From an uncultured Cellvibrionales bacterium (GTDB lineage: Bacteria; Pseudomonadota; Gammaproteobacteria; Pseudomonadales; Porticoccaceae): a DNA stretch of 64,000 nt. Within the stretch, counting starts at the first letter, position 1, and the number at the start of each line of letters is the position of its first letter. The notes beneath the pieces were generated by a model that saw only the letters and a program-made list of their open reading frames with translations, did no database searches and had not been told where the DNA came from. The stretch lies in NCBI GenBank assembly GCA_913031145.1, contig CAJWCO010000009.1, forward strand, positions 1-64,000. The letters run 5' to 3'. The translations under genes and the position numbers were made by a program. Shown here one piece after another: positions 1 to 64,000 of the stretch.

Positions 1-2
1 TT

Positions 3-917
3 TTCTTTCAGGTAGTGTTTGTTGCTACCGCCATGTCAATTGTCTCGGGCGCGGTCGCTGAGCGCATGAAGCTGTGGGCGTTTTTGGCGTTCGCGGTGGT
101 GATGACTGGATTTATCTACCCTATGCAGGCCTTGTGGTCTTGGGGTGGTGGTTTCCTTGGTGAAACTATTGGCTATTCAGACTATGCTGGCTCGGGAATT
201 GTTCACCTGTGTGGTGCGGCAGCTGCGCTAGCCGGTGTTCTTGTTTTGGGTCCTCGGCTCGGCAAGTATTCAGCCGATGGTACACCGAACGCAATCCCGG
301 GTGCCAACATGCCACTAGCCGCACTGGGTATGTTTGTGCTGTGGATGGGATGGTTCGGCTTTAATGGCGGCTCTGAACTGATGGTGTCTAACGTCGACAG
401 CGCCAACAATGTTGCTAGTGTTTTTGTAAACACAAACGCAGCAGCAGCGGGCGGGCTGATCGCGGCCCTGATCGTTTCACAGAGAATGTTTGGTAAAGCA
501 GATTTGACCATGGCTATAAATGGCGCTTTGGCGGGCTTGGTGTCAATCACCGCAGACCCCTTGAGCCATTCTGGCGGGCTCTCCACTTTGATCGGCGCAC
601 TTGGCGGTGTCTTGGTAGTGTTTTCCATCCTGTTCTTGGACAAGTTGAAAATTGATGATCCTGTGGGCGCGATTTCTGTGCACGGTGTTGTGGGTATTTG
701 GGGTCTAATCGCGGTAACTTTCGGTGGCGAAGTAGGCTTGGGTGCTCAGTTAACGGGCGCCTTTGTGATCTTCACATGGACCTTCGTAACCAGTGGTATT
801 TGTTTCTACCTTATCGATATGGCGATGGGGATACGCGTGAGTGAAGAAGACGAACGCAAGGGTGTTGACAGTTCTGAGTGTGGAATTGATGCATACCCCG
901 AGTTTGCTCCTAAATAG
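3..917 (+). CDS. amt: Ammonium transporter, Amt family (5' end cut by window)
   Basis: This is an inner-membrane ammonium channel of the Amt/Mep/Rh family. The reading frame is open to the left edge (FFQVVFVATA precedes the first internal GTG at 15), so roughly the first quarter of a ~430-residue protein lies outside the window. The family signature DYAGSGIVH contains the first pore His of the twin-His pair. The second lies in SVHGVVGIWG, about residue 225 of the visible part. Multiple hydrophobic helices follow the Amt pattern. The tail after the last helix is short, hydrophilic and acidic. A PII gene follows, which fits the known control of Amt channels by GlnK, but a strong terminator separates the two. 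Identification is firm. Confidence 0.95.
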   Translation, partial: FFQVVFVATAMSIVSGAVAERMKLWAFLAFAVVMTGFIYPMQALWSWGGGFLGETIGYSDYAGSGIVHLCGAAAALAGVLVLGPRLGKYSADGTPNAIPGANMPLAALGMFVLWMGWFGFNGGSELMVSNVDSANNVASVFVNTNAAAAGGLIAALIVSQRMFGKADLTMAINGALAGLVSITADPLSHSGGLSTLIGALGGVLVVFSILFLDKLKIDDPVGAISVHGVVGIWGLIAVTFGGEVGLGAQLTGAFVIFTWTFVTSGICFYLIDMAMGIRVSEEDERKGVDSSECGIDAYPEFAPK

Positions 918-939
918 ATTACCCCTTGAGCGACATTTG

Positions 940-967
940 ACCGGGGCAACTTGCCCCGGTTTTTTTT
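940..967 (+). terminator. Rho-independent terminator after amt
   Basis: A perfect inverted repeat (ACCGGGGCAA and TTGCCCCGGT, one base between; realistically an 8-bp GC-rich stem with a 5-nt loop) is followed directly by eight T residues. It lies 23 bases after the amt stop and before the PII gene, so the PII gene probably has its own promoter or depends on read-through. Confidence 0.93.
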
Positions 968-1043
968 ATCTAAAAATCAACTCTTCCAAGCCCGTTTTGG
1001 GTTTTTTACAGATGCAATTATTGTTAAAAGCAGGTATCTTTAA

Positions 1044-1415
<372 letters not shown>

Positions 1416-1538
1416 GTTTTTTCGCGAGCGGTGATTGTGACTTTGGGTTCGTGATTTTCATGTCCTTGGTTTTTGATTGCTCATGAATCTGCGAGGGGTT
1501 AAAACGAACACTTTTCGCGGCGTGTGGAGCGTAATTAG

Positions 1539-2324
1539 ATGGCACTTCTAAGTATTAAACAAACATGGCTTCCGTCTGGAATGTCCGTAGACAGGGTTTT
1601 TGGCGCCGTGATTCTTGGGTTGTGGCTAATAACCTCCGTAATCGTGAGTGCTGAAGACAGTAAGGCTGAGGCTTTGGTGCTTGATAAATTACGCGCTGCG
1701 CGCGGCGACTTTACCTATGTATTACTCGGCGACGCAGGAATCCCGGGTTATAAGCGGGTTGCCGTAGAGAATGGTCCAACGCTTTATGTGGCTGCCGACG
1801 GCAGCCATTTTTTTGATGGCACTGCCTATGCCATAGCCCCAGGTGGCTTTGTCGACATAGCAGATCAGCTGTTAGTGGAAGTTCGTAAACAGGCGTTTGC
1901 TGGCCGCGAAAGCGCCGATATGATTGTCTTTCCGGCAAAAGGAGTGACACGCGCGAAAATTAATATTTTCACGGATATAGATTGTGGCTACTGTCGCAAA
2001 CTACACAATGAAGTGGATCAGTTAAATGCTTATGGTATTGAAGTCAGATACTTGGCATATCCTCGGGCGGGTCTTGAGTCACTTTCGTACCAAAAAATTG
2101 TGACCGCGTGGTGTGCAACTAACCCCCAAGATACGTTAACCCGACTTAAGCAGGGTGAAACGTTGCCTATGGAGACGTGTGAGCCGAATCCTGTAGCTGA
2201 GCACTTTACGTTGGGTCTTGAACTTGGAGTGACCGGAACGCCTGCAGTGATCATGATGGATGGAACTCTCGTGCCAGGCTATCAGCCTGCAAGCGCGTTT
2301 GCCGAGATGCTGGGTCTGTTATGA
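1539..2324 (+). CDS. dsbC: Periplasmic disulfide isomerase DsbC
   Basis: This 261-residue protein has an N-terminal hydrophobic signal segment, a DsbC dimerisation domain and a C-terminal thioredoxin fold. The active site is C149-G-Y-C152, and a cis-Pro motif TGTPAV lies near residue 235. DsbC isomerises wrong disulfides in periplasmic proteins and is kept reduced by DsbD. Two further Cys (WCA and ETCEP) fit the structural disulfide of DsbC. The chosen ATG has a GGAG nine bases upstream, but it makes the signal segment long; an internal ATG at 1581 (residue 15) is possible. The order dsbC-hom-thrC is that of Pseudomonas. Confidence 0.92.
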   Translation: MALLSIKQTWLPSGMSVDRVFGAVILGLWLITSVIVSAEDSKAEALVLDKLRAARGDFTYVLLGDAGIPGYKRVAVENGPTLYVAADGSHFFDGTAYAIAPGGFVDIADQLLVEVRKQAFAGRESADMIVFPAKGVTRAKINIFTDIDCGYCRKLHNEVDQLNAYGIEVRYLAYPRAGLESLSYQKIVTAWCATNPQDTLTRLKQGETLPMETCEPNPVAEHFTLGLELGVTGTPAVIMMDGTLVPGYQPASAFAEMLGLL

Positions 2325-2405
2325 CGTTAGGGCAGTTGGGCAGCAACATTTCTCAGTGCGTTGCAATTGCGTTCTCGTTTAAATAGTGTCGTGAAAGGAG
2401 TGAAT

Positions 2406-3713
2406 GTGCGCGTTGTTCAAATAGGTATTTGTGGGCTTGGGACGGTCGGTTCAGGGGTTTACGAGATTCTCAAGCGGAACGGTGGGTTGATTAGTAGCCG
2501 CGCTAATTGTGCTATCGAGGTCACCCATGTAGGAGCCAGACGCGACCACCCAAATTGTGATACTCAATCCACTCGGGTGTCGAGAGATGTTTTTGATGTC
2601 GCGAAGGATCCAGACATTGACATCGTTGTAGAATTGATTGGTGGCACGAGCGTGGCCTTCGATCTCGTGATGATGTCGATCAATAATGGCAAGCACGTAG
2701 TGACCGCAAATAAAGCCCTGATAGCGGAAAATGGGGCAGAAATTTTCGCTGCCGCCGCACAGCGTGGGGTGACAGTGGCTTATGAAGCAGCCGTAGCGGG
2801 TGGAATTCCCATTATTAAGGTACTCCGTGAAGGTCTTGCGGGTAATCAGATCAATTGGCTGGCAGGGATTATTAACGGTACGAGTAACTTCATCCTATCG
2901 GAGATGGCAAGTAAACAGCGCGAGTTTGCTGACGTGCTCAAAGAAGCGCAAGAAAAAGGCTATGCCGAGGCTGATCCAACGTTTGACATTGAAGGGGTTG
3001 ATGCCGCACATAAATTGGCGATCCTTGCGTCGATAGCATTTGCTATGCCGTTAAACATTGAAGACATTTATATGGAGGGGATCACGCAATTGCAGCCCTG
3101 TGATGTTACTTACGCTGCGGATCTGGGCTACGTGATTAAGCATCTTGGAGTAGCGCGTCAAACTACTGAGGGTGTGGAGTTAAGAGTGCATCCAACGCTT
3201 GTCCCCGTCAGTTGCTTACTTGCGGGCGTTAACGACGTACTGAATGCTGTGATGATTCATTCGGATGCGTTGGGAAGTTCGCTTTTTTATGGTCGAGGTG
3301 CTGGATCCGAACCAACGGCGTCTTCGGTTATCGCAGATATTGTGGATATCAGCCGAGTCATTGATAATCCGCCATCCACTTGGGTCTCGGCGCTGGGGTG
3401 TCAATTAGAGGCACTAGACGCGCCGAAAATGGTTCCCATGGAATGTGTAGAAACGTGTTTTTATCTGCGTTTCGCGATGCGCGACACACCCGGCGCATTG
3501 TCTGATGCGACTAAAATCCTTGCAGAAACCTCCATTAGTATTGAAGCCATTGTTCAAAAAGAGCAACCCGCAGGGGCCGACTTTGTGGATGTTATTGTGG
3601 TGACCGACCGAGTCCGCGAGGCTGAGTGCAAGCAGGCGGTAAGCCAGATAGAGGCGCTATCGACCGTGCATGGTTCGGTGGTAACGATTCGCTTGGAACG
3701 CCTCGACGACTAA
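2406..3713 (+). CDS. hom: Homoserine dehydrogenase
   Basis: This enzyme reduces aspartate semialdehyde to homoserine, the branch point to threonine and methionine. The GTG start at 2406 lies five bases after AAAGGAG and gives the 435-residue length usual in Pseudomonas; upstream in-frame codons would add about 15 unconserved residues. The Rossmann motif GLGTVG is at residues 10-15, the NKA motif near residue 100, and the homoserine-binding core contains GTSNFIL. A C-terminal ACT domain from about residue 353 implies feedback control by threonine. It is a stand-alone enzyme with no aspartokinase fusion. thrC follows after 25 bases, so the two are probably one operon. Confidence 0.96.
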   Translation: MRVVQIGICGLGTVGSGVYEILKRNGGLISSRANCAIEVTHVGARRDHPNCDTQSTRVSRDVFDVAKDPDIDIVVELIGGTSVAFDLVMMSINNGKHVVTANKALIAENGAEIFAAAAQRGVTVAYEAAVAGGIPIIKVLREGLAGNQINWLAGIINGTSNFILSEMASKQREFADVLKEAQEKGYAEADPTFDIEGVDAAHKLAILASIAFAMPLNIEDIYMEGITQLQPCDVTYAADLGYVIKHLGVARQTTEGVELRVHPTLVPVSCLLAGVNDVLNAVMIHSDALGSSLFYGRGAGSEPTASSVIADIVDISRVIDNPPSTWVSALGCQLEALDAPKMVPMECVETCFYLRFAMRDTPGALSDATKILAETSISIEAIVQKEQPAGADFVDVIVVTDRVREAECKQAVSQIEALSTVHGSVVTIRLERLDD

Positions 3714-3738
3714 TTGAATTCGCAAAAGGAAAGACCTG

Positions 3739-5145
3739 ATGTTGTATGTGAGTACCCGTGGCGGTTGCCCTGCGAAAACCTTTGATGAGGTAATCTTGAC
3801 AGGGTTGGCAGCCGATGGAGGATTATTTGTTCCGCAGACGATCCCTCATTTTGCAGTGGAGGATATTGCAAGCTGGGCAGGTGATTCTTACCAGGAGCTG
3901 GCGTTTAAAGTGATGCATCCATTTGTGGGAGGGTGTATTCCGGATGAAGATCTTGTCGAGCTGATTCGACGGGCGTATGGAAACTTCCGTCACGAGGCGA
4001 TTGCGCCGTTAGTGCAAACAGGACACAACGAGTGGATACTTGAGTTATTCCATGGACCGACGTTAGCATTTAAAGATTTTGCTTTGCAATTTCTCGGCCA
4101 TCTTTTAGATTATAGCCTCGAAAAACGTGATCAAAAAGTGGTGATTATGGGTGCCACGTCTGGAGATACAGGGTCAGCAGCTATTGAAGGTTGCAGGCGC
4201 TGCAGTAATGTGGACATGTTTATTTTGCATCCTCATCAGCGCGTATCTGATGTGCAGAGACGGCAGATGACCACTGTCATGGCGGATAACATCCATAATA
4301 TTGCCTTGCAAGGTACGTTCGATGATTGTCAGAACATGGTCAAGGCTTGTTTTTCGGATCAGTCTTTTCTTCCTGATAATCGGCAACTTGTTGCGGTCAA
4401 TTCAATTAATTGGGCGCGTATTATGGCGCAGATTGTCTACTATTTTTGGGCATCGCTTCAGCTTGGAGGCCCACTCCGTCCCATTTCGTTTGCGGTGCCT
4501 ACTGGGAATTTTGGAGACATTTTCGCAGGCTATTTGGCCTCTAAAATGGGGCTTCCCATTGAACAGCTCGTGATTGCGACCAATCAGAACGATATCTTAC
4601 ATCGTTGTATTAGCTTTAATGACCATACGACACAGCCACTACAACAAAGTTTAGCGCCGAGTATGGATATTATGATTTCGAGTAATTTTGAACGCTTGTT
4701 GTTTGATGTCCACGGGGGCGATGGCGCGGCGATTGTTGGTTTAATGGCGGATGCTAAAGGTGGACATATGCAGCTGAGCGCTGGGGTATTAGAAACCCTG
4801 CGTAAACAGTTTTCCAGTTATCGATGCGATGACAAGGAGATGTTAGCGGCCATTGCTGATGTTTATGCCAACAGCGGTTACTTACTAGACCCACATACAG
4901 CAATTGGACTCAATGCGGCGCGGAGTCAGCGTGCCAACCTCAAGACGCCGATGGTGACCTTAGCGACCGCGCATCCTGCGAAGTTCCCAGATGCGGTTAA
5001 AGAAGCGGGGTATCCGTCAGACCCGCCATTGCCTGCGCACATGAGTGGCTTATTTGCGCGCCCAGAACGTTTTTGTGTGCTTGAAAATCGGCGCTCTGTT
5101 GTGGAGCAGTTTATGGCTCAGAAAATCAATGTAAAGCCTGTTTAA
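3739..5145 (+). CDS. thrC: Threonine synthase
   Basis: This 468-residue PLP enzyme converts O-phosphohomoserine to threonine. The N-terminus MLYVSTRGG is typical of the long gammaproteobacterial/yeast type. The PLP lysine is K112 in LAFKDFALQ, and the phosphate-binding loop GATSGDTGSAA follows at about 139-149. An AAAGGAAAG ribosome-binding site precedes the ATG. It ends the hom-thrC pair; thrB is not in the window. Confidence 0.96.
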   Translation: MLYVSTRGGCPAKTFDEVILTGLAADGGLFVPQTIPHFAVEDIASWAGDSYQELAFKVMHPFVGGCIPDEDLVELIRRAYGNFRHEAIAPLVQTGHNEWILELFHGPTLAFKDFALQFLGHLLDYSLEKRDQKVVIMGATSGDTGSAAIEGCRRCSNVDMFILHPHQRVSDVQRRQMTTVMADNIHNIALQGTFDDCQNMVKACFSDQSFLPDNRQLVAVNSINWARIMAQIVYYFWASLQLGGPLRPISFAVPTGNFGDIFAGYLASKMGLPIEQLVIATNQNDILHRCISFNDHTTQPLQQSLAPSMDIMISSNFERLLFDVHGGDGAAIVGLMADAKGGHMQLSAGVLETLRKQFSSYRCDDKEMLAAIADVYANSGYLLDPHTAIGLNAARSQRANLKTPMVTLATAHPAKFPDAVKEAGYPSDPPLPAHMSGLFARPERFCVLENRRSVVEQFMAQKINVKPV

Positions 5146-5319
5146 AGACACTACGGATTGACTGCATTGAGCCGCTATTGCTGGCGCCCGTGATTCAGAG
5201 GGAGTATTGCGCTAAACGGATGTTGGTCGAAAGTAATCTGCGTGCCGTATACTCTATATTATAGGTGCGGACCCTGTCATAGACGCCGAGTCTGCTATCG
5301 ATACGAGCGGTAAATCACG

Positions 5320-5505
5320 ATGAACGAAACGCCAAAATTATCCGATGAAGACTTGCAGCGAGTTGAGCAGTTCATTAACAGTGGTTATAACAGTACTGAG
5401 CGTGGCCCATTTAGAGGCTGGGTTTTGTTCGCAGCAACGTGGGGCGTGGTCGCTGCTCTAGGAGCGATTAGTTACTACATTGGCCAGTGGGCAGGATATT
5501 TGTAG
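5320..5505 (+). CDS. DUF3094-like small membrane protein
   Basis: This 61-residue protein has a hydrophilic N-terminus (LSDEDLQRVEQFI), then ERGPFRGW, then one transmembrane helix at about residues 34-53. This plan (acidic start, VE-x-F/Y, ER-x-PFR, single helix) is what I recall of DUF3094 proteins in Pseudomonas and relatives; their function is unknown. The family call is from memory and moderately sure. Two overlapping -10-like hexamers (TATACT, TATATT) lie 50-70 bases upstream. The gene stands alone between thrC and recJ. The 196-base gap to recJ holds a 9-bp stem (around 5533-5561, one G-U pair) without a T run. Confidence 0.75.
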   Translation: MNETPKLSDEDLQRVEQFINSGYNSTERGPFRGWVLFAATWGVVAALGAISYYIGQWAGYL

Positions 5506-5701
5506 CGCCCATAACACTTTTTGAGGCCCGAGTGATGCTCGCTAGACGAAGCTGAGCGAGCGTGAGTGGTTTAGTCCTTAAAACTCTTTTTTATCCCTAC
5601 CTAGCGAACGAGGGAAGGTCTTAGTCGATGGTCTCTTGGCCCCAGCGCTCTCTTCGAAATCGAACGTTGTGTAGTGCGGCCCTCGCATGGAGCTTATTCC
5701 T

Positions 5702-7468
5702 ATGCAGAAGATGATCCATCGCCGTGGCGCGCCCGAGATACCACGTGCTCTCTCTGCGTTGGATCCTTTATTACAAAGGATCTATGCGACCCGCGGTATT
5801 TGTGAAGCGCAGGAATTGGATCGCGGGCTTGCGGGTCTGCCGCATCCCAACCAACTGTTGGGTATTGACGCAGCAGTGACTCGATTGCTACACGCTTTAA
5901 AACTGCAACAGCGCGTTGTGGTTGTTGGGGATTTTGATGCTGATGGCGCAACGAGTTCGGCGCTAATGGTGATGGGTTTGCGCGCGATGGGTTTTCAGTC
6001 AGTGCGCTTTTTAGTGCCTAACCGGTTTGAGTTTGGGTATGGATTGACACCGGAAATTGTCGTGTTGGCAAGTGCACACGATCCTGACCTTATCCTGACC
6101 GTCGATAATGGAATGTCGAGTCTGGCGGGAGTGGTCGAGGCGAATCGCCGCCTAATCGATGTGGTGATTACCGACCATCATTTGCCGGGCGACGCGTTGC
6201 CAGCGGCGTGCGCGATAGTCAACCCAAATCAGCTCGGATGTTCGTTCCCGAGTAAAAATCTTGCTGGAGTTGGTGTTGCATTTTATCTATTAACTGCACT
6301 GAGAACGGCGTTAAGAGAAGTGGATGGGTTTTTGGAGCAAGGCATAGCGGAGCCCAATATTGCGACGTGGCTTGATCTTGTGGCGCTGGGTACCGTTGCC
6401 GACGTAGTGCCGCTTGATCGGGTTAATCGTATTCTTATTCATCAGGGTCTTTTGCGTATTCGAAGGGGGTACTGTCGTCCCGGTATTGCAGCCTTGTTGA
6501 GGGTAGCTGGTAAAAATCCAAGTGACCTTGTGGCCAGCGATTTGGGTTTTGCTATTGGACCTCGATTAAATGCCGCAGGACGTCTGGACGATATGTCAGT
6601 CGGGATTCACTGTTTATTGACCGAAGATGCACAAGAGGCTTTGGTTGCAGCCAATCAGTTGGATGCATTGAACCGCGATCGAAAAGTGATCGAACAGGGT
6701 ATGCAAGAAGAGGCGAAGCAACTCATGGAACAACTAGATGTTGCAGAGAATGCGAACTTGCCGAGTGTGCTCTGTTTGTTTCAACCGGACTGGCATGAGG
6801 GTGTGGTTGGACTCCTCGCCTCGAGAATAAAAGATCAGTACCAGCGTCCTGTGGTTGCTTTTGCGCGCCAGTCAGTCGTGCAAGGCTCGTCGTCTAGTTC
6901 GCCGGAATTAAAAGGATCATGCCGATCGATTCCTAAACTCCACATAAGAGATGCACTTGACGCGGTGGCGGCTCGTCACCCTACGATACTGACAAAGTTT
7001 GGGGGCCATGCGATGGCTGCGGGGTTGAGCATCGCTGAAGAACACTACGGAGAATTTGTCGAAGCGCTGACCGACGTTGTAACAGAGCGGTTGACGGCGA
7101 CAGATTTTGAGGAGGTCCTAATGACCGATGGTATGCTAACGCCGGAACAGTTATCGTTGCAGACGGCGGTTATGTTGCGCGCCGAAGGACCGTGGGGGCA
7201 GCAGTTTTCGGAGCCAGTGTTTGACGGTACTTTTGTTTTGTTGGAGCAACGTGTCGTTGCCGATAGACATTTGAAATTGGTGATAGCGCATCCCGCGCAA
7301 CCGAACCGGCGTTTGGATGCTATCCACTTTAATATAGATCCTGAAGATTGGCCAAATGCAGGTATTAAGCAGGTTGAATGCGTGTATCGCCTTGATATTA
7401 ACGACTACAAAGGGCTGCAGAAACTGCAATTAATTATTGATTACCTGGCGCCAACGGCGCACGCTTAG
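5702..7468 (+). CDS. recJ: Single-stranded-DNA exonuclease RecJ
   Basis: This 588-residue DHH-family 5'-3' exonuclease acts in recombination and mismatch repair. The metal-binding motifs are visible: GDFDADGATS near residue 76, DNG near 135, and DHH at about 158-160. A DHHA1 domain with GGHAMAAGL lies near residue 435, and the last ~130 residues form the OB-fold region. The ATG at 5702 is preferred to that at 5687 because GGAG lies nine bases upstream. In many gammaproteobacteria recJ sits next to prfB; here it is 7 kb away. Its 3' end overlaps the convergent tesA by 35 bases. Confidence 0.95.
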   Translation: MQKMIHRRGAPEIPRALSALDPLLQRIYATRGICEAQELDRGLAGLPHPNQLLGIDAAVTRLLHALKLQQRVVVVGDFDADGATSSALMVMGLRAMGFQSVRFLVPNRFEFGYGLTPEIVVLASAHDPDLILTVDNGMSSLAGVVEANRRLIDVVITDHHLPGDALPAACAIVNPNQLGCSFPSKNLAGVGVAFYLLTALRTALREVDGFLEQGIAEPNIATWLDLVALGTVADVVPLDRVNRILIHQGLLRIRRGYCRPGIAALLRVAGKNPSDLVASDLGFAIGPRLNAAGRLDDMSVGIHCLLTEDAQEALVAANQLDALNRDRKVIEQGMQEEAKQLMEQLDVAENANLPSVLCLFQPDWHEGVVGLLASRIKDQYQRPVVAFARQSVVQGSSSSSPELKGSCRSIPKLHIRDALDAVAARHPTILTKFGGHAMAAGLSIAEEHYGEFVEALTDVVTERLTATDFEEVLMTDGMLTPEQLSLQTAVMLRAEGPWGQQFSEPVFDGTFVLLEQRVVADRHLKLVIAHPAQPNRRLDAIHFNIDPEDWPNAGIKQVECVYRLDINDYKGLQKLQLIIDYLAPTAHA

Positions 7469-8066
7469 CAACGATGTTAGGGGCTAAAATCGAGTTCAAA
7501 AAAGCACGTACGGCACGCGCGATGATTGGCTGCGCGGCAGCATTGGGATGCAGGCCATCGCTTAGAATGAAATTCTTTGAGATGAGGATTTCATCAAAAT
7601 TGAAAGGCATTAATGGCACGTTCGACTGGCGCGCGATAGTACCATAGAGATTGGCGAACCCTTCGCCGTATCGTCGGCCGTAATTGGGTGGAATACGCAT
7701 CCCAAACAATGAAGGTTGAACTTGATGTTTTTTGCAAAGTTCTATCATGGCAGTAATATTTTTGGCAATCAGCGGAAGCGGGTGGCCACGCAGTCCGTCG
7801 TTGGCGCCGAGTGCAATCAAAACGTAATCGGGTTTGATGTCGACGAGAAGCAGGGGCAGCCGCGCAAAGCCACCGCCGGTCGTATCGCCGCTAATGCTGG
7901 CATTGACAATACGGTGGTTGGGCAGCTCGTTGCTCAATAGATTAACCCAGCCCTGTTCTTCTGCGATACCGTAGGAGGCGCTGAGACTGTCCCCTAAAAT
8001 AAGCAGTGTGGCGCTGTGCCCGAGTTGACTGAAAAAAAGGAACACACAAACGAGCCATTTAATCAT
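7434..8066 (-). CDS. tesA: Periplasmic acyl-CoA thioesterase / lysophospholipase (SGNH)
   Basis: This is a 210-residue SGNH hydrolase with a signal peptide (cut near residue 19) and the GDSLS block at 25-29, nucleophile S27. The oxyanion blocks GD and GAND, and a C-terminal DGLHP catalytic Asp/His pair, are present. TesA proteins hydrolyse acyl-CoA and lysophospholipid in the periplasm. The ATG at 8066 is preferred to an upstream TTG. The gene is divergent from ybbA-ybbP, the arrangement known from E. coli and Pseudomonas. Confidence 0.92.
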   Translation of the reverse strand: MIKWLVCVFLFFSQLGHSATLLILGDSLSASYGIAEEQGWVNLLSNELPNHRIVNASISGDTTGGGFARLPLLLVDIKPDYVLIALGANDGLRGHPLPLIAKNITAMIELCKKHQVQPSLFGMRIPPNYGRRYGEGFANLYGTIARQSNVPLMPFNFDEILISKNFILSDGLHPNAAAQPIIARAVRAFLNSILAPNIVAKRAPLAPGNQ

Positions 8067-8151
8067 ATTATACAATTCATCTTGTTGAGATCACCGTGTC
8101 TAGGAGATTGCCATCAAGATACCAGAATGAACCAATTAGTGGAAAGCTCTT

Positions 8152-8838
8152 ATGATCAAGGCCTATAAAATCAGTAAAAAAGTTCCTATTGCCGATACTG
8201 AATTAACTATTTTAGAAGCATTAAGTCTCACCGTCGAAGCAGGAGAGAGTCTTGCGATTGTAGGCCCCTCAGGCTCCGGAAAGTCGACATTACTCGGTAT
8301 TCTCGCGGGTCTCGATTTGCCATCTAGCGGTTCGGTACACATCGATGGACAAAACATTACTGCTATGACAGAGGACGCCAGAGCTGAGATGCGCGCGCGC
8401 TATGTGGGTTTTGTATTTCAGTCATTTCACCTACTTCCAGGGCTGACCGCACAAGAAAATGTGGCGCTACCGTTAGAATTAAGAAGCGATAAGGCGGCGA
8501 TGGATACGGCAGCTCGTTACCTGCAAAGAGTCGGCTTGGCCGATCGCATGACCCATTATCCACGCCAGTTATCAGGCGGTGAGCAACAGCGCGTTGCTGT
8601 TGCACGAGCATTCGCGTGCCAGCCAAGAATTTTGTTTGCTGATGAACCCACGGGCAACTTAGATATTGTGACCGGTGCGACCATTAATGATCTCCTGTTT
8701 CAGCTGAATCAGGAGGAGGGTACCACATTAGTCATTGTCACCCATGAAAATAGCTTGGCGGCTCGATGTGGTCGCCGATTACACTTGCAATGCGGGACAC
8801 AATTTACGCCAGTTGAGGAGATGACCGTTAAATGTTAG
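8152..8838 (+). CDS. ybbA: ABC transporter ATP-binding protein YbbA
   Basis: This is a 228-residue ABC ATPase of the LolD/MacB group. Walker A is GPSGSGKST (38-46), the signature [14 protein letters not shown] begins at 140, and Walker B is ILFADEP (160-166), followed by the D-loop. The ybbP start overlaps its last seven bases, so the two are translationally coupled and form one transporter with YbbP. Its substrate is not established; location beside the secreted thioesterase TesA suggests an envelope role (inference). Confidence 0.93.
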
Positions 8839-11345
8839 CTATTCGCATGTTATTGCGCAGCTGGCGTGATGAGGAAGTGCGATTGGTCATCGCGGCTTTG
8901 GTCTTAGCGGTTGCCGTGGTCACGTCAGTCACATTGCTCGCCGATCGTGTTGAACGGGCTTTAATTGCTGAGTCAAGTAGCTTTCTGGCAGCTGATTTAG
9001 TGCTTGAAAGCCATGTGCCCATTGATTCGGAACTGATCAATGAAGCTCAAGGCATGGGTTTGCGTACGGCGACAACTTTATCCTTTGTTTCCATGGTCTA
9101 TAACGGCGATCGCATGCATCTCGCGTCGATTAAGGCGGTTGATGACGGTTACCCACTGCGAGGTCAGGTGCGCCATGCAGATCGTGCTTTTAGCGATGAT
9201 CCGGCACATATTAAAAGTACCAATGCTGGCCCAGAGCCGGGCGTTGCTTGGGTGGAGTCGCGCTTACTGCCGTTATTAAATGTCGAATTGGGAAATACCA
9301 TCGAATTTGGCGAGAGTCGATTAAATGTGAACCGTATCTTGATCGAGGCGCCAGATACGGGAACTTCCTTCTCATTTTTGGGCGCGCGGATCTTACTGCA
9401 CGCAGACGACCTACCTGCGGCAGGCGTTTTAGTACCCGGGAGCCGAGTGAAGTACCGCTTACTGCTTGCGGCAGATGGGAAACAAGGTGCCCAAACGTTG
9501 GCAGAATATCGTGCATCGGTGCAGTCACGTATCAGTCTTCATCAGCGCTGGATCAGTCCTGAAGACGCACAGCAAAGTATTGCTGACACCATGCAAAAAG
9601 CCCGCAGGTTCTTACTTCTGTCAGGGAGTATCGGCGTTATTCTTGCGAGTATCGCGCTTGCACTTGCCAGTCATTCATTTGCACTCGGAGAGATTCGGCA
9701 AGTTGGCTTGTACAAAACGTGGGGCTTGTCAGCGCCGAAAATTCGCCGTATTTACTGCCTGTACGCATTGGCTATTGGTGTCGTGGGCTCTTTACTCGGG
9801 ATTCTTCTTGGCGCATTCATGCACGAAATCTTACTCTTCGTTGTCCAGGATTGGTTACCCAGCCAGTTGCCAGAAGCGGGCTTTAAGCCGTGGATCATCG
9901 GCATAGCTACGGGCATTATTTGTTTGGCCGGTTTTATGCTGCCTTCGATTTGGCATTTGCCTGCACTGCCTGCGATGACAGTTTTGCGCAAGGATATTCC
10001 CATTGAACCGGTGAGTACCGTTAAAAAAAGTGCTATTGGCTTGCTGGCCATTGCGGGTTTGTTACTGTGGTACAGCGAGAATGCGCTGTTGATGACAGCC
10101 ATGCTGGCGGGTTTTTTGAGTACTGCATTGGCGGCTGTTGTGGTGGGTTATGGTCTGCTTTTGGGGGTCAGGTGGCTGTCTCAGCATCTAACCAGCGTAT
10201 GGCGATTGGCCCTTGCGAATCTGTGGCGGCGACGCTTACAAAGCCTAATACAGGTTTTGGGGTTTTCCGGAGCTATCGCCCTTTTGATGATCATGTGGGT
10301 CTTGAAAACGTCCTTGATCGACGAATGGCGCTGGCAGTTGGCGGATGATGCACCCAATCACTTTCTGGTGAATGTGGCTCCAAACGAAGTGGTGGGTGTT
10401 GATGAAGCAATGGCGAAGCGCGCTCTAGACAGTTCCGGATGGTATTCGATGGTGCGCGGGAGAATCCTGCAGTTTAACGAGGTAGACCTCACGCCAGAGC
10501 AACGTGATGGGCACGAATCACTGCGCCGTGAGATTAACTTAAGTTGGTCAAAAGAATTGCCGAAAGGTAATAGTCTAATGAGCGGTGACTGGTGGCCGGC
10601 ATTGCCTGAAGAATTGCGCAGTCAGAATGCTGATATCACGCCCGTGTCCATTGAGGTCGAACTGGCTCGAGAGCTTGGCCTCGTGCTCGGAGACCGAATC
10701 ACTTTCAGTATTGGGGGGCTTGAATTTGAGGCAGAACTGACCAGCACGCGGCAGTTGGACTGGAAAGAAATGCGGCCGAGTTTTTACTTCCTCTTTCCCG
10801 AGGGCCGATTAGAAAAGTTCCCCCGCACCTTCATGACGAGCGTATATATTCCGTCAGCGGACAAACTCTTACTCAATGACCTTTTAAGGCAGTACCCGAC
10901 ATTACAAGTCATTGCGCTAGACAAAGTGATCGCGCGCGTGCGTACGATCATCACGCAAGTGACTCGCGGCCTGGAAGTCATGACACTGATGATACTTGCC
11001 TGCGGTATTTTGGTGATGTTTGCGGCGGTGCGGCTGTCGATGTCAGAACGACTTCACGAGAGCGCAGTTCTGAGAACATTGGGCAGCTCTCGTGGTTTAA
11101 TATTGGGCGTTCAGCTCATTGAATTTACCAGCTTGGGTATGGGAGCGGGCTTTCTGTCCGCACTCGGTGCAGAAACGGCGCTTGTCGTCATTCAGTATTA
11201 TTTGTTTGATTTAACGCCTGTATGGCATCTATGGTTATGGGTCGTCGGGCCCCTTGGGGCGGGACTTTTAGTCGGTATTTTAGGTGTTGCCTACAGTCGT
11301 AGTGCGGTTAAGCAGTCGCCGCTTGCTTTATTACGCCGGTTGTAA
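8832..11345 (+). CDS. ybbP: ABC transporter permease YbbP (FtsX family)
   Basis: This 837-residue MacB/FtsX-type permease has one N-terminal helix (about 15-37), a large periplasmic domain, a central group of helices (about 255-440), a second periplasmic domain, and three helices in the last ~130 residues. This duplicated core is typical of YbbP. The C-terminal helices contain the FtsX-like stretch SERLHESAVLRTLGSS. It partners YbbA, with which it overlaps. Probably a mechanotransmission-type exporter; substrate unknown. Confidence 0.92.
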   Translation: MLAIRMLLRSWRDEEVRLVIAALVLAVAVVTSVTLLADRVERALIAESSSFLAADLVLESHVPIDSELINEAQGMGLRTATTLSFVSMVYNGDRMHLASIKAVDDGYPLRGQVRHADRAFSDDPAHIKSTNAGPEPGVAWVESRLLPLLNVELGNTIEFGESRLNVNRILIEAPDTGTSFSFLGARILLHADDLPAAGVLVPGSRVKYRLLLAADGKQGAQTLAEYRASVQSRISLHQRWISPEDAQQSIADTMQKARRFLLLSGSIGVILASIALALASHSFALGEIRQVGLYKTWGLSAPKIRRIYCLYALAIGVVGSLLGILLGAFMHEILLFVVQDWLPSQLPEAGFKPWIIGIATGIICLAGFMLPSIWHLPALPAMTVLRKDIPIEPVSTVKKSAIGLLAIAGLLLWYSENALLMTAMLAGFLSTALAAVVVGYGLLLGVRWLSQHLTSVWRLALANLWRRRLQSLIQVLGFSGAIALLMIMWVLKTSLIDEWRWQLADDAPNHFLVNVAPNEVVGVDEAMAKRALDSSGWYSMVRGRILQFNEVDLTPEQRDGHESLRREINLSWSKELPKGNSLMSGDWWPALPEELRSQNADITPVSIEVELARELGLVLGDRITFSIGGLEFEAELTSTRQLDWKEMRPSFYFLFPEGRLEKFPRTFMTSVYIPSADKLLLNDLLRQYPTLQVIALDKVIARVRTIITQVTRGLEVMTLMILACGILVMFAAVRLSMSERLHESAVLRTLGSSRGLILGVQLIEFTSLGMGAGFLSALGAETALVVIQYYLFDLTPVWHLWLWVVGPLGAGLLVGILGVAYSRSAVKQSPLALLRRL

Positions 11346-11367
11346 GGGCGTCTATTTTTTCACAACA

Positions 11368-12804
11368 CTATGCAATGGGTATTTGCACGTGAAAGGTGGT
11401 GCCGGAAGCGTTGTCAGATGTGACGGCAATGTTCCCATGGTGTTGCTCAGCCACAATAAAATGTGTGAACGAGAGCCGTCGCCCCACCCGACCCGCGTTG
11501 TCTGTTGCACTGTGCACGGCGTAAGGTTCAAAAATGTATTGCTGTTCGTCCAGTGAGATCGTTTCGCCATTGTGATGAATCCGAATGACAACAAAATGAT
11601 CCTGAGCGCTCACTTGAATCCGCATTTTAGGCACATGGTCGTCAGTATCGACCGCTGCCAGGGAATGACATGCATGGCGAAAGATACTCAAGAAAACCTG
11701 CTGTAATTCGGTTGTATGACATGCGACGGGCGGCGTGTTTAGCGCGTAATCGCGCATGACAGCAATATCTTTAAAACGCAGTCCCGAGGTGACGCCCAAT
11801 AGGCTATTGGCTAATTCAAGGCTATGGTCAAGAATCGCGGCTAACTGAGCTGGAACTTTTTCACCGCCGCCGCCGGTAGAGAAAGCCAGCAGATTTTCGA
11901 TTACGTTGGATGCCTGTTGGCCTCGAATAAGCGCATTTTCGAGTAATTCATTGAGCTCTTCGGGGTCTATAAATTCGTCTGCTAAAGCTTGTCTAACGCG
12001 TTGAATTTCTTTCAGGCTTGCGCTCAGCGGCAAGTTAATGTCTTGGGCCATCACAGCTGTCATTTCGCCCATCGACGACATTTTGTCGCGTTGAATGAGT
12101 AAGTTATTGGCCTTGACCTGATCAGTGACATTATCGATGAGGACCACTACGCCAGTTTCTGCGTGCTTCTCTAACGGGTATATCGTGATATTAAAATGAT
12201 AGTCATCTCGTTGGCTATGCTTTAACGTCAACGGTTTATGCTGTCGACGGGCCGCATCGATTTTCTCTGGAGTTAACGCAATAGAAGGGTAGCACGCCCA
12301 AAGATCTTTTCCGACGACGTCCGTAGCATTCAAGCCACTGATCATCTCGGCTTGCCGATTCCATTGGGTAATTCGATTGGTGGCGTCTAAGCCAATAAGC
12401 GTTAGGGGCATAGTTTGCAAAATACTGGCAATATAGGCTTCTGAACGGGCCAGCTGGCCTGCGGTATGACGGTGTTCTTCGACTTCAACCGCCAATGCCT
12501 CATTAGTACTTTGCAGTAGTTGGTTGGCTTCATTTAAGTTGGTAGTGCGTTGCGCTACTCGGACCTCTAATTCCTGTTTGATTTCCTCTAAGGCTTGGTT
12601 GTAGCGATGCGCCTGACGCCGACTTAAAAAAAGCTTTATAGCCGTGAAGGAGAGCGCAAGGATCAGAACACTGCTTGAAAAATTAGCGACATATTGCCAC
12701 TTGGTCGAACCATCCTCATTTCGAAATGCCCAAAAAATGTCTGCAACACATGCCTGACTGAAAAGTATTAGGATTGTGATGGTTGCTGTCTTTAGCACTT
12801 TCAT
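11368..12804 (-). CDS. PAS-domain sensor histidine kinase, catalytically degenerate
   Basis: This 478-residue protein has a signal-like N-terminal segment (1-21), a second transmembrane helix (about 43-61), a coiled coil (65-120), a PAS domain (120-235), a DHp-like region (240-310) and an HATPase-like region (360-478). The overall fold pattern matches a PAS-linked histidine kinase, but the key residues are changed. The H-box reads MAQDINLPL with Gln254 where the phosphoacceptor His should be (codon CAA). The N-box Asn is His377, the G1 box reads HNGET instead of DNGxG, and the G2 box reads GRRLS instead of GLGLS. The frame is intact. It may be a pseudokinase or a sensor scaffold. No response regulator is adjacent, and the physiological signal is unknown. 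Confidence 0.82.
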   Translation of the reverse strand: MKVLKTATITILILFSQACVADIFWAFRNEDGSTKWQYVANFSSSVLILALSFTAIKLFLSRRQAHRYNQALEEIKQELEVRVAQRTTNLNEANQLLQSTNEALAVEVEEHRHTAGQLARSEAYIASILQTMPLTLIGLDATNRITQWNRQAEMISGLNATDVVGKDLWACYPSIALTPEKIDAARRQHKPLTLKHSQRDDYHFNITIYPLEKHAETGVVVLIDNVTDQVKANNLLIQRDKMSSMGEMTAVMAQDINLPLSASLKEIQRVRQALADEFIDPEELNELLENALIRGQQASNVIENLLAFSTGGGGEKVPAQLAAILDHSLELANSLLGVTSGLRFKDIAVMRDYALNTPPVACHTTELQQVFLSIFRHACHSLAAVDTDDHVPKMRIQVSAQDHFVVIRIHHNGETISLDEQQYIFEPYAVHSATDNAGRVGRRLSFTHFIVAEQHHGNIAVTSDNASGTTFHVQIPIA

Positions 12805-12987
12805 GATTTGTCCAATAAGTTCTTACCATTCCCTGTCGCCGGATAAATTAGCGATACGTGCTCCGTCACACAAACCACCGACGTCGAATAAATAGCAGCC
12901 TGAACTCCGATATTGTATCCATTGCAGACAGGTTTTGGCGAGTAGTTTCTATTGTCTAAATTTTGTGCGCCTATGCCTCATGCGAGG

Positions 12988-14460
12988 TCATGACGAGCAA
13001 CTGACCGATAATTCCGAAGCCCACGGGGGTGGGTGATCTGCGAAACGTTGCGCGTCGGGGTGCTCGTCAAAAGGCCTTTGTAAAAGCTTTAACAGGTATG
13101 CGACTTGGCTGTAATCCCCCTGTTCAGCGGTGGTAATAGCTTGTTGCGCCATGTAGTTGCGCAAAATATATTTCGGATTGACGCTGCGCATGTGATTTCG
13201 GCGCTCCGTATTACCTGTCTGCTCGCGTTTTAAGCGCTCGTCGTATTGACGAGCCCAGTTGTCAAAATCGGCTGCCGTATTAAATAGGTCACGGATTTGC
13301 GTGTTTTCGGTGTTCACTTCATAGTCACATAGTGCGCGAAAGAACAAGCAATAATCGACTTTGTGAGTGTGCAGGCAGGCCAGTAACTGATCAATTAGGG
13401 TGTCGTCGCACTCTATCATGTTGGTAAGACCGAGTTTAGCGCCCATCAACTGTCGGTAGACAGACTGGTATTCTCCCTCATATGTTTGCAGTGCTTCGAT
13501 TAGCTGCTGCGATGGAATTAGTGCGCTGAAGGCCGTGGCTAGCGCATTGAGGTTCCACAGTCCAATGGTCGGCTGGTTTTTGAAGGCGTAACGACCCCGC
13601 TCGTCCGAATGATTGCAAATAAAATCGGGATTATAGGTCTCAACGAAACCGAAGGGCCCGTAATCAAGGGTATCGCCCAGAATTGACATGTTATCTGTGT
13701 TCATGACGCCGTGAGCAAAGCCAACAGCCTGCCACTGAGCAATAGTATTGGCGGTGCGCGTTACAACGTGACGAAATAATCTCAGGTATCTATCATCGTT
13801 TTTTTGCCAACTCGAAAAATGTCTTGCGAGGACATAATCGGCAACATCTTTGCAGGCATCGAATTGTCCACGGTGATAAAAATGTTCAAACGTACCAAAT
13901 CGAATATGGCTGCGCGCTACTCGACATAGAATTGCAGCGCTTTCTACAGTTTCGCGGTAGACCGGTGTACTGCTATCAAAAAGGCATAAGGCCCGGGTTG
14001 TGGGAATTTTAAGTGCGTGCATTGCCTCGCTACAGAGGTATTCTCGGATACTTGAGCGCAAGACGGCTCTTCCGTCGCCGAAGCGCGAATACGGAGTGGT
14101 GCCCGCGCCCTTTAGTTGTATGTCCCAAAGTTCGTCTGCAACGCTGATTTCCCCGAGCGTCATCGCACGCCCATCGCCGAGTTGCCCTGCCCAAACGCCA
14201 AACTGATGACCTGAATAGACAACTGCAATCGGCATTATATGATTCGCCATACGCGTGCCCGACAGCAGTTCTAAAGTCTCTGTTTGCTGAGTAAAATTGG
14301 CGTCTAGCTGTAATTCGCTCGCGAGTGTCTCATTTACGCCCACTAAGTGCGGGTCTTGCAGCGCATGGGCGAGCACGGGACTCAGATACGTGCAGTCTGA
14401 GTCGCCAAAATGGTCAAGGAAATGGTGTTTAAGGCGTTCTGACAGTGAAGACCTGGTCAT
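12988..14460 (-). CDS. selO: Protein adenylyltransferase SelO (YdiU)
   Basis: This 490-residue pseudokinase-fold enzyme transfers AMP to Ser/Thr/Tyr of target proteins and is linked to redox homeostasis. Family blocks are visible: GHQFGVWAGQLGDGRA (~84-99), GAGTTPYSRFGDGRAVLRSS (~118-137) and HGVMNTDNMS (~245). The C-terminus ends in Cys-Ser-Ser, the position where vertebrate SelO has selenocysteine. Length matches the family. No convincing ribosome-binding site was seen before the ATG. It is a single gene facing the upstream region of prfB. Confidence 0.95.
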   Translation of the reverse strand: MTRSSLSERLKHHFLDHFGDSDCTYLSPVLAHALQDPHLVGVNETLASELQLDANFTQQTETLELLSGTRMANHIMPIAVVYSGHQFGVWAGQLGDGRAMTLGEISVADELWDIQLKGAGTTPYSRFGDGRAVLRSSIREYLCSEAMHALKIPTTRALCLFDSSTPVYRETVESAAILCRVARSHIRFGTFEHFYHRGQFDACKDVADYVLARHFSSWQKNDDRYLRLFRHVVTRTANTIAQWQAVGFAHGVMNTDNMSILGDTLDYGPFGFVETYNPDFICNHSDERGRYAFKNQPTIGLWNLNALATAFSALIPSQQLIEALQTYEGEYQSVYRQLMGAKLGLTNMIECDDTLIDQLLACLHTHKVDYCLFFRALCDYEVNTENTQIRDLFNTAADFDNWARQYDERLKREQTGNTERRNHMRSVNPKYILRNYMAQQAITTAEQGDYSQVAYLLKLLQRPFDEHPDAQRFADHPPPWASELSVSCSS

Positions 14461-14674
14461 GGGTAGTCAAGCGATAAACGCATAGTGTTAGAGCCCGGGT
14501 GTTTGTGAACGTATCGGTCAATTGGATCATCAGCACTTTGATGCACAATTACACCAGTATTTGAGCATGTCAGGAGACTGGGGTCGAGACTTTTCGTATG
14601 TCACAGGTTTCTCTTGGTGTCATTGTAACCCTGCGTTACCATGGCGTCCGTTTTTATCAATCACGGATTTTGTC

Positions 14675-15770
14675 ATGGAAGTTAACGCGATTTTTACTGC
14701 ACTAGACGAATTGCAGGCTCGTACTGAGCTGCTTCGGGGGTATCTTTGACTATGCGAATCGCAGAGATCGGCTCGCTGAAGTCGCGTTGGAATTGAGTGA
14801 GCCCGACGTCTGGAACGACGCTCTGCGCGCTCAAACGTTAGGGCGAGAGCGGTCTTCTTTAGAGTTGGTGGTGACTACAATCGATAATCTTGACCTAGGT
14901 ATTGATGACGCGCGAGAGCTTTTAAAAATCGCGGCAGACGAGTTAGACGAGGAGACCGTGCACGAGGTTCAGTCGGACATCACTGCGCTCGACACGCAAC
15001 TCGCCGCGTTAGAGTTTAGGCGTATGTTTTCCAAAGAGATGGACGCCAACAACGCTTTTTTAGATATTCAGTCGGGCTCAGGTGGCACGGAAGCGCAGGA
15101 TTGGGCAGACATGATGTTACGCATGTATCTTCGCTGGGCGGACGATAAAAGCTTTACAACAGAGCTCATTGAGTATTCGGCAGGCGATGTGGCAGGGATC
15201 AAAAGTGCCACCATACAGGTCTCTGGAGATCATGCCTTTGGGTGGTTACGCACCGAAATAGGGGTGCATCGTCTGGTCAGAAAATCACCATTTGACTCCG
15301 GCAACAGACGTCATACTTCGTTTGCCGCGGTTTTTGTATCCCCCGAAATAGACGACGACATTGCGATCGACATCAATCCTGCAGATGTTCGCACAGATAC
15401 TTATCGGGCATCGGGTGCGGGTGGACAGCATATCAACAAAACCGATTCGGCGGTGCGCCTGACGCATGGGCCGAGTGGCATCGTCGTGCAATCGCAGAGC
15501 CAACGATCACAGCATCAAAATCGTGATAAATGTTGGCAAATGCTGAGAGCGCGCCTCTACGAAATGGAGCTCCAGAAGCGTCAGGTCGTCGCTCAGGCGG
15601 CAGAGGACGGCAAGTCTGATATCGGTTGGGGAAGCCAGATACGGTCGTATGTATTGGACGATGCGCGCATTAAAGACTTGCGCACGGGCGTTGAAACACG
15701 CAATACTCAAGCGGTGCTCGATGGAAAGCTCGATCCCTTTATCGTTGCATCACTCAAAGCCGGACTTTAA
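14675..15770 (+). CDS. prfB: Peptide chain release factor 2 (programmed +1 frameshift)
   Basis: RF2 ends translation at UGA and UAA. It is read in two frames. Codons 1-24 run from the ATG at 14675 to CTT (14744-14746), followed by an in-frame TGA (14747-14749). Skipping T14747 continues with GAC and gives a 364-residue protein collinear with E. coli RF2 (365 residues). The anticodon-like tripeptide SPF lies in KSPFDSGN, and the catalytic GGQ in [10 protein letters not shown]. The open frame upstream of 14675 is not conserved RF2 sequence. lysS follows after 61 bases, as in many gammaproteobacteria. Confidence 0.97.
14735..14750 (+). promoter_or_regulatory. RF2 autoregulatory +1 frameshift site
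   Basis: The site reads CGG GGG TAT CTT TGA C. It has the slippery CTT, the in-frame stop TGA followed by C, and an internal Shine-Dalgarno-like G-run three bases before CTT. E. coli has AGG GGG here; the first base is C in this genome, so the anti-Shine-Dalgarno pairing relies on GGGGG. When RF2 is scarce, the ribosome pauses at TGA and shifts +1. Confidence 0.96.
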
Positions 15771-15831
15771 CGTGACGCTGTGACGTCACGTTTGCCACAG
15801 AATTTTTACGATACGATTATTACTTCGACTT

Positions 15832-17325
15832 ATGACTGACCAAAAAGATGAAAACCGACTAATCGCCGAGCGCCGATCTAAATTGAGCGAACTGCGTGAC
15901 GGCACACCCTGTGCTTTCCCCAATAACTTCAAGCCGACCCACCGAATGCAGGACTTGCAGTCTGATTTTGCTGAACACAGTAAGCAGGCGTTAGCAGAGC
16001 TTGCCCACGAAACCGCTATCGCGGGCCGTATTATTCGTAATCGCGGAGCGTTTTTGGTGTTACAAGACAGTTCGGCAACGCTGCAAGTGTATGTGACCAA
16101 AGCAGCTCGCTCCTTTGCGAAGAAACTAGATCTTGGCGATATCATTGGCGTTAAAGGGACATTACAGCGCTCTGGCAAGGGCGATCTCTATGTGGAGATG
16201 GACATTTTCCAACTGCTGACTAAATCATTACGTCCGTTGCCCGACAAGTTTCATGGCTTGGCAGATCAAGAGTTACGGTATCGTCAACGATATGTTGACT
16301 TGATCGTAAACCCGGATGTTCGCAAGACCTTTCGAATTCGCTCTAAAGTGATCGATTTTATGCGTCGTTATTTAAATGATGCAGGTTATTTAGAGGTCGA
16401 AACGCCGATGCTCCAGGTGATTCCGGGCGGTGCAGTGGCTCGACCGTTCGTGACACATCACAATGCACTCGATATTGATATGTACCTGCGGATTGCGCCT
16501 GAATTGTATTTAAAGCGATTGGTAGTGGGTGGGTTTGAGCGTGTTTATGAGATTAATCGGAGCTTTCGTAATGAGGGTCTGTCTACCCGCCATAATCCTG
16601 AATTTACGATGCTCGAATTTTACCAAGCCTATGCAGATTATGACGACCTCATGGATCTTACAGAGGATATGTTGCGTCAACTCACGACTGAGGTGTTGGG
16701 TTCGACTCACTTAGTCAATACCCAACGAGACCAAGACGGTGAAGTTTCTGGTCATGTCGAGTATGACTTCGCACAACCGTTTACTCGGTTGTCGGTGTTC
16801 GATTCTATTTTACATTTCAATCCTTCAATGCGCGCACAGCAACTCGCAGATCCATTGGCAGCACGCACTTTTGCCACGAGTTTGGGTATTCCGTTGAAAC
16901 CTAATTGGGGGCTCGGTAAGGTACAGATAGAAATCTTCGAAAAGACGGTAGAGCACCAGCTTGTGCAACCCACGTTTATTACACGCTATCCCACTGAGGT
17001 CTCTCCACTTGCGCGTTGTAACGATCAAGACCCCAGTGTGACAGATCGCTTTGAGTTTTTTGTCGGCGGACGGGAACTGGCGAATGGGTTTTCAGAATTA
17101 AATGATTCAGAGGACCAAGCCGCGCGATTTAAACAGCAAGTTGCCGAAAAGGAAGCGGGTGATGACGAGGCCATGCACTTTGATGAGGATTACATTCGCG
17201 CCCTAGAGTACGGTATGCCGCCGACCGCTGGCGAAGGGATCGGCATTGACCGCTTGGTGATGTTGCTGACCGATTCTCCCTCCATTCGGGATGTTTTGCT
17301 GTTCCCACACATGCGGCCAGAATAG
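15832..17325 (+). CDS. lysS: Lysyl-tRNA synthetase (class II)
   Basis: This 497-residue class IIb synthetase has an N-terminal OB-fold anticodon-binding domain (about 60-170) and a C-terminal catalytic domain. Motif 2 is [19 protein letters not shown], and motif 3 is [12 protein letters not shown] close to the C-terminus. It charges tRNA-Lys in the cytoplasm. It lies just after prfB and ends five bases before the convergent ctaA stop. Confidence 0.97.
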
Positions 17326-17329
17326 GGAC

Positions 17330-18448
17330 TTATGAACCCTTCAGTGCGTTCGCGTGCTGACCTACAGTCGTCTCGCTGTGTTGGTTGTCGAGTGCATCGT
17401 GCTTTGGCACCGCTCGTCTGAGGGTGTGCGTTACATAAAGGGAAAAACTCAGCAGCACAATGGCGCCAGCCTGGTGCGCGGCGGCCAACGGTACAGGCAT
17501 GTGTAATAGCAAAGTACTGATGCCTAGAGAAACTTGTATACCCATCATAACGCACATACCGATTACCCCCTTTCGCACGGATCCTTGCACTCCCGCGCGT
17601 AGCGCACATACCGTAAAAATGCTAATTGTGGTGACGATGATATAAGCGATGATTCGGTGGTTGAACTGAATGGTGGTCAGGTCTTCAAAAGCGGACAGCC
17701 ATGCGGGCTGTAGCATATAGAGCTCGGGAGGGAAGAATTGATCACCCATAAGCGGAAATGTGGGGTAAACATATCCGGCGCGCGTACCCGCGACCAAACC
17801 ACCGGACAAGATCATAACGAAGATAAGGGCAGTGATCCAATTCGCGGTGGAGCGCAAATGCGTGGGTTGATGGTTATCTCGACGCGCGACTAGGTCAAAG
17901 GCCACCCAAAGAATAACCATATAGATGATGGTCGCGTTTCCTAAGTGAGCTGTCAGTCTATATTGGCTCACACGCGGGTTGTCTACCAAGCCACTCATCA
18001 CCATATACCAACCCAATAACCCTTGTCCCGCGCCCAGCAATAGCATCAGCAACAGCTTGGGTGTGAGGCCTTTACGAATGCGTTTTGTTAGGTAAAAGTA
18101 GACAAATGGCAATACGAATAGAATCCCGATAAAGCGGCCGAGTACACGGTGCAGATATTCATACATAAAGATCGGCTTGAATTCCGACAGGGTCATGCCT
18201 AGGTTGACTTTTTGGTATTCTGGGAACTGTTGATATTTACTGAACAGTATTTGCCAGTCGGCCTGAGATAAAGGCGGAATAATACCCATGAGGGGTTTCC
18301 ACTCAACCATCGAAAGCCCTGAATTTGTGAGTCGCGTCACTCCGCCCAAAATGATCATGCCGAATATCACTGCGGCACAAATAAATAGCCAAGCAGCAAT
18401 TTGACGGTCGGCAATATCTTGTGGTGATCGGATCAGTTGGGAGGGCAT
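17330..18448 (-). CDS. ctaA: Heme A synthase (COX15/CtaA family)
   Basis: This 372-residue polytopic membrane protein hydroxylates heme O to heme A for cytochrome c oxidase. About eight helices are visible. The four heme-ligand His positions are recognisable in EYLHRVLGR, LTAHLGN, FNHRIIAY and AAHQAGA, and the GGVTRLTNSGLSM loop is a family hallmark. It seems nearer the COX15-type (mitochondrial/alphaproteobacterial) form than the Bacillus form. The ATG at 18448 was chosen; a TTG at 18481 would add 11 residues. It stands alone, without ctaB or cytochrome oxidase genes. Confidence 0.92.
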   Translation of the reverse strand: MPSQLIRSPQDIADRQIAAWLFICAAVIFGMIILGGVTRLTNSGLSMVEWKPLMGIIPPLSQADWQILFSKYQQFPEYQKVNLGMTLSEFKPIFMYEYLHRVLGRFIGILFVLPFVYFYLTKRIRKGLTPKLLLMLLLGAGQGLLGWYMVMSGLVDNPRVSQYRLTAHLGNATIIYMVILWVAFDLVARRDNHQPTHLRSTANWITALIFVMILSGGLVAGTRAGYVYPTFPLMGDQFFPPELYMLQPAWLSAFEDLTTIQFNHRIIAYIIVTTISIFTVCALRAGVQGSVRKGVIGMCVMMGIQVSLGISTLLLHMPVPLAAAHQAGAIVLLSFSLYVTHTLRRAVPKHDALDNQHSETTVGQHANALKGS

Positions 18449-18822
18449 GGTTAGTTCAGACTCGCTAATGGCTTTGCTCAAAATGCATGACGCCGGTAGG
18501 AGGCGTTATCCATGGTTTGGTAAAAATACTCGAGGGCTGGGTTCGCACTCCATCCGACCGTTGATTATACGGCAGTTGAACTTTACCAGACTTGATGCTG
18601 TCATGCATTTGCAGAGAGTTCTTGCAAAAAGTCCCCATCTTGGCGTCACATTGGCAGGCGTCATAACGAGGGAAGCACTTAGCTGCATGGCGTTTATTGA
18701 GGCTGATATCTAAATTGGCCGTCATACGGTCCAACGAGCGTTGCCGAGCGTCTTGTGAATTAGGCAAGGGTCACAGCATGAAAAAAATATTTTTGTTTGA
18801 TTAGAATAAAGGTGCCTCTCAT
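18449..18822. other. Intergenic region between ctaA and ung
   Basis: This divergent gap of 374 bases has only short frames without family resemblance on either strand. The last 50 bases before ung are AT-rich and contain a TAGAAT hexamer, but it overlaps the ung ribosome-binding site and so is unlikely to be the ung promoter. No tRNA or terminator was found. Confidence 0.5.
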
Positions 18823-19485
18823 TTGAATAGCCAGTGGAATGGGTTGTTAGAAAGTCATCTGGACAGTGGTGTGATGCATGACTTAATGGCTTTTTTACAG
18901 CGTCGACGACGTGCGGGTGCCGTGGTGTATCCGCCTTCAGGCGATATCTATGCGGCGTTTTCGTGCACCCCTTTTGAGCAAGTACGCGCTGTCATACTGG
19001 GTCAGGATCCCTATCATGGCGCGGGCCAAGCGCATGGGCTGAGCTTTTCGGTCCGCTCCGGTATTCGCATGCCACCCTCGCTAAGAAATATCTATCGCGA
19101 GATATCGCAAGATGTCGGGTGCGCGATACCCACAGACGGATGTCTGCAGCATTGGGTGCGCCAAGGTGTCTTCTTATTAAATGCTGTGTTAACGGTCGAA
19201 GAGGGGAAGCCCGGTGCCCACAAGGCGTGCGGATGGGAGCATTTCACGGACGTTGTCATTGACTTACTTAATCGCCGTCGCCATGGCCTCGTATTTTTCT
19301 TGTGGGGTAATGCGGCGCAAAAGAAAGGACGTCTCATCGATCGCGAACGACATTTGGTGCTCGAGGCTGCGCATCCGTCGCCGTTGTCGGCATATCGAGG
19401 TTTTTTTGGGTGCCGGCATTTCTCTCAGTGTAATCAATATTTGACTGGTCATGGCCAACTGCCAATCACGTGGTCTCCCACATGA
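18823..19485 (+). CDS. ung: Uracil-DNA glycosylase (family 1)
   Basis: This 220-residue enzyme removes uracil from DNA in base-excision repair. The water-activating motif GQDPYHG contains D62 and the minor-groove loop AAHPSPLSAYRGFFG contains H184. The FLLN and LWG blocks between them are intact. The start is a TTG with AAAGGTG eight bases upstream; no ATG precedes the conserved region. It is monocistronic. Confidence 0.95.
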   Translation: MNSQWNGLLESHLDSGVMHDLMAFLQRRRRAGAVVYPPSGDIYAAFSCTPFEQVRAVILGQDPYHGAGQAHGLSFSVRSGIRMPPSLRNIYREISQDVGCAIPTDGCLQHWVRQGVFLLNAVLTVEEGKPGAHKACGWEHFTDVVIDLLNRRRHGLVFFLWGNAAQKKGRLIDRERHLVLEAAHPSPLSAYRGFFGCRHFSQCNQYLTGHGQLPITWSPT

Positions 19486-19599
19486 TAGATGACGAGTTTC
19501 TGGGCGCGATCTACTCCCAATGCAGGAACACTTTTGTTGTGGCCTGCCTGTGTAGAGACCAATAAAAAGCATTTATCTCATGGTTTTTTTCTGCGGTTC

Positions 19600-19691
19600 G
19601 TGAGGTACGTCACTTTTCTGCAATCGCGTCGTTGTTATCGTTGCTGGGTAGATCTATAGTTTTTTTGTGACGTATTACACAGGTACTGTGT
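19600..19691. promoter_or_regulatory. Cluster of three inverted repeats (operator-like)
   Basis: Three motifs fall within 92 bases. GTGA-N6-TCAC (19600-19613) has the half-sites of a CRP/Vfr box. TGTGA-N6-ACACA (19666-19681) is an imperfect version. ACACAG-GTA-CTGTGT (19677-19691) has perfect 6-bp arms. TACGTCAC (19606-19613) is also the reverse complement of GTGACGTA (19667-19674), so the first two sites form a larger inverted pair. They flank the promoter-like hexamers at 19632-19660. The binding protein is unknown; CRP/Vfr is a guess from the half-site. Confidence 0.45.
19632..19660 (+). promoter_or_regulatory. Candidate sigma-70 promoter for the small ORF at 19812
   Basis: TTGTTA (4/6 match to the -35 consensus), 17-base spacer, TATAGT (5/6 match to the -10 consensus). 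Predicted transcription would begin near 19667, inside the TGTGA-N6-ACACA repeat, which is a typical position for repression. The leader to the ATG would be about 145 bases. Confidence 0.4.
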
Positions 19692-19753
19692 TCTTTCGCG
19701 AAAACAACGCGGCGTGCTGCTGTGAAAAAAGATGCTGTAGACACCCTTTGTAA

Positions 19754-20053
19754 GAGTTTCTATCCAGTAAACAGGCTGGAAAATTAATTAGCAAAGTCCA
19801 GAGGAAAGAAAATGGAAAAGTTAGAGACCTCACCGAAAAGCAAATCATTGCCGCGTTACGAAGGAAAAGTTCAGATAACTCGTTTGAGGGGCAAGGAAAC
19901 GCGAGAATTCAACGAGCGAATGGGGTTATCAAGCAGCGCCTTAGTGATTTTCAGCAAGCTGAAGACATCGCCCGAAGCCTAGCTGAAGCTCGCGATACCA
20001 AGTTAAAGCTCTTTATTCAAAAGAACTCCAAGAAGCTTGGCGTCCCCGTATAG
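19754..20053 (+). other. Start-less open frame overlapping the small ORF
   Basis: This frame is open for 99 codons but has no ATG, GTG or TTG. It is in the -1 frame relative to the 56-codon ORF at 19812. The translation is charged and helix-prone (for example QRLSDFQQAEDIARSL, then KLKLFIQKNSKKLGVPV at the end), more protein-like than random sequence. It may be the decayed body of a gene whose start is lost, or the target of a frameshift. No family recognised. Confidence 0.25.
19812..19982 (+). CDS. Candidate small basic protein, 56 residues, unknown
   Basis: The ATG follows AGAGGAAAGAA, one of the stronger ribosome-binding sites in the window. The product (starting MEKLETSPKSKSLPRYEG and ending KLKTSPEA) is basic, without a membrane segment or signal peptide. 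I do not recognise a family. Support comes from the ribosome-binding site, the upstream promoter-like pair and palindromes, and ordinary codon use. Against it are the short length and the overlapping open frame in -1. It could be a real small gene or the 5' part of a frameshifted one. Confidence 0.4.
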   Translation: MEKLETSPKSKSLPRYEGKVQITRLRGKETREFNERMGLSSSALVIFSKLKTSPEA

Positions 20054-20224
20054 CCAGACCAAGACCTCCTAAGCTTGCTGCCATCGTGCCCTGAGAGCGT
20101 CCACTCGTGTTCCCTTCTGCATCGCTGATCAAGAGCAGGTCACTGTTGCGCGTAATGTGGCTCGCAGGGAAGGGAGAACCCATGTCGATAAATCTGGTGG
20201 TTGGATTAAGACGGCATGTACGCG

Positions 20225-20362
20225 TCAACTGACCTCGACAACGCGTCTAAACGAGTAGCACCCAAAAAAACAATGTCCATAGACCGTGAATTGGGTGTTT
20301 CCGCGGTTTTTAAGATAATCGATAACCGCTAGGGCAGTCACTATTGATAGCACCGCGATCAT
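20225..20362 (-). other. Short hydrophobic open frame, possible gene remnant
   Basis: On the minus strand, an ATG at 20362 opens a 45-codon frame beginning MIAVLSIVTALAVIDYL, a plausible membrane helix. The frame continues upstream to about 20431 in protein-like sequence (LDPWKFAQKSFVQ) without a better start. No ribosome-binding site was seen. It may be a remnant of a membrane-protein gene or chance. Confidence 0.2.
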
Positions 20363-20480
20363 TTGTACAAAACTCTTTTGTGCGAATTTCCAAGGATCCA
20401 ACAGGCTTTCGAGTGCCTTTGTGCGGCGTAACTAAGGCCTCAAGAGAAAACGTCTGGTTGTTGCGTGTCACAGGCTAAGA

Positions 20481-20515
20481 ATTGACGTCAATGCCCTAAG
20501 TAATTTATAACTTAG
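20481..20515 (+). promoter_or_regulatory. Promoter-like pair within two palindromes
   Basis: ATTGACGTCAAT (20481-20492) is a perfect 12-bp palindrome, and CTAAGT/ACTTAG (20496-20501 and 20510-20515) is an inverted repeat with an 8-base spacer. TTGACG (20482-20487, 5/6) and TATAAC (20506-20511, 5/6) are 18 bases apart, so both palindromes cover a candidate sigma-70 promoter. Transcription would run rightward, antisense to the 3' end of ygfZ; no ORF of note follows. Confidence 0.35.
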
Positions 20516-20615
20516 ACGGCTCAGTTCATGAGGGGTCATTGAGCGTGATGATTGAAGACGGTGACGCACTAACGGCTGTATAGATCAATGCATTCCTTTA
20601 TTGGAAATAGTGTTC

Positions 20616-21686
20616 TTAGGATGCTCCTGCCGAATCCGAATCCGAATCCGAATCCGAATCCGAATCCGAATCATTTAGATCGAGACGTCGTGCACATATG
20701 TTTGCGCTGTCGCCCATCTGTAAATCAGCGTAATCAGTCAGTGTATCGGCTAACACGGCGAGTAATTCAACGTGCGATTCGTCTACCCAGGCGGCGCTCG
20801 CGACTGATCCCAGGGATTTACCCTGAGCGTTACTAATGGGCGTTCCGGGCGGTGGCAAGGTCGACAGAGGACAGCTCAAGTGCTGCATACGGCGTTTGAC
20901 CGCCCCACGATAATGCGCCCGCGCCACGATTTCTTGCCCCGTATAGCACCCTTTCGAAAAACTGATAAAACCCTGATGATCGAGATTGAGCATTTGTGGT
21001 ATGTAGGTATCCGTTGTCGCCTCGGTGATATCGGCAAAGCCGGTGCGTAGGATGAGAAGATCCGTTAATTCTTCACCTACGGGCGTCACCAACCCCTCGA
21101 GTTTTTTAATGACTGACACACTATCTTCCGGTTTACACGTAATCGAAAAATGGTCAACGCCCTGAGTTTGCAATGCAAAAATAGGCTCCAAGATACGAGC
21201 CTGTTTTTCGGGCAGGGGTTGATCGCAAAGTGGCTTCACAATGGTGCCAGTATGAGGGCCTGCTAGGATAAAGGTATCGAGATCGGCGCTTAGATCGTTT
21301 ATTTCCAGTTTAAAAAAGACCGCATACTTTTTAAGGCTGGCAATGGCGAGGGCTGTAACCGAGGAATGCACGTCTAGGATCACATCGTCATTATCGCCAG
21401 CATGCGCAGAAAAGACGAAAATGACGCGTCCTTTGGGTGTACAGTGAGCACCATTAATCACGTGCGATGTCGTTACTTTTTCCATATCGCAGGTGACCTG
21501 GCCTTGCAGGAATCGAATACGATCGGGTCCTTTGAGCTGAATATAACCTCGGGTGCGAGGGCCGAGAAGCGGTTTTTGCAACAACGCCTTGAACTGTGAG
21601 CGTTTTTCACCAAGCGAACGTATTCGCCCTTTGTTAATGTCGTCAAAACTGGGATGGTGGCTTGGCAACAGTGTTTTGAAAGTCAT
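20616..21686 (-). CDS. ygfZ: Folate-binding protein YgfZ (Fe-S cluster/tRNA modification factor)
   Basis: This 356-residue GcvT-like, tetrahydrofolate-binding protein supports some Fe-S enzymes, including MiaB. The family signature KGCYTGQEIVARAHYRG contains the essential Cys at 247. AGGGA precedes the ATG at good spacing. The C-terminus has an unusual tail: seven consecutive Asp-Ser pairs (residues 339-352) followed by AGAS, encoded by a perfect hexanucleotide repeat. E. coli YgfZ is about 30 residues shorter. The gene is divergent from sdhE, the classical arrangement. Confidence 0.93.
   Translation of the reverse strand: MTFKTLLPSHHPSFDDINKGRIRSLGEKRSQFKALLQKPLLGPRTRGYIQLKGPDRIRFLQGQVTCDMEKVTTSHVINGAHCTPKGRVIFVFSAHAGDNDDVILDVHSSVTALAIASLKKYAVFFKLEINDLSADLDTFILAGPHTGTIVKPLCDQPLPEKQARILEPIFALQTQGVDHFSITCKPEDSVSVIKKLEGLVTPVGEELTDLLILRTGFADITEATTDTYIPQMLNLDHQGFISFSKGCYTGQEIVARAHYRGAVKRRMQHLSCPLSTLPPPGTPISNAQGKSLGSVASAAWVDESHVELLAVLADTLTDYADLQMGDSANICARRLDLNDSDSDSDSDSDSDSAGAS
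20631..20672. repeat. Hexanucleotide tandem repeat (7 x CGAATC) in ygfZ
   Basis: There are seven perfect CGAATC units (GATTCG on the coding strand) near the 3' end of ygfZ, encoding seven Asp-Ser pairs. The unit length is a multiple of three, so slippage would change tail length without breaking the frame. Confidence 0.97.
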
Positions 21687-21724
21687 CGACGTCCCTTCAT
21701 GTAAGCATTACGACATGTTAGTCT

Positions 21725-21730
21725 ATTATA
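21725..21730 (-). promoter_or_regulatory. Candidate -10 element for ygfZ
   Basis: TATAAT on the minus strand, a perfect -10 hexamer, lies about 40 bases upstream of the ygfZ ATG in the divergent ygfZ-sdhE gap. No good -35 hexamer is seen at 16-18 bases. Confidence 0.35.
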
Positions 21731-21760
21731 AACCACACAAGACAGAAGCAGCGGGGCTAT

Positions 21761-22012
21761 ATGCATAAAAATCGACTTGTTTGGGCCGCACGTCGCGGTA
21801 TGTTAGAGCTTGATCTCCTGTTAGGGCCTTTTGTGGAGACGCAATATGACGGGCTCTGTAGCGACGACCAACTGCGTTTCGAGGTGCTTTTAGAGCGTGA
21901 AGACCAGACTTTGTATCGCTGGTTTTTAACAGACGAAGTGCCGGAGGATCCGAATATGCAGCGTATCGTGCAAATTGTGCGTCGCAGCCATGCTTCGTCA
22001 TCACCGCTTTAG
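21761..22012 (+). CDS. sdhE: FAD assembly factor SdhE (YgfY)
   Basis: This 83-residue protein promotes covalent flavin attachment to SdhA and FrdA. The conserved RGMLELD motif (residues 12-18) contains the RGxxE needed for flavinylation. Length and N-terminus fit the family. It overlaps ygfX at its 3' end and is divergent from ygfZ. Confidence 0.93.
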   Translation: MHKNRLVWAARRGMLELDLLLGPFVETQYDGLCSDDQLRFEVLLEREDQTLYRWFLTDEVPEDPNMQRIVQIVRRSHASSSPL

Positions 22013-22421
22013 TTTGGCTCCTTCGCAAAGTCGGTTAGCGATCGAGCTGTTTATGTCTGTCTTTGTTATTGTCCTCGTTTTGGTTTTACATCTCACGTTG
22101 GTTGTTACGTCAATCGTCGTTTTAATTGCTGTTTGCGCCGCAGTTTACGCAGCTTATCGGTTTTTTAGCTGGGTAGAGGAGTCGCTTATTTACTCTCGTG
22201 GTGATGACGAGTTTACCTGGCGATTACTGTCGGGTGGTTCCAGCCGTAAACTCAGATTGAAGGGGCCTCAGTGGGTCACAGAGAGTTTACTGATTCTCTA
22301 CTTTGAAGATTTTACAGAGGCACACGTCGTCCGTTTTTTGCCCGCTGATGCGCTATCGCGATGCGAGCACAGAACGCTGCGAAGACTCGTGCTGATGGAA
22401 AGCCGTGCGCGCTTACTATAG
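21990..22421 (+). CDS. ygfX: YgfX (CptA)-family membrane protein
   Basis: This 143-residue protein has a hydrophobic hairpin (about 18-62) followed by a soluble beta-rich domain. That is the plan of YgfX/CptA, described in E. coli as an inhibitor of FtsZ/MreB polymerisation paired with YgfY/SdhE. Assignment rests mainly on architecture and on the overlap with sdhE; sequence conservation in this family is low. The ATG at 21990 gives a family-like start (LRHHRFSLAPSQ); an upstream codon at 21975 is less likely. Confidence 0.8.
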   Translation: MLRHHRFSLAPSQSRLAIELFMSVFVIVLVLVLHLTLVVTSIVVLIAVCAAVYAAYRFFSWVEESLIYSRGDDEFTWRLLSGGSSRKLRLKGPQWVTESLLILYFEDFTEAHVVRFLPADALSRCEHRTLRRLVLMESRARLL

Positions 22422-22468
22422 TGTCTCAGTACCAGCGGCTTACAAAGTGCTGAGCGAGGTTTGCTCGG

Positions 22469-22864
22469 CTACTTCTTTACGCCGCGTTTAACATGTTGCG
22501 TTTCTATAATCGCTGGGTTAAGGATCGTTTCTAGACTGGATAATGCCTGATTAGGATCACAATCACCGCACATAAAGATGTCAATCGCTGCATAGCTGTG
22601 CTCAGGCCACGTGTGAATACTAATATGACTTTCCGCTAACACTAAAACACCGCTGATGCCTTGGTCTGCACCGAATGGGTGATAAAAGGCATGGAGAATG
22701 GTCGCGCCGGAGGCCAGTGCAGCCGAGCGTAATGCATGATCAATAAGCGCTTCGTCACTTAAACGGTCACAGCCCCAAAGCTCGATGAGCAGATGATCGC
22801 CAGCATAGGGTTTGCCCAGTGAATCAACTTTAAAATGGTCTGATGCTGCCTTGTCCATGCTCAT
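22469..22864 (-). CDS. speD: S-adenosylmethionine decarboxylase proenzyme (class 1b)
   Basis: This 131-residue pyruvoyl enzyme makes decarboxylated AdoMet for spermidine synthesis. The self-cleavage site is Glu78-Ser79 in LAESHISIHTWPE, with H84 and C99 (DIFMCG) as the processing and catalytic partners. The start ATG overlaps the speE stop (ATGA), indicating coupling; ATG at 22858 and a longer form are alternatives. It is the last gene of a three-gene operon on the minus strand. Confidence 0.94.
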   Translation of the reverse strand: MSMDKAASDHFKVDSLGKPYAGDHLLIELWGCDRLSDEALIDHALRSAALASGATILHAFYHPFGADQGISGVLVLAESHISIHTWPEHSYAAIDIFMCGDCDPNQALSSLETILNPAIIETQHVKRGVKK

Positions 22865-23721
22865 GCGCCCTCGACAGCCGCACGAATCCATGGTGGCATT
22901 GTGAAGCTAGCTATGTGCATGTCCGGCGAGTAGTGTCGGGTCGATCCATCGAGGCTTTTAAATCGATGGGCTAACAGGCCCCTATCGGGAGTGAGTATAT
23001 TAGGGTTTCGCCCTGCAATACCAAAGGTCATAAGTCCGCCGTAATAAGTGGGAACTGCTGCGGTGTAGACATTTGCGTGAAGACCATAGTCTCGCAATTT
23101 CGCGATGGTGAAAGCGGCCTCGTCGCGTTGAAAAAAGACCACGCCGTCTTGCGCACTAATAGCCCCTTTAGTTGATAGCGCCTCACAAAACAAGCTATAG
23201 AAAGTATTTGAATAAAGCGCTTTGGCCATCCCTATGGGGTCGGTAGAGTCAATGATAATCGCATCGTATTCGCCGCGATGGTCCTTCATAAACTTGAAAG
23301 CATCTTCCACAATAACGCTGACACGCGGATTGTCGAACACGGCTCCCCCATCATTAAGACTGGGCATGAATTCACGACAACTATCAATGACTGCTGCGTC
23401 AATCTCGACGAGGTCAATGTGTTGCACTGGATGCTTTAACGCCTCGCGGACCGTTCCGCCGTCACCACCGCCAACGACCAATATTCGTTGTGGATGGTCA
23501 ACCGAAAAAAGCGCCGTGTGTGCGAGCATTTCATGGTAGATGAATTCATCGGCTTCAGTCGTTTGCACAATACCATCAAGCACGAGAACTTTCCCTAAGA
23601 GATCGGTTTGATAGATGGCGATAGATTGGTAGGCTGTTTCTTTTTCAACCAGTATTTGACTGTACTCAAAGCCCTGAAAGACCTTTCCTTGGTAGAGTTT
23701 TTCTATAAACTTGCCATTCAT
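22861..23721 (-). CDS. speE: Spermidine synthase
   Basis: This 286-residue aminopropyltransferase moves the aminopropyl group of decarboxylated AdoMet to putrescine. The AdoMet-binding loop GGGDGG is at 84-89, the catalytic IIDSTDP near residue 155, and the N-terminal beta domain is complete. It lies between two SpeD-family genes (3 bases from the upstream one and 4 bases overlapping speD), so all three are probably co-transcribed. Confidence 0.95.
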   Translation of the reverse strand: MNGKFIEKLYQGKVFQGFEYSQILVEKETAYQSIAIYQTDLLGKVLVLDGIVQTTEADEFIYHEMLAHTALFSVDHPQRILVVGGGDGGTVREALKHPVQHIDLVEIDAAVIDSCREFMPSLNDGGAVFDNPRVSVIVEDAFKFMKDHRGEYDAIIIDSTDPIGMAKALYSNTFYSLFCEALSTKGAISAQDGVVFFQRDEAAFTIAKLRDYGLHANVYTAAVPTYYGGLMTFGIAGRNPNILTPDRGLLAHRFKSLDGSTRHYSPDMHIASFTMPPWIRAAVEGA

Positions 23722-23724
23722 CAG

Positions 23725-24117
23725 TTAGTCAGCCTGACCATTATGGGCGTTGAACGAGCCCCGTTCGATCACGCGTCTTGTAATGATTTTGGGCTCAAAA
23801 TATTTCACACAAATGGACTCTGCAAGTGCATTATCAAATGCCTTACAAGAAAAAATATCTATGTATACTTGTCCCAGATTTTCTGCGAAGTGGGCGCAAA
23901 TATTGGAGGTCTCGATGAGCTGTACCACCGTGTAGCCGGCAGCATCATGGGAGTGCGTGGCAAAGTGCTCGACTTGGGGGGCGCCAAATGCCTTCATCCC
24001 TATACCGTCAACCAGTTCTAGCGTCCACTTGCGGAGGTGGTCAGCATTAACCAGAAGCTCACGTGGACAGGCCCCCAAATCTAATATGAGGTGCTGCCCC
24101 CAGATAGGCTGAGTCAT
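23725..24117 (-). CDS. SpeD-family pyruvoyl decarboxylase paralogue
   Basis: This 130-residue protein has the AdoMet decarboxylase fold pattern (QHLILDLGAC, HFATHSHDAAGYTVVQLIE, YIDIFSCK). Aligned from the DIF motif, the catalytic residues are kept: Ser71 for the pyruvoyl Ser, His76 and Cys91. The residue before the cleavage Ser is Thr70, not Glu, and the flanking motif is ETSNICAHF. It is first in the operon with speE and speD. Some SpeD homologues are known to have become arginine or ornithine decarboxylases, so this could supply putrescine to SpeE; that is inference. The ATG at 24117 has GGGAG seven bases upstream. Confidence 0.8.
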   Translation of the reverse strand: MTQPIWGQHLILDLGACPRELLVNADHLRKWTLELVDGIGMKAFGAPQVEHFATHSHDAAGYTVVQLIETSNICAHFAENLGQVYIDIFSCKAFDNALAESICVKYFEPKIITRRVIERGSFNAHNGQAD

Positions 24118-24531
24118 GCGATGGCTCCCATTTAAAGAGGTCTTACACGCCACATAACCCAGACGTTAGTTTGTCGACCTAAAAATATATCTGACGGCAG
24201 TATATGACGCCGTAATAAAACTCCAAAATTGGTGCTGGAAGGGCTTACAGCCCTCTATCCACCTGAACTCTGGAGGGCGTTTAATGTAATCTCTTTGTAG
24301 ATAAAAGCAAGCGTTTTTTGCGTAAGGATTGCGGCTTGATACTGACTCAAACATTGTTACGCAAACGGGAACTAGGGCGTGGCCTGACTTGCACCAGCTC
24401 AACAACGTCTTTGCGCACCCTTATGGATAAAAGACCAAGACTTCGGTTCTCATTAAGTCGTCAGATATTCCGTGCTTGCGGATGTTTTACAGAGCCGGGC
24501 TTCGTTGACGCAGAGACTCGGGGAAGCTCTC
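24118..24531. other. Leader/intergenic region upstream of the polyamine operon
   Basis: These 414 bases lie between the nadB stop and the first polyamine gene. They hold no convincing gene on either strand. They contain a promoter-like pair for the minus strand (24199-24226) and a hairpin AGGGCT/AGCCCT near 24242-24256 that lacks a T run. Confidence 0.5.
24199..24226 (-). promoter_or_regulatory. Candidate promoter of the polyamine operon
   Basis: On the minus strand TTGGAG (3/6) and TATACT (5/6) are spaced by 16 bases, giving a leader of about 75 bases before the SpeD-like ATG. An inverted repeat ACGGC/GCCGT (24194-24198 and 24209-24213) brackets the -10 hexamer and could be an operator. Confidence 0.35.
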
Positions 24532-26130
24532 TCAATCTGGGTAATTAGGGGGTGTTAAAAGAGTATCTTTGGCAACCTGAGATTGCTCGGGGTAATCGAG
24601 TGAGTAGTGTAGTCCGCGACTTTCTTTACGCTGAAGCGCGCAGCCAATAATCAATTCGGCAACGGTGGCAAGATTTCTGAGTTCCAGTAAATCTCGGGTT
24701 ATTCGGAAGTTGCCATAATAGTCATGAATCTCCATTTGAAGTAAGTTAATACGATGCTGCGCACGCTCTAATCGTTTGTTGGAGCGCACGATGCCCACAT
24801 AATCCCACATGAAGCGGCGAAGTTCGTCCCAGTTGTGAGAAATAACGACATCTTCATCAGAGGATTGCACGCGAGATTCGTCCCACTTGGGTATGGGCTC
24901 TGAAACTGTGATGGAGGGCATCTTTTTATTGATAGTGTGGGCCGCAGAACGCGCATAAACGATGCACTCAAGCAGCGAGTTGCTAGCCATCCGATTTGCG
25001 CCGTGAAGGCCAGTAAATGCACATTCACCAATGGCGTAAAGATTTTTTAGATCGGTTTGAGCCAGAGTATCCACACGGATACCACCACAGGTGTAATGCG
25101 CCGCAGGTACTACGGGTATGGGGGTTGTTGTGATGTCGATACCAAAACTTAGGCACTGTTCGTACACGGTGGGAAAGTGCTCGATGATAAAAGCTGCAGG
25201 CCTGTGCGAGATATCCAAAAAAACGCAATCGCAGCCGAGGCGCTTCATTTCGTGGTCGATTGCGCGAGCAACGATATCGCGTGGAGCTAATTCCTCGGCT
25301 TGATGAAATCGTCCCATAAAGGGCGTTCCATCGGGCAGCTTCAAAATCGCACCCTCACCCCGGAGCGCTTCGGTGATTAAGAAAGACTTAGCTTTCGGAT
25401 GGTAAAGACAAGTGGGATGAAATTGGTTAAATTCCAAGTTGCCAACACGACAGCCGCGTCGCCACGCCATCGCGATGCCATCTCCAGTCGCACCGTCAGG
25501 ATTACTCGTGTACAAGTAAGCTTTACTCGCGCCGCCCGAGGCTAAAACGACACTCTTTGCACGAAATGTCTTAACGACTTGCGATTTAATGTCCATCACA
25601 TAGGCGCCAGCGCACCGTTTTTTGGTAGAACCGCTCTCTGCCTGCGTGACCAGATCCACTGCGCAATAAAACTCAAAGATATCAATATTTTGAGCCGCAA
25701 CAACTTGATCTACCAGCGTTCCGGTGACTGCTTTTCCTGTTGCATCAGCGCTGTGCAAGATACGTCTATGGCTGTGTCCCCCTTCTTGAGCAAGATGAAA
25801 CTGCTCTGGATCTTCATCGCGAGTGAACTCGACACCTTGGCCGATTAACCAATTGACTGCGTCCGGTCCATTTTCCACCACAAACTGAACTGCGTCCCGC
25901 TGGCACAGCCCCGCGCCCGCAAGCTCCGTATCTTGAATATGCGCGTTGATACTGTCGTTTTGATCGAAAACTGCAGCAATTCCCCCTTGCGCTAACCACG
26001 AAGCACCCGCCTGTAAAGACGATTTGCTGATAATTGCTACACGTAGGCTTTTGTCAATGTGCAAGGCTAAGGTCAAGCCCGCAGCACCACTTCCAATTAC
26101 TAATACATCATAGGGAACGTCTTGATTCAT
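24532..26130 (-). CDS. nadB: L-aspartate oxidase
   Basis: This 532-residue FAD enzyme oxidises aspartate to iminoaspartate, the first step of de novo NAD synthesis. The FAD-binding loop GSGAAGLT is at about 13-20, and the succinate-dehydrogenase-like blocks ASWLAQGGIAAVF and HRRILHSADATG are intact. The C-terminal helical domain is complete. The ATG at 26130 was chosen over an upstream codon at 26145. Its divergence from rpoE is conserved in gammaproteobacteria. Confidence 0.95.
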   Translation of the reverse strand: MNQDVPYDVLVIGSGAAGLTLALHIDKSLRVAIISKSSLQAGASWLAQGGIAAVFDQNDSINAHIQDTELAGAGLCQRDAVQFVVENGPDAVNWLIGQGVEFTRDEDPEQFHLAQEGGHSHRRILHSADATGKAVTGTLVDQVVAAQNIDIFEFYCAVDLVTQAESGSTKKRCAGAYVMDIKSQVVKTFRAKSVVLASGGASKAYLYTSNPDGATGDGIAMAWRRGCRVGNLEFNQFHPTCLYHPKAKSFLITEALRGEGAILKLPDGTPFMGRFHQAEELAPRDIVARAIDHEMKRLGCDCVFLDISHRPAAFIIEHFPTVYEQCLSFGIDITTTPIPVVPAAHYTCGGIRVDTLAQTDLKNLYAIGECAFTGLHGANRMASNSLLECIVYARSAAHTINKKMPSITVSEPIPKWDESRVQSSDEDVVISHNWDELRRFMWDYVGIVRSNKRLERAQHRINLLQMEIHDYYGNFRITRDLLELRNLATVAELIIGCALQRKESRGLHYSLDYPEQSQVAKDTLLTPPNYPD

Positions 26131-26277
26131 GGTTTTACCCCACACCTAGAGGGTGTCATGATAATATAACGCGCTCTATAATGCAGTTGGGCGAAATCTT
26201 ATGCGGCTTGTCAGCCACTTTTCGGTTGTTCTTTTGGGGGCGAAACTCGCCCGCTTTTATGAGTTTATTACAAAACC

Positions 26278-26868
26278 ATGAAAGATGGCGAAGACCAGGC
26301 CTCGGATAAACAGTTAGTCGTCAGAGTACAAAAAGGCGATAAACGCGCGTTTGATCTGCTAGTGATAAAGTATCAATTCAAGGTACAAGCGATTGTGTCG
26401 CGTTTTGTTTGGGATCGAGACGAGCTTGCTGATGTCACGCAGGAAGCCTTTATAAAAGCGTACCGAGCAATCCCAAACTTTCGTGGCGAGAGCCAATTCT
26501 ACACATGGCTCTACCGAATTGCGGTTAATTCTGCAAAAAATTATGTGGTCGCGCGTGGCCGCCGCCCACCCGAGTCGGATATCGATGCGGCGGATGCAGA
26601 ACAGTGGGTTGGTAGCGATCAGATGCGTGATTTAGAGACGCCTGAAAGCCAACTGTTTTGTCAGGAACTAGAGCATGCTGTTCGACAGGTTATCGCAGAC
26701 CTTCCTGAAGATTTAAGAACAGCCGTCACGTTGCGAGAGTATCACGACCTGAGTTACGATGAGATCGCAGATATCATGAAGTGCCCTACCGGAACTGTAA
26801 GGTCGCGCTTATTTCGTGCGCGCGAGGTCATTGATGCTGAAGTATTGAGGGTGATGTCGGGAAAATAG
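26278..26868 (+). CDS. rpoE: RNA polymerase sigma-E factor (RpoE/AlgU)
   Basis: This 196-residue ECF sigma factor drives the envelope-stress response. Region 2 contains RDELADVTQEAFIKAYRAI and FYTWLYRIAVN; region 4 contains LPEDLRTAVTLREYHDLSY and CPTGTVRSRLFRAR. It matches AlgU of Pseudomonas closely from memory. The ribosome-binding site is weak. A TATAAT hexamer at 26177-26182 lies in the nadB-rpoE gap, with only a poor -35 partner; I found no clear sigma-E box. It heads the rseA-rseB-mucD operon. Confidence 0.96.
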   Translation: MKDGEDQASDKQLVVRVQKGDKRAFDLLVIKYQFKVQAIVSRFVWDRDELADVTQEAFIKAYRAIPNFRGESQFYTWLYRIAVNSAKNYVVARGRRPPESDIDAADAEQWVGSDQMRDLETPESQLFCQELEHAVRQVIADLPEDLRTAVTLREYHDLSYDEIADIMKCPTGTVRSRLFRAREVIDAEVLRVMSGK

Positions 26869-26953
26869 CGGAGTAATACGGAACGATTGCTATTTTTTGT
26901 TGTCTTATCAATGTGGCTGGAAACTTCGAGGCCAGATACGACGAGGAGTGTAA

Positions 26954-27619
26954 ATGACGAAGCAAATTGACGGTCTTGGAGAGTCGCTTTCAGCGTTGAT
27001 GGATGGCGAGGCAAATGAGCTTGATCTACAACGCGTGCTTAAAAATATTGAGGGAGAAAAACGTGAAGAGATTCTCGCGCGTTGGTCCCGATATCACTCC
27101 GGGTCAGAGGCAATGCGCGGGGAACTGCCCACAATACGGATGGATATGGCGGCACTTATAACGAGTGCCGTAGAGAATGAGAAAACTCATCGTCAGGCTT
27201 TATCAGGCGGTTTTTTAGATATCCTCGGTCAGTTCGCAGTGGCGGCATCGGTCGCTATGTTGGCGATAGTAGGCGTGCAAAATTACAACCAGCTAGATCC
27301 GCAACAGTCAATGCATAGTGCAGCGCTAGATGCCTATGACGTGCAATTGAACACAGGTCCTGCGATGCAGTTTCCATCCGGCTTTAAGCCGGTTATCAAC
27401 GCCCAAAAGGTCAGCGTGGGCGCCCTCCAACGCTCGCAATTGGTACCCTCTAGGGAAGTAGAAAAAGTAGGCGCGAGGGAGTTCCCTGAGCAAGAAATTC
27501 GTGGGCACATCGACAAAATGATGAGCAAACACAACGACCATACAGCCGTTCATAGCGCGTATGGTGTCTTGCCATTCATCGATATCAACAAGGAAGATGT
27601 TACGCCAGATCGTAGATAG
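26954..27619 (+). CDS. rseA: Anti-sigma-E factor RseA (MucA)
   Basis: This 221-residue inner-membrane protein holds sigma-E inactive until regulated proteolysis. The N-terminal anti-sigma domain has the expected SLSALMDGEANELDLQRVL (11-29) and ARWSRYH blocks. One transmembrane helix lies at about 90-108, followed by a periplasmic domain. GAGGAG lies five bases before the ATG. It sits directly between rpoE and rseB. Confidence 0.92.
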   Translation: MTKQIDGLGESLSALMDGEANELDLQRVLKNIEGEKREEILARWSRYHSGSEAMRGELPTIRMDMAALITSAVENEKTHRQALSGGFLDILGQFAVAASVAMLAIVGVQNYNQLDPQQSMHSAALDAYDVQLNTGPAMQFPSGFKPVINAQKVSVGALQRSQLVPSREVEKVGAREFPEQEIRGHIDKMMSKHNDHTAVHSAYGVLPFIDINKEDVTPDRR

Positions 27620-27628
27620 CCTTTGCAG

Positions 27629-28600
27629 ATGATTTTTAGGTCGTTCAGCTGTGTGATTTCGAGCGTTTTGGGAGCGTTAACGACGTCTGTCATGCTATTT
27701 GCTCCATCGTGCGCACTCGCAAGTGATCAACCTACTCACATCGAAGCGTTAGTCAATCGTGTTCTGCAACCGGCTGAGCAAGTCAACTACACGGGTATCG
27801 CAACGTATGAATACTCAGGTCGAAGATCTATCGTCAGATTGTCGAGCGGTATTCAAGATGGAGTGAGAAAACGGCGAATCGATCATTTGGATGGACCGCG
27901 GCGTAAGGTGTCTGTCCATTCGAGACCCGAACTTTGTATGCCAAAGCCCGCAGAGATACGTGGAGGCTCTGCGTGGAGCGAGTACCTCGTCGAGCAAATC
28001 ATGCAGTCGGCAAACTACACGTTATCGGCTGAAGGGCCGAGTGTGATTGCAAATCGTATCGTTCATCGGCTACGTATACAGGCCAATGACGAGCACCGTT
28101 TTAGTTACTTAGTGGGTCTGGACGAAACGACTCGCATCGTTCTGCAGGCGGCGGTGCTCGATGCGCAGGGCCGCGTAATTGAGCATTTTAAGTTTGTCGA
28201 GTTTATGGTGGATGAAGAGCTTCCCGACGAAGCCGTTACAGCAGGCGCCGCATGTGCGCGTGAGGATGCGGGTTTTCAGTTGGAGACTGGGTGGGCCGCG
28301 CAATGGATGCCTAAAGGTTTTGAGTTGCGCGCATCTGAAGTCTATGGCTCTGGGCGTGCATCGAGTTATTTTTATACGGATGGAGTGTCGACCCTATCGT
28401 TGTTTGTGGAACCATCAGATACGTCTAGCACACCCGCATTTGATGCGAATTTAGGAGCCACGGCCGTGGTACATCGCGAGGTATTAGTCGACCAATCAAC
28501 ATACAGTTTGTCTGTTGTAGGCGAGGTGCCGCGCGAAACCGCAAAGAAGATAGCAAGTCAGGTGAGGTATTTTTCTGCCTCCTTAGAAAGGGCAGATTAA
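27629..28600 (+). CDS. rseB: Sigma-E regulatory protein RseB (MucB)
   Basis: This 323-residue periplasmic protein binds RseA and protects it from DegS-type cleavage; it senses mislocalised lipid/LPS intermediates. It has a signal peptide (about 1-30), the LolA-like N-terminal domain starting YTGIATYEY, and the smaller C-terminal domain with WMPKGFELR. The ATG at 27629 is used; a TTG two codons earlier is possible. It starts ten bases after rseA. Confidence 0.9.
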   Translation: MIFRSFSCVISSVLGALTTSVMLFAPSCALASDQPTHIEALVNRVLQPAEQVNYTGIATYEYSGRRSIVRLSSGIQDGVRKRRIDHLDGPRRKVSVHSRPELCMPKPAEIRGGSAWSEYLVEQIMQSANYTLSAEGPSVIANRIVHRLRIQANDEHRFSYLVGLDETTRIVLQAAVLDAQGRVIEHFKFVEFMVDEELPDEAVTAGAACAREDAGFQLETGWAAQWMPKGFELRASEVYGSGRASSYFYTDGVSTLSLFVEPSDTSSTPAFDANLGATAVVHREVLVDQSTYSLSVVGEVPRETAKKIASQVRYFSASLERAD

Positions 28601-28703
28601 GCGTGGTTGGCCTGCATGTCGTGCTATGCGCTCGAGCAACAAAGGGGTGGCTCGGCTTATTGCAGATTGCTGTTATTCGATGGAGCAAAAAGAGGAGTTT
28701 TAA

Positions 28704-30092
28704 ATGCGTATTCAAGTGCCAATCATCATGCTGGCAGGTTTATTGTGTACCCTTGACGTAGCCGCTCGACTGCCAGATTTCACAGATTTGGTTGAAGAGA
28801 TTTCTCCTGCAGTGGTCAAAGTCAATGTAATTTTTAAGGGTCGAAGTGAGCCCAGCAGAGACCCATATGGAGGACAGCTGCCAGATATTTTTCGTGAGCT
28901 ACTCGAGCAACAGAGGCGCCAACAGCAAGAACGACCGCGTGGGTCCTCTGTGGGATCGGGTTTTGTGATTTCGTCTGATGGCTATATTTTGACCAACCAT
29001 CACGTGGTTAATGGGGGCGACGAGATTCGAGTAGAATTTGCTGATCGCCGAGAGTTTGAAGCCATTGTGATTGGGTCCGATCGACGGTCGGATTTGGCGC
29101 TTTTAAAAATTAATGCGGAAAATCTTGCCAGTCTTGAACTAGCTAAAAGCGATGGACTGCGGGTGGGCGAATGGGTTTTGGCGATTGGCTCGCCATTTGG
29201 CTTAGACTACTCTGTGACTGCAGGCATTGTGAGTGCTATCGGGCGCAGTATCCCCACAGAAAAAAATGAAATGTATGTCCCGTTCATTCAAACTGATGTG
29301 GCCATTAACCCGGGAAATTCGGGTGGCCCTCTGTTCGACTTAGATGGACAGGTGGTTGGAATTAACTCGCAAATTTATTCGCGATCAGGGGGCTCTATCG
29401 GACTGTCCTTTGCGATTCCCGCAAGCGTCGCCTTAGATGTGGTCGCACAGTTAAAGGCGACGGGGCGCGTTGATCGCGGTTGGCTTGGTGTTGCAATTCA
29501 AGATGTTGATCAGCAGTTAGCGCGATCACTGAATTTGGCTGAAGCGAAGGGTGCGCTCGTCAGTGCGGTTGAATTGGGTAGTCCTGCAGAAATGGCAGGT
29601 GTTGTACCAGGTGATGTCATTTTTCGTTTTAATCAGAAGCAAATAATCGAGTCGAGCGACTTGCCCCCAGTGGTCGGTCGTGTGACTCCCGGCGACCGCG
29701 TTTCAGTCGACATTTTTCGCGACGGTGAGAAGAAAACGTTAATGGTGACGGTGGCCGCACTTGACCAGAACGAAACGAGCTCTTCGAAGTTGGGCTCGCG
29801 TGACGGCGGCAGTGACCGGTTGGGACTCAGGGTTGAAGATTTGGGCGCTGAAATGCAGCGCGAGACCTCTAGTTTCGGCGTTATCATTAGTCGGGTGGCA
29901 CCACAATCGCCAGGCTCTAATGCGGGATTACAGCGCGGCGATATTATTTTACAACTGGGGCAGTCGCGGATCGAAAATAGTCAGGATTATGGACAGCTCC
30001 TTTCGAAACTGCCGGAGAATACACCTGTCCCCATTCGTTTTATGCGCCGGGGACGAGCGATTTTTCGAACTATTCAAATCTATTCCGAATAG
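28704..30092 (+). CDS. mucD: Periplasmic serine protease MucD (HtrA/DegP family)
   Basis: This 462-residue protease/chaperone has a short signal peptide and a trypsin-like domain with catalytic H100 (TNHHVV), D130 (SDLALLKI) and S206 (NPGNSGGPL). Two PDZ domains follow (about 250-340 and 370-455). It degrades misfolded periplasmic proteins and, in Pseudomonas, dampens AlgU activity. AGAGGAG precedes the ATG. Unlike Pseudomonas there is no mucC (rseC) gene between rseB and mucD. Confidence 0.94.
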   Translation: MRIQVPIIMLAGLLCTLDVAARLPDFTDLVEEISPAVVKVNVIFKGRSEPSRDPYGGQLPDIFRELLEQQRRQQQERPRGSSVGSGFVISSDGYILTNHHVVNGGDEIRVEFADRREFEAIVIGSDRRSDLALLKINAENLASLELAKSDGLRVGEWVLAIGSPFGLDYSVTAGIVSAIGRSIPTEKNEMYVPFIQTDVAINPGNSGGPLFDLDGQVVGINSQIYSRSGGSIGLSFAIPASVALDVVAQLKATGRVDRGWLGVAIQDVDQQLARSLNLAEAKGALVSAVELGSPAEMAGVVPGDVIFRFNQKQIIESSDLPPVVGRVTPGDRVSVDIFRDGEKKTLMVTVAALDQNETSSSKLGSRDGGSDRLGLRVEDLGAEMQRETSSFGVIISRVAPQSPGSNAGLQRGDIILQLGQSRIENSQDYGQLLSKLPENTPVPIRFMRRGRAIFRTIQIYSE

Positions 30093-30202
30093 ATCGGATC
30101 TAAAATGGCGGGCCAACAGCAACTAGACACCGGCATCGGTGATGGTGTTCACGGCCTAAATAAGCTACACTCTTCCCGCGTTTTTGCAAGGCAATTTATC
30201 TC

Positions 30203-31996
30203 GTGTCAGACCTCAGTCATATCCGTAATTTTTCTATTATTGCCCACATTGATCACGGTAAGTCGACGCTTGCAGATCGTTTTATTCAACTCTGCGGCGG
30301 GCTCAGCGAACGGGAGATGGACGCGCAAGTGCTCGATTCTATGGATATTGAGCGGGAGCGCGGCATTACCATTAAAGCTCAGAGTGTTACGCTGTCTTAC
30401 AGGGCCCAAGATGGAAAGGAGTATCAATTAAATTTTATTGATACGCCCGGTCACGTGGACTTTTCTTATGAAGTTTCTCGGTCGCTGGCTGCCTGTGAGG
30501 GTGCCTTATTAATCGTGGATGCGGCGCAAGGTGTAGAAGCCCAGTCGGTAGCGAATTGTTATACCGCGATCAATCAGGGCTTGGAAGTACTGCCCATACT
30601 GAATAAGATGGATTTACCTCAGGCAGAGCCAAACAAAGTTGCTCAAGAAATTGAGGACATCATTGGTATTGACGCAACAGATGCAGTGCTATGCAGTGCA
30701 AAAAGTGGCTTGGGGATAGACGCAATCCTCGAGCAAATTGTTTTAAAAGTGCCTCCCCCTGTAGGCGATGTAGAGGCCCCTTTACAGGCCTTAATTATCG
30801 ACTCGTGGTTTGACAATTACTTGGGGGTGATATCGCTGGTTCGCGTTATGCAGGGCACGTTGAAGGTCAAGGACAAAATTGTTTCCCAGTCCATTGGTAA
30901 GGTACATGGCGTCGATAATATTGGCGTGTTCACGCCCAAGCGTTTAGATACAGGCGTTTTGAGAGCGGGTGAAGTCGGCTTTTTGGTAGCTGGTATAAAA
31001 GATATCAAGGGCGCGCCTGTAGGCGATACGATAACGCATTCCAACACCACTGATGTGCAGGCTCTTCCGGGTTTTCAAAGCATCAAACCGCAAGTGTATG
31101 CGGGCATGTTCCCGGTCGATTCGGATGATTTTGAGGACTTTCGCGATGCGCTAGGAAAATTAGCCGTTAATGACGCGTCGCTTATTTACGAACCCGAAAG
31201 TTCAGATGCACTGGGATTTGGCTTTCGCTGTGGGTTTTTGGGTATGTTGCATATGGAAATTGTTCAAGAGCGGCTAGAACGAGAGTATGCATTGGATCTT
31301 ATTACGACTGCGCCCTCGGTGGTCTACGAAATTGTCACATCCAGCGGAGATGAGCGCCATATTTCAAACCCCTCTGATTTGCCTGATTTGGGTCAGGTGG
31401 CTGAATTACGGGAGCCGATTTGCGAAGCCAATATTCTGGTGCCCAAAGATTACATTGGTAGTGTCATCGCGCTGTGTGTGGAAAAGCGTGGTTTGCAGGT
31501 GGATATGCAATTTGTGGGCGGTCAAGTGTCGATTAATTACGAGTTGCCGATGAGTGAAGTGGTGATGGACTTTTTTGATCGGTTGAAGTCGGTGAGTCGC
31601 GGTTTTGCGTCCTTGGATTATAATTTCTTGCGCTTTCAGACGGCGTCGTTGGTCAAGCTTGATGTATTGATAAATGGTGATCGTGTCGATGCACTCGCCG
31701 CGATTGTGCATCGCGAAGAATCTACGAGAAAGGGGCGCGTGTTGGTAGAAAAAATGAAAGAACTTATTCCGCGCCAGATGTTTGATGTTGCCATTCAGGC
31801 CGCTATTGGCGGCCATGTCATCTCACGGTCCACGGTTAAAGCATTGCGAAAGAATGTCACGGCAAAATGTTATGGTGGTGATATCACACGTAAAAAGAAA
31901 CTTCTCGAAAAACAAAAAGCAGGTAAGCGCCGAATGAAGCAGGTCGGTAGTGTGGAAATCCCACAAGACGCCTTCCTGGCAGTGCTAAGAACGTGA
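30203..31996 (+). CDS. lepA: Elongation factor 4 (LepA)
   Basis: This 597-residue translational GTPase is thought to assist ribosome back-translocation or initiation/assembly. G1 is AHIDHGKST (14-22), G3 is DTPGHVDF and G4 is NKMD. The LepA-specific C-terminal domain with [16 protein letters not shown] is intact. The start is GTG. It is followed by lepB, the classical lepAB order. Confidence 0.97.
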
Positions 31997-32029
31997 TGAT
32001 AACCCCGACGGCCTCTAGGACTATGACCC

Positions 32030-32761
32030 ATGGATTTTAATTTTGAGTTGATACTCACCATACTGTTTCTTGTGTCTGGGACATTTTGGCTGGTCAATTG
32101 GTTCGTACTTAAGCACGAAGAAGGTCTCATAGAATTTGTTGCTTCATTAGCGCCGGTTCTTGGGATTGTCTTAATACTCCGTTCTTTTGTTATTGAGCCT
32201 TTTCAGATTCCTTCAAAATCGATGGTTCCAACGCTCGAGGTAGGCGATTTTATTTTGGTGAATAAATTTACTTATGGCCTTCGTCTGCCGGTATTGAGGT
32301 ATAAAATATTTGAACTGGGCATGCCGGAACGCGGTGACGTTATGGTGTTTTTCCCGCCGCACGAAGAACGCTACTTTATTAAGCGGCTTGTTGGGTTGCC
32401 AGGGGATGAGGTGCGTATCGTGGCGGGTGTTGTGTATATTAATGGTGAGAAGATGACCCAAAGGGCGCTTCCTCATGTGCCGCAAGAGCGTGGCTCTGTG
32501 ATTATGGAGGAGCAGCTGTTGGAGTCGCGGCATCAAATACAGAAACGGCTGACGCCAACACGTCTGAGCCTTAATTACACCGCTGTGGTGCCTGATGGGC
32601 ACTATTTTATGATGGGAGACAATCGCGATAATTCCAGTGATAGCCGTGTTTGGGGGTCAGTTCCACAAGAACGCGTTGTCGGGAGGGCATTTGCGCGATG
32701 GATGTTTTGGGACGATCGTTGGAGTATTCCCTCGTTCTCACGCGCCGGGCGGATAGAATAA
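32030..32761 (+). CDS. lepB: Signal peptidase I
   Basis: This 243-residue inner-membrane protease cleaves Sec and Tat signal peptides. It has two N-terminal membrane segments, the catalytic Ser64 in PSKSMVPTL and the general base Lys118 in YFIKRLVGLPGD. The box-E motif GDNRDNSSDSR lies near the C-terminus. It lies 33 bases after lepA. Confidence 0.96.
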   Translation: MDFNFELILTILFLVSGTFWLVNWFVLKHEEGLIEFVASLAPVLGIVLILRSFVIEPFQIPSKSMVPTLEVGDFILVNKFTYGLRLPVLRYKIFELGMPERGDVMVFFPPHEERYFIKRLVGLPGDEVRIVAGVVYINGEKMTQRALPHVPQERGSVIMEEQLLESRHQIQKRLTPTRLSLNYTAVVPDGHYFMMGDNRDNSSDSRVWGSVPQERVVGRAFARWMFWDDRWSIPSFSRAGRIE

Positions 32762-32896
32762 AACGGATATGAACACGCGGGATAGTAACTAATTTTGGTC
32801 ATGGGTAGATAGAGAATCGCTTGAGTCAACCATTACGGCTGCGAGTGCTGTGTCAGTTAGTGCGAAAAAATAAGTGTCAGTCGGGGGGTTCAGGTA

Positions 32897-33574
32897 TTGT
32901 CGAAGCGATCGAAACTGGAAGCCATTTTAGGCCATTGCTTTGTTGATTCCGATTTGCTGGACATGGCGCTCACTCATCGCAGCGCCACACAAGCGAATAA
33001 TGAGCGGCTGGAATTTCTTGGTGACGCGATACTTGGGGCTGAGGTGGCTGAATTTCTCTATCGACAGTTTCCATTTGCACGAGAGGGTGAACTTAGCCGC
33101 ATGCGTTCAAAGATTGTGCGTGCCGAGTCGCTTGCTAGCGTTGCGCGCCGACTAAATTTGGGTGACTATCTGGCGCTGGGCCCGGGAGAGACCAAAAGTG
33201 GCGGGCATCGACGGGCCTCGATACTGGGTGACGCGGTTGAGGCGCTTATTGGGGCAGTGTTTTTAGATGGCGGGAGCCAAACGGCGAAAGAGAGCGTGTT
33301 GCGCTGGTTTGCCGACGAGTTGTCGGTAGCGTCCCTGTCAGAACCGGTTAAAGATGCTAAAACGCAACTTCAAGAATGGCTCCAGCAGCGAAGTAAACCG
33401 TTGCCACACTATCAACTCGTTGAAGTGGGCGGGCAAGCACATCAACGTGTATTTACGGTGAGTTGTCGCATCGATGAAGTGGCCAATGACATGAGTGCGT
33501 CGGCGAGTAGTCGCCGCAAAGCTGAACAATTAGTCGCTGAACTTTTGCTTGAGGAATTAGGAAAGATGCGTTGA
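32897..33574 (+). CDS. rnc: Ribonuclease III
   Basis: This 225-residue double-strand-specific RNase processes rRNA and mRNAs. The signature [12 protein letters not shown] (36-47) and the second acidic cluster DAVEALIGA near residue 115 give the metal site; a dsRNA-binding domain fills the last ~75 residues. The start is TTG after a run of six Gs; no ATG or GTG precedes the conserved region. Its stop overlaps the era start. The DUF4845 gene often found between lepB and rnc in pseudomonads is absent. Confidence 0.95.
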
Positions 33575-34473
33575 ACAAAACGATTCATCGATGCGGTTAT
33601 GTGGCGATTATTGGAAGACCCAATGTTGGCAAGTCAACCTTGCTGAACCATGTTCTTGGGCAAAAATTGAGTATTACATCGCGGAAACCCCAAACGACTC
33701 GACACACATTGCTGGGGATTCTCTCAGAACCCGACGTGCAGATGATTTTTGTCGATACGCCTGGCATTCATGCAAGCCGAGCGCGCGCGATTAATCGCGT
33801 GATGAATCGGTCAGCAGCTAGCGTTATTCAAGATGTCGACGCGGTCATATTCGTGGTCGATCGGACGGAATGGGGTGAGGCAGACGAGTATGTTGCGAGC
33901 TTTCTGACAGGCAATCCAGTGCCGCTAATTGTGGCGGTCAACAAAGTTGATGTGGTAGCAGACAAGGACTCGCTGCTGCCGCATTTAGATTTTTTGCAAA
34001 AAAAGCTCCCTGCCATCGATCTGGTGCCAGTGTCTGCATTGCGCAAGACCAACTTGGATCGTTTGTTAGCGCGCGTTAGAACACTAATGCCAGAGAATCC
34101 GCCACTTTTTTCTGAAGATCAAATCACTGATCGGAGCGAACGTTTTCTGAGCGGCGAAATAATTCGTGAAAAAATTACGCGACAACTAGGCGCTGAATTA
34201 CCTTATGACGTCACCGTTGAAATCGAAGATTTTCGTGCCGAAGCAGACGTCACATTTATTCATGCGTTAATACTGGTAGAGCGCGAGGGACAGAAAAAGA
34301 TTATTATTGGAAGTTCGGGTGAGCGGCTAAAGAGCATAGGGCAAAAGGCTCGCGCGGATATCGAAAACTTGTTAGGTTGCAAGGTCATGTTGAAAACATG
34401 GGTGAAAGTTCGCAGTGGTTGGTCTGACGATGAACGAGCGCTGCGCAGCCTCGGTTATATCGACGAGACCTAA
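33571..34473 (+). CDS. era: GTPase Era
   Basis: This 300-residue GTPase assists 16S rRNA maturation and 30S assembly. G1 is GRPNVGKST (15-23), G3 DTPGIH, and G4 NKVD. A KH domain with [15 protein letters not shown] lies near the C-terminus. The TTG start overlaps the rnc stop as TTGA, so translation is probably coupled. Confidence 0.96.
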
Positions 34474-34476
34474 CGT

Positions 34477-35208
34477 ATGCGTTGCGAGAATCAACAGGGT
34501 TTTTTGTTGCATTCAAGACCCTACAGCGATACCAGCTTACTCGTCGATTTGTTTACGCAAGAATTTGGTCGGGTGAGATGTGTCGCGAAAGGGTTCCGGA
34601 AAGCACACAAAAAAGGCGTTAGCCGAACACTCTTTCCACATGTCGAGTATACATTTGATTGGACGGGTCGCTCCGAGCTGAAAACCCTGATTCGCGCTGA
34701 AGTTGTTCAGACACCATCGTTTTTGCGCGACGAGGCGCTTTACATGGGGCTTTACATCAATGAATTGCTGTACCGGCTTATGCAGGAGCAAGAGTGCACG
34801 GAGTATTTTTATGCGGCCTACAAAGGATTTATCGGACGTTTATTTTCGGGCGGTGCGATGGAAGCGCAATTACGGTTGATTGAAATGCGACTTTTGGAAG
34901 AGCTGGGTTTTGGGTTGGTGTTGGGCATTGATGCAGACACTGGAGATCGCCTTGTCGCCGGATCTTTGTACCAATACACACCAGAGATTGGATTGCAGTT
35001 AGCGCGTGATCAACGTCATGTGGATGTATTCTTAGGCCAGCATCTGCTAGCTGTAGAGGCACAAAACTGGGAATCTTGCGACGCGTTAAAGATCGCAAAA
35101 AAGATTCTTCGCAGCACCATCGATTTTTACCTTGATGGAAGACCGTTAAATAGTCGCGAGTTGTATCGACAATATCGAATGTCAGCGGCACAGGCTCAGA
35201 CTCAGTAA
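34477..35208 (+). CDS. recO: DNA repair protein RecO
   Basis: This 243-residue recombination mediator loads RecA at gaps with RecR and RecF. The N-terminal OB fold (LLHSRPYSDTSLLVDLFT) and the helical C-terminal part (EAQLRLIEMRLLEELGF) match the family. As in many proteobacteria the zinc-finger cysteines are missing. It is three bases from era. Confidence 0.93.
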   Translation: MRCENQQGFLLHSRPYSDTSLLVDLFTQEFGRVRCVAKGFRKAHKKGVSRTLFPHVEYTFDWTGRSELKTLIRAEVVQTPSFLRDEALYMGLYINELLYRLMQEQECTEYFYAAYKGFIGRLFSGGAMEAQLRLIEMRLLEELGFGLVLGIDADTGDRLVAGSLYQYTPEIGLQLARDQRHVDVFLGQHLLAVEAQNWESCDALKIAKKILRSTIDFYLDGRPLNSRELYRQYRMSAAQAQTQ

Positions 35209-35216
35209 GGTGCGAA

Positions 35217-35594
35217 ATGGTGTTGTCAGTAGGAACAGACATAGTCGATATCGAGCGTATTGAGGGCGCACTGGCGCGTTCAGGAGCGCTCTTTGCCGAG
35301 CGTATTTTGACGCCGAGTGAGCTGTCTGAATGGCATCGTAGGAATTCCACGCCGGCATTTTTAGCTCGCCGTTTTGCTGCGAAAGAAGCGATTGCCAAAG
35401 CTTTAGGGACAGGTATTGGGCACGGGGTTAGTTTTCAGGATATGGTGATCGATAACGACGATCGTGGGGCGCCGATCGCCACTTTACTAGGGGGGGCGGC
35501 CGAAGCCTTAAGTGCACGCGGCGCGAGTCGTGTGTTGGTAAGCTTAAGCGACGAACAGCGGTATGCCATTGCCTATGCTGTCGCCATCGCTTGA
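35217..35594 (+). CDS. acpS: Holo-[acyl-carrier-protein] synthase
   Basis: This 125-residue enzyme transfers 4'-phosphopantetheine from CoA to acyl carrier protein. The metal ligands lie in GTDIVDIERI (D8) and RRFAAKEAIAKALG (the conserved Glu near 57). It starts eight bases after recO; the usual pdxJ between recO and acpS is missing. Confidence 0.95.
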   Translation: MVLSVGTDIVDIERIEGALARSGALFAERILTPSELSEWHRRNSTPAFLARRFAAKEAIAKALGTGIGHGVSFQDMVIDNDDRGAPIATLLGGAAEALSARGASRVLVSLSDEQRYAIAYAVAIA

Positions 35595-35810
35595 CGCCTA
35601 GATAGGATCTTAATCGCTTTTTGTCGCGCTCTGATCTGTTACAGGAATGATTTGCAGCACTTCTGAGCGTGCAAGCAAACGTCGTTGCGTGTGCACCCTG
35701 CGTCTAGTAGCATCCGCAGTAGTCACCCAACCTTGGCGCCACCGACGTAACCTATTTCCCCCAATAACGCCGTCTGTCTGATCAGTAGGCGCTCGAATAC
35801 GAGGCATAAC

Positions 35811-36641
35811 ATGACGCAGCATCTTTTTAGCATCGCTGACTTGCGCCAATTGATGCGGCGCTTGCGGGATCCTGAGACCGGCTGTCCATGGGATCTAAAG
35901 CAGGACTTTCAAACGATCTTGCCTTACACCTTGGAGGAGGTTTATGAGGTAATCGACGCGGCGGACAATGCAGACTACCCCCACCTGAAAGAAGAACTCG
36001 GTGATCTACTCTTCCAGATCGTATTTTTGAGCCAATTGGCGGAGGAGCAAGCGTACTTTGATTTTAGCGATGTCGTGTCGCAAATTACAGAAAAATTACT
36101 GAAACGTCATCCCCATGTATTTCCAGACGGCACGCTGCAATCGGTGCGCGAATCCGATGCAGATATCGACATACAGGCTATTACCAATCGTTGGGAAGCC
36201 ATGAAGACAATCGAACGCCGTGCACGCGGAGCGCCGGCGTTACTTGATGATGTGCCCATGGCGCTGCCGGCGATGTCGCGGGCGATTAAGCTACAAAAGA
36301 GAGCTGCAAAAGCGGGTTTTGACTGGGATGATTTAACCGATGTGGTGGCGAAAGTGCGCGAGGAGCTGGATGAGTTAGATGATGCAGTTCTGTCGGGAAA
36401 GCCTTCTGCGGTAGAAGACGAGTTCGGTGACTTACTGTTCACTTGCATGAATCTAGCGAGACATTTAGGTGTTGACCCCGAGCGGAGTCTTCGAGGCGCC
36501 AACAAGAAGTTTACTCGGCGATTCCAAGAGATGGAAAGTCAATCCCGCGACCGCACATTATCGGCGTGCAGCACGCAGCAACTGGCATCGCTTTGGGAGA
36601 CCGTCAAGGCGGCTGAACGTCCGGACACTCACGACGACTGA
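35811..36641 (+). CDS. mazG: Nucleoside triphosphate pyrophosphohydrolase MazG
   Basis: This 276-residue all-alpha NTPase has two MazG domains. Both metal motifs are visible, KEELGDLLFQ in the first and EDEFGDLLFT in the second. It cleaves (d)NTPs to NMP and pyrophosphate, helping nucleotide-pool cleaning and stress survival. It starts 216 bases after acpS; that gap has only an unconvincing minus-strand frame. Confidence 0.95.
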   Translation: MTQHLFSIADLRQLMRRLRDPETGCPWDLKQDFQTILPYTLEEVYEVIDAADNADYPHLKEELGDLLFQIVFLSQLAEEQAYFDFSDVVSQITEKLLKRHPHVFPDGTLQSVRESDADIDIQAITNRWEAMKTIERRARGAPALLDDVPMALPAMSRAIKLQKRAAKAGFDWDDLTDVVAKVREELDELDDAVLSGKPSAVEDEFGDLLFTCMNLARHLGVDPERSLRGANKKFTRRFQEMESQSRDRTLSACSTQQLASLWETVKAAERPDTHDD

Positions 36642-36819
36642 ACCTCCCTTGTTGGGCTTGTCTGGTCTTTTTAATACGTGTAAGGTGTTCCAAGAAATTT
36701 TTAGATGGCACTTGGGGTTCTTAGACAACTCTTGGAATGCGTGGCCGCATTGGCATCGGTGCCATCTTGTTGGCGTTGCCGATGGGTACTAAGGCATATA
36801 AAAATAGAGGCAAAGCACA

Positions 36820-37470
36820 GTGAAGTTAATTCTTTTGGGTCCGCCCGGCGCCGGTAAAGGAACGCAGGCACAGTTTATTGTTGAGCACTACCACGTTCCG
36901 CAAATTTCGACGGGTGATATGCTAAGAGCGGCGGTTAAAGCCGGCACCGAACTAGGGCTTCGCGTTCAAGATATTATGACCTCGGGCGGTCTGGTATCAG
37001 ACGATATCATCATTGAACTCGTTAAGGAGCGCTTGGCAGCCCAAGACTGCATGAACGGATTTTTGTTGGATGGCTTTCCTCGCACGATTCCTCAGGCTCA
37101 AGCGATGGTGCAAGCAGGAGTCGATGTTGAGTACGTAGTGGAAATAGCGGTTGATGATGAAGAAATTGTTTCACGTTTGAGCGGTCGCCGTGTGCATGAA
37201 GGGTCCGGACGTGTGTACCATGTCGTGCACAATCCTCCCCGCCGTGAGGGGTTGGACGACGAGTCCGGAGAAGTTCTCGTTCAAAGAGAAGACGATTACG
37301 AACACACCGTGCGAAATCGTTTAAATGTGTATCACGACCAGACAAAACCGCTCGTGCAGTTTTATCGTGGGCTTGCTGAGCGTGACGGGGGTCCAGTGTT
37401 TGCCTCGGTTGAAGGGTCTGGATCGCTCGGTCAGGTGCAAATGCTGATGATTGAAGCTCTATCTCGATAG
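36820..37470 (+). CDS. adk: Adenylate kinase (long form)
   Basis: This 216-residue enzyme interconverts AMP+ATP and 2 ADP. The P-loop is GPPGAGKGT (7-15), the AMP site [10 protein letters not shown], and the long LID domain starts at [13 protein letters not shown]. The LID lacks a full zinc Cys set, as in other gammaproteobacteria. The start is GTG with TAGAGG upstream. A hairpin (CATCGG/CCGATG) lies about 40 bases before the start. Confidence 0.96.
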
Positions 37471-37633
37471 TTGTTCTATCGGATGTCGCGATAGCATCGG
37501 TAAGTGCCGTGTTAGCGCTGGCTAATGTGCTGCTTATCCCTGCCGGTACGCGTTGACTCCTATACTGTTTCTCGATCGGAAAAAGGATGCGTTTGCAGCG
37601 CTCGTTAAGACCAATTGAAACGGGTTTTTGACC

Positions 37634-38323
37634 ATGATGTTAGTAGTTGAAACGTCTACATCCGCATGTTCTGTTGCACTCTTTGATGGCGACCGAGTGC
37701 ACAGTCGGTATTCGGATCAACCGCGCTCTCACAGTCGCCTTGTGCTCAGTATGATTGAGACGTTACTTGAGGATACACAGGTCACCCTGGACGCGATTGA
37801 TTGTCTGGGTGTGACGGTAGGCCCGGGTTCTTTTACCGGGCTACGCATTGGTTTTGCTATTGTGCAGGGATTGGCTTTTGCCCGCGACCTACCCGTAGTG
37901 GCGGTGTCGACGCTGGAAACGTTAGCGGCCTCATACCGACGCCGAAAAAGTGTCGTCACCGGAGACTTGGTCATCGCAGTGTTGGATGCGCGTATGGAAC
38001 AGTTTTCGCTGGGTGGGTATCGATGGACCGAAGATGGCTGGTTATGTGAGATTAATGATCGTCTAGTTGGTATCGATATCGCTGTTCAGTGTGTGGAGGA
38101 GAGTGCACCTGCGGTGGTCATTGGGGACGCGTCGGCGTTGAGTCGTCACATAAGCGGCCCATTGAGTGCTAATGCGGGCTTGTTCATTGATCTGTATCCC
38201 AACGCGATTGATCTCGGTGCATTGGCACTACCACGTCGCCAACAGGCGCTCCCTGTTCAATCAATCGAGCTGTGCTATCTTCGAGATAGCGGGGCTTGGG
38301 TTAAACAGCCAAAGGTGGGGTAA
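37634..38323 (+). CDS. tsaB: tRNA t6A modification protein TsaB
   Basis: This 229-residue ASKHA-fold protein (YeaZ) partners TsaD, TsaC and TsaE in making threonylcarbamoyladenosine at position 37 of ANN-decoding tRNAs. The hallmark blocks VVETSTSACSVAL and VGPGSFTGLRIG are intact. Two ATGs (37634, 37637) and a TTG (37628) compete for the start. TsaE is encoded 23 kb downstream. uppP follows after six bases. Confidence 0.93.
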   Translation: MMLVVETSTSACSVALFDGDRVHSRYSDQPRSHSRLVLSMIETLLEDTQVTLDAIDCLGVTVGPGSFTGLRIGFAIVQGLAFARDLPVVAVSTLETLAASYRRRKSVVTGDLVIAVLDARMEQFSLGGYRWTEDGWLCEINDRLVGIDIAVQCVEESAPAVVIGDASALSRHISGPLSANAGLFIDLYPNAIDLGALALPRRQQALPVQSIELCYLRDSGAWVKQPKVG

Positions 38324-38329
38324 TTCCCG

Positions 38330-39127
38330 ATGGAACATTATCAGGCCGTTGTTCTTGCGCTGATACAGGGGTTGTCCGAGTTTCTCCCCGTGTCCAGTTC
38401 AGGACATCTGCTTCTGCCGAGCCAGCTGCTCGGATGGGCTGATCAGGGACTGGCGTTTGATGTTGCAGTTCATCTTGGATCATTGATTGCCGTTGTGCTC
38501 TATTTTCGCGATGATCTTACTCGTTTAGGAGTCGCTTGGACTGGCAGTGTATTTCGAGGTCGGCACTGTGTTGAGAGTACATTAGCATGGCAGTTGATAT
38601 TGGCGACAGCGCCAGCGGCACTCGTGGGTGGGTTGTTTGCGGAGTTGATCGAGGCACATTTACGCAGTGTATCGGTGGTGGCGTCGGCAACAATATTCTT
38701 TGGTGTGTTATTGGGCTTCGCAGACCGGGGCAGCAGTGAAACTGCAAGGCAACAACCTCTCAGTTGGCGCCATTCGTTCCTGGTCGGTATTGCGCAAGCG
38801 CTTGCCTTGATCCCCGGAACTTCGCGGTCGGGTGTCACTATTACAATGGCACTGGCGCTGGGTTATTCGAGAGCGGCCGCAGCGCGTTTTTCATTTTTAC
38901 TGGCAATCCCTATTATTGTGCTAAGTGGTGGTTACAAAGGAACGCAGATACTGCAGGGCGGCACCATAGATTGGATATCCATGGGCATCGGGGTCAGTGT
39001 CTCAGGACTCAGTGCCTATGCGTGTATTTATTATTTTTTACGGTTTGTTCAACGCGTGGGGATGATGCCATTTGTGATTTACCGTGTGCTACTCGGTGCG
39101 CTTTTATTAACGATTGGATGGGCCTGA
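38330..39127 (+). CDS. uppP: Undecaprenyl-diphosphatase UppP (BacA)
   Basis: This 265-residue polytopic inner-membrane enzyme recycles undecaprenyl pyrophosphate, the lipid carrier for peptidoglycan and O-antigen. Both catalytic motifs are present: EFLPVSSSGHLLL near residue 17 and PGTSRSGVTIT near 162. About eight helices are visible. Confidence 0.96.
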   Translation: MEHYQAVVLALIQGLSEFLPVSSSGHLLLPSQLLGWADQGLAFDVAVHLGSLIAVVLYFRDDLTRLGVAWTGSVFRGRHCVESTLAWQLILATAPAALVGGLFAELIEAHLRSVSVVASATIFFGVLLGFADRGSSETARQQPLSWRHSFLVGIAQALALIPGTSRSGVTITMALALGYSRAAAARFSFLLAIPIIVLSGGYKGTQILQGGTIDWISMGIGVSVSGLSAYACIYYFLRFVQRVGMMPFVIYRVLLGALLLTIGWA

Positions 39128-39172
39128 TGAGGGGTTTATGAATAAGTGTAAATGTGTTCGGAGGAAAGTTTA

Positions 39173-40468
39173 ATGTTGCCTAAAAAGGCCGATTTTAACG
39201 GTGGTTTATATCAATTTTTAGATGCGTCCCCAACACCTTTTCATGCGGTCGCGCAGTTGTCGACGATGCTCGAGGCCTCTGGGTTTAAGCCATTGAATGC
39301 GTTCGATAACTGGTCGCTCGTTGCCGGCGAAAAGTATTTTGTTACGCACAACGGCTCTGCACTGATTGCCTTTGTAGTCGGGCAAGATGATGCGTGGACG
39401 CGGGGCATCAGAATGGTGGGTGCACATACCGATAGTCCGTGTTTGATGGTTAAGCCAAAGCCTGAAATATGGACTAATGGTTATCTCCAATTGGGCGTTG
39501 AGGTCTATGGGGGTGCTTTGTTAAATCCGTGGTTTGACCGAGATCTTTCGATCGCTGGGCGGATTGTTTTTCAGTCTGCCGAGGGGCAGTTGTCGCACCA
39601 GTTAATTGACTTCGAGCATCCAGTGGCGACGATTCCTAGCCTTGCCATTCACCTTGATCGAGACGCGAATAAAAATCGTTCGGTGAACCCACAAAAAGAC
39701 CTACCGCCTATTTTAATGCAGGTCACTGAGAAGATGGACTTTCGGCAGTTATTGGCATCGCGCTTTCTCTCCCCGAATGATCAGGTTTTAGATTACGAAC
39801 TGTGTTTTTATGACACGCAAGGTACCGCTATCGTGGGTCTGGGAAACGAGTTTTTTTCTTCAGCACGCCTAGATAATCTGCTGAGTTGCTACGTGGGCGC
39901 CCAAGCTATCGCCCAAGCAGACGGCAGCCACCACTGTTTACTGTTCTTGAGTGATCACGAAGAGGTTGGGAGCGTTTCGGCCAGCGGTGCGGATGGTCCA
40001 TTTCTTGAGTCGGTTATTGAACGCATGTTGAGCTCAAGCGTTGCGGCATCTCAGGTTTTAGGGCGATCCTTACTCGTTTCATGTGACAATGCGCATGCCG
40101 TACATCCTAACTTTAAAACAGCACATGACGCGCAACACCAGCCAAAACTGAACGGTGGGCCGGTGATAAAAACGAATGTTAAACAGCGTTATGCGACGAA
40201 CAGCCTGACCTCGGGTAGGTTTCGGAAATTGTGTAGCGATGCGGATATTCCTTTGCAGACGTTTGTTTCGCGAAGTGATGTGGGATGTGGCAGCACCATT
40301 GGGCCCATTGCGGCAGCTCGTCTTGGTATTCCTACCATTGATGTGGGTATTCCACAATTCGCCATGCACTCCTGTCGGGAAACGGCGGGTGTGGAAGATC
40401 CAATACTTTTGGCGATGGCGCTCGAGAGTTTTTTTAATTTAGCTGAATCCCTAGCCTGGGATGGTTAA
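39173..40468 (+). CDS. apeB: M18-family aminopeptidase
   Basis: This 431-residue metallo-aminopeptidase of the aspartyl aminopeptidase family removes N-terminal residues from peptides. Zinc-site blocks are visible: GAHTDSPCL (first His), the conserved Asp in SARLDNL, the Glu pair in SDHEEVGS, and FAMHSCRE near the C-terminus. The ATG at 39173 is chosen because GGAGG lies eight bases upstream; a codon at 39152 is less likely. The symbol follows the Pseudomonas name. Confidence 0.93.
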   Translation: MLPKKADFNGGLYQFLDASPTPFHAVAQLSTMLEASGFKPLNAFDNWSLVAGEKYFVTHNGSALIAFVVGQDDAWTRGIRMVGAHTDSPCLMVKPKPEIWTNGYLQLGVEVYGGALLNPWFDRDLSIAGRIVFQSAEGQLSHQLIDFEHPVATIPSLAIHLDRDANKNRSVNPQKDLPPILMQVTEKMDFRQLLASRFLSPNDQVLDYELCFYDTQGTAIVGLGNEFFSSARLDNLLSCYVGAQAIAQADGSHHCLLFLSDHEEVGSVSASGADGPFLESVIERMLSSSVAASQVLGRSLLVSCDNAHAVHPNFKTAHDAQHQPKLNGGPVIKTNVKQRYATNSLTSGRFRKLCSDADIPLQTFVSRSDVGCGSTIGPIAAARLGIPTIDVGIPQFAMHSCRETAGVEDPILLAMALESFFNLAESLAWDG

Positions 40469-40499
40469 GCGGAATGACGTTTTTGGGGCAGATTAAAGC

Positions 40500-41507
40500 A
40501 TGACTAAATCACGTGTTCTTACGGGAATTACAACATCGGGCAGTCCGCATTTGGGGAATTACGTCGGTGCCATCAGACCCGCAATTCGAGCGAGTCAGGG
40601 CAATCAATGTGAATCTTTCTTCTTTTTAGCGGATTACCATGCGCTGATTAAGTCGCATAAACCCGAGATTGTGCATCAGTCAACGTTAGAGGTTGCTGCA
40701 ACGTGGCTGGCTTTGGGCTTGGATACGAAAAAAGTGGTTTTCTATCGGCAGTCCGATATTCCAGAAATACCGGAACTTACGTGGTTGCTTACCTGCATGA
40801 CAGCAAAGGGCTTGATGAATCGAGCGCATGCCTATAAAAGCGCAGTGCAAGATAATGTCGACGCGGGCACGGATGAGGACTTTGCCATTAACATGGGCCT
40901 TTTCAGTTATCCGATTTTGATGGCAGCAGATATTTTACTGTTCAATGCAGAGCGAATCCCCGTGGGTCGAGACCAAATTCAGCACGTTGAAATGGCGCGT
41001 GACATAGCGCAACGCTTTAATCATCATTATGGGAACCACTTTGTTTTGCCCGAGGCGCAGGTTGATGGCGATGTAGCTGTTTTACAAGGTCTTGACGGAC
41101 GTAAAATGAGTAAAAGTTACAACAATACCATTCCATTGTTTTTACCTGAAAAGGCCCTTAAAAAATCGATCAACAAAATAAAGACAAACCTTCTCGAGCC
41201 GGGTGATCCCAAGGATCCAGATAGCTCTGCAGTCTTTCAAATCTGGCGCGCTTTTGCAGATCCCCAGCAAACAGAGCTTATGCGCAATAATTATGCACAA
41301 GGAATTGGCTGGGGTGATGCCAAGAGACAACTGTTCGAATTAATTAATAACGAGCTTAAAGAGCCTAGAGAGCGTTACAACGATCTTCTTTTAAACCCGG
41401 CGCGTATCGAAGACGTTCTTGTGGAAGGCGCTGCTAGGGCACGCTTGGAGTCACGCGAATTAGTGGGAAGCGTGCGCGAGGCAATGGGAATACGATCTTT
41501 GAGTTAG
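40500..41507 (+). CDS. trpS: Tryptophanyl-tRNA synthetase
   Basis: This 335-residue class I synthetase has the HIGH-like motif PHLGNYVG (about 16-23) and the KMSKS loop near residue 202. Length and order are typical of the bacterial enzyme. It lies 31 bases after the aminopeptidase gene. Confidence 0.96.
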
Positions 41508-41560
41508 GTAAATGTCCTCTTCCCTCCACTTTGATACTCGTGTAGACGAAGAATTTTTTG

Positions 41561-41566
41561 TATAAT
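41561..41566 (+). promoter_or_regulatory. Candidate -10 element for the cupredoxin gene
   Basis: A perfect TATAAT lies about 35 bases upstream of the GTG start. The hexamer 17 bases upstream (TCGTGT) is a poor -35, so an activator may be needed if this is used. Confidence 0.35.
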
Positions 41567-41600
41567 TTGCGCCCTAATTTGGTGGGGCTTGGAGAAAAGC

Positions 41601-42197
41601 GTGGAAAAATCGATACAGCGGCTGGGGGGTTTGGTCATGACCGCCTTAATGTTTGGATGTGGGGCGAGCGACGAAGGACTCACGGAAAATCAGCAGAATC
41701 TTGTTGCCGAACGGATTGCGCCGGTGGGTTCCGTCATAAAAGTGGGCGATGTCCCGTCAGCGGGGGCGTCTGTAGCGACGTTAGTCGATGTGCCGAAGGT
41801 GCAACTTTCAGAAGGGTCCGAGCATGTGGTAAAAATGCTAAATTCTGGTGAAAGCGGATCTATGATCTTTGAACCTGCTGTCATTAAGGTATCAAAAGGC
41901 GATACGATTCATTTCAAAGCGGTTGATATGTCGCACAACTCGGCCTCTATCACGGAGATGGTGCCGGCAGGGTCTTCTAATTGGGCGGGACTTATGAACC
42001 AAGATATCAGTGTCACCTTTGATGTGGAGGGCGTGTATGTCTATCAGTGCGACCCGCATGCGATGATGGCGATGGTGGGCGTGATCCAAGTGGGCGAGGC
42101 CGTCAATTTGAGCGATGTACAAACGGCTGCGGAGCAGTATAAAAGCAATTTCATGTTGAATGCAGATCGCTTAACCGGTTATCTTGCTCAGCTCTAA
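41601..42197 (+). CDS. Pseudoazurin-like copper protein with cytochrome-c5-like leader segment
   Basis: This is a 198-residue exported cupredoxin. The last ~120 residues are a pseudoazurin/plastocyanin domain with all four copper ligands: His in DMSHNSAS, then Cys, His (+3) and Met (+8) in QCDPHAMMAMVG. It would carry electrons in the periplasm. The N-terminus has a signal segment ending LMFGCGAS, a weak lipobox, so it may be a lipoprotein. The linker (NLVAERIAPVGSVIKVGD) resembles the segment preceding the heme domain in cytochrome c5-type proteins, although no CXXCH is present. The GTG at 41601 has GGAG six bases upstream; a TTG at 41589 is the alternative. Confidence 0.85.
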   Translation: MEKSIQRLGGLVMTALMFGCGASDEGLTENQQNLVAERIAPVGSVIKVGDVPSAGASVATLVDVPKVQLSEGSEHVVKMLNSGESGSMIFEPAVIKVSKGDTIHFKAVDMSHNSASITEMVPAGSSNWAGLMNQDISVTFDVEGVYVYQCDPHAMMAMVGVIQVGEAVNLSDVQTAAEQYKSNFMLNADRLTGYLAQL

Positions 42198-42276
42198 CAA
42201 AGAGCTAAACGGGAAAAAAGAGCAAAATGCCGTCGCGCGTTACACGAAACGGGCCAGCCGATGACTGACAACAGAA

Positions 42277-43863
42277 CTAGGTCAATCGTGGGCCAGCTTC
42301 AATGATTGCACTCGACGGGTTGAATCGTCGCATATTGTCGATGAAGAGCTTGACCAGCGAGCGCGCTTTGGCGTCGTACAACGCACTGTCAGCCCAGTTG
42401 CTCCTTGGAAGCAGGTAGCGCGGATCGACACCGGCAACATGGCGGGGTATGTCCAGATTGAGTATATCTATATGCTCAGTATCCCCGGTTTCCATGTCGC
42501 CATGGGTTATAGCGGTCACGATGGCGCGTGTGACTGGGATCGGAAAGCGTTGCCCCGTTCCGTTCAATCCGCCAGAACCGCCAGTCCAACCGGTGTTGAC
42601 GAGGTAGACTCGCGAGCCGAACATGCCGATTCTTCGCATGAGCAAGTCTGCGTAGATATTGGCGGGTCTCGGCATAAATGGGGCGCCGAAACAGGTTGAA
42701 AATATGGGATGAATGCCCGCTTCTGCTCCGATCTCTGTTGACCCTACCCGCGCAGTATAGCCACTCAAAAAGTGGTAGGCTGCCGCCTCTTTAGACAGGA
42801 TCGAAACTGGAGGGAGAACGCCGGAGACATCGCAGGTCAAGAAGATGATGTGGCGCGGTTCTCCCGCTCGATTTTCCTTTTGCCGCTTAGCGATATGTGT
42901 TAACGGATAACTACAGCGCCCGTTCTCTGTCAAAGACGTATCCGTATAGTCAGCGACACGTTGATTAGGATTAATGACAACATTTTCAACAATTGCTCCG
43001 AAACGAATTGCGTCCCATATAACCGGCTCATTTTTTTGGCTTAGATTAATGGTTTTTGCGTAGCAGCCCCCTTCGAGATTGAAGACGCTTTGCTCTGCCC
43101 AGCCATGTTCATCGTCGCCGATTAGAAAGCGATCGGGATCTGCCGATAATGTGGTTTTTCCGGTTCCAGACAGACCAAAAAACAGTGTGGTATCGCCGCT
43201 ATCACTCACGTTCGCAGCGCAGTGCATAGGCATAACATCGTATTCGGGGAGAAGGAAATTTTGTACAGAGAACATTGCCTTTTTGATCTCACCGGCATAA
43301 TGCATGCCCGCAATGAGCACGCGTCTTTGGGCAAAATGAATGACGACAACGCCGTCACTATGGGTGCCGTCGCGTTGGGGGTCACAGGTAAAATTAGTGG
43401 CATGAAGAATCTCCCATTCCGACTTTTGACCCGCGTTGTACTTGTCGGTTTGGATAAACATATTTTGTGCGAAGAGACTGTGCCATGCAGTTTCTGTGGT
43501 TATCTTTAATGGCAGATACATCTGCTCATGCTGTCCTACATGAAGATAGGACACGAACGTCTCTCGGCCCTCGAGGTGTTGCGCTACTCGGTCCCACAGA
43601 GCATCAAAGTCGTCTTCGTCGAAGGGTTTGTTGATTTCATTCCAGTCGATTCTGTCGCTTGAACTGGGTTCTTTGACGATGAACCGATCATTGGGAGAGC
43701 GCCCACTGCGCATGCCTGTTGTTGCGGCTAATGCCCCGCTTGCCGTGAGTTTCCCTTCACCACGCGTCAATGCTAGCTCAATCAACCTCGCAGCTTTCAG
43801 GTTGATATGGGGCGTCGAGTTATGCCTCGAGGTACCCTGCGTCACATCCTTATTCATCATCAT
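42277..43863 (-). CDS. pckA: Phosphoenolpyruvate carboxykinase (ATP)
   Basis: This 528-residue gluconeogenic enzyme converts oxaloacetate and ATP to PEP. The kinase P-loop [14 protein letters not shown] lies near 236-249, with the metal-site block GDDEHGW just after it, and the substrate-binding RSPNDRF near residue 53. The first of three consecutive ATGs, with GGAG seven bases upstream, is taken as start. It is a single gene convergent with the cupredoxin gene. Confidence 0.96.
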
Positions 43864-44001
43864 TTTTGTCTCCGTCCTCAAAACCTGTTCTTGGCTTTTC
43901 GCCCCAACTGACTTCCAAAAGTATGCCAGAAACGGTACCTTTTAATAAGTACATCACCACTAAACTCAGGGGTCAGTCACGTGGTGTCGGTGCCGCTAGC
44001 T

Positions 44002-44871
44002 TTAGCGCAGTGCTTTGTTTTGATCGCGTAATAGCGCATCAATAAAAGGCTTTTTGAAGCTGTAAAGCGCACCGCAAAACTCACACTGCATGTCTATAAG
44101 TTCTTGTTGTAAATAAATTTCTCGTATCTCAGGTTCTCCTAAACTAATCAACGCGCGTGCTGTTCTATGGCGAGAGCAATGGCACTGAAAGCGCATGTCT
44201 TTTGCGTCGAACAAACGCACATGGTGTTCTTTAAATAGTAGGTATAACTGATCATTATGGGTCAAGTGTAGTTGCTCTTTGGCACGAAGCGTTTTTATTA
44301 ATAGATTAATCGTTTGCCAGTCAGTCGTACTTTGTTCAAGCGGCGCGTGATTGGGAAGTTGCTGTACCAATATTCCCGCCGACTCTTGGGTGCTTGCGGC
44401 TAATTTTATTGATGTAGGCAGCTGTTCCGATTGCGCGAAGTAACCCATAAGGCACTGGCTCAAGTTGTCCCCCTCAAGCGGAACAATGCCCTGATAACGT
44501 TGGCCTTGCAGCGGCTCAATTGTGATTGCTAGCACCGCATCAACAAATAAATCTTTGAAACCAGTCTGCGTCGCGCAGACCTTGAAATCGCCACGAGCAA
44601 TACCGCGCACTCTATTGTCGGAGGCACATTCGGCCATCACCGTTTTAAGCGCGCCGCTGCCTCGTGCCTGGAGAATAATTCGTGCGCTCTGTTTTAATGT
44701 GGCGCCCAGTAAACTCGCGGCGGCCAAAAACTCGCCTAGCAGGCACGCAATGTTAGACGGATACTCGTGTCTTTTGAGGACTTCTTGGTAGCTGGAAGTC
44801 AGCGTGACGATTTGCCCTCGGATAGGCATATTATCGAACAGAAAACCTCTTAAACTATCACTGTCTTGCAT
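44002..44871 (-). CDS. hslO: Redox-regulated chaperone Hsp33
   Basis: This 289-residue holdase is activated by oxidation. The zinc-binding Cys are C230 and C232 (QCHCSRH) and C263 and C266 (QCEFCGA), the C-X-C and C-X-X-C sets that form disulfides under oxidative stress. It is the last of the yrfG-hslR-hslO group. Confidence 0.95.
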   Translation of the reverse strand: MQDSDSLRGFLFDNMPIRGQIVTLTSSYQEVLKRHEYPSNIACLLGEFLAAASLLGATLKQSARIILQARGSGALKTVMAECASDNRVRGIARGDFKVCATQTGFKDLFVDAVLAITIEPLQGQRYQGIVPLEGDNLSQCLMGYFAQSEQLPTSIKLAASTQESAGILVQQLPNHAPLEQSTTDWQTINLLIKTLRAKEQLHLTHNDQLYLLFKEHHVRLFDAKDMRFQCHCSRHRTARALISLGEPEIREIYLQQELIDMQCEFCGALYSFKKPFIDALLRDQNKALR

Positions 44872-44907
44872 ATTAAAAACGACCTGATCACTCCGCCCGT
44901 TAGCGGA

Positions 44908-45282
44908 TTATGACTCTAAGAATTGGTGAATCTTTCGCCGCTGCTTTTTTGTCGGTCGCGACGACGATGTGGCGGGTGAATGGGCGAGTCTCCGTTCCAT
45001 ACTCAACTTTTCACGAGCGCGCGCGCTCTCCTCGGTTTCCGCGTAGAGCAGTTGCGCTTCGCTTGCAGAACGTCGTTGGTCAGATAATCCAATAACGACG
45101 ACAGTTTTTTCATCGAAACCTTGCCGAATACAAACGATCTGCTCCGAATAAATGTTTCGGCTAGGTTTGACCTTCTGGCCATCCATTTTAATTTTTCCAG
45201 TTTCGATGGCGCTTTTAGCGAGAGAGCGTGTTTTGAAGAAGCGCGCGGCCCAAAGCCATTTGTCAATCCGCATTCCCAGCAT
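44908..45282 (-). CDS. hslR: Ribosome-associated heat-shock protein Hsp15
   Basis: This 124-residue S4-domain RNA-binding protein rescues 50S subunits carrying stalled nascent chains. The S4 domain starts MRIDKWLWAARFFKTRSLA and the C-terminal tail is basic (TKKQRRK). GAGAGG lies seven bases before the ATG; an ATG three codons later is possible. It starts three bases after yrfG and precedes hslO. Confidence 0.94.
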   Translation of the reverse strand: MLGMRIDKWLWAARFFKTRSLAKSAIETGKIKMDGQKVKPSRNIYSEQIVCIRQGFDEKTVVVIGLSDQRRSASEAQLLYAETEESARAREKLSMERRLAHSPATSSSRPTKKQRRKIHQFLES

Positions 45283-45285
45283 ATG

Positions 45286-45954
45286 TCAGCCTCTCGAAAA
45301 GCCATCGAACAAATGATCAAAGTCGCGGATCGCAAAAAAGTCTAGGTCGACATTTTCACGCATCTGACTGTCCGGCTGCGCAATACAAAAAAGATACCTG
45401 ATACCGTAGTCCTGTGCCGCACGTAAGACAAGAATCGAGTCGTCGATAAAAGCGGTGCGATTTGGATCAAAGTCGATTTCTTTCCTTAAATGATCCCAGA
45501 ATGCCCGCTGTTCCTTGGGGTAGCCATAATCGTGAGAGGAAATGACACGGTCCACTTCGAGGTCAATCTGGGTTTGAGTGAATTTGATCTGCATACCATT
45601 GTGATCAGCATTGGTTACGAGCACACGTTGTTTACCGGCGATCGCAAGGTTCTCAAGGAAACGCGACGTTTTTGGCCGCTTGGTGATCAGATGTTTGATT
45701 TCTCGTTTGAGTGCGACGATATCGATGTTGAATTCAGTTGACCAAAAGTCTGTAGAGTACCAATTCAACGTTCCGCGCTCTTCGAGCAGGCGGGTGTGGA
45801 TCATCTTTTTTACACTGGCCTCTTTTCGGTGAAACTGTTGTGCGTAGCGTCTAGGTAGATGCGTTAGCCAAAAATAATTATCGAAATGCAGATCCAACAG
45901 CGTCCCATCCATATCGAGCAGGACGGTGTCGATATTTTTCCAGTTTACTACCAT
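45286..45954 (-). CDS. yrfG: HAD-family nucleotidase YrfG
   Basis: This 222-residue HAD hydrolase has the nucleophile motif DMDGTLLDL (14-22), a helical cap, motif II VTNAD and motif IV FIDDS. E. coli YrfG dephosphorylates GMP and IMP. The yrfG-hslR-hslO arrangement is conserved. A nudE gene, often upstream, is absent and cysQ stands there instead. Confidence 0.9.
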   Translation of the reverse strand: MVVNWKNIDTVLLDMDGTLLDLHFDNYFWLTHLPRRYAQQFHRKEASVKKMIHTRLLEERGTLNWYSTDFWSTEFNIDIVALKREIKHLITKRPKTSRFLENLAIAGKQRVLVTNADHNGMQIKFTQTQIDLEVDRVISSHDYGYPKEQRAFWDHLRKEIDFDPNRTAFIDDSILVLRAAQDYGIRYLFCIAQPDSQMRENVDLDFFAIRDFDHLFDGFSRG

Positions 45955-46068
45955 GTGCTACTTCCGAGAAATATGCTGGGCTGATCAACGTATGATTTGC
46001 ACTGCGTCCTTAAACCATTGTAAGGTTCTTGAGTGAACCTTTGATTCTCTCGACAACGAGACTATAGC

Positions 46069-46887
46069 ATGGATTGGAAACTATTAAATGCGGTGGTAGA
46101 TCTGGCGGTGGAAGCGGGCGAAGCCATAATGCAGGTCTACGAGGGCGACGATTTCGCAATCGAAGAAAAATCTGACGGCTCACCGTTAACAGCGGCAGAC
46201 TTGGCTGCGCACGAGATACTTGAATCTGGCCTGCGCGCTTTGGCGAGTGAGACGCCAGTGCTATCAGAGGAATCTGCGACGATCAGCCCTGAAATACGGA
46301 GTCTCTGGAACCGTTACTGGCTCGTGGATCCGCTCGATGGCACTGCAGAATTCGTGAATAGGAACGGTGAGTTTACCGTTAACGTCGCGCTGATCGAACA
46401 TCACTGCCCGATTTTGGGTGTTGTCTATGTGCCGACTCAGGGAGTTACTTACTTAGGTGCCAGAGGTCTTGGTGCTTTCCGGCGCGATGCTCAGGGTCAG
46501 CGTTCGATCAATACGCGCTCGATAGACGGACTAAAGGACCAACAGGAGCATTTAGTGGTTATGGTAAGCCGACGACACGGCGACACTGAGATGTCTCAAC
46601 TCATTGAACGTTTCCAGCGACAGATAGGCCCGTGTGAGATAAAAAGTGTAGGTAGTTCGCTTAAGATCTGCTTGATTGCCGAGGGCTTGGCAGATATCTA
46701 TCCACGCCTGGGTCCGACCAGCGAATGGGATACCGCAGCAGCTCAGGCGGTACTCGAGGCGGCGGGAGGGGCACTCATTGACGAAGACCTCCGCGTTTTG
46801 CGATATAACGCCAAGGCAGATTTATTAAATCCGTTTTTTTATGCGATCGGAGACACGGGTTATGACTGGCCAAAAGTGATTGGTTAG
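46069..46887 (+). CDS. cysQ: 3'(2'),5'-bisphosphate nucleotidase CysQ
   Basis: This 272-residue inositol-monophosphatase-fold enzyme hydrolyses 3'-phosphoadenosine 5'-phosphate from sulfate assimilation. The metal sites are SEES near residue 66 and DPLDGTAEF near 89 (commonly DPLDGTKEF), plus SEWDTAAAQAVLEAAGG near the C-terminus. It is divergent from yrfG and ends 28 bases before the convergent mrcA. Confidence 0.92.
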   Translation: MDWKLLNAVVDLAVEAGEAIMQVYEGDDFAIEEKSDGSPLTAADLAAHEILESGLRALASETPVLSEESATISPEIRSLWNRYWLVDPLDGTAEFVNRNGEFTVNVALIEHHCPILGVVYVPTQGVTYLGARGLGAFRRDAQGQRSINTRSIDGLKDQQEHLVVMVSRRHGDTEMSQLIERFQRQIGPCEIKSVGSSLKICLIAEGLADIYPRLGPTSEWDTAAAQAVLEAAGGALIDEDLRVLRYNAKADLLNPFFYAIGDTGYDWPKVIG

Positions 46888-46915
46888 CGTGCGATTTTCC
46901 GGCTCAGGTACGCGA

Positions 46916-49402
46916 TTAGAGTAAATCGTCAGGCAACGGGTTTTGATTCCTTGCACCGCCCGCTTTTCGGTCTTGCGGTAACTCTGGTACATTTTCACTT
47001 TTGAAGTACTCAAAGATACCGTCTTGGTCCGGTTCCAAACGCTGGCCTGTGGAGCGGTCGATTTTGACTCGAACTAAGCCGCTTGGCTGTTCGCGCGTGA
47101 CTTCTGGCAGGTCTTTTAATGCAGAGGATAAAAATTCTATCCAGATTGGCAATGCAGCAGACCCTCCATACTCGTTGTTGCCAATAATCGAGTTATCGTC
47201 GAAACCTACCCAAGCAGTGACTGCTAAGTGAGGTGAATACCCTGAGAACCACGCGTCTCGTGGTCCATTTGTTGTCCCTGTTTTACCAGCCAAATCGTTG
47301 CGGTCGAGAACTTTTGCCTTAACCCCAGTGCCGCGTAGAATGACGTCTTTCAGAATCGAATCAATTATAAAAGCTGTGCGGTCATCCAAGACTTGGACGG
47401 CAGGATTAAGGTCATCAGGGCGCGTTTTCTGGAGGGCTAAACGGAGAAGTCGTTGACTGTTTCGATCGGACTCTGATACCTGACTTAGGCTGAGTTCGGC
47501 AAACAAGTCTTCGAGCGCCATATCGATGTTATTGTCTTTTCCCGCATTGTTATCAGCGCTCACGGGGCTCACCGTCGGAGGATTTGTGGAGTAGACCACG
47601 TTGCCTTTTCGGTCGACAATTTTGTCGATAATGTGGGGATTTACCCGATACCCGCCATTGGCGAACACCGCATAGCCTGTGACGATTTGTAGGGGCGTAA
47701 GTGCGTGGCTACCGAGGGCGAGAGAGAGATCGAGCGGCATTTCGCTGGTGTCAAAACCAAAGTCCTGGAGACCCTCGAGCGTCCGGTCTATTCCGAGGCG
47801 TCGCAATAAGCGGATAGAGACGAGATTTCGCGACTGGTAAAGCGCTTCGCGCAAGCGCGTGGGACCGTAGAATTTCCCACCATCATTTTCAGGCCGCCAT
47901 GTATCCTCCAGTTTGGCATCGTTGAAAACAACCGGTGCGTCGTTGAACAGGGTTGCAGCGGTAAATCCACTGCGCAATGCTGTGGCATAAATAAAGGGCT
48001 TGAAATTTGAGCCTGGTTGGCGGCTCGCCTGAGTTACGCGATTAAAATTGCTCTGATTATAATCGAATCCACCGACGAGCGCGCGAATTGCGCCATCATT
48101 CGGGGCCAGCGCTACCACAGCACCCTGCGCTTTGGGTAATTGCGAGAGCTGCCAGCCTTGCGTGTCTGTGCGTAACACCCGAATGAGGTCACCCGGCGCG
48201 AGTAATTGGCTAGCAGATTCGATAGGGTCTGATACTGAGTTGATGGTTTTATAACGTCGAATTTCATTGACGCCATCTTGCCATTTAAGGGTATGCAAGC
48301 GGTCTTCGCCGTCGATTAAAACTACATAATTCTCTTCTACCTCAGACACAATCATAGGCTGTAAGCCGGCGTATACCCGCGTTTCCTTCAGGACATCAAG
48401 CCATTGTGTTACATCAATCGCACGTCTTTCAGGGCCGCGATATCCGTGTCGGCGGTCGTACGTTAGAATCCCTGATTGCAATGCCTTGACTGCTTCCCGT
48501 TGCATCTGCGAATCAATAGTTGTGATCACGGTGTACCCTTCGGTATACGCTTTTAGGCCAAATTTCTCGATGACTTCTTGGCGCACCAGTTCGGCTGCAT
48601 AGGCAGCTTCAAGTTGTGATATGGACCCATGATAAGAGGCTTGGTCAGGCTCGCTTATTGCATCTTGATACTCGAGTTGATCGATGTTTCCAAGCGATAG
48701 CATACGCCCCAAAATCCAATCGCGCCGCAGCAAAGCTCTTTCCGCATTAGCGATAGGGTTGTACTTTGAGGGGGCCTTGGGGAGACCTGCGATCATGGCT
48801 GTTTCTGCAAGGCTCAGTTGGTCTAGCGACTTTCCGTAGTAAACTTGCGCTGCCGCGCCAACACCATAAGCACGATTGCCCATGTAAATTTTATTGGTGT
48901 AAAGCGAGAGTATCTCTTGCTTGGTCAGCTCGTCCTCGATGCGCAATGCCAGCAAAATTTCGTTAAATTTACGGGTAAACTCTTGCTTTTTGGTCAGGAA
49001 AAAATTGCGTGCCACCTGCATGGTGATTGTACTTCCGCCACTGCGTATTGACCCTGTACGAGCTAACTCTAAAGCGGCCCTTGCGAGCCCTGAAATTGCA
49101 ATACCGCCGTGTTCAAAAAAACTGGCGTCTTCAGCCGCTAAAAAAGCGTCCACCATGGCGTCGGGAATCTCGTCAAAGGACACCGGATTCCGCTTTTTCT
49201 CTCCAAATTCAGCGATCACTTGGAGATCCTGTGAGTACACGCGCAGAGGAATTTGCAGTTCAATTTCTCGAAGCTCTTCGACCGACGGTAACTTCGGGCT
49301 CAAATAGAGGTAAAGGCATGATGCGATGATCAAACCACTCCCTACCGATAGAAGTGTCGAGAAGATTAAAACTATCCCTAATTTTCTATATTTTTCAGAC
49401 AT
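46916..49402 (-). CDS. mrcA: Penicillin-binding protein 1A
   Basis: This 828-residue bifunctional peptidoglycan synthase has an N-terminal membrane anchor (about 9-35), a GT51 transglycosylase domain with EDASFFEHGG and GGSTITMQVARNFFL, an OB-like insert, and a transpeptidase domain. Its catalytic motifs are SRQPGSNFKPFIY (SxxK), SRN and KTGTTNGPRDAWF. The ATG at 49402 is preferred to one nine codons upstream. It is divergent from the pil locus, as in Pseudomonas and Vibrio. Confidence 0.95.
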   Translation of the reverse strand: MSEKYRKLGIVLIFSTLLSVGSGLIIASCLYLYLSPKLPSVEELREIELQIPLRVYSQDLQVIAEFGEKKRNPVSFDEIPDAMVDAFLAAEDASFFEHGGIAISGLARAALELARTGSIRSGGSTITMQVARNFFLTKKQEFTRKFNEILLALRIEDELTKQEILSLYTNKIYMGNRAYGVGAAAQVYYGKSLDQLSLAETAMIAGLPKAPSKYNPIANAERALLRRDWILGRMLSLGNIDQLEYQDAISEPDQASYHGSISQLEAAYAAELVRQEVIEKFGLKAYTEGYTVITTIDSQMQREAVKALQSGILTYDRRHGYRGPERRAIDVTQWLDVLKETRVYAGLQPMIVSEVEENYVVLIDGEDRLHTLKWQDGVNEIRRYKTINSVSDPIESASQLLAPGDLIRVLRTDTQGWQLSQLPKAQGAVVALAPNDGAIRALVGGFDYNQSNFNRVTQASRQPGSNFKPFIYATALRSGFTAATLFNDAPVVFNDAKLEDTWRPENDGGKFYGPTRLREALYQSRNLVSIRLLRRLGIDRTLEGLQDFGFDTSEMPLDLSLALGSHALTPLQIVTGYAVFANGGYRVNPHIIDKIVDRKGNVVYSTNPPTVSPVSADNNAGKDNNIDMALEDLFAELSLSQVSESDRNSQRLLRLALQKTRPDDLNPAVQVLDDRTAFIIDSILKDVILRGTGVKAKVLDRNDLAGKTGTTNGPRDAWFSGYSPHLAVTAWVGFDDNSIIGNNEYGGSAALPIWIEFLSSALKDLPEVTREQPSGLVRVKIDRSTGQRLEPDQDGIFEYFKSENVPELPQDRKAGGARNQNPLPDDLL

Positions 49403-49536
49403 CGTCACTGCAGACCCCAATGCAAACATTTTTCATTATAGATGGTTGAGAATGTGAAGTGCATCATTTGCACACAACTCGCCGCCTGATACTGTTGAAG
49501 AAGTGTTATTGAGCGCTTGAAGGGACGTTGTGCACG

Positions 49537-50739
49537 ATGAATGTATGGCCTGTTTTTAAAAGACTCAAGCACACGAATCTCGGTATGGTGATTTCGCATG
49601 CGACAATTCGAGTCGTGGAAATAATGCGGGAAAACAACGACTTTTGCGTTGTTTCGCACGGCTTGTTGGCTATTCCCTCGACAGCGCGCTCGCCAGAGTT
49701 CGAGGGTAATAAGGACTTTTTGTGCAAACTGATCGACGATATGCTGCGATTGTTAGAGAGTCAATGCACGCGCGCAACCTTGGCCGTATCAGAAAGCGGT
49801 TGTGTGATTAGACATGTCCAGGTGCCGAGTGAACTGACGGGTCATCAACTGCACGCGGCTTTGCACGTTGAGGCAGCTCAATATTTCCCGTTTATGATGG
49901 ATGACGCCGCATTCGATTACCGTTGTTGCGCTGACGCCGATGTGCCTAAGACCCTGCAATCGGTCACTCTAGCGGGCTGCCGCCAACAAAGCTTAGTCGG
50001 GTTGAATACAGCGCTCGAAGCTTCAACCTTGAACGACTATGCGTTGGATGTGGAGGATTTGGCTATTGAGCGTGCGTACCGCATGTTGCCGTGCTTTCAG
50101 AACGCCAAGACCGGAGGTGCAGAGGGAATTATTGACGTTGCCGATCGTTATTTAAAGGTACTTGTGGTGTTTAACGGCAAGCTTCTCTACAGTCGAAAAA
50201 CAGTCGTCGAGCAAATGCAGGCCGACGACCGCCCAGTCCAATTACGGCATCGCGCGTCGGTGAAAAATAAACTCATGAGTGACTTCCCCTCATGCCCAGA
50301 TCTTGAAGACACGATTATTGCCGCGTGGCAGTTATATCAATCGGGAAGTCCTGACGTTGGGGTCGGGCAACTGTATATTGTTGGTGCTTTTTCTCCGATG
50401 ACTGAGGTCGTTCGCAGGGGCCGGCTTGACTGGGGGGTCAAGGTAGAAATTGTCGAGCCATTGTTGGGATTAACTTGGTCTTTGCCAAAAGCACCTGATT
50501 GGATACCCGCAGCGCGCACGAGTCCGTTGGTCGCTGTCGGTTTGGCGCTGCATTTATTTGACCAAGGTCGACAAATTAACCTATCGCCTTGGCGAACGCG
50601 CCACAGAGAAAACGTGCGGCGCGCTTGGTGGAGCGGCTTCGCGGGTGTCGTTATTGGAGCCTTTGTAATCTTAATCACATGGCATCATTGTTTTAGGTGG
50701 CCAGATTACCATCGCAAAGGATCGTTATGCGGCACTTGA
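49537..50739 (+). CDS. pilM: PilM-PilN fusion, frame broken inside the PilN part
   Basis: Residues 1 to about 340 resemble PilM, the cytoplasmic actin-like protein of the type IV pilus alignment complex (HVEAAQYFPF, VEDLAIERAYRM). The PilM nucleotide-site residues are lost: the usual GIDIGSTS reads GMVISHAT, and the second phosphate loop reads IIDVADRYLK. Without a stop, the frame runs into INLSPWR (residues 347-353), the PilM-binding N-terminus of PilN, and into the PilN membrane helix. It then leaves the PilN frame and stops at 50739. The rest of PilN continues in the +1 frame. The ATG at 49537 is preferred to a TTG at 49528. A divergent, probably inactive or repurposed PilM is likely. Confidence 0.8.
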   Translation: MNVWPVFKRLKHTNLGMVISHATIRVVEIMRENNDFCVVSHGLLAIPSTARSPEFEGNKDFLCKLIDDMLRLLESQCTRATLAVSESGCVIRHVQVPSELTGHQLHAALHVEAAQYFPFMMDDAAFDYRCCADADVPKTLQSVTLAGCRQQSLVGLNTALEASTLNDYALDVEDLAIERAYRMLPCFQNAKTGGAEGIIDVADRYLKVLVVFNGKLLYSRKTVVEQMQADDRPVQLRHRASVKNKLMSDFPSCPDLEDTIIAAWQLYQSGSPDVGVGQLYIVGAFSPMTEVVRRGRLDWGVKVEIVEPLLGLTWSLPKAPDWIPAARTSPLVAVGLALHLFDQGRQINLSPWRTRHRENVRRAWWSGFAGVVIGAFVILITWHHCFRWPDYHRKGSLCGT

Positions 50740-51097
50740 GACGGCCCAAATGAGGCCGCTCAATGTCAATCAAGAAGGCGTACTTTCGAGTGCGAGTGTC
50801 GCCGATAGACAGCGAATAGCCGGAGCATCGCAGCGTCGCAACGAATTGTCCAAGTTGCTTTTTGAGCTGGCTTCAGCAGTTTCCTCTAATGTATATTTGC
50901 AATCTTTTCAGCGTCGGGGGCAACGCATCGAATTAAAAGGGGTGTCGCAATCCCGAAAGTCATTACAGTTTTTAAAGGTGAACTTGGCGCGCTCGCCGAG
51001 TTATGAAGCGCCGCGCGTGGTTGAGATGCAAACGGTATTACAAGGGGGTAGGGACGCACATACCTTTACTCTTGTGGGGCGAACTCGCAAACCTTAA
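50675..51097 (+). pseudogene. pilN: PilN C-terminal part in shifted frame
   Basis: This frame (open from 50675, after a TAA at 50672-50674) continues PilN with LGGQITIAKDRYAALE, a coiled coil, and the beta-rich tail NVYLQSFQRRGQRIELKGVSQS. Joining it to the preceding fusion needs a skip of one base between about 50675 and 50736. Either a single-base insertion broke pilN, the sequence has an error, or there is a programmed shift. An ATG at 50750 could start a truncated product without the membrane helix. Confidence 0.75.
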
Positions 51098-51165
51098 AAA
51101 TAGGATTTCGGGTTCAACAGTTTTAGGGACAGATCTACATAGCGAGTTAAAAGAGGGTAACAACA

Positions 51166-51717
51166 ATGTTTCGCTACGGGGTATTTACGCGTGATCTGCT
51201 GGAGATCTTCTACTGGTCATTTGCCGCGCGCACAGCGAGTTTAATATGCCTATTCGGTTTTATTTTTTTCGTTGGCTATGGCGTGCTCATACATGACCTG
51301 CAAGCGCAGCTTGCACAGAGTCACGATGCATTGTCAGCACTGCTCCAAAAGCAGAACGACGGCACGCCTGACCGATTATCTAAAACGCCGGTTAATGCTT
51401 TGGGATGTCTGTCGCTAACTGGTGGGAATGACATCGTCGTCGAGCAGCTAGTGCAGTTCGCTGAGCGGGCAGGGCTCAGTGTTAAGGCGCTATCCGTACA
51501 CGCATCTAGTTCTTTCGGCGTGTATCAAAAAACGCCGATGACTGTTCTTTTTTCGGGTCATTTCCATCAGTTTTTCGCCTATATCAGTCATGTGAGCCGA
51601 TCAAACCATTTTGTCGTCGTTGACGATTTCTCCTTTTTTCGGGAAACAACGGACCCCCTGATGATCGATGTTAACGTCGTAATGTATAGTTACGCGCCGA
51701 CGCAGCTTAAAAAATGA
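51166..51717 (+). CDS. pilO: PilO-like pilus assembly protein
   Basis: This 183-residue protein has one N-terminal transmembrane helix (about 23-43), a short coiled coil and a periplasmic ferredoxin-like domain with GHFHQFFAYISHVSRSNHFV, which matches the PilO fold. PilO pairs with PilN in the inner-membrane alignment complex. GAGGG precedes the ATG. Its stop overlaps the pilP start. It is shorter than the usual ~207 residues and is assigned largely by position. Confidence 0.78.
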   Translation: MFRYGVFTRDLLEIFYWSFAARTASLICLFGFIFFVGYGVLIHDLQAQLAQSHDALSALLQKQNDGTPDRLSKTPVNALGCLSLTGGNDIVVEQLVQFAERAGLSVKALSVHASSSFGVYQKTPMTVLFSGHFHQFFAYISHVSRSNHFVVVDDFSFFRETTDPLMIDVNVVMYSYAPTQLKK

Positions 51718-52232
51718 AAGCGTTACACCGCAAGGGTGTGCTGGAGGTGTTGACCGTGCTGTGCGTGCTATTTTCGTCCGCGGCAGGTGCACAAGAGCAG
51801 CCAAATCATGAGGAAGCGGAGAAAGATGTTTCTCGAGGTTTGAGAGATTCTGAGTTGCAACAAACCATCACTCATCCAGTGGGTGATTTAAACTATATTC
51901 GTGACCCTTTCGAGCGGTTTGTACCTGTCGAGCCCGATGTGGAAACGTTGACATCAGGTGGGCGAGTTTTGTCTCTTGAAGCGCTCATTGCAGAAACACA
52001 TGCAGATGACCTTGTTTTGGTAGGAAGTCTATTTTATCGGAGCCGCCGATGGGCGCTATTCCAGACAGTTCATGGCAAAACTTATCGCGTGGGCGAAACG
52101 CAAGTGGCGAGTGAGGGGGGCGCGAGAGTGGATTTCCTCGATGCGACATCCGTTACTCTTTCGATACCGGTTTTCGATGAATCAGGGAATTCTTACCTGC
52201 GTGAGCGGACGTTGTCGATGCGCTATCGCTAA
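51714..52232 (+). CDS. pilP: PilP-like pilus assembly protein without lipobox
   Basis: This 172-residue protein has the conserved YIRDPFE segment and the C-terminal beta-sandwich of PilP (LVGSLFYRSRRWALFQT, YRVGE). PilP normally is a lipoprotein linking PilNO to the PilQ secretin; here the signal peptide ends in AAGAQEQ with no Cys, so it would be a soluble periplasmic protein. It overlaps pilO by four bases. No pilQ follows. Confidence 0.8.
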   Translation: MKALHRKGVLEVLTVLCVLFSSAAGAQEQPNHEEAEKDVSRGLRDSELQQTITHPVGDLNYIRDPFERFVPVEPDVETLTSGGRVLSLEALIAETHADDLVLVGSLFYRSRRWALFQTVHGKTYRVGETQVASEGGARVDFLDATSVTLSIPVFDESGNSYLRERTLSMRYR

Positions 52233-52299
52233 GGTTTTTTCACCATCACGCCTGTTCAAAACTCGCTCAAAAAGCGCGCTCGTTAGCGATTGTTGAGGT

Positions 52300-52331
52300 G
52301 GTCGGAGCGCACAACGCGCGACCGTTTTTTT
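52300..52331 (+). terminator. Rho-independent terminator after pilP
   Basis: GGTCG pairs with CGACC, with an inner CGC/GCG extension and a small bulge, followed by G and seven T residues. It lies where pilQ would start in relatives and separates the pil genes from aroKB. Confidence 0.7.
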
Positions 52332-52364
52332 CGTTGGCGACCGCGGCCATTATCACGATAAAAG

Positions 52365-52393
52365 ATGAGAAGCGAAGCGTCAAAGGCTATAAT
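52365..52393 (+). promoter_or_regulatory. Candidate sigma-70 promoter of aroKB
   Basis: ATGAGA (4/6), a 17-base spacer and a perfect TATAAT lie 26 bases before the aroK ATG and after the terminator. aroKB therefore seems to be transcribed independently of the pil genes. Confidence 0.55.
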
Positions 52394-52419
52394 GCAGGAT
52401 TAGTTAAGTAGAGTAGACG

Positions 52420-52941
52420 ATGACAGGTTCACACATATTTTTGGTCGGCCCCATGGGGGCAGGAAAATCCTCCCTAGGGAAGGCGTTAGCGAGTACTCTT
52501 GAGCGTGCATTCTTCGACGTGGATAAAGAAATAGAGCAACGAACCGGGGCCGATATTCAGTGGATATTTGATATGGATGGTGAGCAAGGATTTCGTGTGC
52601 GCGAATCAAAAATATTTTTAGATTTGGTGAACGAAGAGAGCGCCGCAGTAATCGCGACGGGCGGCGGTTTGGTTTTGGAAGAAGAAAATCGCAAACTGCT
52701 AAAGCGCAGTGGCGTAGTCGTTTACTTGTCGGCCAATAAAGAGCAATTGTATGAACGCACGAGACGCGACAAAAAGCGACCCTTGTTGCAAGTAGAAGAC
52801 CGAGCAAGTGTGATCCAACAATTACTGACGATTCGTGATCCGCTGTATCGCGAGGTGGCCGATATCATTTTCCCCTCGGGGCGAGGGCAGTTGTCGAGAG
52901 CCGTGAAAAAGCTGGCTGAAAAGCTGGCCGAATTTGAGTAA
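52420..52941 (+). CDS. aroK: Shikimate kinase
   Basis: This 173-residue kinase phosphorylates shikimate in aromatic amino-acid synthesis. The P-loop is GPMGAGKSS (8-16), the shikimate site is FFDVDKEIEQRTG and the GGG motif is ATGGG. It is followed by aroB after 73 bases, the usual aroKB pair. Confidence 0.95.
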   Translation: MTGSHIFLVGPMGAGKSSLGKALASTLERAFFDVDKEIEQRTGADIQWIFDMDGEQGFRVRESKIFLDLVNEESAAVIATGGGLVLEEENRKLLKRSGVVVYLSANKEQLYERTRRDKKRPLLQVEDRASVIQQLLTIRDPLYREVADIIFPSGRGQLSRAVKKLAEKLAEFE

Positions 52942-53014
52942 GTAACCTGTGTATGATTTAGGAGTGTATCCGTGAGTTGGTTAATGGCATTACACCAGTT
53001 GCAGGGGAACCCAA

Positions 53015-54151
53015 ATGACTAGCGTCCCATCGAGACCCGCGCGTCCGTCTGGGCGGGTGAATGTTTGCCTTGGGGAACGCAGTTATTCTATTCATATTGG
53101 GCCCGGGGCCGCCGACTCATTAAAACTGACGGATTATGTGCATGGAAAGCGACTGTTGATCGTTACCAATGAGACTGTGGGACCACTTTATTTAGACGCC
53201 ATCGGGCGGTGGTTTCCGGGCGTTGAAGTCGATAGTGTTGTACTTCCAGATGGTGAGCGATACAAAAACCTGGAAGGTTTAGATATCATTTTCTCCCATT
53301 TGCTGAAGGGGGGGCATGATCGTAAAACAACATTGGTGGCTTTAGGCGGGGGTGTGATTGGTGATATGACCGGTTTTGCGGCTGCCTCTTATCAGAGAGG
53401 TGTGCCATTTATTCAAATTCCCACATCTTTACTGGCTCAGGTAGATTCCTCGGTCGGCGGTAAGACAGGTGTTAATCACACGCTTGGAAAAAACATGATC
53501 GGTGCGTTTTATCAACCCCGCGTCGTCATTGTTGATACAGATACCCTTGATACCTTGCCAGAGCGCGAATTTCGTGCAGGCCTTGCGGAAATTATCAAGT
53601 ATGGTTTGATTGCAGATTTACGTTTCTTTGATTGGCTGGAAGCCCATCTAGACGATATTTTACAGCGTGACGAAGAAGCTTTGACTTACGCGATTCAACG
53701 GTCCTGTCAGATCAAAGCTGAAATAGTTGCTGCAGATGAGACCGAGCAAGGTCGGCGAGCTATTTTAAATTTTGGCCACACCTTTGGTCATGCTATCGAA
53801 ACGTTTCTTCATTATCGACAGTGGGTCCATGGTGAAGCGATTTCTGCGGGCATGTTGATGGCTCTTCGGTTGTCAGTCACGGGTGGAACGATCTCGCCTG
53901 CCGAAGTGAATCGGATTAAATCTGTCTTCGAGCGCTGTGGTTTGCCAACGCAACCGCCGGCGCACATGGAGGCAGATGATTTTAAGCGACTGATGTTGCG
54001 CGACAAAAAAGCGCTTGATGGTCAGATGCGGCTGGTGACGCTGCAGTCTCTTGGAAATGCACGAGTGGACACCCAATTCGGTGAGACTCACTTGAACGCG
54101 GTATTGTCCGAGGCGTGCGGCGATAGTCCGTCCCTCAATGTGGCGCCGTGA
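53015..54151 (+). CDS. aroB: 3-Dehydroquinate synthase
   Basis: This 378-residue NAD- and metal-dependent enzyme makes the first ring of the shikimate pathway. The NAD-binding block GGGVIGDMTGFAAASY, the metal ligand in AEIIKYG and the HTFGHAIE motif (two His) are intact. The N-terminal ~12 residues (rich in Pro and Arg) extend slightly beyond the family core. It lies after aroK. Confidence 0.96.
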   Translation: MTSVPSRPARPSGRVNVCLGERSYSIHIGPGAADSLKLTDYVHGKRLLIVTNETVGPLYLDAIGRWFPGVEVDSVVLPDGERYKNLEGLDIIFSHLLKGGHDRKTTLVALGGGVIGDMTGFAAASYQRGVPFIQIPTSLLAQVDSSVGGKTGVNHTLGKNMIGAFYQPRVVIVDTDTLDTLPEREFRAGLAEIIKYGLIADLRFFDWLEAHLDDILQRDEEALTYAIQRSCQIKAEIVAADETEQGRRAILNFGHTFGHAIETFLHYRQWVHGEAISAGMLMALRLSVTGGTISPAEVNRIKSVFERCGLPTQPPAHMEADDFKRLMLRDKKALDGQMRLVTLQSLGNARVDTQFGETHLNAVLSEACGDSPSLNVAP

Positions 54152-54202
54152 TTTTAAAGAATTAGAACCGTATTTTGAGATTGCTGTGGAGGCATCGTCG
54201 TT

Positions 54203-55261
54203 TTGGATAGCTTGAAAAATGATAGTCTGATCCGTGCTCTGTTGCGCCAACCGACACGGCGAACCCCCGTTTGGATGATGCGTCAGGCGGGTCGGCATTT
54301 GCCTGAATATCGTGCGCTGCGTGCGCATGCAGGTGACTTTATGAGTCTTTGTAGTCACCCTGAATGGGCGTGTGAAGTGACCTTGCAACCCCTGCAACGC
54401 TATGATCTTGATGCGGCGATTTTATTTTCTGATATTCTCACCATTCCAGATGCTATGGGACTTGGACTCTACTTTGTTGAGGGGGAAGGCCCCAAATTTC
54501 GGAAACCGTTACGCTGCGCTAAAGATGTTGAGTCGCTGCAGGTTCTGGATACTGCAAAAGATCTGACGTACGTGACCGACGCTGTGACATTGATACGTCG
54601 TGAGTTGAACGGCTCTGTACCCTTGATAGGATTTTCCGGCTCGCCTTGGACATTGGCGACTTACATGATCGAAGGAGCGGCAAGTCGAGATTTTGCGCGG
54701 ACGAAGAGTTGGCTCTACGAACAGCCTGAATTGTTGCATCAACTTTTAGACATATTAACGGCATCGGTGATAAATTATTTGAATGCCCAGATTCTGAGCG
54801 GAGCGCAGGTGATACAGATCTTTGATACCTGGGGCGGTGCTCTTAGCGATGCGGCCTATTACGAATTTTCGCTCGATTATATGCAAAAGGTGGTTTCAAG
54901 CCTGATTCCTGTCAATGAGGGCCGAGAGGTTCCTGTTATACTTTTTACTAAAGGTGGCGGGATGTGGTTGGATGCGCTGGCGAAGACGGGTTGTCATGCC
55001 CTGGGACTGGATTGGACCGTTAATCTGGGTGATGCTCGCCGTCGAGTCGGTTCAAAAGTCGCTTTACAAGGTAATATGGACCCCGCTGTCCTGCGTGCAG
55101 GGCCTGCTGCTATCGAGCCAGAGGTGAGGCGAATCTTGAGATCTTTCGGAGACGGCAGCGGCCATGTGTTTAATTTAGGTCATGGTATTACGCCTGACGT
55201 GGACCCTAAGCACGCTGCCTTTTTTGTTGATACCGTACACCGATTGTCTAACACAGGTTAG
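54203..55261 (+). CDS. hemE: Uroporphyrinogen decarboxylase
   Basis: This 352-residue enzyme makes coproporphyrinogen III in heme synthesis. The signature [16 protein letters not shown] (about 22-37) and [13 protein letters not shown] (the second signature) are intact. The start is a TTG with GGAGG about ten bases upstream. Its stop overlaps the convergent psd by four bases. Confidence 0.96.
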
Positions 55262-56127
55262 CGGGTGTCGATGGTGGCGGATGTGTCGACGCCTAGTCTC
55301 TGTCCAAGTTGAATGCTGTCACCTTCGTTGAGTTGCGAAAGCCATCGACATTTGTCCGAAAATAATAAAATAACGGTCGATCCAAACTGGAACCGACCAA
55401 GTTCACTGCCCTTAGTGAACGTAAATTCAGTGTCATTGTATTCTTTTTCTCGGATAGAGCCTGCCCCGGGGTGTTCGCGTCCATTCCAAACAGTTTGGAT
55501 GCCTGCGACGAGCATCGCACCCACAAATACTAAGCAAAACCTCCCCATTGCTGATTCAAACTCGCAGACCAAGCGCTCATTTCGTGCAAATAACGCAGGC
55601 AACGCTTCTGTCGTCATCGCATTCACGGAAAATAGTGACCCCGGAATATAGCGTGTCCGCACGAGAACGCAATCATAGGGTGCATGGACTCTGTGGTAGT
55701 CTTTGGGCGATAAATACAGCGTTGAAAAACGCCCGTTCATGTAAGACTGCGCCATGTGCTTGTTGCCCAGCAATTGACCTACTGAGTAATGCATGCCTTT
55801 TGCTTGAATTAACTGGTCGTCAACAATTGCCCCAATTTGACTGATGGCGCCGTCTACCGGCGACACAATGCTTTCACTCTCTGCGTCGATGGGTCGCGAT
55901 TCTGATTTTAGTGCCCGGGTAAAAAAGTCGTTGAAACTGACATAATCATCGGTATTAGGCCGTTCGGCTTCGGATAGGTTAATACCAAAATATGCGACGG
56001 CTCGCTTAATTAGTAGCGTCTTTAACCACACGCGTCGCGACTCGGCGATTCTAGCGAGTTTCCTCGAAAGCCAGTGTTGCGGGAGTAAGCGCTGGAGCGC
56101 GACAAAAATTTCTGAGCGGTGTTGCAT
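55258..56127 (-). CDS. psd: Phosphatidylserine decarboxylase proenzyme
   Basis: This 289-residue inner-membrane enzyme makes phosphatidylethanolamine. The self-cleavage motif normally LGST reads FGST (in [13 protein letters not shown]), giving the pyruvoyl Ser of the alpha chain. The conserved SPVDG and YHRVHAP blocks contain the Asp/His needed for processing. AAGGA precedes the ATG. It starts about 50 bases downstream of rsgA, probably in one operon. Confidence 0.94.
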
Positions 56128-56176
56128 GGGAGGGTCCTTGTGCGGCTTCGGATTGTTCGGTTGGAGTCGCTAGCGA

Positions 56177-57193
56177 TCAGGTCTCTTGCGAATCAACAAT
56201 TTGATGATAATTCTTTAGGCGCTCGGCCGACAGTTGTTTCTGTGCGACTGCAGCGAGTAACGCACACTGCGGTTCATGACGATGTGAGCAGTCTCTAAAT
56301 TTACAGTGTCCTAAGTGGGGGTGGAAGTCCACAAACCCCGAAAGCAGTTGTTCAGGTCGCAGATGGCTCAGCGAAAACTCTCGAATGCCCGGCGAATCAA
56401 TTAATCGGCCACCCGTTGGAAGATGAAACAAGCGCGATGCTGTTGTCGTATGGACGCCTTTTTCTGCGCCTAAAGACATCTCACCGACAGCGGTTTTAGC
56501 GGTCGGTTGTAGATGATTGATCAACGACGATTTGCCCACGCCGGACTGACCTACAAAAATTGAGGTATGTTCACATAACTGTTGGTGTAACTGATTAATG
56601 CCGATTTTTTTTTCCGCGGAAACGCGCAATACAGTATATCCGATGTGCTCATACGCTTCGATTAGCGCCACCACCTTTGCCATATTTGGATGGTCCTCGA
56701 GATCGATTTTATTGGCCAGCAGAATCGCTTGGATCCCTTGAACTTCAGCCGCCGCAAGATAGCGATCAATCAGATTACTGAACGGTTCAGGCGTGCACGC
56801 TAACACAATAGCAATTCTGTCTACATTGGCTGCTACAGGTCGTATCTTGCCATAAATGTCAGGCCGCACTAATTCAGATCTACGCGGTTTGCGCGCGGTC
56901 ACAACACCGTAGGGTTCGGCATGTTGCCAGATTACTTCGTCACCTGCGACCAAAGGCTCCACATGCGCTCTCTTGTGGCATCGATAGGTGTGTCCACGGT
57001 AGTCGTCCTCTAGGCCTTCAATGTCTATTTGTCGGCCAAAATTACAAATAACACGGCCAATAGACGGAGGGGCTAAGGACGCAGAGGGGTCGATGTTCTT
57101 ATCATGCGGAGGCGCGGATGAAATGTTGAGCGCCCGATCCTGATTTGTTTGGATACGAGCGCGTTGATGTTTCGTCAGTTGGCGTTTTGTCAT
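56177..57193 (-). CDS. rsgA: Ribosome small-subunit GTPase RsgA
   Basis: This 338-residue circularly permuted GTPase (YjeQ) acts late in 30S maturation. It has an N-terminal OB fold, a permuted G domain with NKIDL first and then GQSGVGKSSLINHL, DSPGIREF, and a C-terminal zinc knuckle (CKFRDCSHRHEPQC). The ATG at 57193 gives the typical basic N-terminus (TKRQLTKHQRARIQTNQ); a codon at 57205 is possible. It is divergent from orn, as in other gammaproteobacteria. Confidence 0.95.
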   Translation of the reverse strand: MTKRQLTKHQRARIQTNQDRALNISSAPPHDKNIDPSASLAPPSIGRVICNFGRQIDIEGLEDDYRGHTYRCHKRAHVEPLVAGDEVIWQHAEPYGVVTARKPRRSELVRPDIYGKIRPVAANVDRIAIVLACTPEPFSNLIDRYLAAAEVQGIQAILLANKIDLEDHPNMAKVVALIEAYEHIGYTVLRVSAEKKIGINQLHQQLCEHTSIFVGQSGVGKSSLINHLQPTAKTAVGEMSLGAEKGVHTTTASRLFHLPTGGRLIDSPGIREFSLSHLRPEQLLSGFVDFHPHLGHCKFRDCSHRHEPQCALLAAVAQKQLSAERLKNYHQIVDSQET

Positions 57194-57347
57194 GCCTGGT
57201 CTCATGATGCGGGTGACACATCTTTATTTCCCAAGCTCCCAAGGATATAGCATAATCATCAGGGTTAACAACCGGACCTCCATCAATCATTCCGCCCAGT
57301 TTTTATGCGTTGCGATTGTCGGTGTTTTTGTATATTGAGGGTAAGTG

Positions 57348-57896
57348 ATGGTGAAAAAAAATCCGTTGAATTTAATCTGGATTGACCTCGAAATGACGGG
57401 ACTTTCGCCGGAACGCGATAAGATCATCGAAATTGCTACATTGGTTACAGATTCAGATTTGCAGCTTTTGGCAGAGGGTCCGGTGCTGGCGATTTATCAA
57501 GAAAATAGCGTGCTGGCAGCGATGGATGACTGGAACACGCGCCAACATGGTCGCTCTGGCTTGACTGATCGCGTGCGCGCCAGTTCAGTGGATGAAGCTG
57601 CAGCTATGGCACAAACGTTAACCTTTTTAAATCAGTGGCTGGATTCTAATACATCGCCAATGTGCGGTAATTCGATTTGCCAAGACCGGCGCTTTCTCGT
57701 CAATTATATGCCAGAGCTAGCAACATTTTTTCATTATCGAAATTTGGATGTCTCGACACTTAAGGAATTAGCGCGTCGCTGGAAACCTGAATTAGCCGCA
57801 GGCTTTGTGAAGAAGAGTTCTCATCTGGCGATGGACGATATTCATGATTCCATTGCTGAGCTACGGTATTACCGAGAATTTTTTATTCGTACTTAG
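57348..57896 (+). CDS. orn: Oligoribonuclease
   Basis: This 182-residue DEDDh 3'-5' exonuclease degrades di- and oligoribonucleotides, including pGpG from c-di-GMP turnover. The acidic residues are in [18 protein letters not shown] and the [10 protein letters not shown] block. The ATG at 57348 follows GAGGG; a GTG one codon earlier is possible. Its 3' end overlaps queG by 14 bases. Confidence 0.96.
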
Positions 57897-59001
57897 AGAC
57901 GGGATCCGTAGGTGTCTGTGGAGTTAGCTTTTGCTCCTGTTGGACAATAGCCCACGTCACATGTTCCAAAACGAGCGGCGTTGAAGAATTCGCGCGCTGT
58001 TTGAGCGCGGCCAGTATGAGCGGGTTGCCAGACGCATTGCCGAGGCCGATGGCGAGATTGCGTAACCACCGCTGATAGCCTATGCGTCTAATGGCAGAGC
58101 CTTCGGTAAAACGTTCGAATTCAGCTTCACTCCACATGAATAAGTCTAACAGCGCTGGCGAGTCGAAATGGTGTCTGGGCGCAAACGCTGTTTCTTGTGA
58201 TTGCGCGGGGTATCGATTCCAAGGACAGCTAATTTGGCAGTCGTCACAGCCAAAAACACGATTGCCCATGAGGGGTCTAAACTCCAGTGGTATGCTCCCT
58301 TTGTGCTCGATTGTTAAATAAGAGATACAACGTCGCGCGTCTAATACGTAGGGTTCGGGAAACGCGTTGGTAGGACACACGCGAAGACATGCTCGGCATT
58401 TGCCACATTGATTGGGCTGGTCATTGTGGTCAACGGGAAGCGCCAGCGAGGTGTATATTTCTCCCAAAAAGAACCATGACCCTGCTTGGCTATTGAGGAT
58501 TAAGGTGTTTTTACCCATCCATCCTAGACCTGCCTGCGCCGCTAGCGGCTTTTCCATGACCGGCGCGCTGTCGACAAAGGCCCGTTGGCTGAGTGTATCG
58601 TTGGGCAGTTCTTCGCGAATTCTACTTACAAGTTCACCCAAGCGCCGTCGGATTAGTTTGTGATAGTCACGACCAAGAGCATAACGTGAGATATAGGCTT
58701 TGTTGTTGTCTTTAAGTATGGCGATCATTTTATTGTCGTTTAAGTAGTCCATGCGAACACAGATGACGCGAATGGTGTGGTCGACCAACTTATCCACGAC
58801 ATAGCGTTTTTCGCCGTGATGTCCCATCCATCCCATCGAACCCTGGTAACCGTTTTTTAGCCAGGCGTTTAAACTTTTCGAGGCTTCATTGAGATCCGGT
58901 TCGATAATAGCAACCTGCTGAAATCCGAGTTCTATTCCCCAAGCTTTGATTTTTTTGGCTAAAAATACGAGATTGTGTCTTTCATCGCTCACTTGATGCA
59001 T
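57883..59001 (-). CDS. queG: Epoxyqueuosine reductase QueG
   Basis: This 372-residue cobalamin and Fe-S enzyme reduces epoxyqueuosine to queuosine in tRNA. The two 4Fe-4S sites are in [12 protein letters not shown] and [10 protein letters not shown]. The catalytic-domain block [18 protein letters not shown] is intact. A HEAT-like C-terminus is partly present. It is convergent with orn and divergent from nnr. Confidence 0.95.
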
Positions 59002-59057
59002 GGTTTACAGATTTATCTCGATTATAATGGACGTGATTTTACTCGGATATTAATGCG

Positions 59058-60587
59058 ATGTCGCTTAACCCATCAGAAGATTTATTGCACACCGTGGACA
59101 GTGTGAAACGAATTGAGCAAAGAGCCATGCAACAAATGGGTCTGACCAGCTGCGACTTTATGCGCCAAGCTGCGAGTGCTATTTTAACAGAGTTGTTAGA
59201 CGAGTTTGGGCGCCCCGAGGGGCTAACGATCTTTTGCGGTTCGGGCAGCAATGCAGGCGACGGCTACATGCTTGCCGAATTCGCCGCCAACGATGCAATT
59301 CCCGTGCAGGTCTTTGAATTAGGTGCCGTGGATACCTTATCGCCCAGTGTTGCGCAAGCTCGGCTGGCCGCCCTGAAATCGCCCGCCCAACTGTCTGTCT
59401 ATTCGCAAAGCATGCAGATTAGCGCGGGTATTGTGATCGATGCGTTAATCGGCACTGGATTGCGGGGTTCGCTCAAAGAGTGGTATCGTCAAGCGATTCG
59501 GCAAATTAACGATTGTGATTTCCCAGTAGTAGCGATCGATGTCCCTTCAGGGCTCGATGGCGATACTGGGAATGTGCCAGACGACGCTGTCATAGCGGAT
59601 CTAACCATCACGTTTATTGCGCCTAAACAGGGTTTGTTCACGGGTCGTGGGCCGGTTTGTTGCGGGGTTGTTGTGTGGCATTCGCTAAATGTTCCACCGG
59701 AGGCTTATGGAGCGCAACCGCCTAGCGTATACCGTATGAAATTGCCGGCGTTACTTGAGCAACTGCCTTTAAGGCCGCGCGATGCGCATAAGGCGCAGTT
59801 TGGGCATGTGATGGTCATAGGCGGTGATATAGGTTTCGGCGGTGCCGCCATTATGGCCGCGCAAGCAAGCGTTCGGACCGGCGCCGGTCTTGTTTCCATG
59901 GCGACGCGCCCGGAACATGTTCCGCCTATGCTGGCTCGACAGCCTGAGGTGATGGCAGTGGGCGTGGTGTCTGGTCAGGAGTTGCAGCCTCTATTAAAAC
60001 GCTCCAATGTTTTAGTGATAGGTCCAGGTCTTGGACAATCGGCATGGTCTGAGCAGCTGTTACAAAAAGCGTTTGATACGCGGTTGCCGATGGTCGTTGA
60101 TGCCGATGCTCTCAATATTCTGGCGTCGGGCCGAGTGGTTTCCGATCCCACCAAAGCGCAATGGATTATGACGCCTCATCCTGGTGAGGCAGCACGACTG
60201 TTGGACATTTCGGTGCGCGAAGTTGAAGCAAATCGCTTTGCGGCGGTGCGTAAGCTACACGAAAAATATTCCGCCGTGGTGGTATTAAAAGGTGTGGGTA
60301 GCCTTGTTACGTGCGACACTTTGGGAGGTGTTAGCGTTTGTCCATATGGTAATCCAGGTATGGCAAGTGGTGGCATGGGCGACATCTTGAGTGGCGTGAT
60401 AGGTGCGCTTTTAGCGCAGGGTTTGACGTTGCACGGAGCGGCTGAGTTAGGGTGTTGCTTACATTCCTATGCGGCAGATATGGCGTCGCAGCAGTATGGT
60501 GAGCACGGCTTAGCGGCAACGGACCTGCTGACATTTATCCGGGGCCAGCTGAATAATCGAGATTTTCTGGATGAGCTCGACGAATGA
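59058..60587 (+). CDS. nnr: Bifunctional NAD(P)HX epimerase/dehydratase Nnr
   Basis: This 509-residue protein repairs hydrated NAD(P)H. The N-terminal YjeF_N epimerase domain (about 1-215) has CGSGSNAGDGY and DVPSGLDGDTG. The C-terminal ADP-dependent dehydratase (ribokinase-like, 235-509) has MTPHPGEAARLL and GNPGMASGGMGDILSG. Its stop overlaps the tsaE start (ATGA). Confidence 0.95.
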   Translation: MSLNPSEDLLHTVDSVKRIEQRAMQQMGLTSCDFMRQAASAILTELLDEFGRPEGLTIFCGSGSNAGDGYMLAEFAANDAIPVQVFELGAVDTLSPSVAQARLAALKSPAQLSVYSQSMQISAGIVIDALIGTGLRGSLKEWYRQAIRQINDCDFPVVAIDVPSGLDGDTGNVPDDAVIADLTITFIAPKQGLFTGRGPVCCGVVVWHSLNVPPEAYGAQPPSVYRMKLPALLEQLPLRPRDAHKAQFGHVMVIGGDIGFGGAAIMAAQASVRTGAGLVSMATRPEHVPPMLARQPEVMAVGVVSGQELQPLLKRSNVLVIGPGLGQSAWSEQLLQKAFDTRLPMVVDADALNILASGRVVSDPTKAQWIMTPHPGEAARLLDISVREVEANRFAAVRKLHEKYSAVVVLKGVGSLVTCDTLGGVSVCPYGNPGMASGGMGDILSGVIGALLAQGLTLHGAAELGCCLHSYAADMASQQYGEHGLAATDLLTFIRGQLNNRDFLDELDE

Positions 60588-61126
60588 TGTCATCGGACCT
60601 ATATTGTTACGAATCTCAATCGGTTAGCTTTGAACTTGCGGATGAGTCCGCCATGTATCGACTGGGCAATCGCCTTGCACAGTGTTTTCGTGCAGGTTTG
60701 TTGATTACGCTGCGTGGTGAACTTGGCATGGGCAAGACCACGTTAGCTCGGGGCATTTTGCGCGGCTTGGGGCATACTGGTTCGGTGAAAAGTCCAACGT
60801 ACACAGTACTGGAACCATATGATATGGCTTTTGGTCGGGTCTATCATTTTGATTTCTATCGGTTGGCAGACCCTGAAGAATTAGAATTTTTGGGCTTTAG
60901 AGATTATCTGCTCGACGCGCATCTTTGTTTGGTCGAATGGCCAGAACAGGGTAAAGGATATCTCGGATCAGCTGACTTAGATGTTGGCATTACACAATTT
61001 AGGCAGGGCCGCCGACTGACCCTTAAAGGGTTGAGTGATGCAGGGGTTGAGGTTTTAGCGCGCTTGACTTTGCCTCCGGGCAACGACTTAAATAACCAGA
61101 AATGCATTGAATATCAGGGTTCTTGA
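60584..61126 (+). CDS. tsaE: tRNA t6A modification ATPase TsaE
   Basis: This 180-residue P-loop ATPase (YjeE) works with TsaB and TsaD. The P-loop is GELGMGKTTLARG, followed by VKSPTYTVLEPY and the YHFDFYRL block. Two adjacent ATGs (60584, 60587) are possible starts. It is coupled to nnr and sits just before amiB. The C-terminal ~25 residues extend past the usual length. Confidence 0.94.
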   Translation: MMSSDLYCYESQSVSFELADESAMYRLGNRLAQCFRAGLLITLRGELGMGKTTLARGILRGLGHTGSVKSPTYTVLEPYDMAFGRVYHFDFYRLADPEELEFLGFRDYLLDAHLCLVEWPEQGKGYLGSADLDVGITQFRQGRRLTLKGLSDAGVEVLARLTLPPGNDLNNQKCIEYQGS

Positions 61127-61130
61127 ACAC

Positions 61131-62462
61131 GTGAAACGAATTATAGTAACAAGGGTCTTCTGGATGTTCATAGCGCTGAATAGTGCGGTGTTTACAGGCA
61201 CTTTTGCTGTTGCATCAGAAATTGAGGGCGTACGGTTGTATCGCTCGCCTGATCGCACGCGCGTGGTTTTGGATCTAGATTCTACGGTCAAGCATAAAAT
61301 GTTTACGCTTGATAATCCCAGTCGAGTGGTCGTAGATATCACCAATGTGAAATTAAAAACCGCTTTTGATACGCTTAATTACTCAGGCTCGCCAATTGCT
61401 AAGATCCGGACCGGGGTGCGCGGTAAAAGGGGGTTACGTGTCGTATTTGACCTGAAAAATGTCGTTAATCCGAAGACTTTTACGCTTCAAGCCAACGAGC
61501 GTTATGGTGATCGTCTGGTGATCGATCTTTATGATCTAAAGCAGCGCGTCAGTAAGTCTGTCGAGGGCATTATAGAGCAAGACAATCGTAAGATCATTGT
61601 CGCGATTGATGCCGGTCATGGGGGTGAGGACCCAGGTGCGCTTGGGCCAGGCAAGATTCGTGAGAAGGTTGTGGTCTTACAAATCGCTAAACGACTTGAA
61701 AAGCTTTTTGACAAGGATCCTGATTTTATCGGTATGTTGGTTCGCAAGGGCGATTACTATTTGGCGCATCGAAAGCGAACGGCAATTGCACACGCCAATC
61801 GCGCAGACTTTTTCATATCCATTCATGCCGACGCGTTCTCAAGTCCGCAAGCTTATGGCGCATCAGTCTATGCGTTATCCAATAAGGGTGCGACGAGCGA
61901 GGCGGCGCGCTATTTGGCGAGCGCAGAAAATCGTGCTGATCTTATTGGCGGAGCGGTATCCTTAAGCCTAGACGACAAAGACGACGCCTTAGCAGAAGTG
62001 CTCTTGGACTTGTCGATGACAGCAACATTGTCGAGTAGTTTGGCCGCGGGTGAGCACATACTGAGAAACATCGATGGGCTGGCGCGACTGCATAAAAAAA
62101 ATGTCGAACAAGCCGGATTTCTGGTGCTGAAGTCACCCGATATTCCTTCGATTTTAATTGAGGCAGGTTTTATTTCTAATCCGCGAGAGGCTAAGTTGCT
62201 GACGAGTGAGCGCTATCAGCAGCGCATGTCAGAGGCTATTTACCGAGGCCTGGTGAATTACTATTTAGATAATCCGCCGCCTGGCACCGCACTGGCGAAC
62301 CAACGCTCGCTTCGCACAAAGACCTATGTTGTGGTTAAAGGTGATACGTTGTCACATATCGCCGAACGTCATAACACCACAACAAACCGTTTGGCGAAGT
62401 ACAATAAACTGAACTCTAAAAGTATTCATGTCGGCCAACGTCTGACAATTCCACCTCAATAG
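61131..62462 (+). CDS. amiB: N-acetylmuramoyl-L-alanine amidase AmiB/AmiC type
   Basis: This 443-residue exported amidase splits septal peptidoglycan. It has a signal peptide (about 1-28), an AMIN domain (30-130), an Amidase_3 domain with zinc ligands in AIDAGHGGEDPGA, ISIHADAF and IEAGFISN, and a C-terminal LysM domain (KTYVVVKGDTLSHIAERHN). A helical insert around residues 255-305 is typical of EnvC/NlpD-regulated amidases. The GTG at 61131 gives a clean signal peptide; a TTG at 61107 overlapping tsaE is possible. Confidence 0.94.
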   Translation: MKRIIVTRVFWMFIALNSAVFTGTFAVASEIEGVRLYRSPDRTRVVLDLDSTVKHKMFTLDNPSRVVVDITNVKLKTAFDTLNYSGSPIAKIRTGVRGKRGLRVVFDLKNVVNPKTFTLQANERYGDRLVIDLYDLKQRVSKSVEGIIEQDNRKIIVAIDAGHGGEDPGALGPGKIREKVVVLQIAKRLEKLFDKDPDFIGMLVRKGDYYLAHRKRTAIAHANRADFFISIHADAFSSPQAYGASVYALSNKGATSEAARYLASAENRADLIGGAVSLSLDDKDDALAEVLLDLSMTATLSSSLAAGEHILRNIDGLARLHKKNVEQAGFLVLKSPDIPSILIEAGFISNPREAKLLTSERYQQRMSEAIYRGLVNYYLDNPPPGTALANQRSLRTKTYVVVKGDTLSHIAERHNTTTNRLAKYNKLNSKSIHVGQRLTIPPQ

Positions 62463-62485
62463 CCTCTAACTAATCGAGTCAACGT

Positions 62486-64000
62486 ATGTCGCTCATTCGC
62501 GTTCTCAGTCCCCAATTAACCAATCAAATTGCTGCGGGCGAGGTGATTGAGCGCCCGTTTTCTGTGTTAAAGGAATTAGTTGAAAACAGTTTAGATGCGG
62601 GAGCCAAGGCTATCGATGTGGAGTTGGAGCAGGGCGGCGTTAAACTATTAAAGGTTCGCGATAACGGTCATGGCATAGCGGAGGGTGATTTGCCGTTAGC
62701 GTTGAGTCGCCATGCGACGAGTAAAATTGCCGATCTGGCAGACCTCGAATGCGTTCAAACACTGGGCTTTAGAGGCGAGGCTTTGGCCAGTATTGCGTCG
62801 GTCTCTCGTCTACACCTGACCTCTTGTGATGCAGGAGGTTCTGGTTGGTGTGCAACGTCGGAGGGCCGCGATATGGAGGTAACAATGCGCCCTGCTGCGC
62901 ATCCAGTTGGCACAACAGTTGAGGTGAGAGAATTATTTTTTAACACGCCTGCGCGGCGCAAATTCTTACGTGCAGAAACCACTGAATATACGCGAATCGA
63001 ACAATGTCTCAAGCGACTCGCGTTAAGCCGTTTTGACGTGGCGTTCACGCTGCTGCATAACCAGCGTCCTCGTCATAGTTTGCGAGCGGCTACTGATCAC
63101 GCGGCGCGAGAACGCAGAGTGGCCGATATTTGCGGTACGCCGTTTATGGAACAGGCCATCTATCTCGACAATGATCGTTCCACGTTGCGCCTTTGGGGTT
63201 GGACGGGTCTTCCTACTTTTTCGCGGAGTCAGGCCGACCTCCAGTACTTCTTTGTCAACGGACGGAGTATTCGCGACAAAGTCATCACGCATGCTGTTAA
63301 GCAGGCCTATCAAGATGTTCTTTATCACGGGCGTCACCCGACTTACGTGTTGTTTCTCGAAATCGCCCCCGACGAGGTCGATGTCAATGTGCATCCGGGC
63401 AAGCAGGAGGTGAGGTTTCGAGACAGTCGCGCGATTCATGGTTTTATTTATCGGACATTGCAAAAAATACTTGCCGACGACCGCCCTCAAAACCATTTAA
63501 CCTCGCTGCATCAGGAGGGATTAGATGTTCCTCGCAACGGGTCTGATCTAATCCAAGCCGCCTCTAACGGGTCCGCGGATGACGAAGGTCTGAAACAGTC
63601 GCCGCTCGGACTCTCTAGTGCGTCTGCCCAGCGTCACTCAACGGGCTCTATGCCTGCGCAGGCCTATCGGAGTCTTTACTCAGGATTGGCTACTGGATTG
63701 CCCAGTGCGCTTTCAGACCAGGGTCAACATGACGGCGAAGAGATACCACCGCTCGGATTTGCTATTGCCCAGTTTAAGGGGATTTATATCTTGTCTGAGA
63801 ATGCGCAGGCGTTGATCGTGGTTGATATGCATGCCGCTCATGAGCGCATTACCTACGAGCGCATGAAACGCGCATATGAGCAAAACAGCTTGGTTACACA
63901 GCCGTTGCTCGTACCAGAGAGCCTTACTGTGAGTCAGGCCGAGGCAGCTATCGCTGAGCAGCATCAAGATCTTTTTGCCGAACTGGGCTTTGTCGTTGAG
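62486..64000 (+). CDS. mutL: DNA mismatch repair protein MutL (3' end cut by window)
   Basis: The first 505 codons are present. The GHKL ATPase motifs are intact: AAGEVIERP and [16 protein letters not shown], and [10 protein letters not shown]. The transducer domain has [11 protein letters not shown] and [14 protein letters not shown]. After a low-complexity linker (about 345-415), the C-terminal domain contains [12 protein letters not shown], matching D(M/Q)HA-x2-E-x4-E, the endonuclease metal site absent in E. coli MutL. It follows amiB after 23 bases in the conserved amiB-mutL order. Confidence 0.97.

Follow-up and report, generated by a model that had tools for sequence, protein, structure and literature searches.

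Organisation of the pilM-pilN locus

The window (the whole stretch of 64,000 nucleotides analysed here) is contig 9 of genome G000, an assembly of 2.2 Mb in 56 contigs that is 97% complete. It harbours a pil operon between mrcA and aroK with the following features:

46916–49429, minus strand: mrcA (PBP1a), divergent neighbour used for synteny and trees
49537–50739, plus strand: pilM running in frame into the first part of pilN as a fusion (frame 1), matching PF11104 and ending in a TGA
50554–50595, plus strand: fusion junction LFDQGRQ-INLSPWR, with the CAA at 50563–50565 in the column of the sister-genus pilM TAA stop
50675–51097, plus strand: remainder of PilN in the +1 frame, a coiled coil and the periplasmic domain, identified by PF05137 and alignment
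50683–50703, plus strand: zone of the +1 frame change in PilN, within the transmembrane helix, where the summed alignment score against five PilN relatives peaks
51166–51717, plus strand: pilO, intact frame (PF04350, E = 1e-6)
51714–52232, plus strand: pilP, intact frame but very divergent (PF04351, E = 0.0016, which misses the curated cut-off; assigned also by operon position)
52233–52419, plus strand: gap of 187 bp at the site that pilQ occupies before aroK in other family members, with no pilQ between pilP and aroK here
52420–52941, plus strand: aroK, downstream neighbour, which adjoins mrcA directly in congeners without the pil operon

Frame 1 stays open between 49528/49537 and the TGA at 50737–50739, and the PilM part runs without a stop into the PilN peptide INLSPWR (50575–50595), as the initial annotation had described. 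This part covers positions 1–338 of 340 of the PilM_2 profile (PF11104, E = 8e-28, 97.7 bits, cut-off 27), while its score of 76 against NCBIfam TIGR01175 is below the cut-off of 133. The +1 frame (frame 2) is open from just past the TAA at 50672–50674 to the TAA at 51095–51097 and its product matches PilN (PF05137, E = 5e-11), therefore it is no chance ORF, and the earlier claim that the rest of PilN continues in this frame, between the TAA at 50672 and the TGA at 50737, holds. Both frames are open between 50675 and 50736, and scoring of hybrid translations against the five PilN relatives placed the switch at about 50683–50703. The INLxPWR peptide, the membrane helix and the periplasmic domain of PilN are accordingly all present in the window but split over two frames at this point. 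An Rfam search of the window found no RNA families. All eleven collinear neighbour genes that the window has in common with the congener G001 are intact in the window. Elsewhere in the window, a perfect 6-base tandem repeat of seven copies (20630–20672), the length of which could be variable, encodes a Ser-Asp tail with which a YgfZ-like protein (20616–21686, minus strand) ends.

Origin of the fusion

Only two congeners, and no other assembly of the window's own species, came out of the search for named relatives; the same fusion was found in both of them and so is present in three genomes. In G013 (MAG FRAM18_bin288) it forms one intact frame of 566 aa, so that the PilM and PilN domains (PF11104 and PF05137) lie on one GspL-like chain and PilN is encoded without a shift from the INLLPWR peptide through the membrane helix to the periplasmic domain, whereas the chain of the window is not intact. 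It is a single frame in G001 (MAG UBA2618) too, where pilN contains a stretch of N (L002:1089–1403) flanked by the short repeat GATGCCG; this stretch is probably a scaffolding gap with no real sequence missing, since G013 aligns without it.

In the sister genus g19, represented by G085, the operon lies at the same site and pilM and pilN share one frame, but two proteins are encoded: pilM ends with a TAA and the ATG of pilN is the next codon (SFE-stop-MTS-INLLPWR). PilP is canonical in G085 and very divergent in the window. The junction segments are equal in length in the sister genus (LALRSFE-stop-MTS-INLLPWR, with LAMRSFE in G085), G013 (LALRGDGVVGD-INLLPWR) and the window (LALHLFDQGRQ-INLSPWR), and as the codon count of the junction equals that of the stop and start arrangement in g19, loss of the stop explains the fusion. 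With pilM and pilN already in frame, losing one stop codon suffices to give a single GspL-like chain.

That an assembly error joined two separate genes could be considered because pilM and pilN are separate in most of the class, but with the same fusion and the same junction length in two other assemblies of other species this is so improbable as to be negligible. The comparison of the locus in close relatives, proposed with the initial annotation, instead shows that the subclade has inherited the fusion. The fusion reported initially as a surprise thus stands, but it is not peculiar to the window.

In a survey of the family, a stop or frame change was found between pilM and pilN in the other genomes except G015, and in 370 genomes of the class every junction-crossing match among the matches listed contained at least one stop. 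G015, which belongs to another genus, has a fused pilM-pilN frame of 554 aa. It was not counted as support, as it is far from the window's genus in the mrcA tree and its pilQ is frame-split, so that its fusion either arose independently or is an artefact of indels. The pilQ of G015, a 10-contig assembly, is split over at least two frames (L119:3583–5691, minus strand), which suggests indel errors or decay. Long open-frame values pointing to many more fusions in g19 were likewise dropped, the G085 sequence having separate genes with an in-frame TAA.

PilM motifs and constraint on the fused gene

In the alignment the actin-like nucleotide-binding motifs of the window PilM are degenerate: phosphate-1 is changed from GLDISSS to GMVISHA, phosphate-2 from DIGATML to DVADRYL with the Asp retained, and the GG motif from LAGGV to IVGAF. 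The statement that both phosphate-binding loops had become unrecognisable is borne out, apart from this Asp. Since phosphate-2 and the GG motif are degenerate also in the fused PilM of G001 and G013, the degeneration at these two motifs is not specific to the window.

Between G001 and G013, NG86 gave a dN/dS of 0.25 in the PilM part; the values were 0.18 at the PilN N-terminus and 0.64 in the PilN C part, compared to 0.26 (about 0.25) for pilO and 0.05 for mrcA. The value of the PilM part is well below neutrality, while the PilN C part is short and indistinguishable from neutral. With PilM and pilO both at about 0.25 against 0.05 for mrcA, the fused gene in the G001/G013 branch is under some, although relaxed, constraint.

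State of the pilus system in the genome

The pilC gene of the window's genome (G000:C2:24406–25728, corresponding to L112:1907–3229) carries a single in-frame TAA at codon 128; it is otherwise open, with homology resuming in the same frame after the stop, and is intact with 416 aa in G001 and G013. The only secretin of G000 lies in a type II secretion (T2SS) cluster on contig C6, hence no pilQ secretin is present in this genome, and no PilT was found, as there are only two full T2SSE matches, one in the same cluster on C6 and one PilB-like on C4. In G001 no secretin and one full T2SSE match were found. Compared with a diderm type IVa pilus, G000 consequently lacks PilQ, PilT and an intact PilC, while the frames of pilA, pilB, pilD, pilO and pilP remain open. 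In G001 and G013 the gene set comprises pilB, pilC, pilD, the fused pilMN and pilO, with pilA and pilP seen in G001.

Loss of the pilus within the genus

In a fourth congener, G007, pilM is interrupted by three stops and pilB is broken, and 10 of the 14 genomes of the genus gave no pilM match. In all three pilM-less genomes examined (G010, G006 and G004), mrcA and aroK are direct neighbours, showing a clean excision of the operon. When only the window, G007, G001 and G013 represent the genus in the mrcA tree they form one clade; with G010, G006 and G004 added, the genomes without pil genes are found among those with them, some of the forks being weak. This interspersion suggests more than one loss in the genus. 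The genus would be placed near SAR92 in the Porticoccaceae and is presumably marine; nothing was found in the literature under its name.

Two further observations were made in these genomes. A T2SSE-family ATPase gene in G013 (G013:C131:5214–6251) has an internal TAG and is possibly another decaying secretion or pilus gene. A Cys-rich repeat protein with dozens of CxxC-like units is encoded next to coaE in G001 (L113:4858–5556), where it has no Pfam match, and in G013 (L114:4713–5534), and was not seen at the coaE-adjacent place in the window's genome.

Cause of the frame shift

The initial annotation had left open whether the shift is due to decay, error or recoding. The shift is private to the window's genome, G001 and G013 being unshifted, and together with the TAA in pilC and the absence of pilQ and pilT this makes decay the favoured cause, so that the PilM-PilN fusion gene has quite likely become a pseudogene, as part of a type IV pilus system that is being lost. 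As pilA, pilB, pilD, pilO and pilP are still open, any decay is recent. One point does not separate decay from error: a good match of the +1-frame PilN to its Pfam family is equally expected if the shift is a sequencing error.

Such an error, in a fusion that is real and functional as the intact gene of G013 would be, is the most obvious competitor, for indel errors do occur in MAG assemblies and the pilQ of G015 seems to carry them. The unshifted congeners, the well conserved +1-frame PilN and the intact pilO and pilP would all fit an error. We nevertheless regard it as rather unlikely, because a second, independent lesion, a nonsense codon, is present in pilC of this genome and none of the other neighbour genes comparable with G001 is interrupted, which means that two errors, both hitting pil genes, would be needed in a genome where pilQ and pilT are gone and whose related species are losing the pilus system. 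A programmed shift by ribosomes or polymerase, giving the full fused protein, might be read from the stretch open in both frames (50675–50736) and the conserved downstream frame. Known +1 frameshift sites such as prfB act at the stop codon, however, while the homology here switches at 50683–50703, away from the frame 1 stop at 50737; the relatives encode the protein without any shift, a shift in one genome offers no conserved signal, and the stop in pilC is separate. Recoding is left unsupported and highly improbable.

The decay reading can be put as a series of events; their order, a working fused product in the relatives and a mutational origin of the shift, as opposed to an assembly error, are inferred. 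The ancestor of the subclade would have had pilM and pilN in the same frame with one stop between them, the loss of which fused both into a GspL-like chain in which PilM supplied the cytoplasmic domain and PilN both the membrane helix and the periplasmic domain. This protein may have served a reduced type IV pilus machine, perhaps already without PilQ and PilT. Later, in the species of the window, the periplasmic domain of PilN would have been cut off by a shift of one base within the membrane helix and pilC would have acquired its nonsense codon, leaving the pilus system presumably dead.

Comparison with known systems and meaning for the genus

A PilM-PilN fusion is recorded for the type IVa pilus of the monoderm Clostridioides difficile in the review PMC6916266. 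The view that the two proteins are normally separate is thus correct for the class surveyed here, but a fusion had nonetheless already been described. As described, both cases agree in that a single polypeptide of a type IVa pilus system comprises PilM and PilN, but the former is in a Gram-positive and the latter in a lineage of Gammaproteobacteria without any specific relationship to it, where the gene is broken in the window's species. The fusion is independent of the one in C. difficile and is an occurrence in Gammaproteobacteria, for which the parts of the literature consulted contained nothing specific on a PilMN fusion.

According to the reviews PMC4471445 and PMC3815138, the PilMN complex is the orthologue of GspL of type II secretion, with PilM resembling its cytoplasmic and PilN its periplasmic part. 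GspL likewise is a single protein, with a cytoplasmic domain similar to PilM, a periplasmic domain similar to PilN and one membrane helix, but the families in the window are PilM_2 and PilN, and the gene is located in a pilMNOP operon at the mrcA-aroK site and not in a gsp cluster. With the C. difficile fusion and this orthology on record, the fusion adds a new case to a type already known, and the break in the frame is gene decay of the ordinary sort.

A bolder proposal is that the fused PilMN of G001 and G013 functions within a pared-down pilin machine without PilQ and PilT, the window holding the same machine just broken. We consider this doubtful; if it works, the machine of these two congeners would perhaps be a pseudopilus of the inner membrane that has taken on a new role. 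Seen as a whole, the genus presents a graded series, from separate genes via a fusion without pilQ and pilT and the first lesions to rubble and clean excision, and is as such a compact example of type IV pilus loss. Should the PilQ-less set of the congeners be functional, it would represent a minimal pilin machine of a bacterium with an outer membrane.
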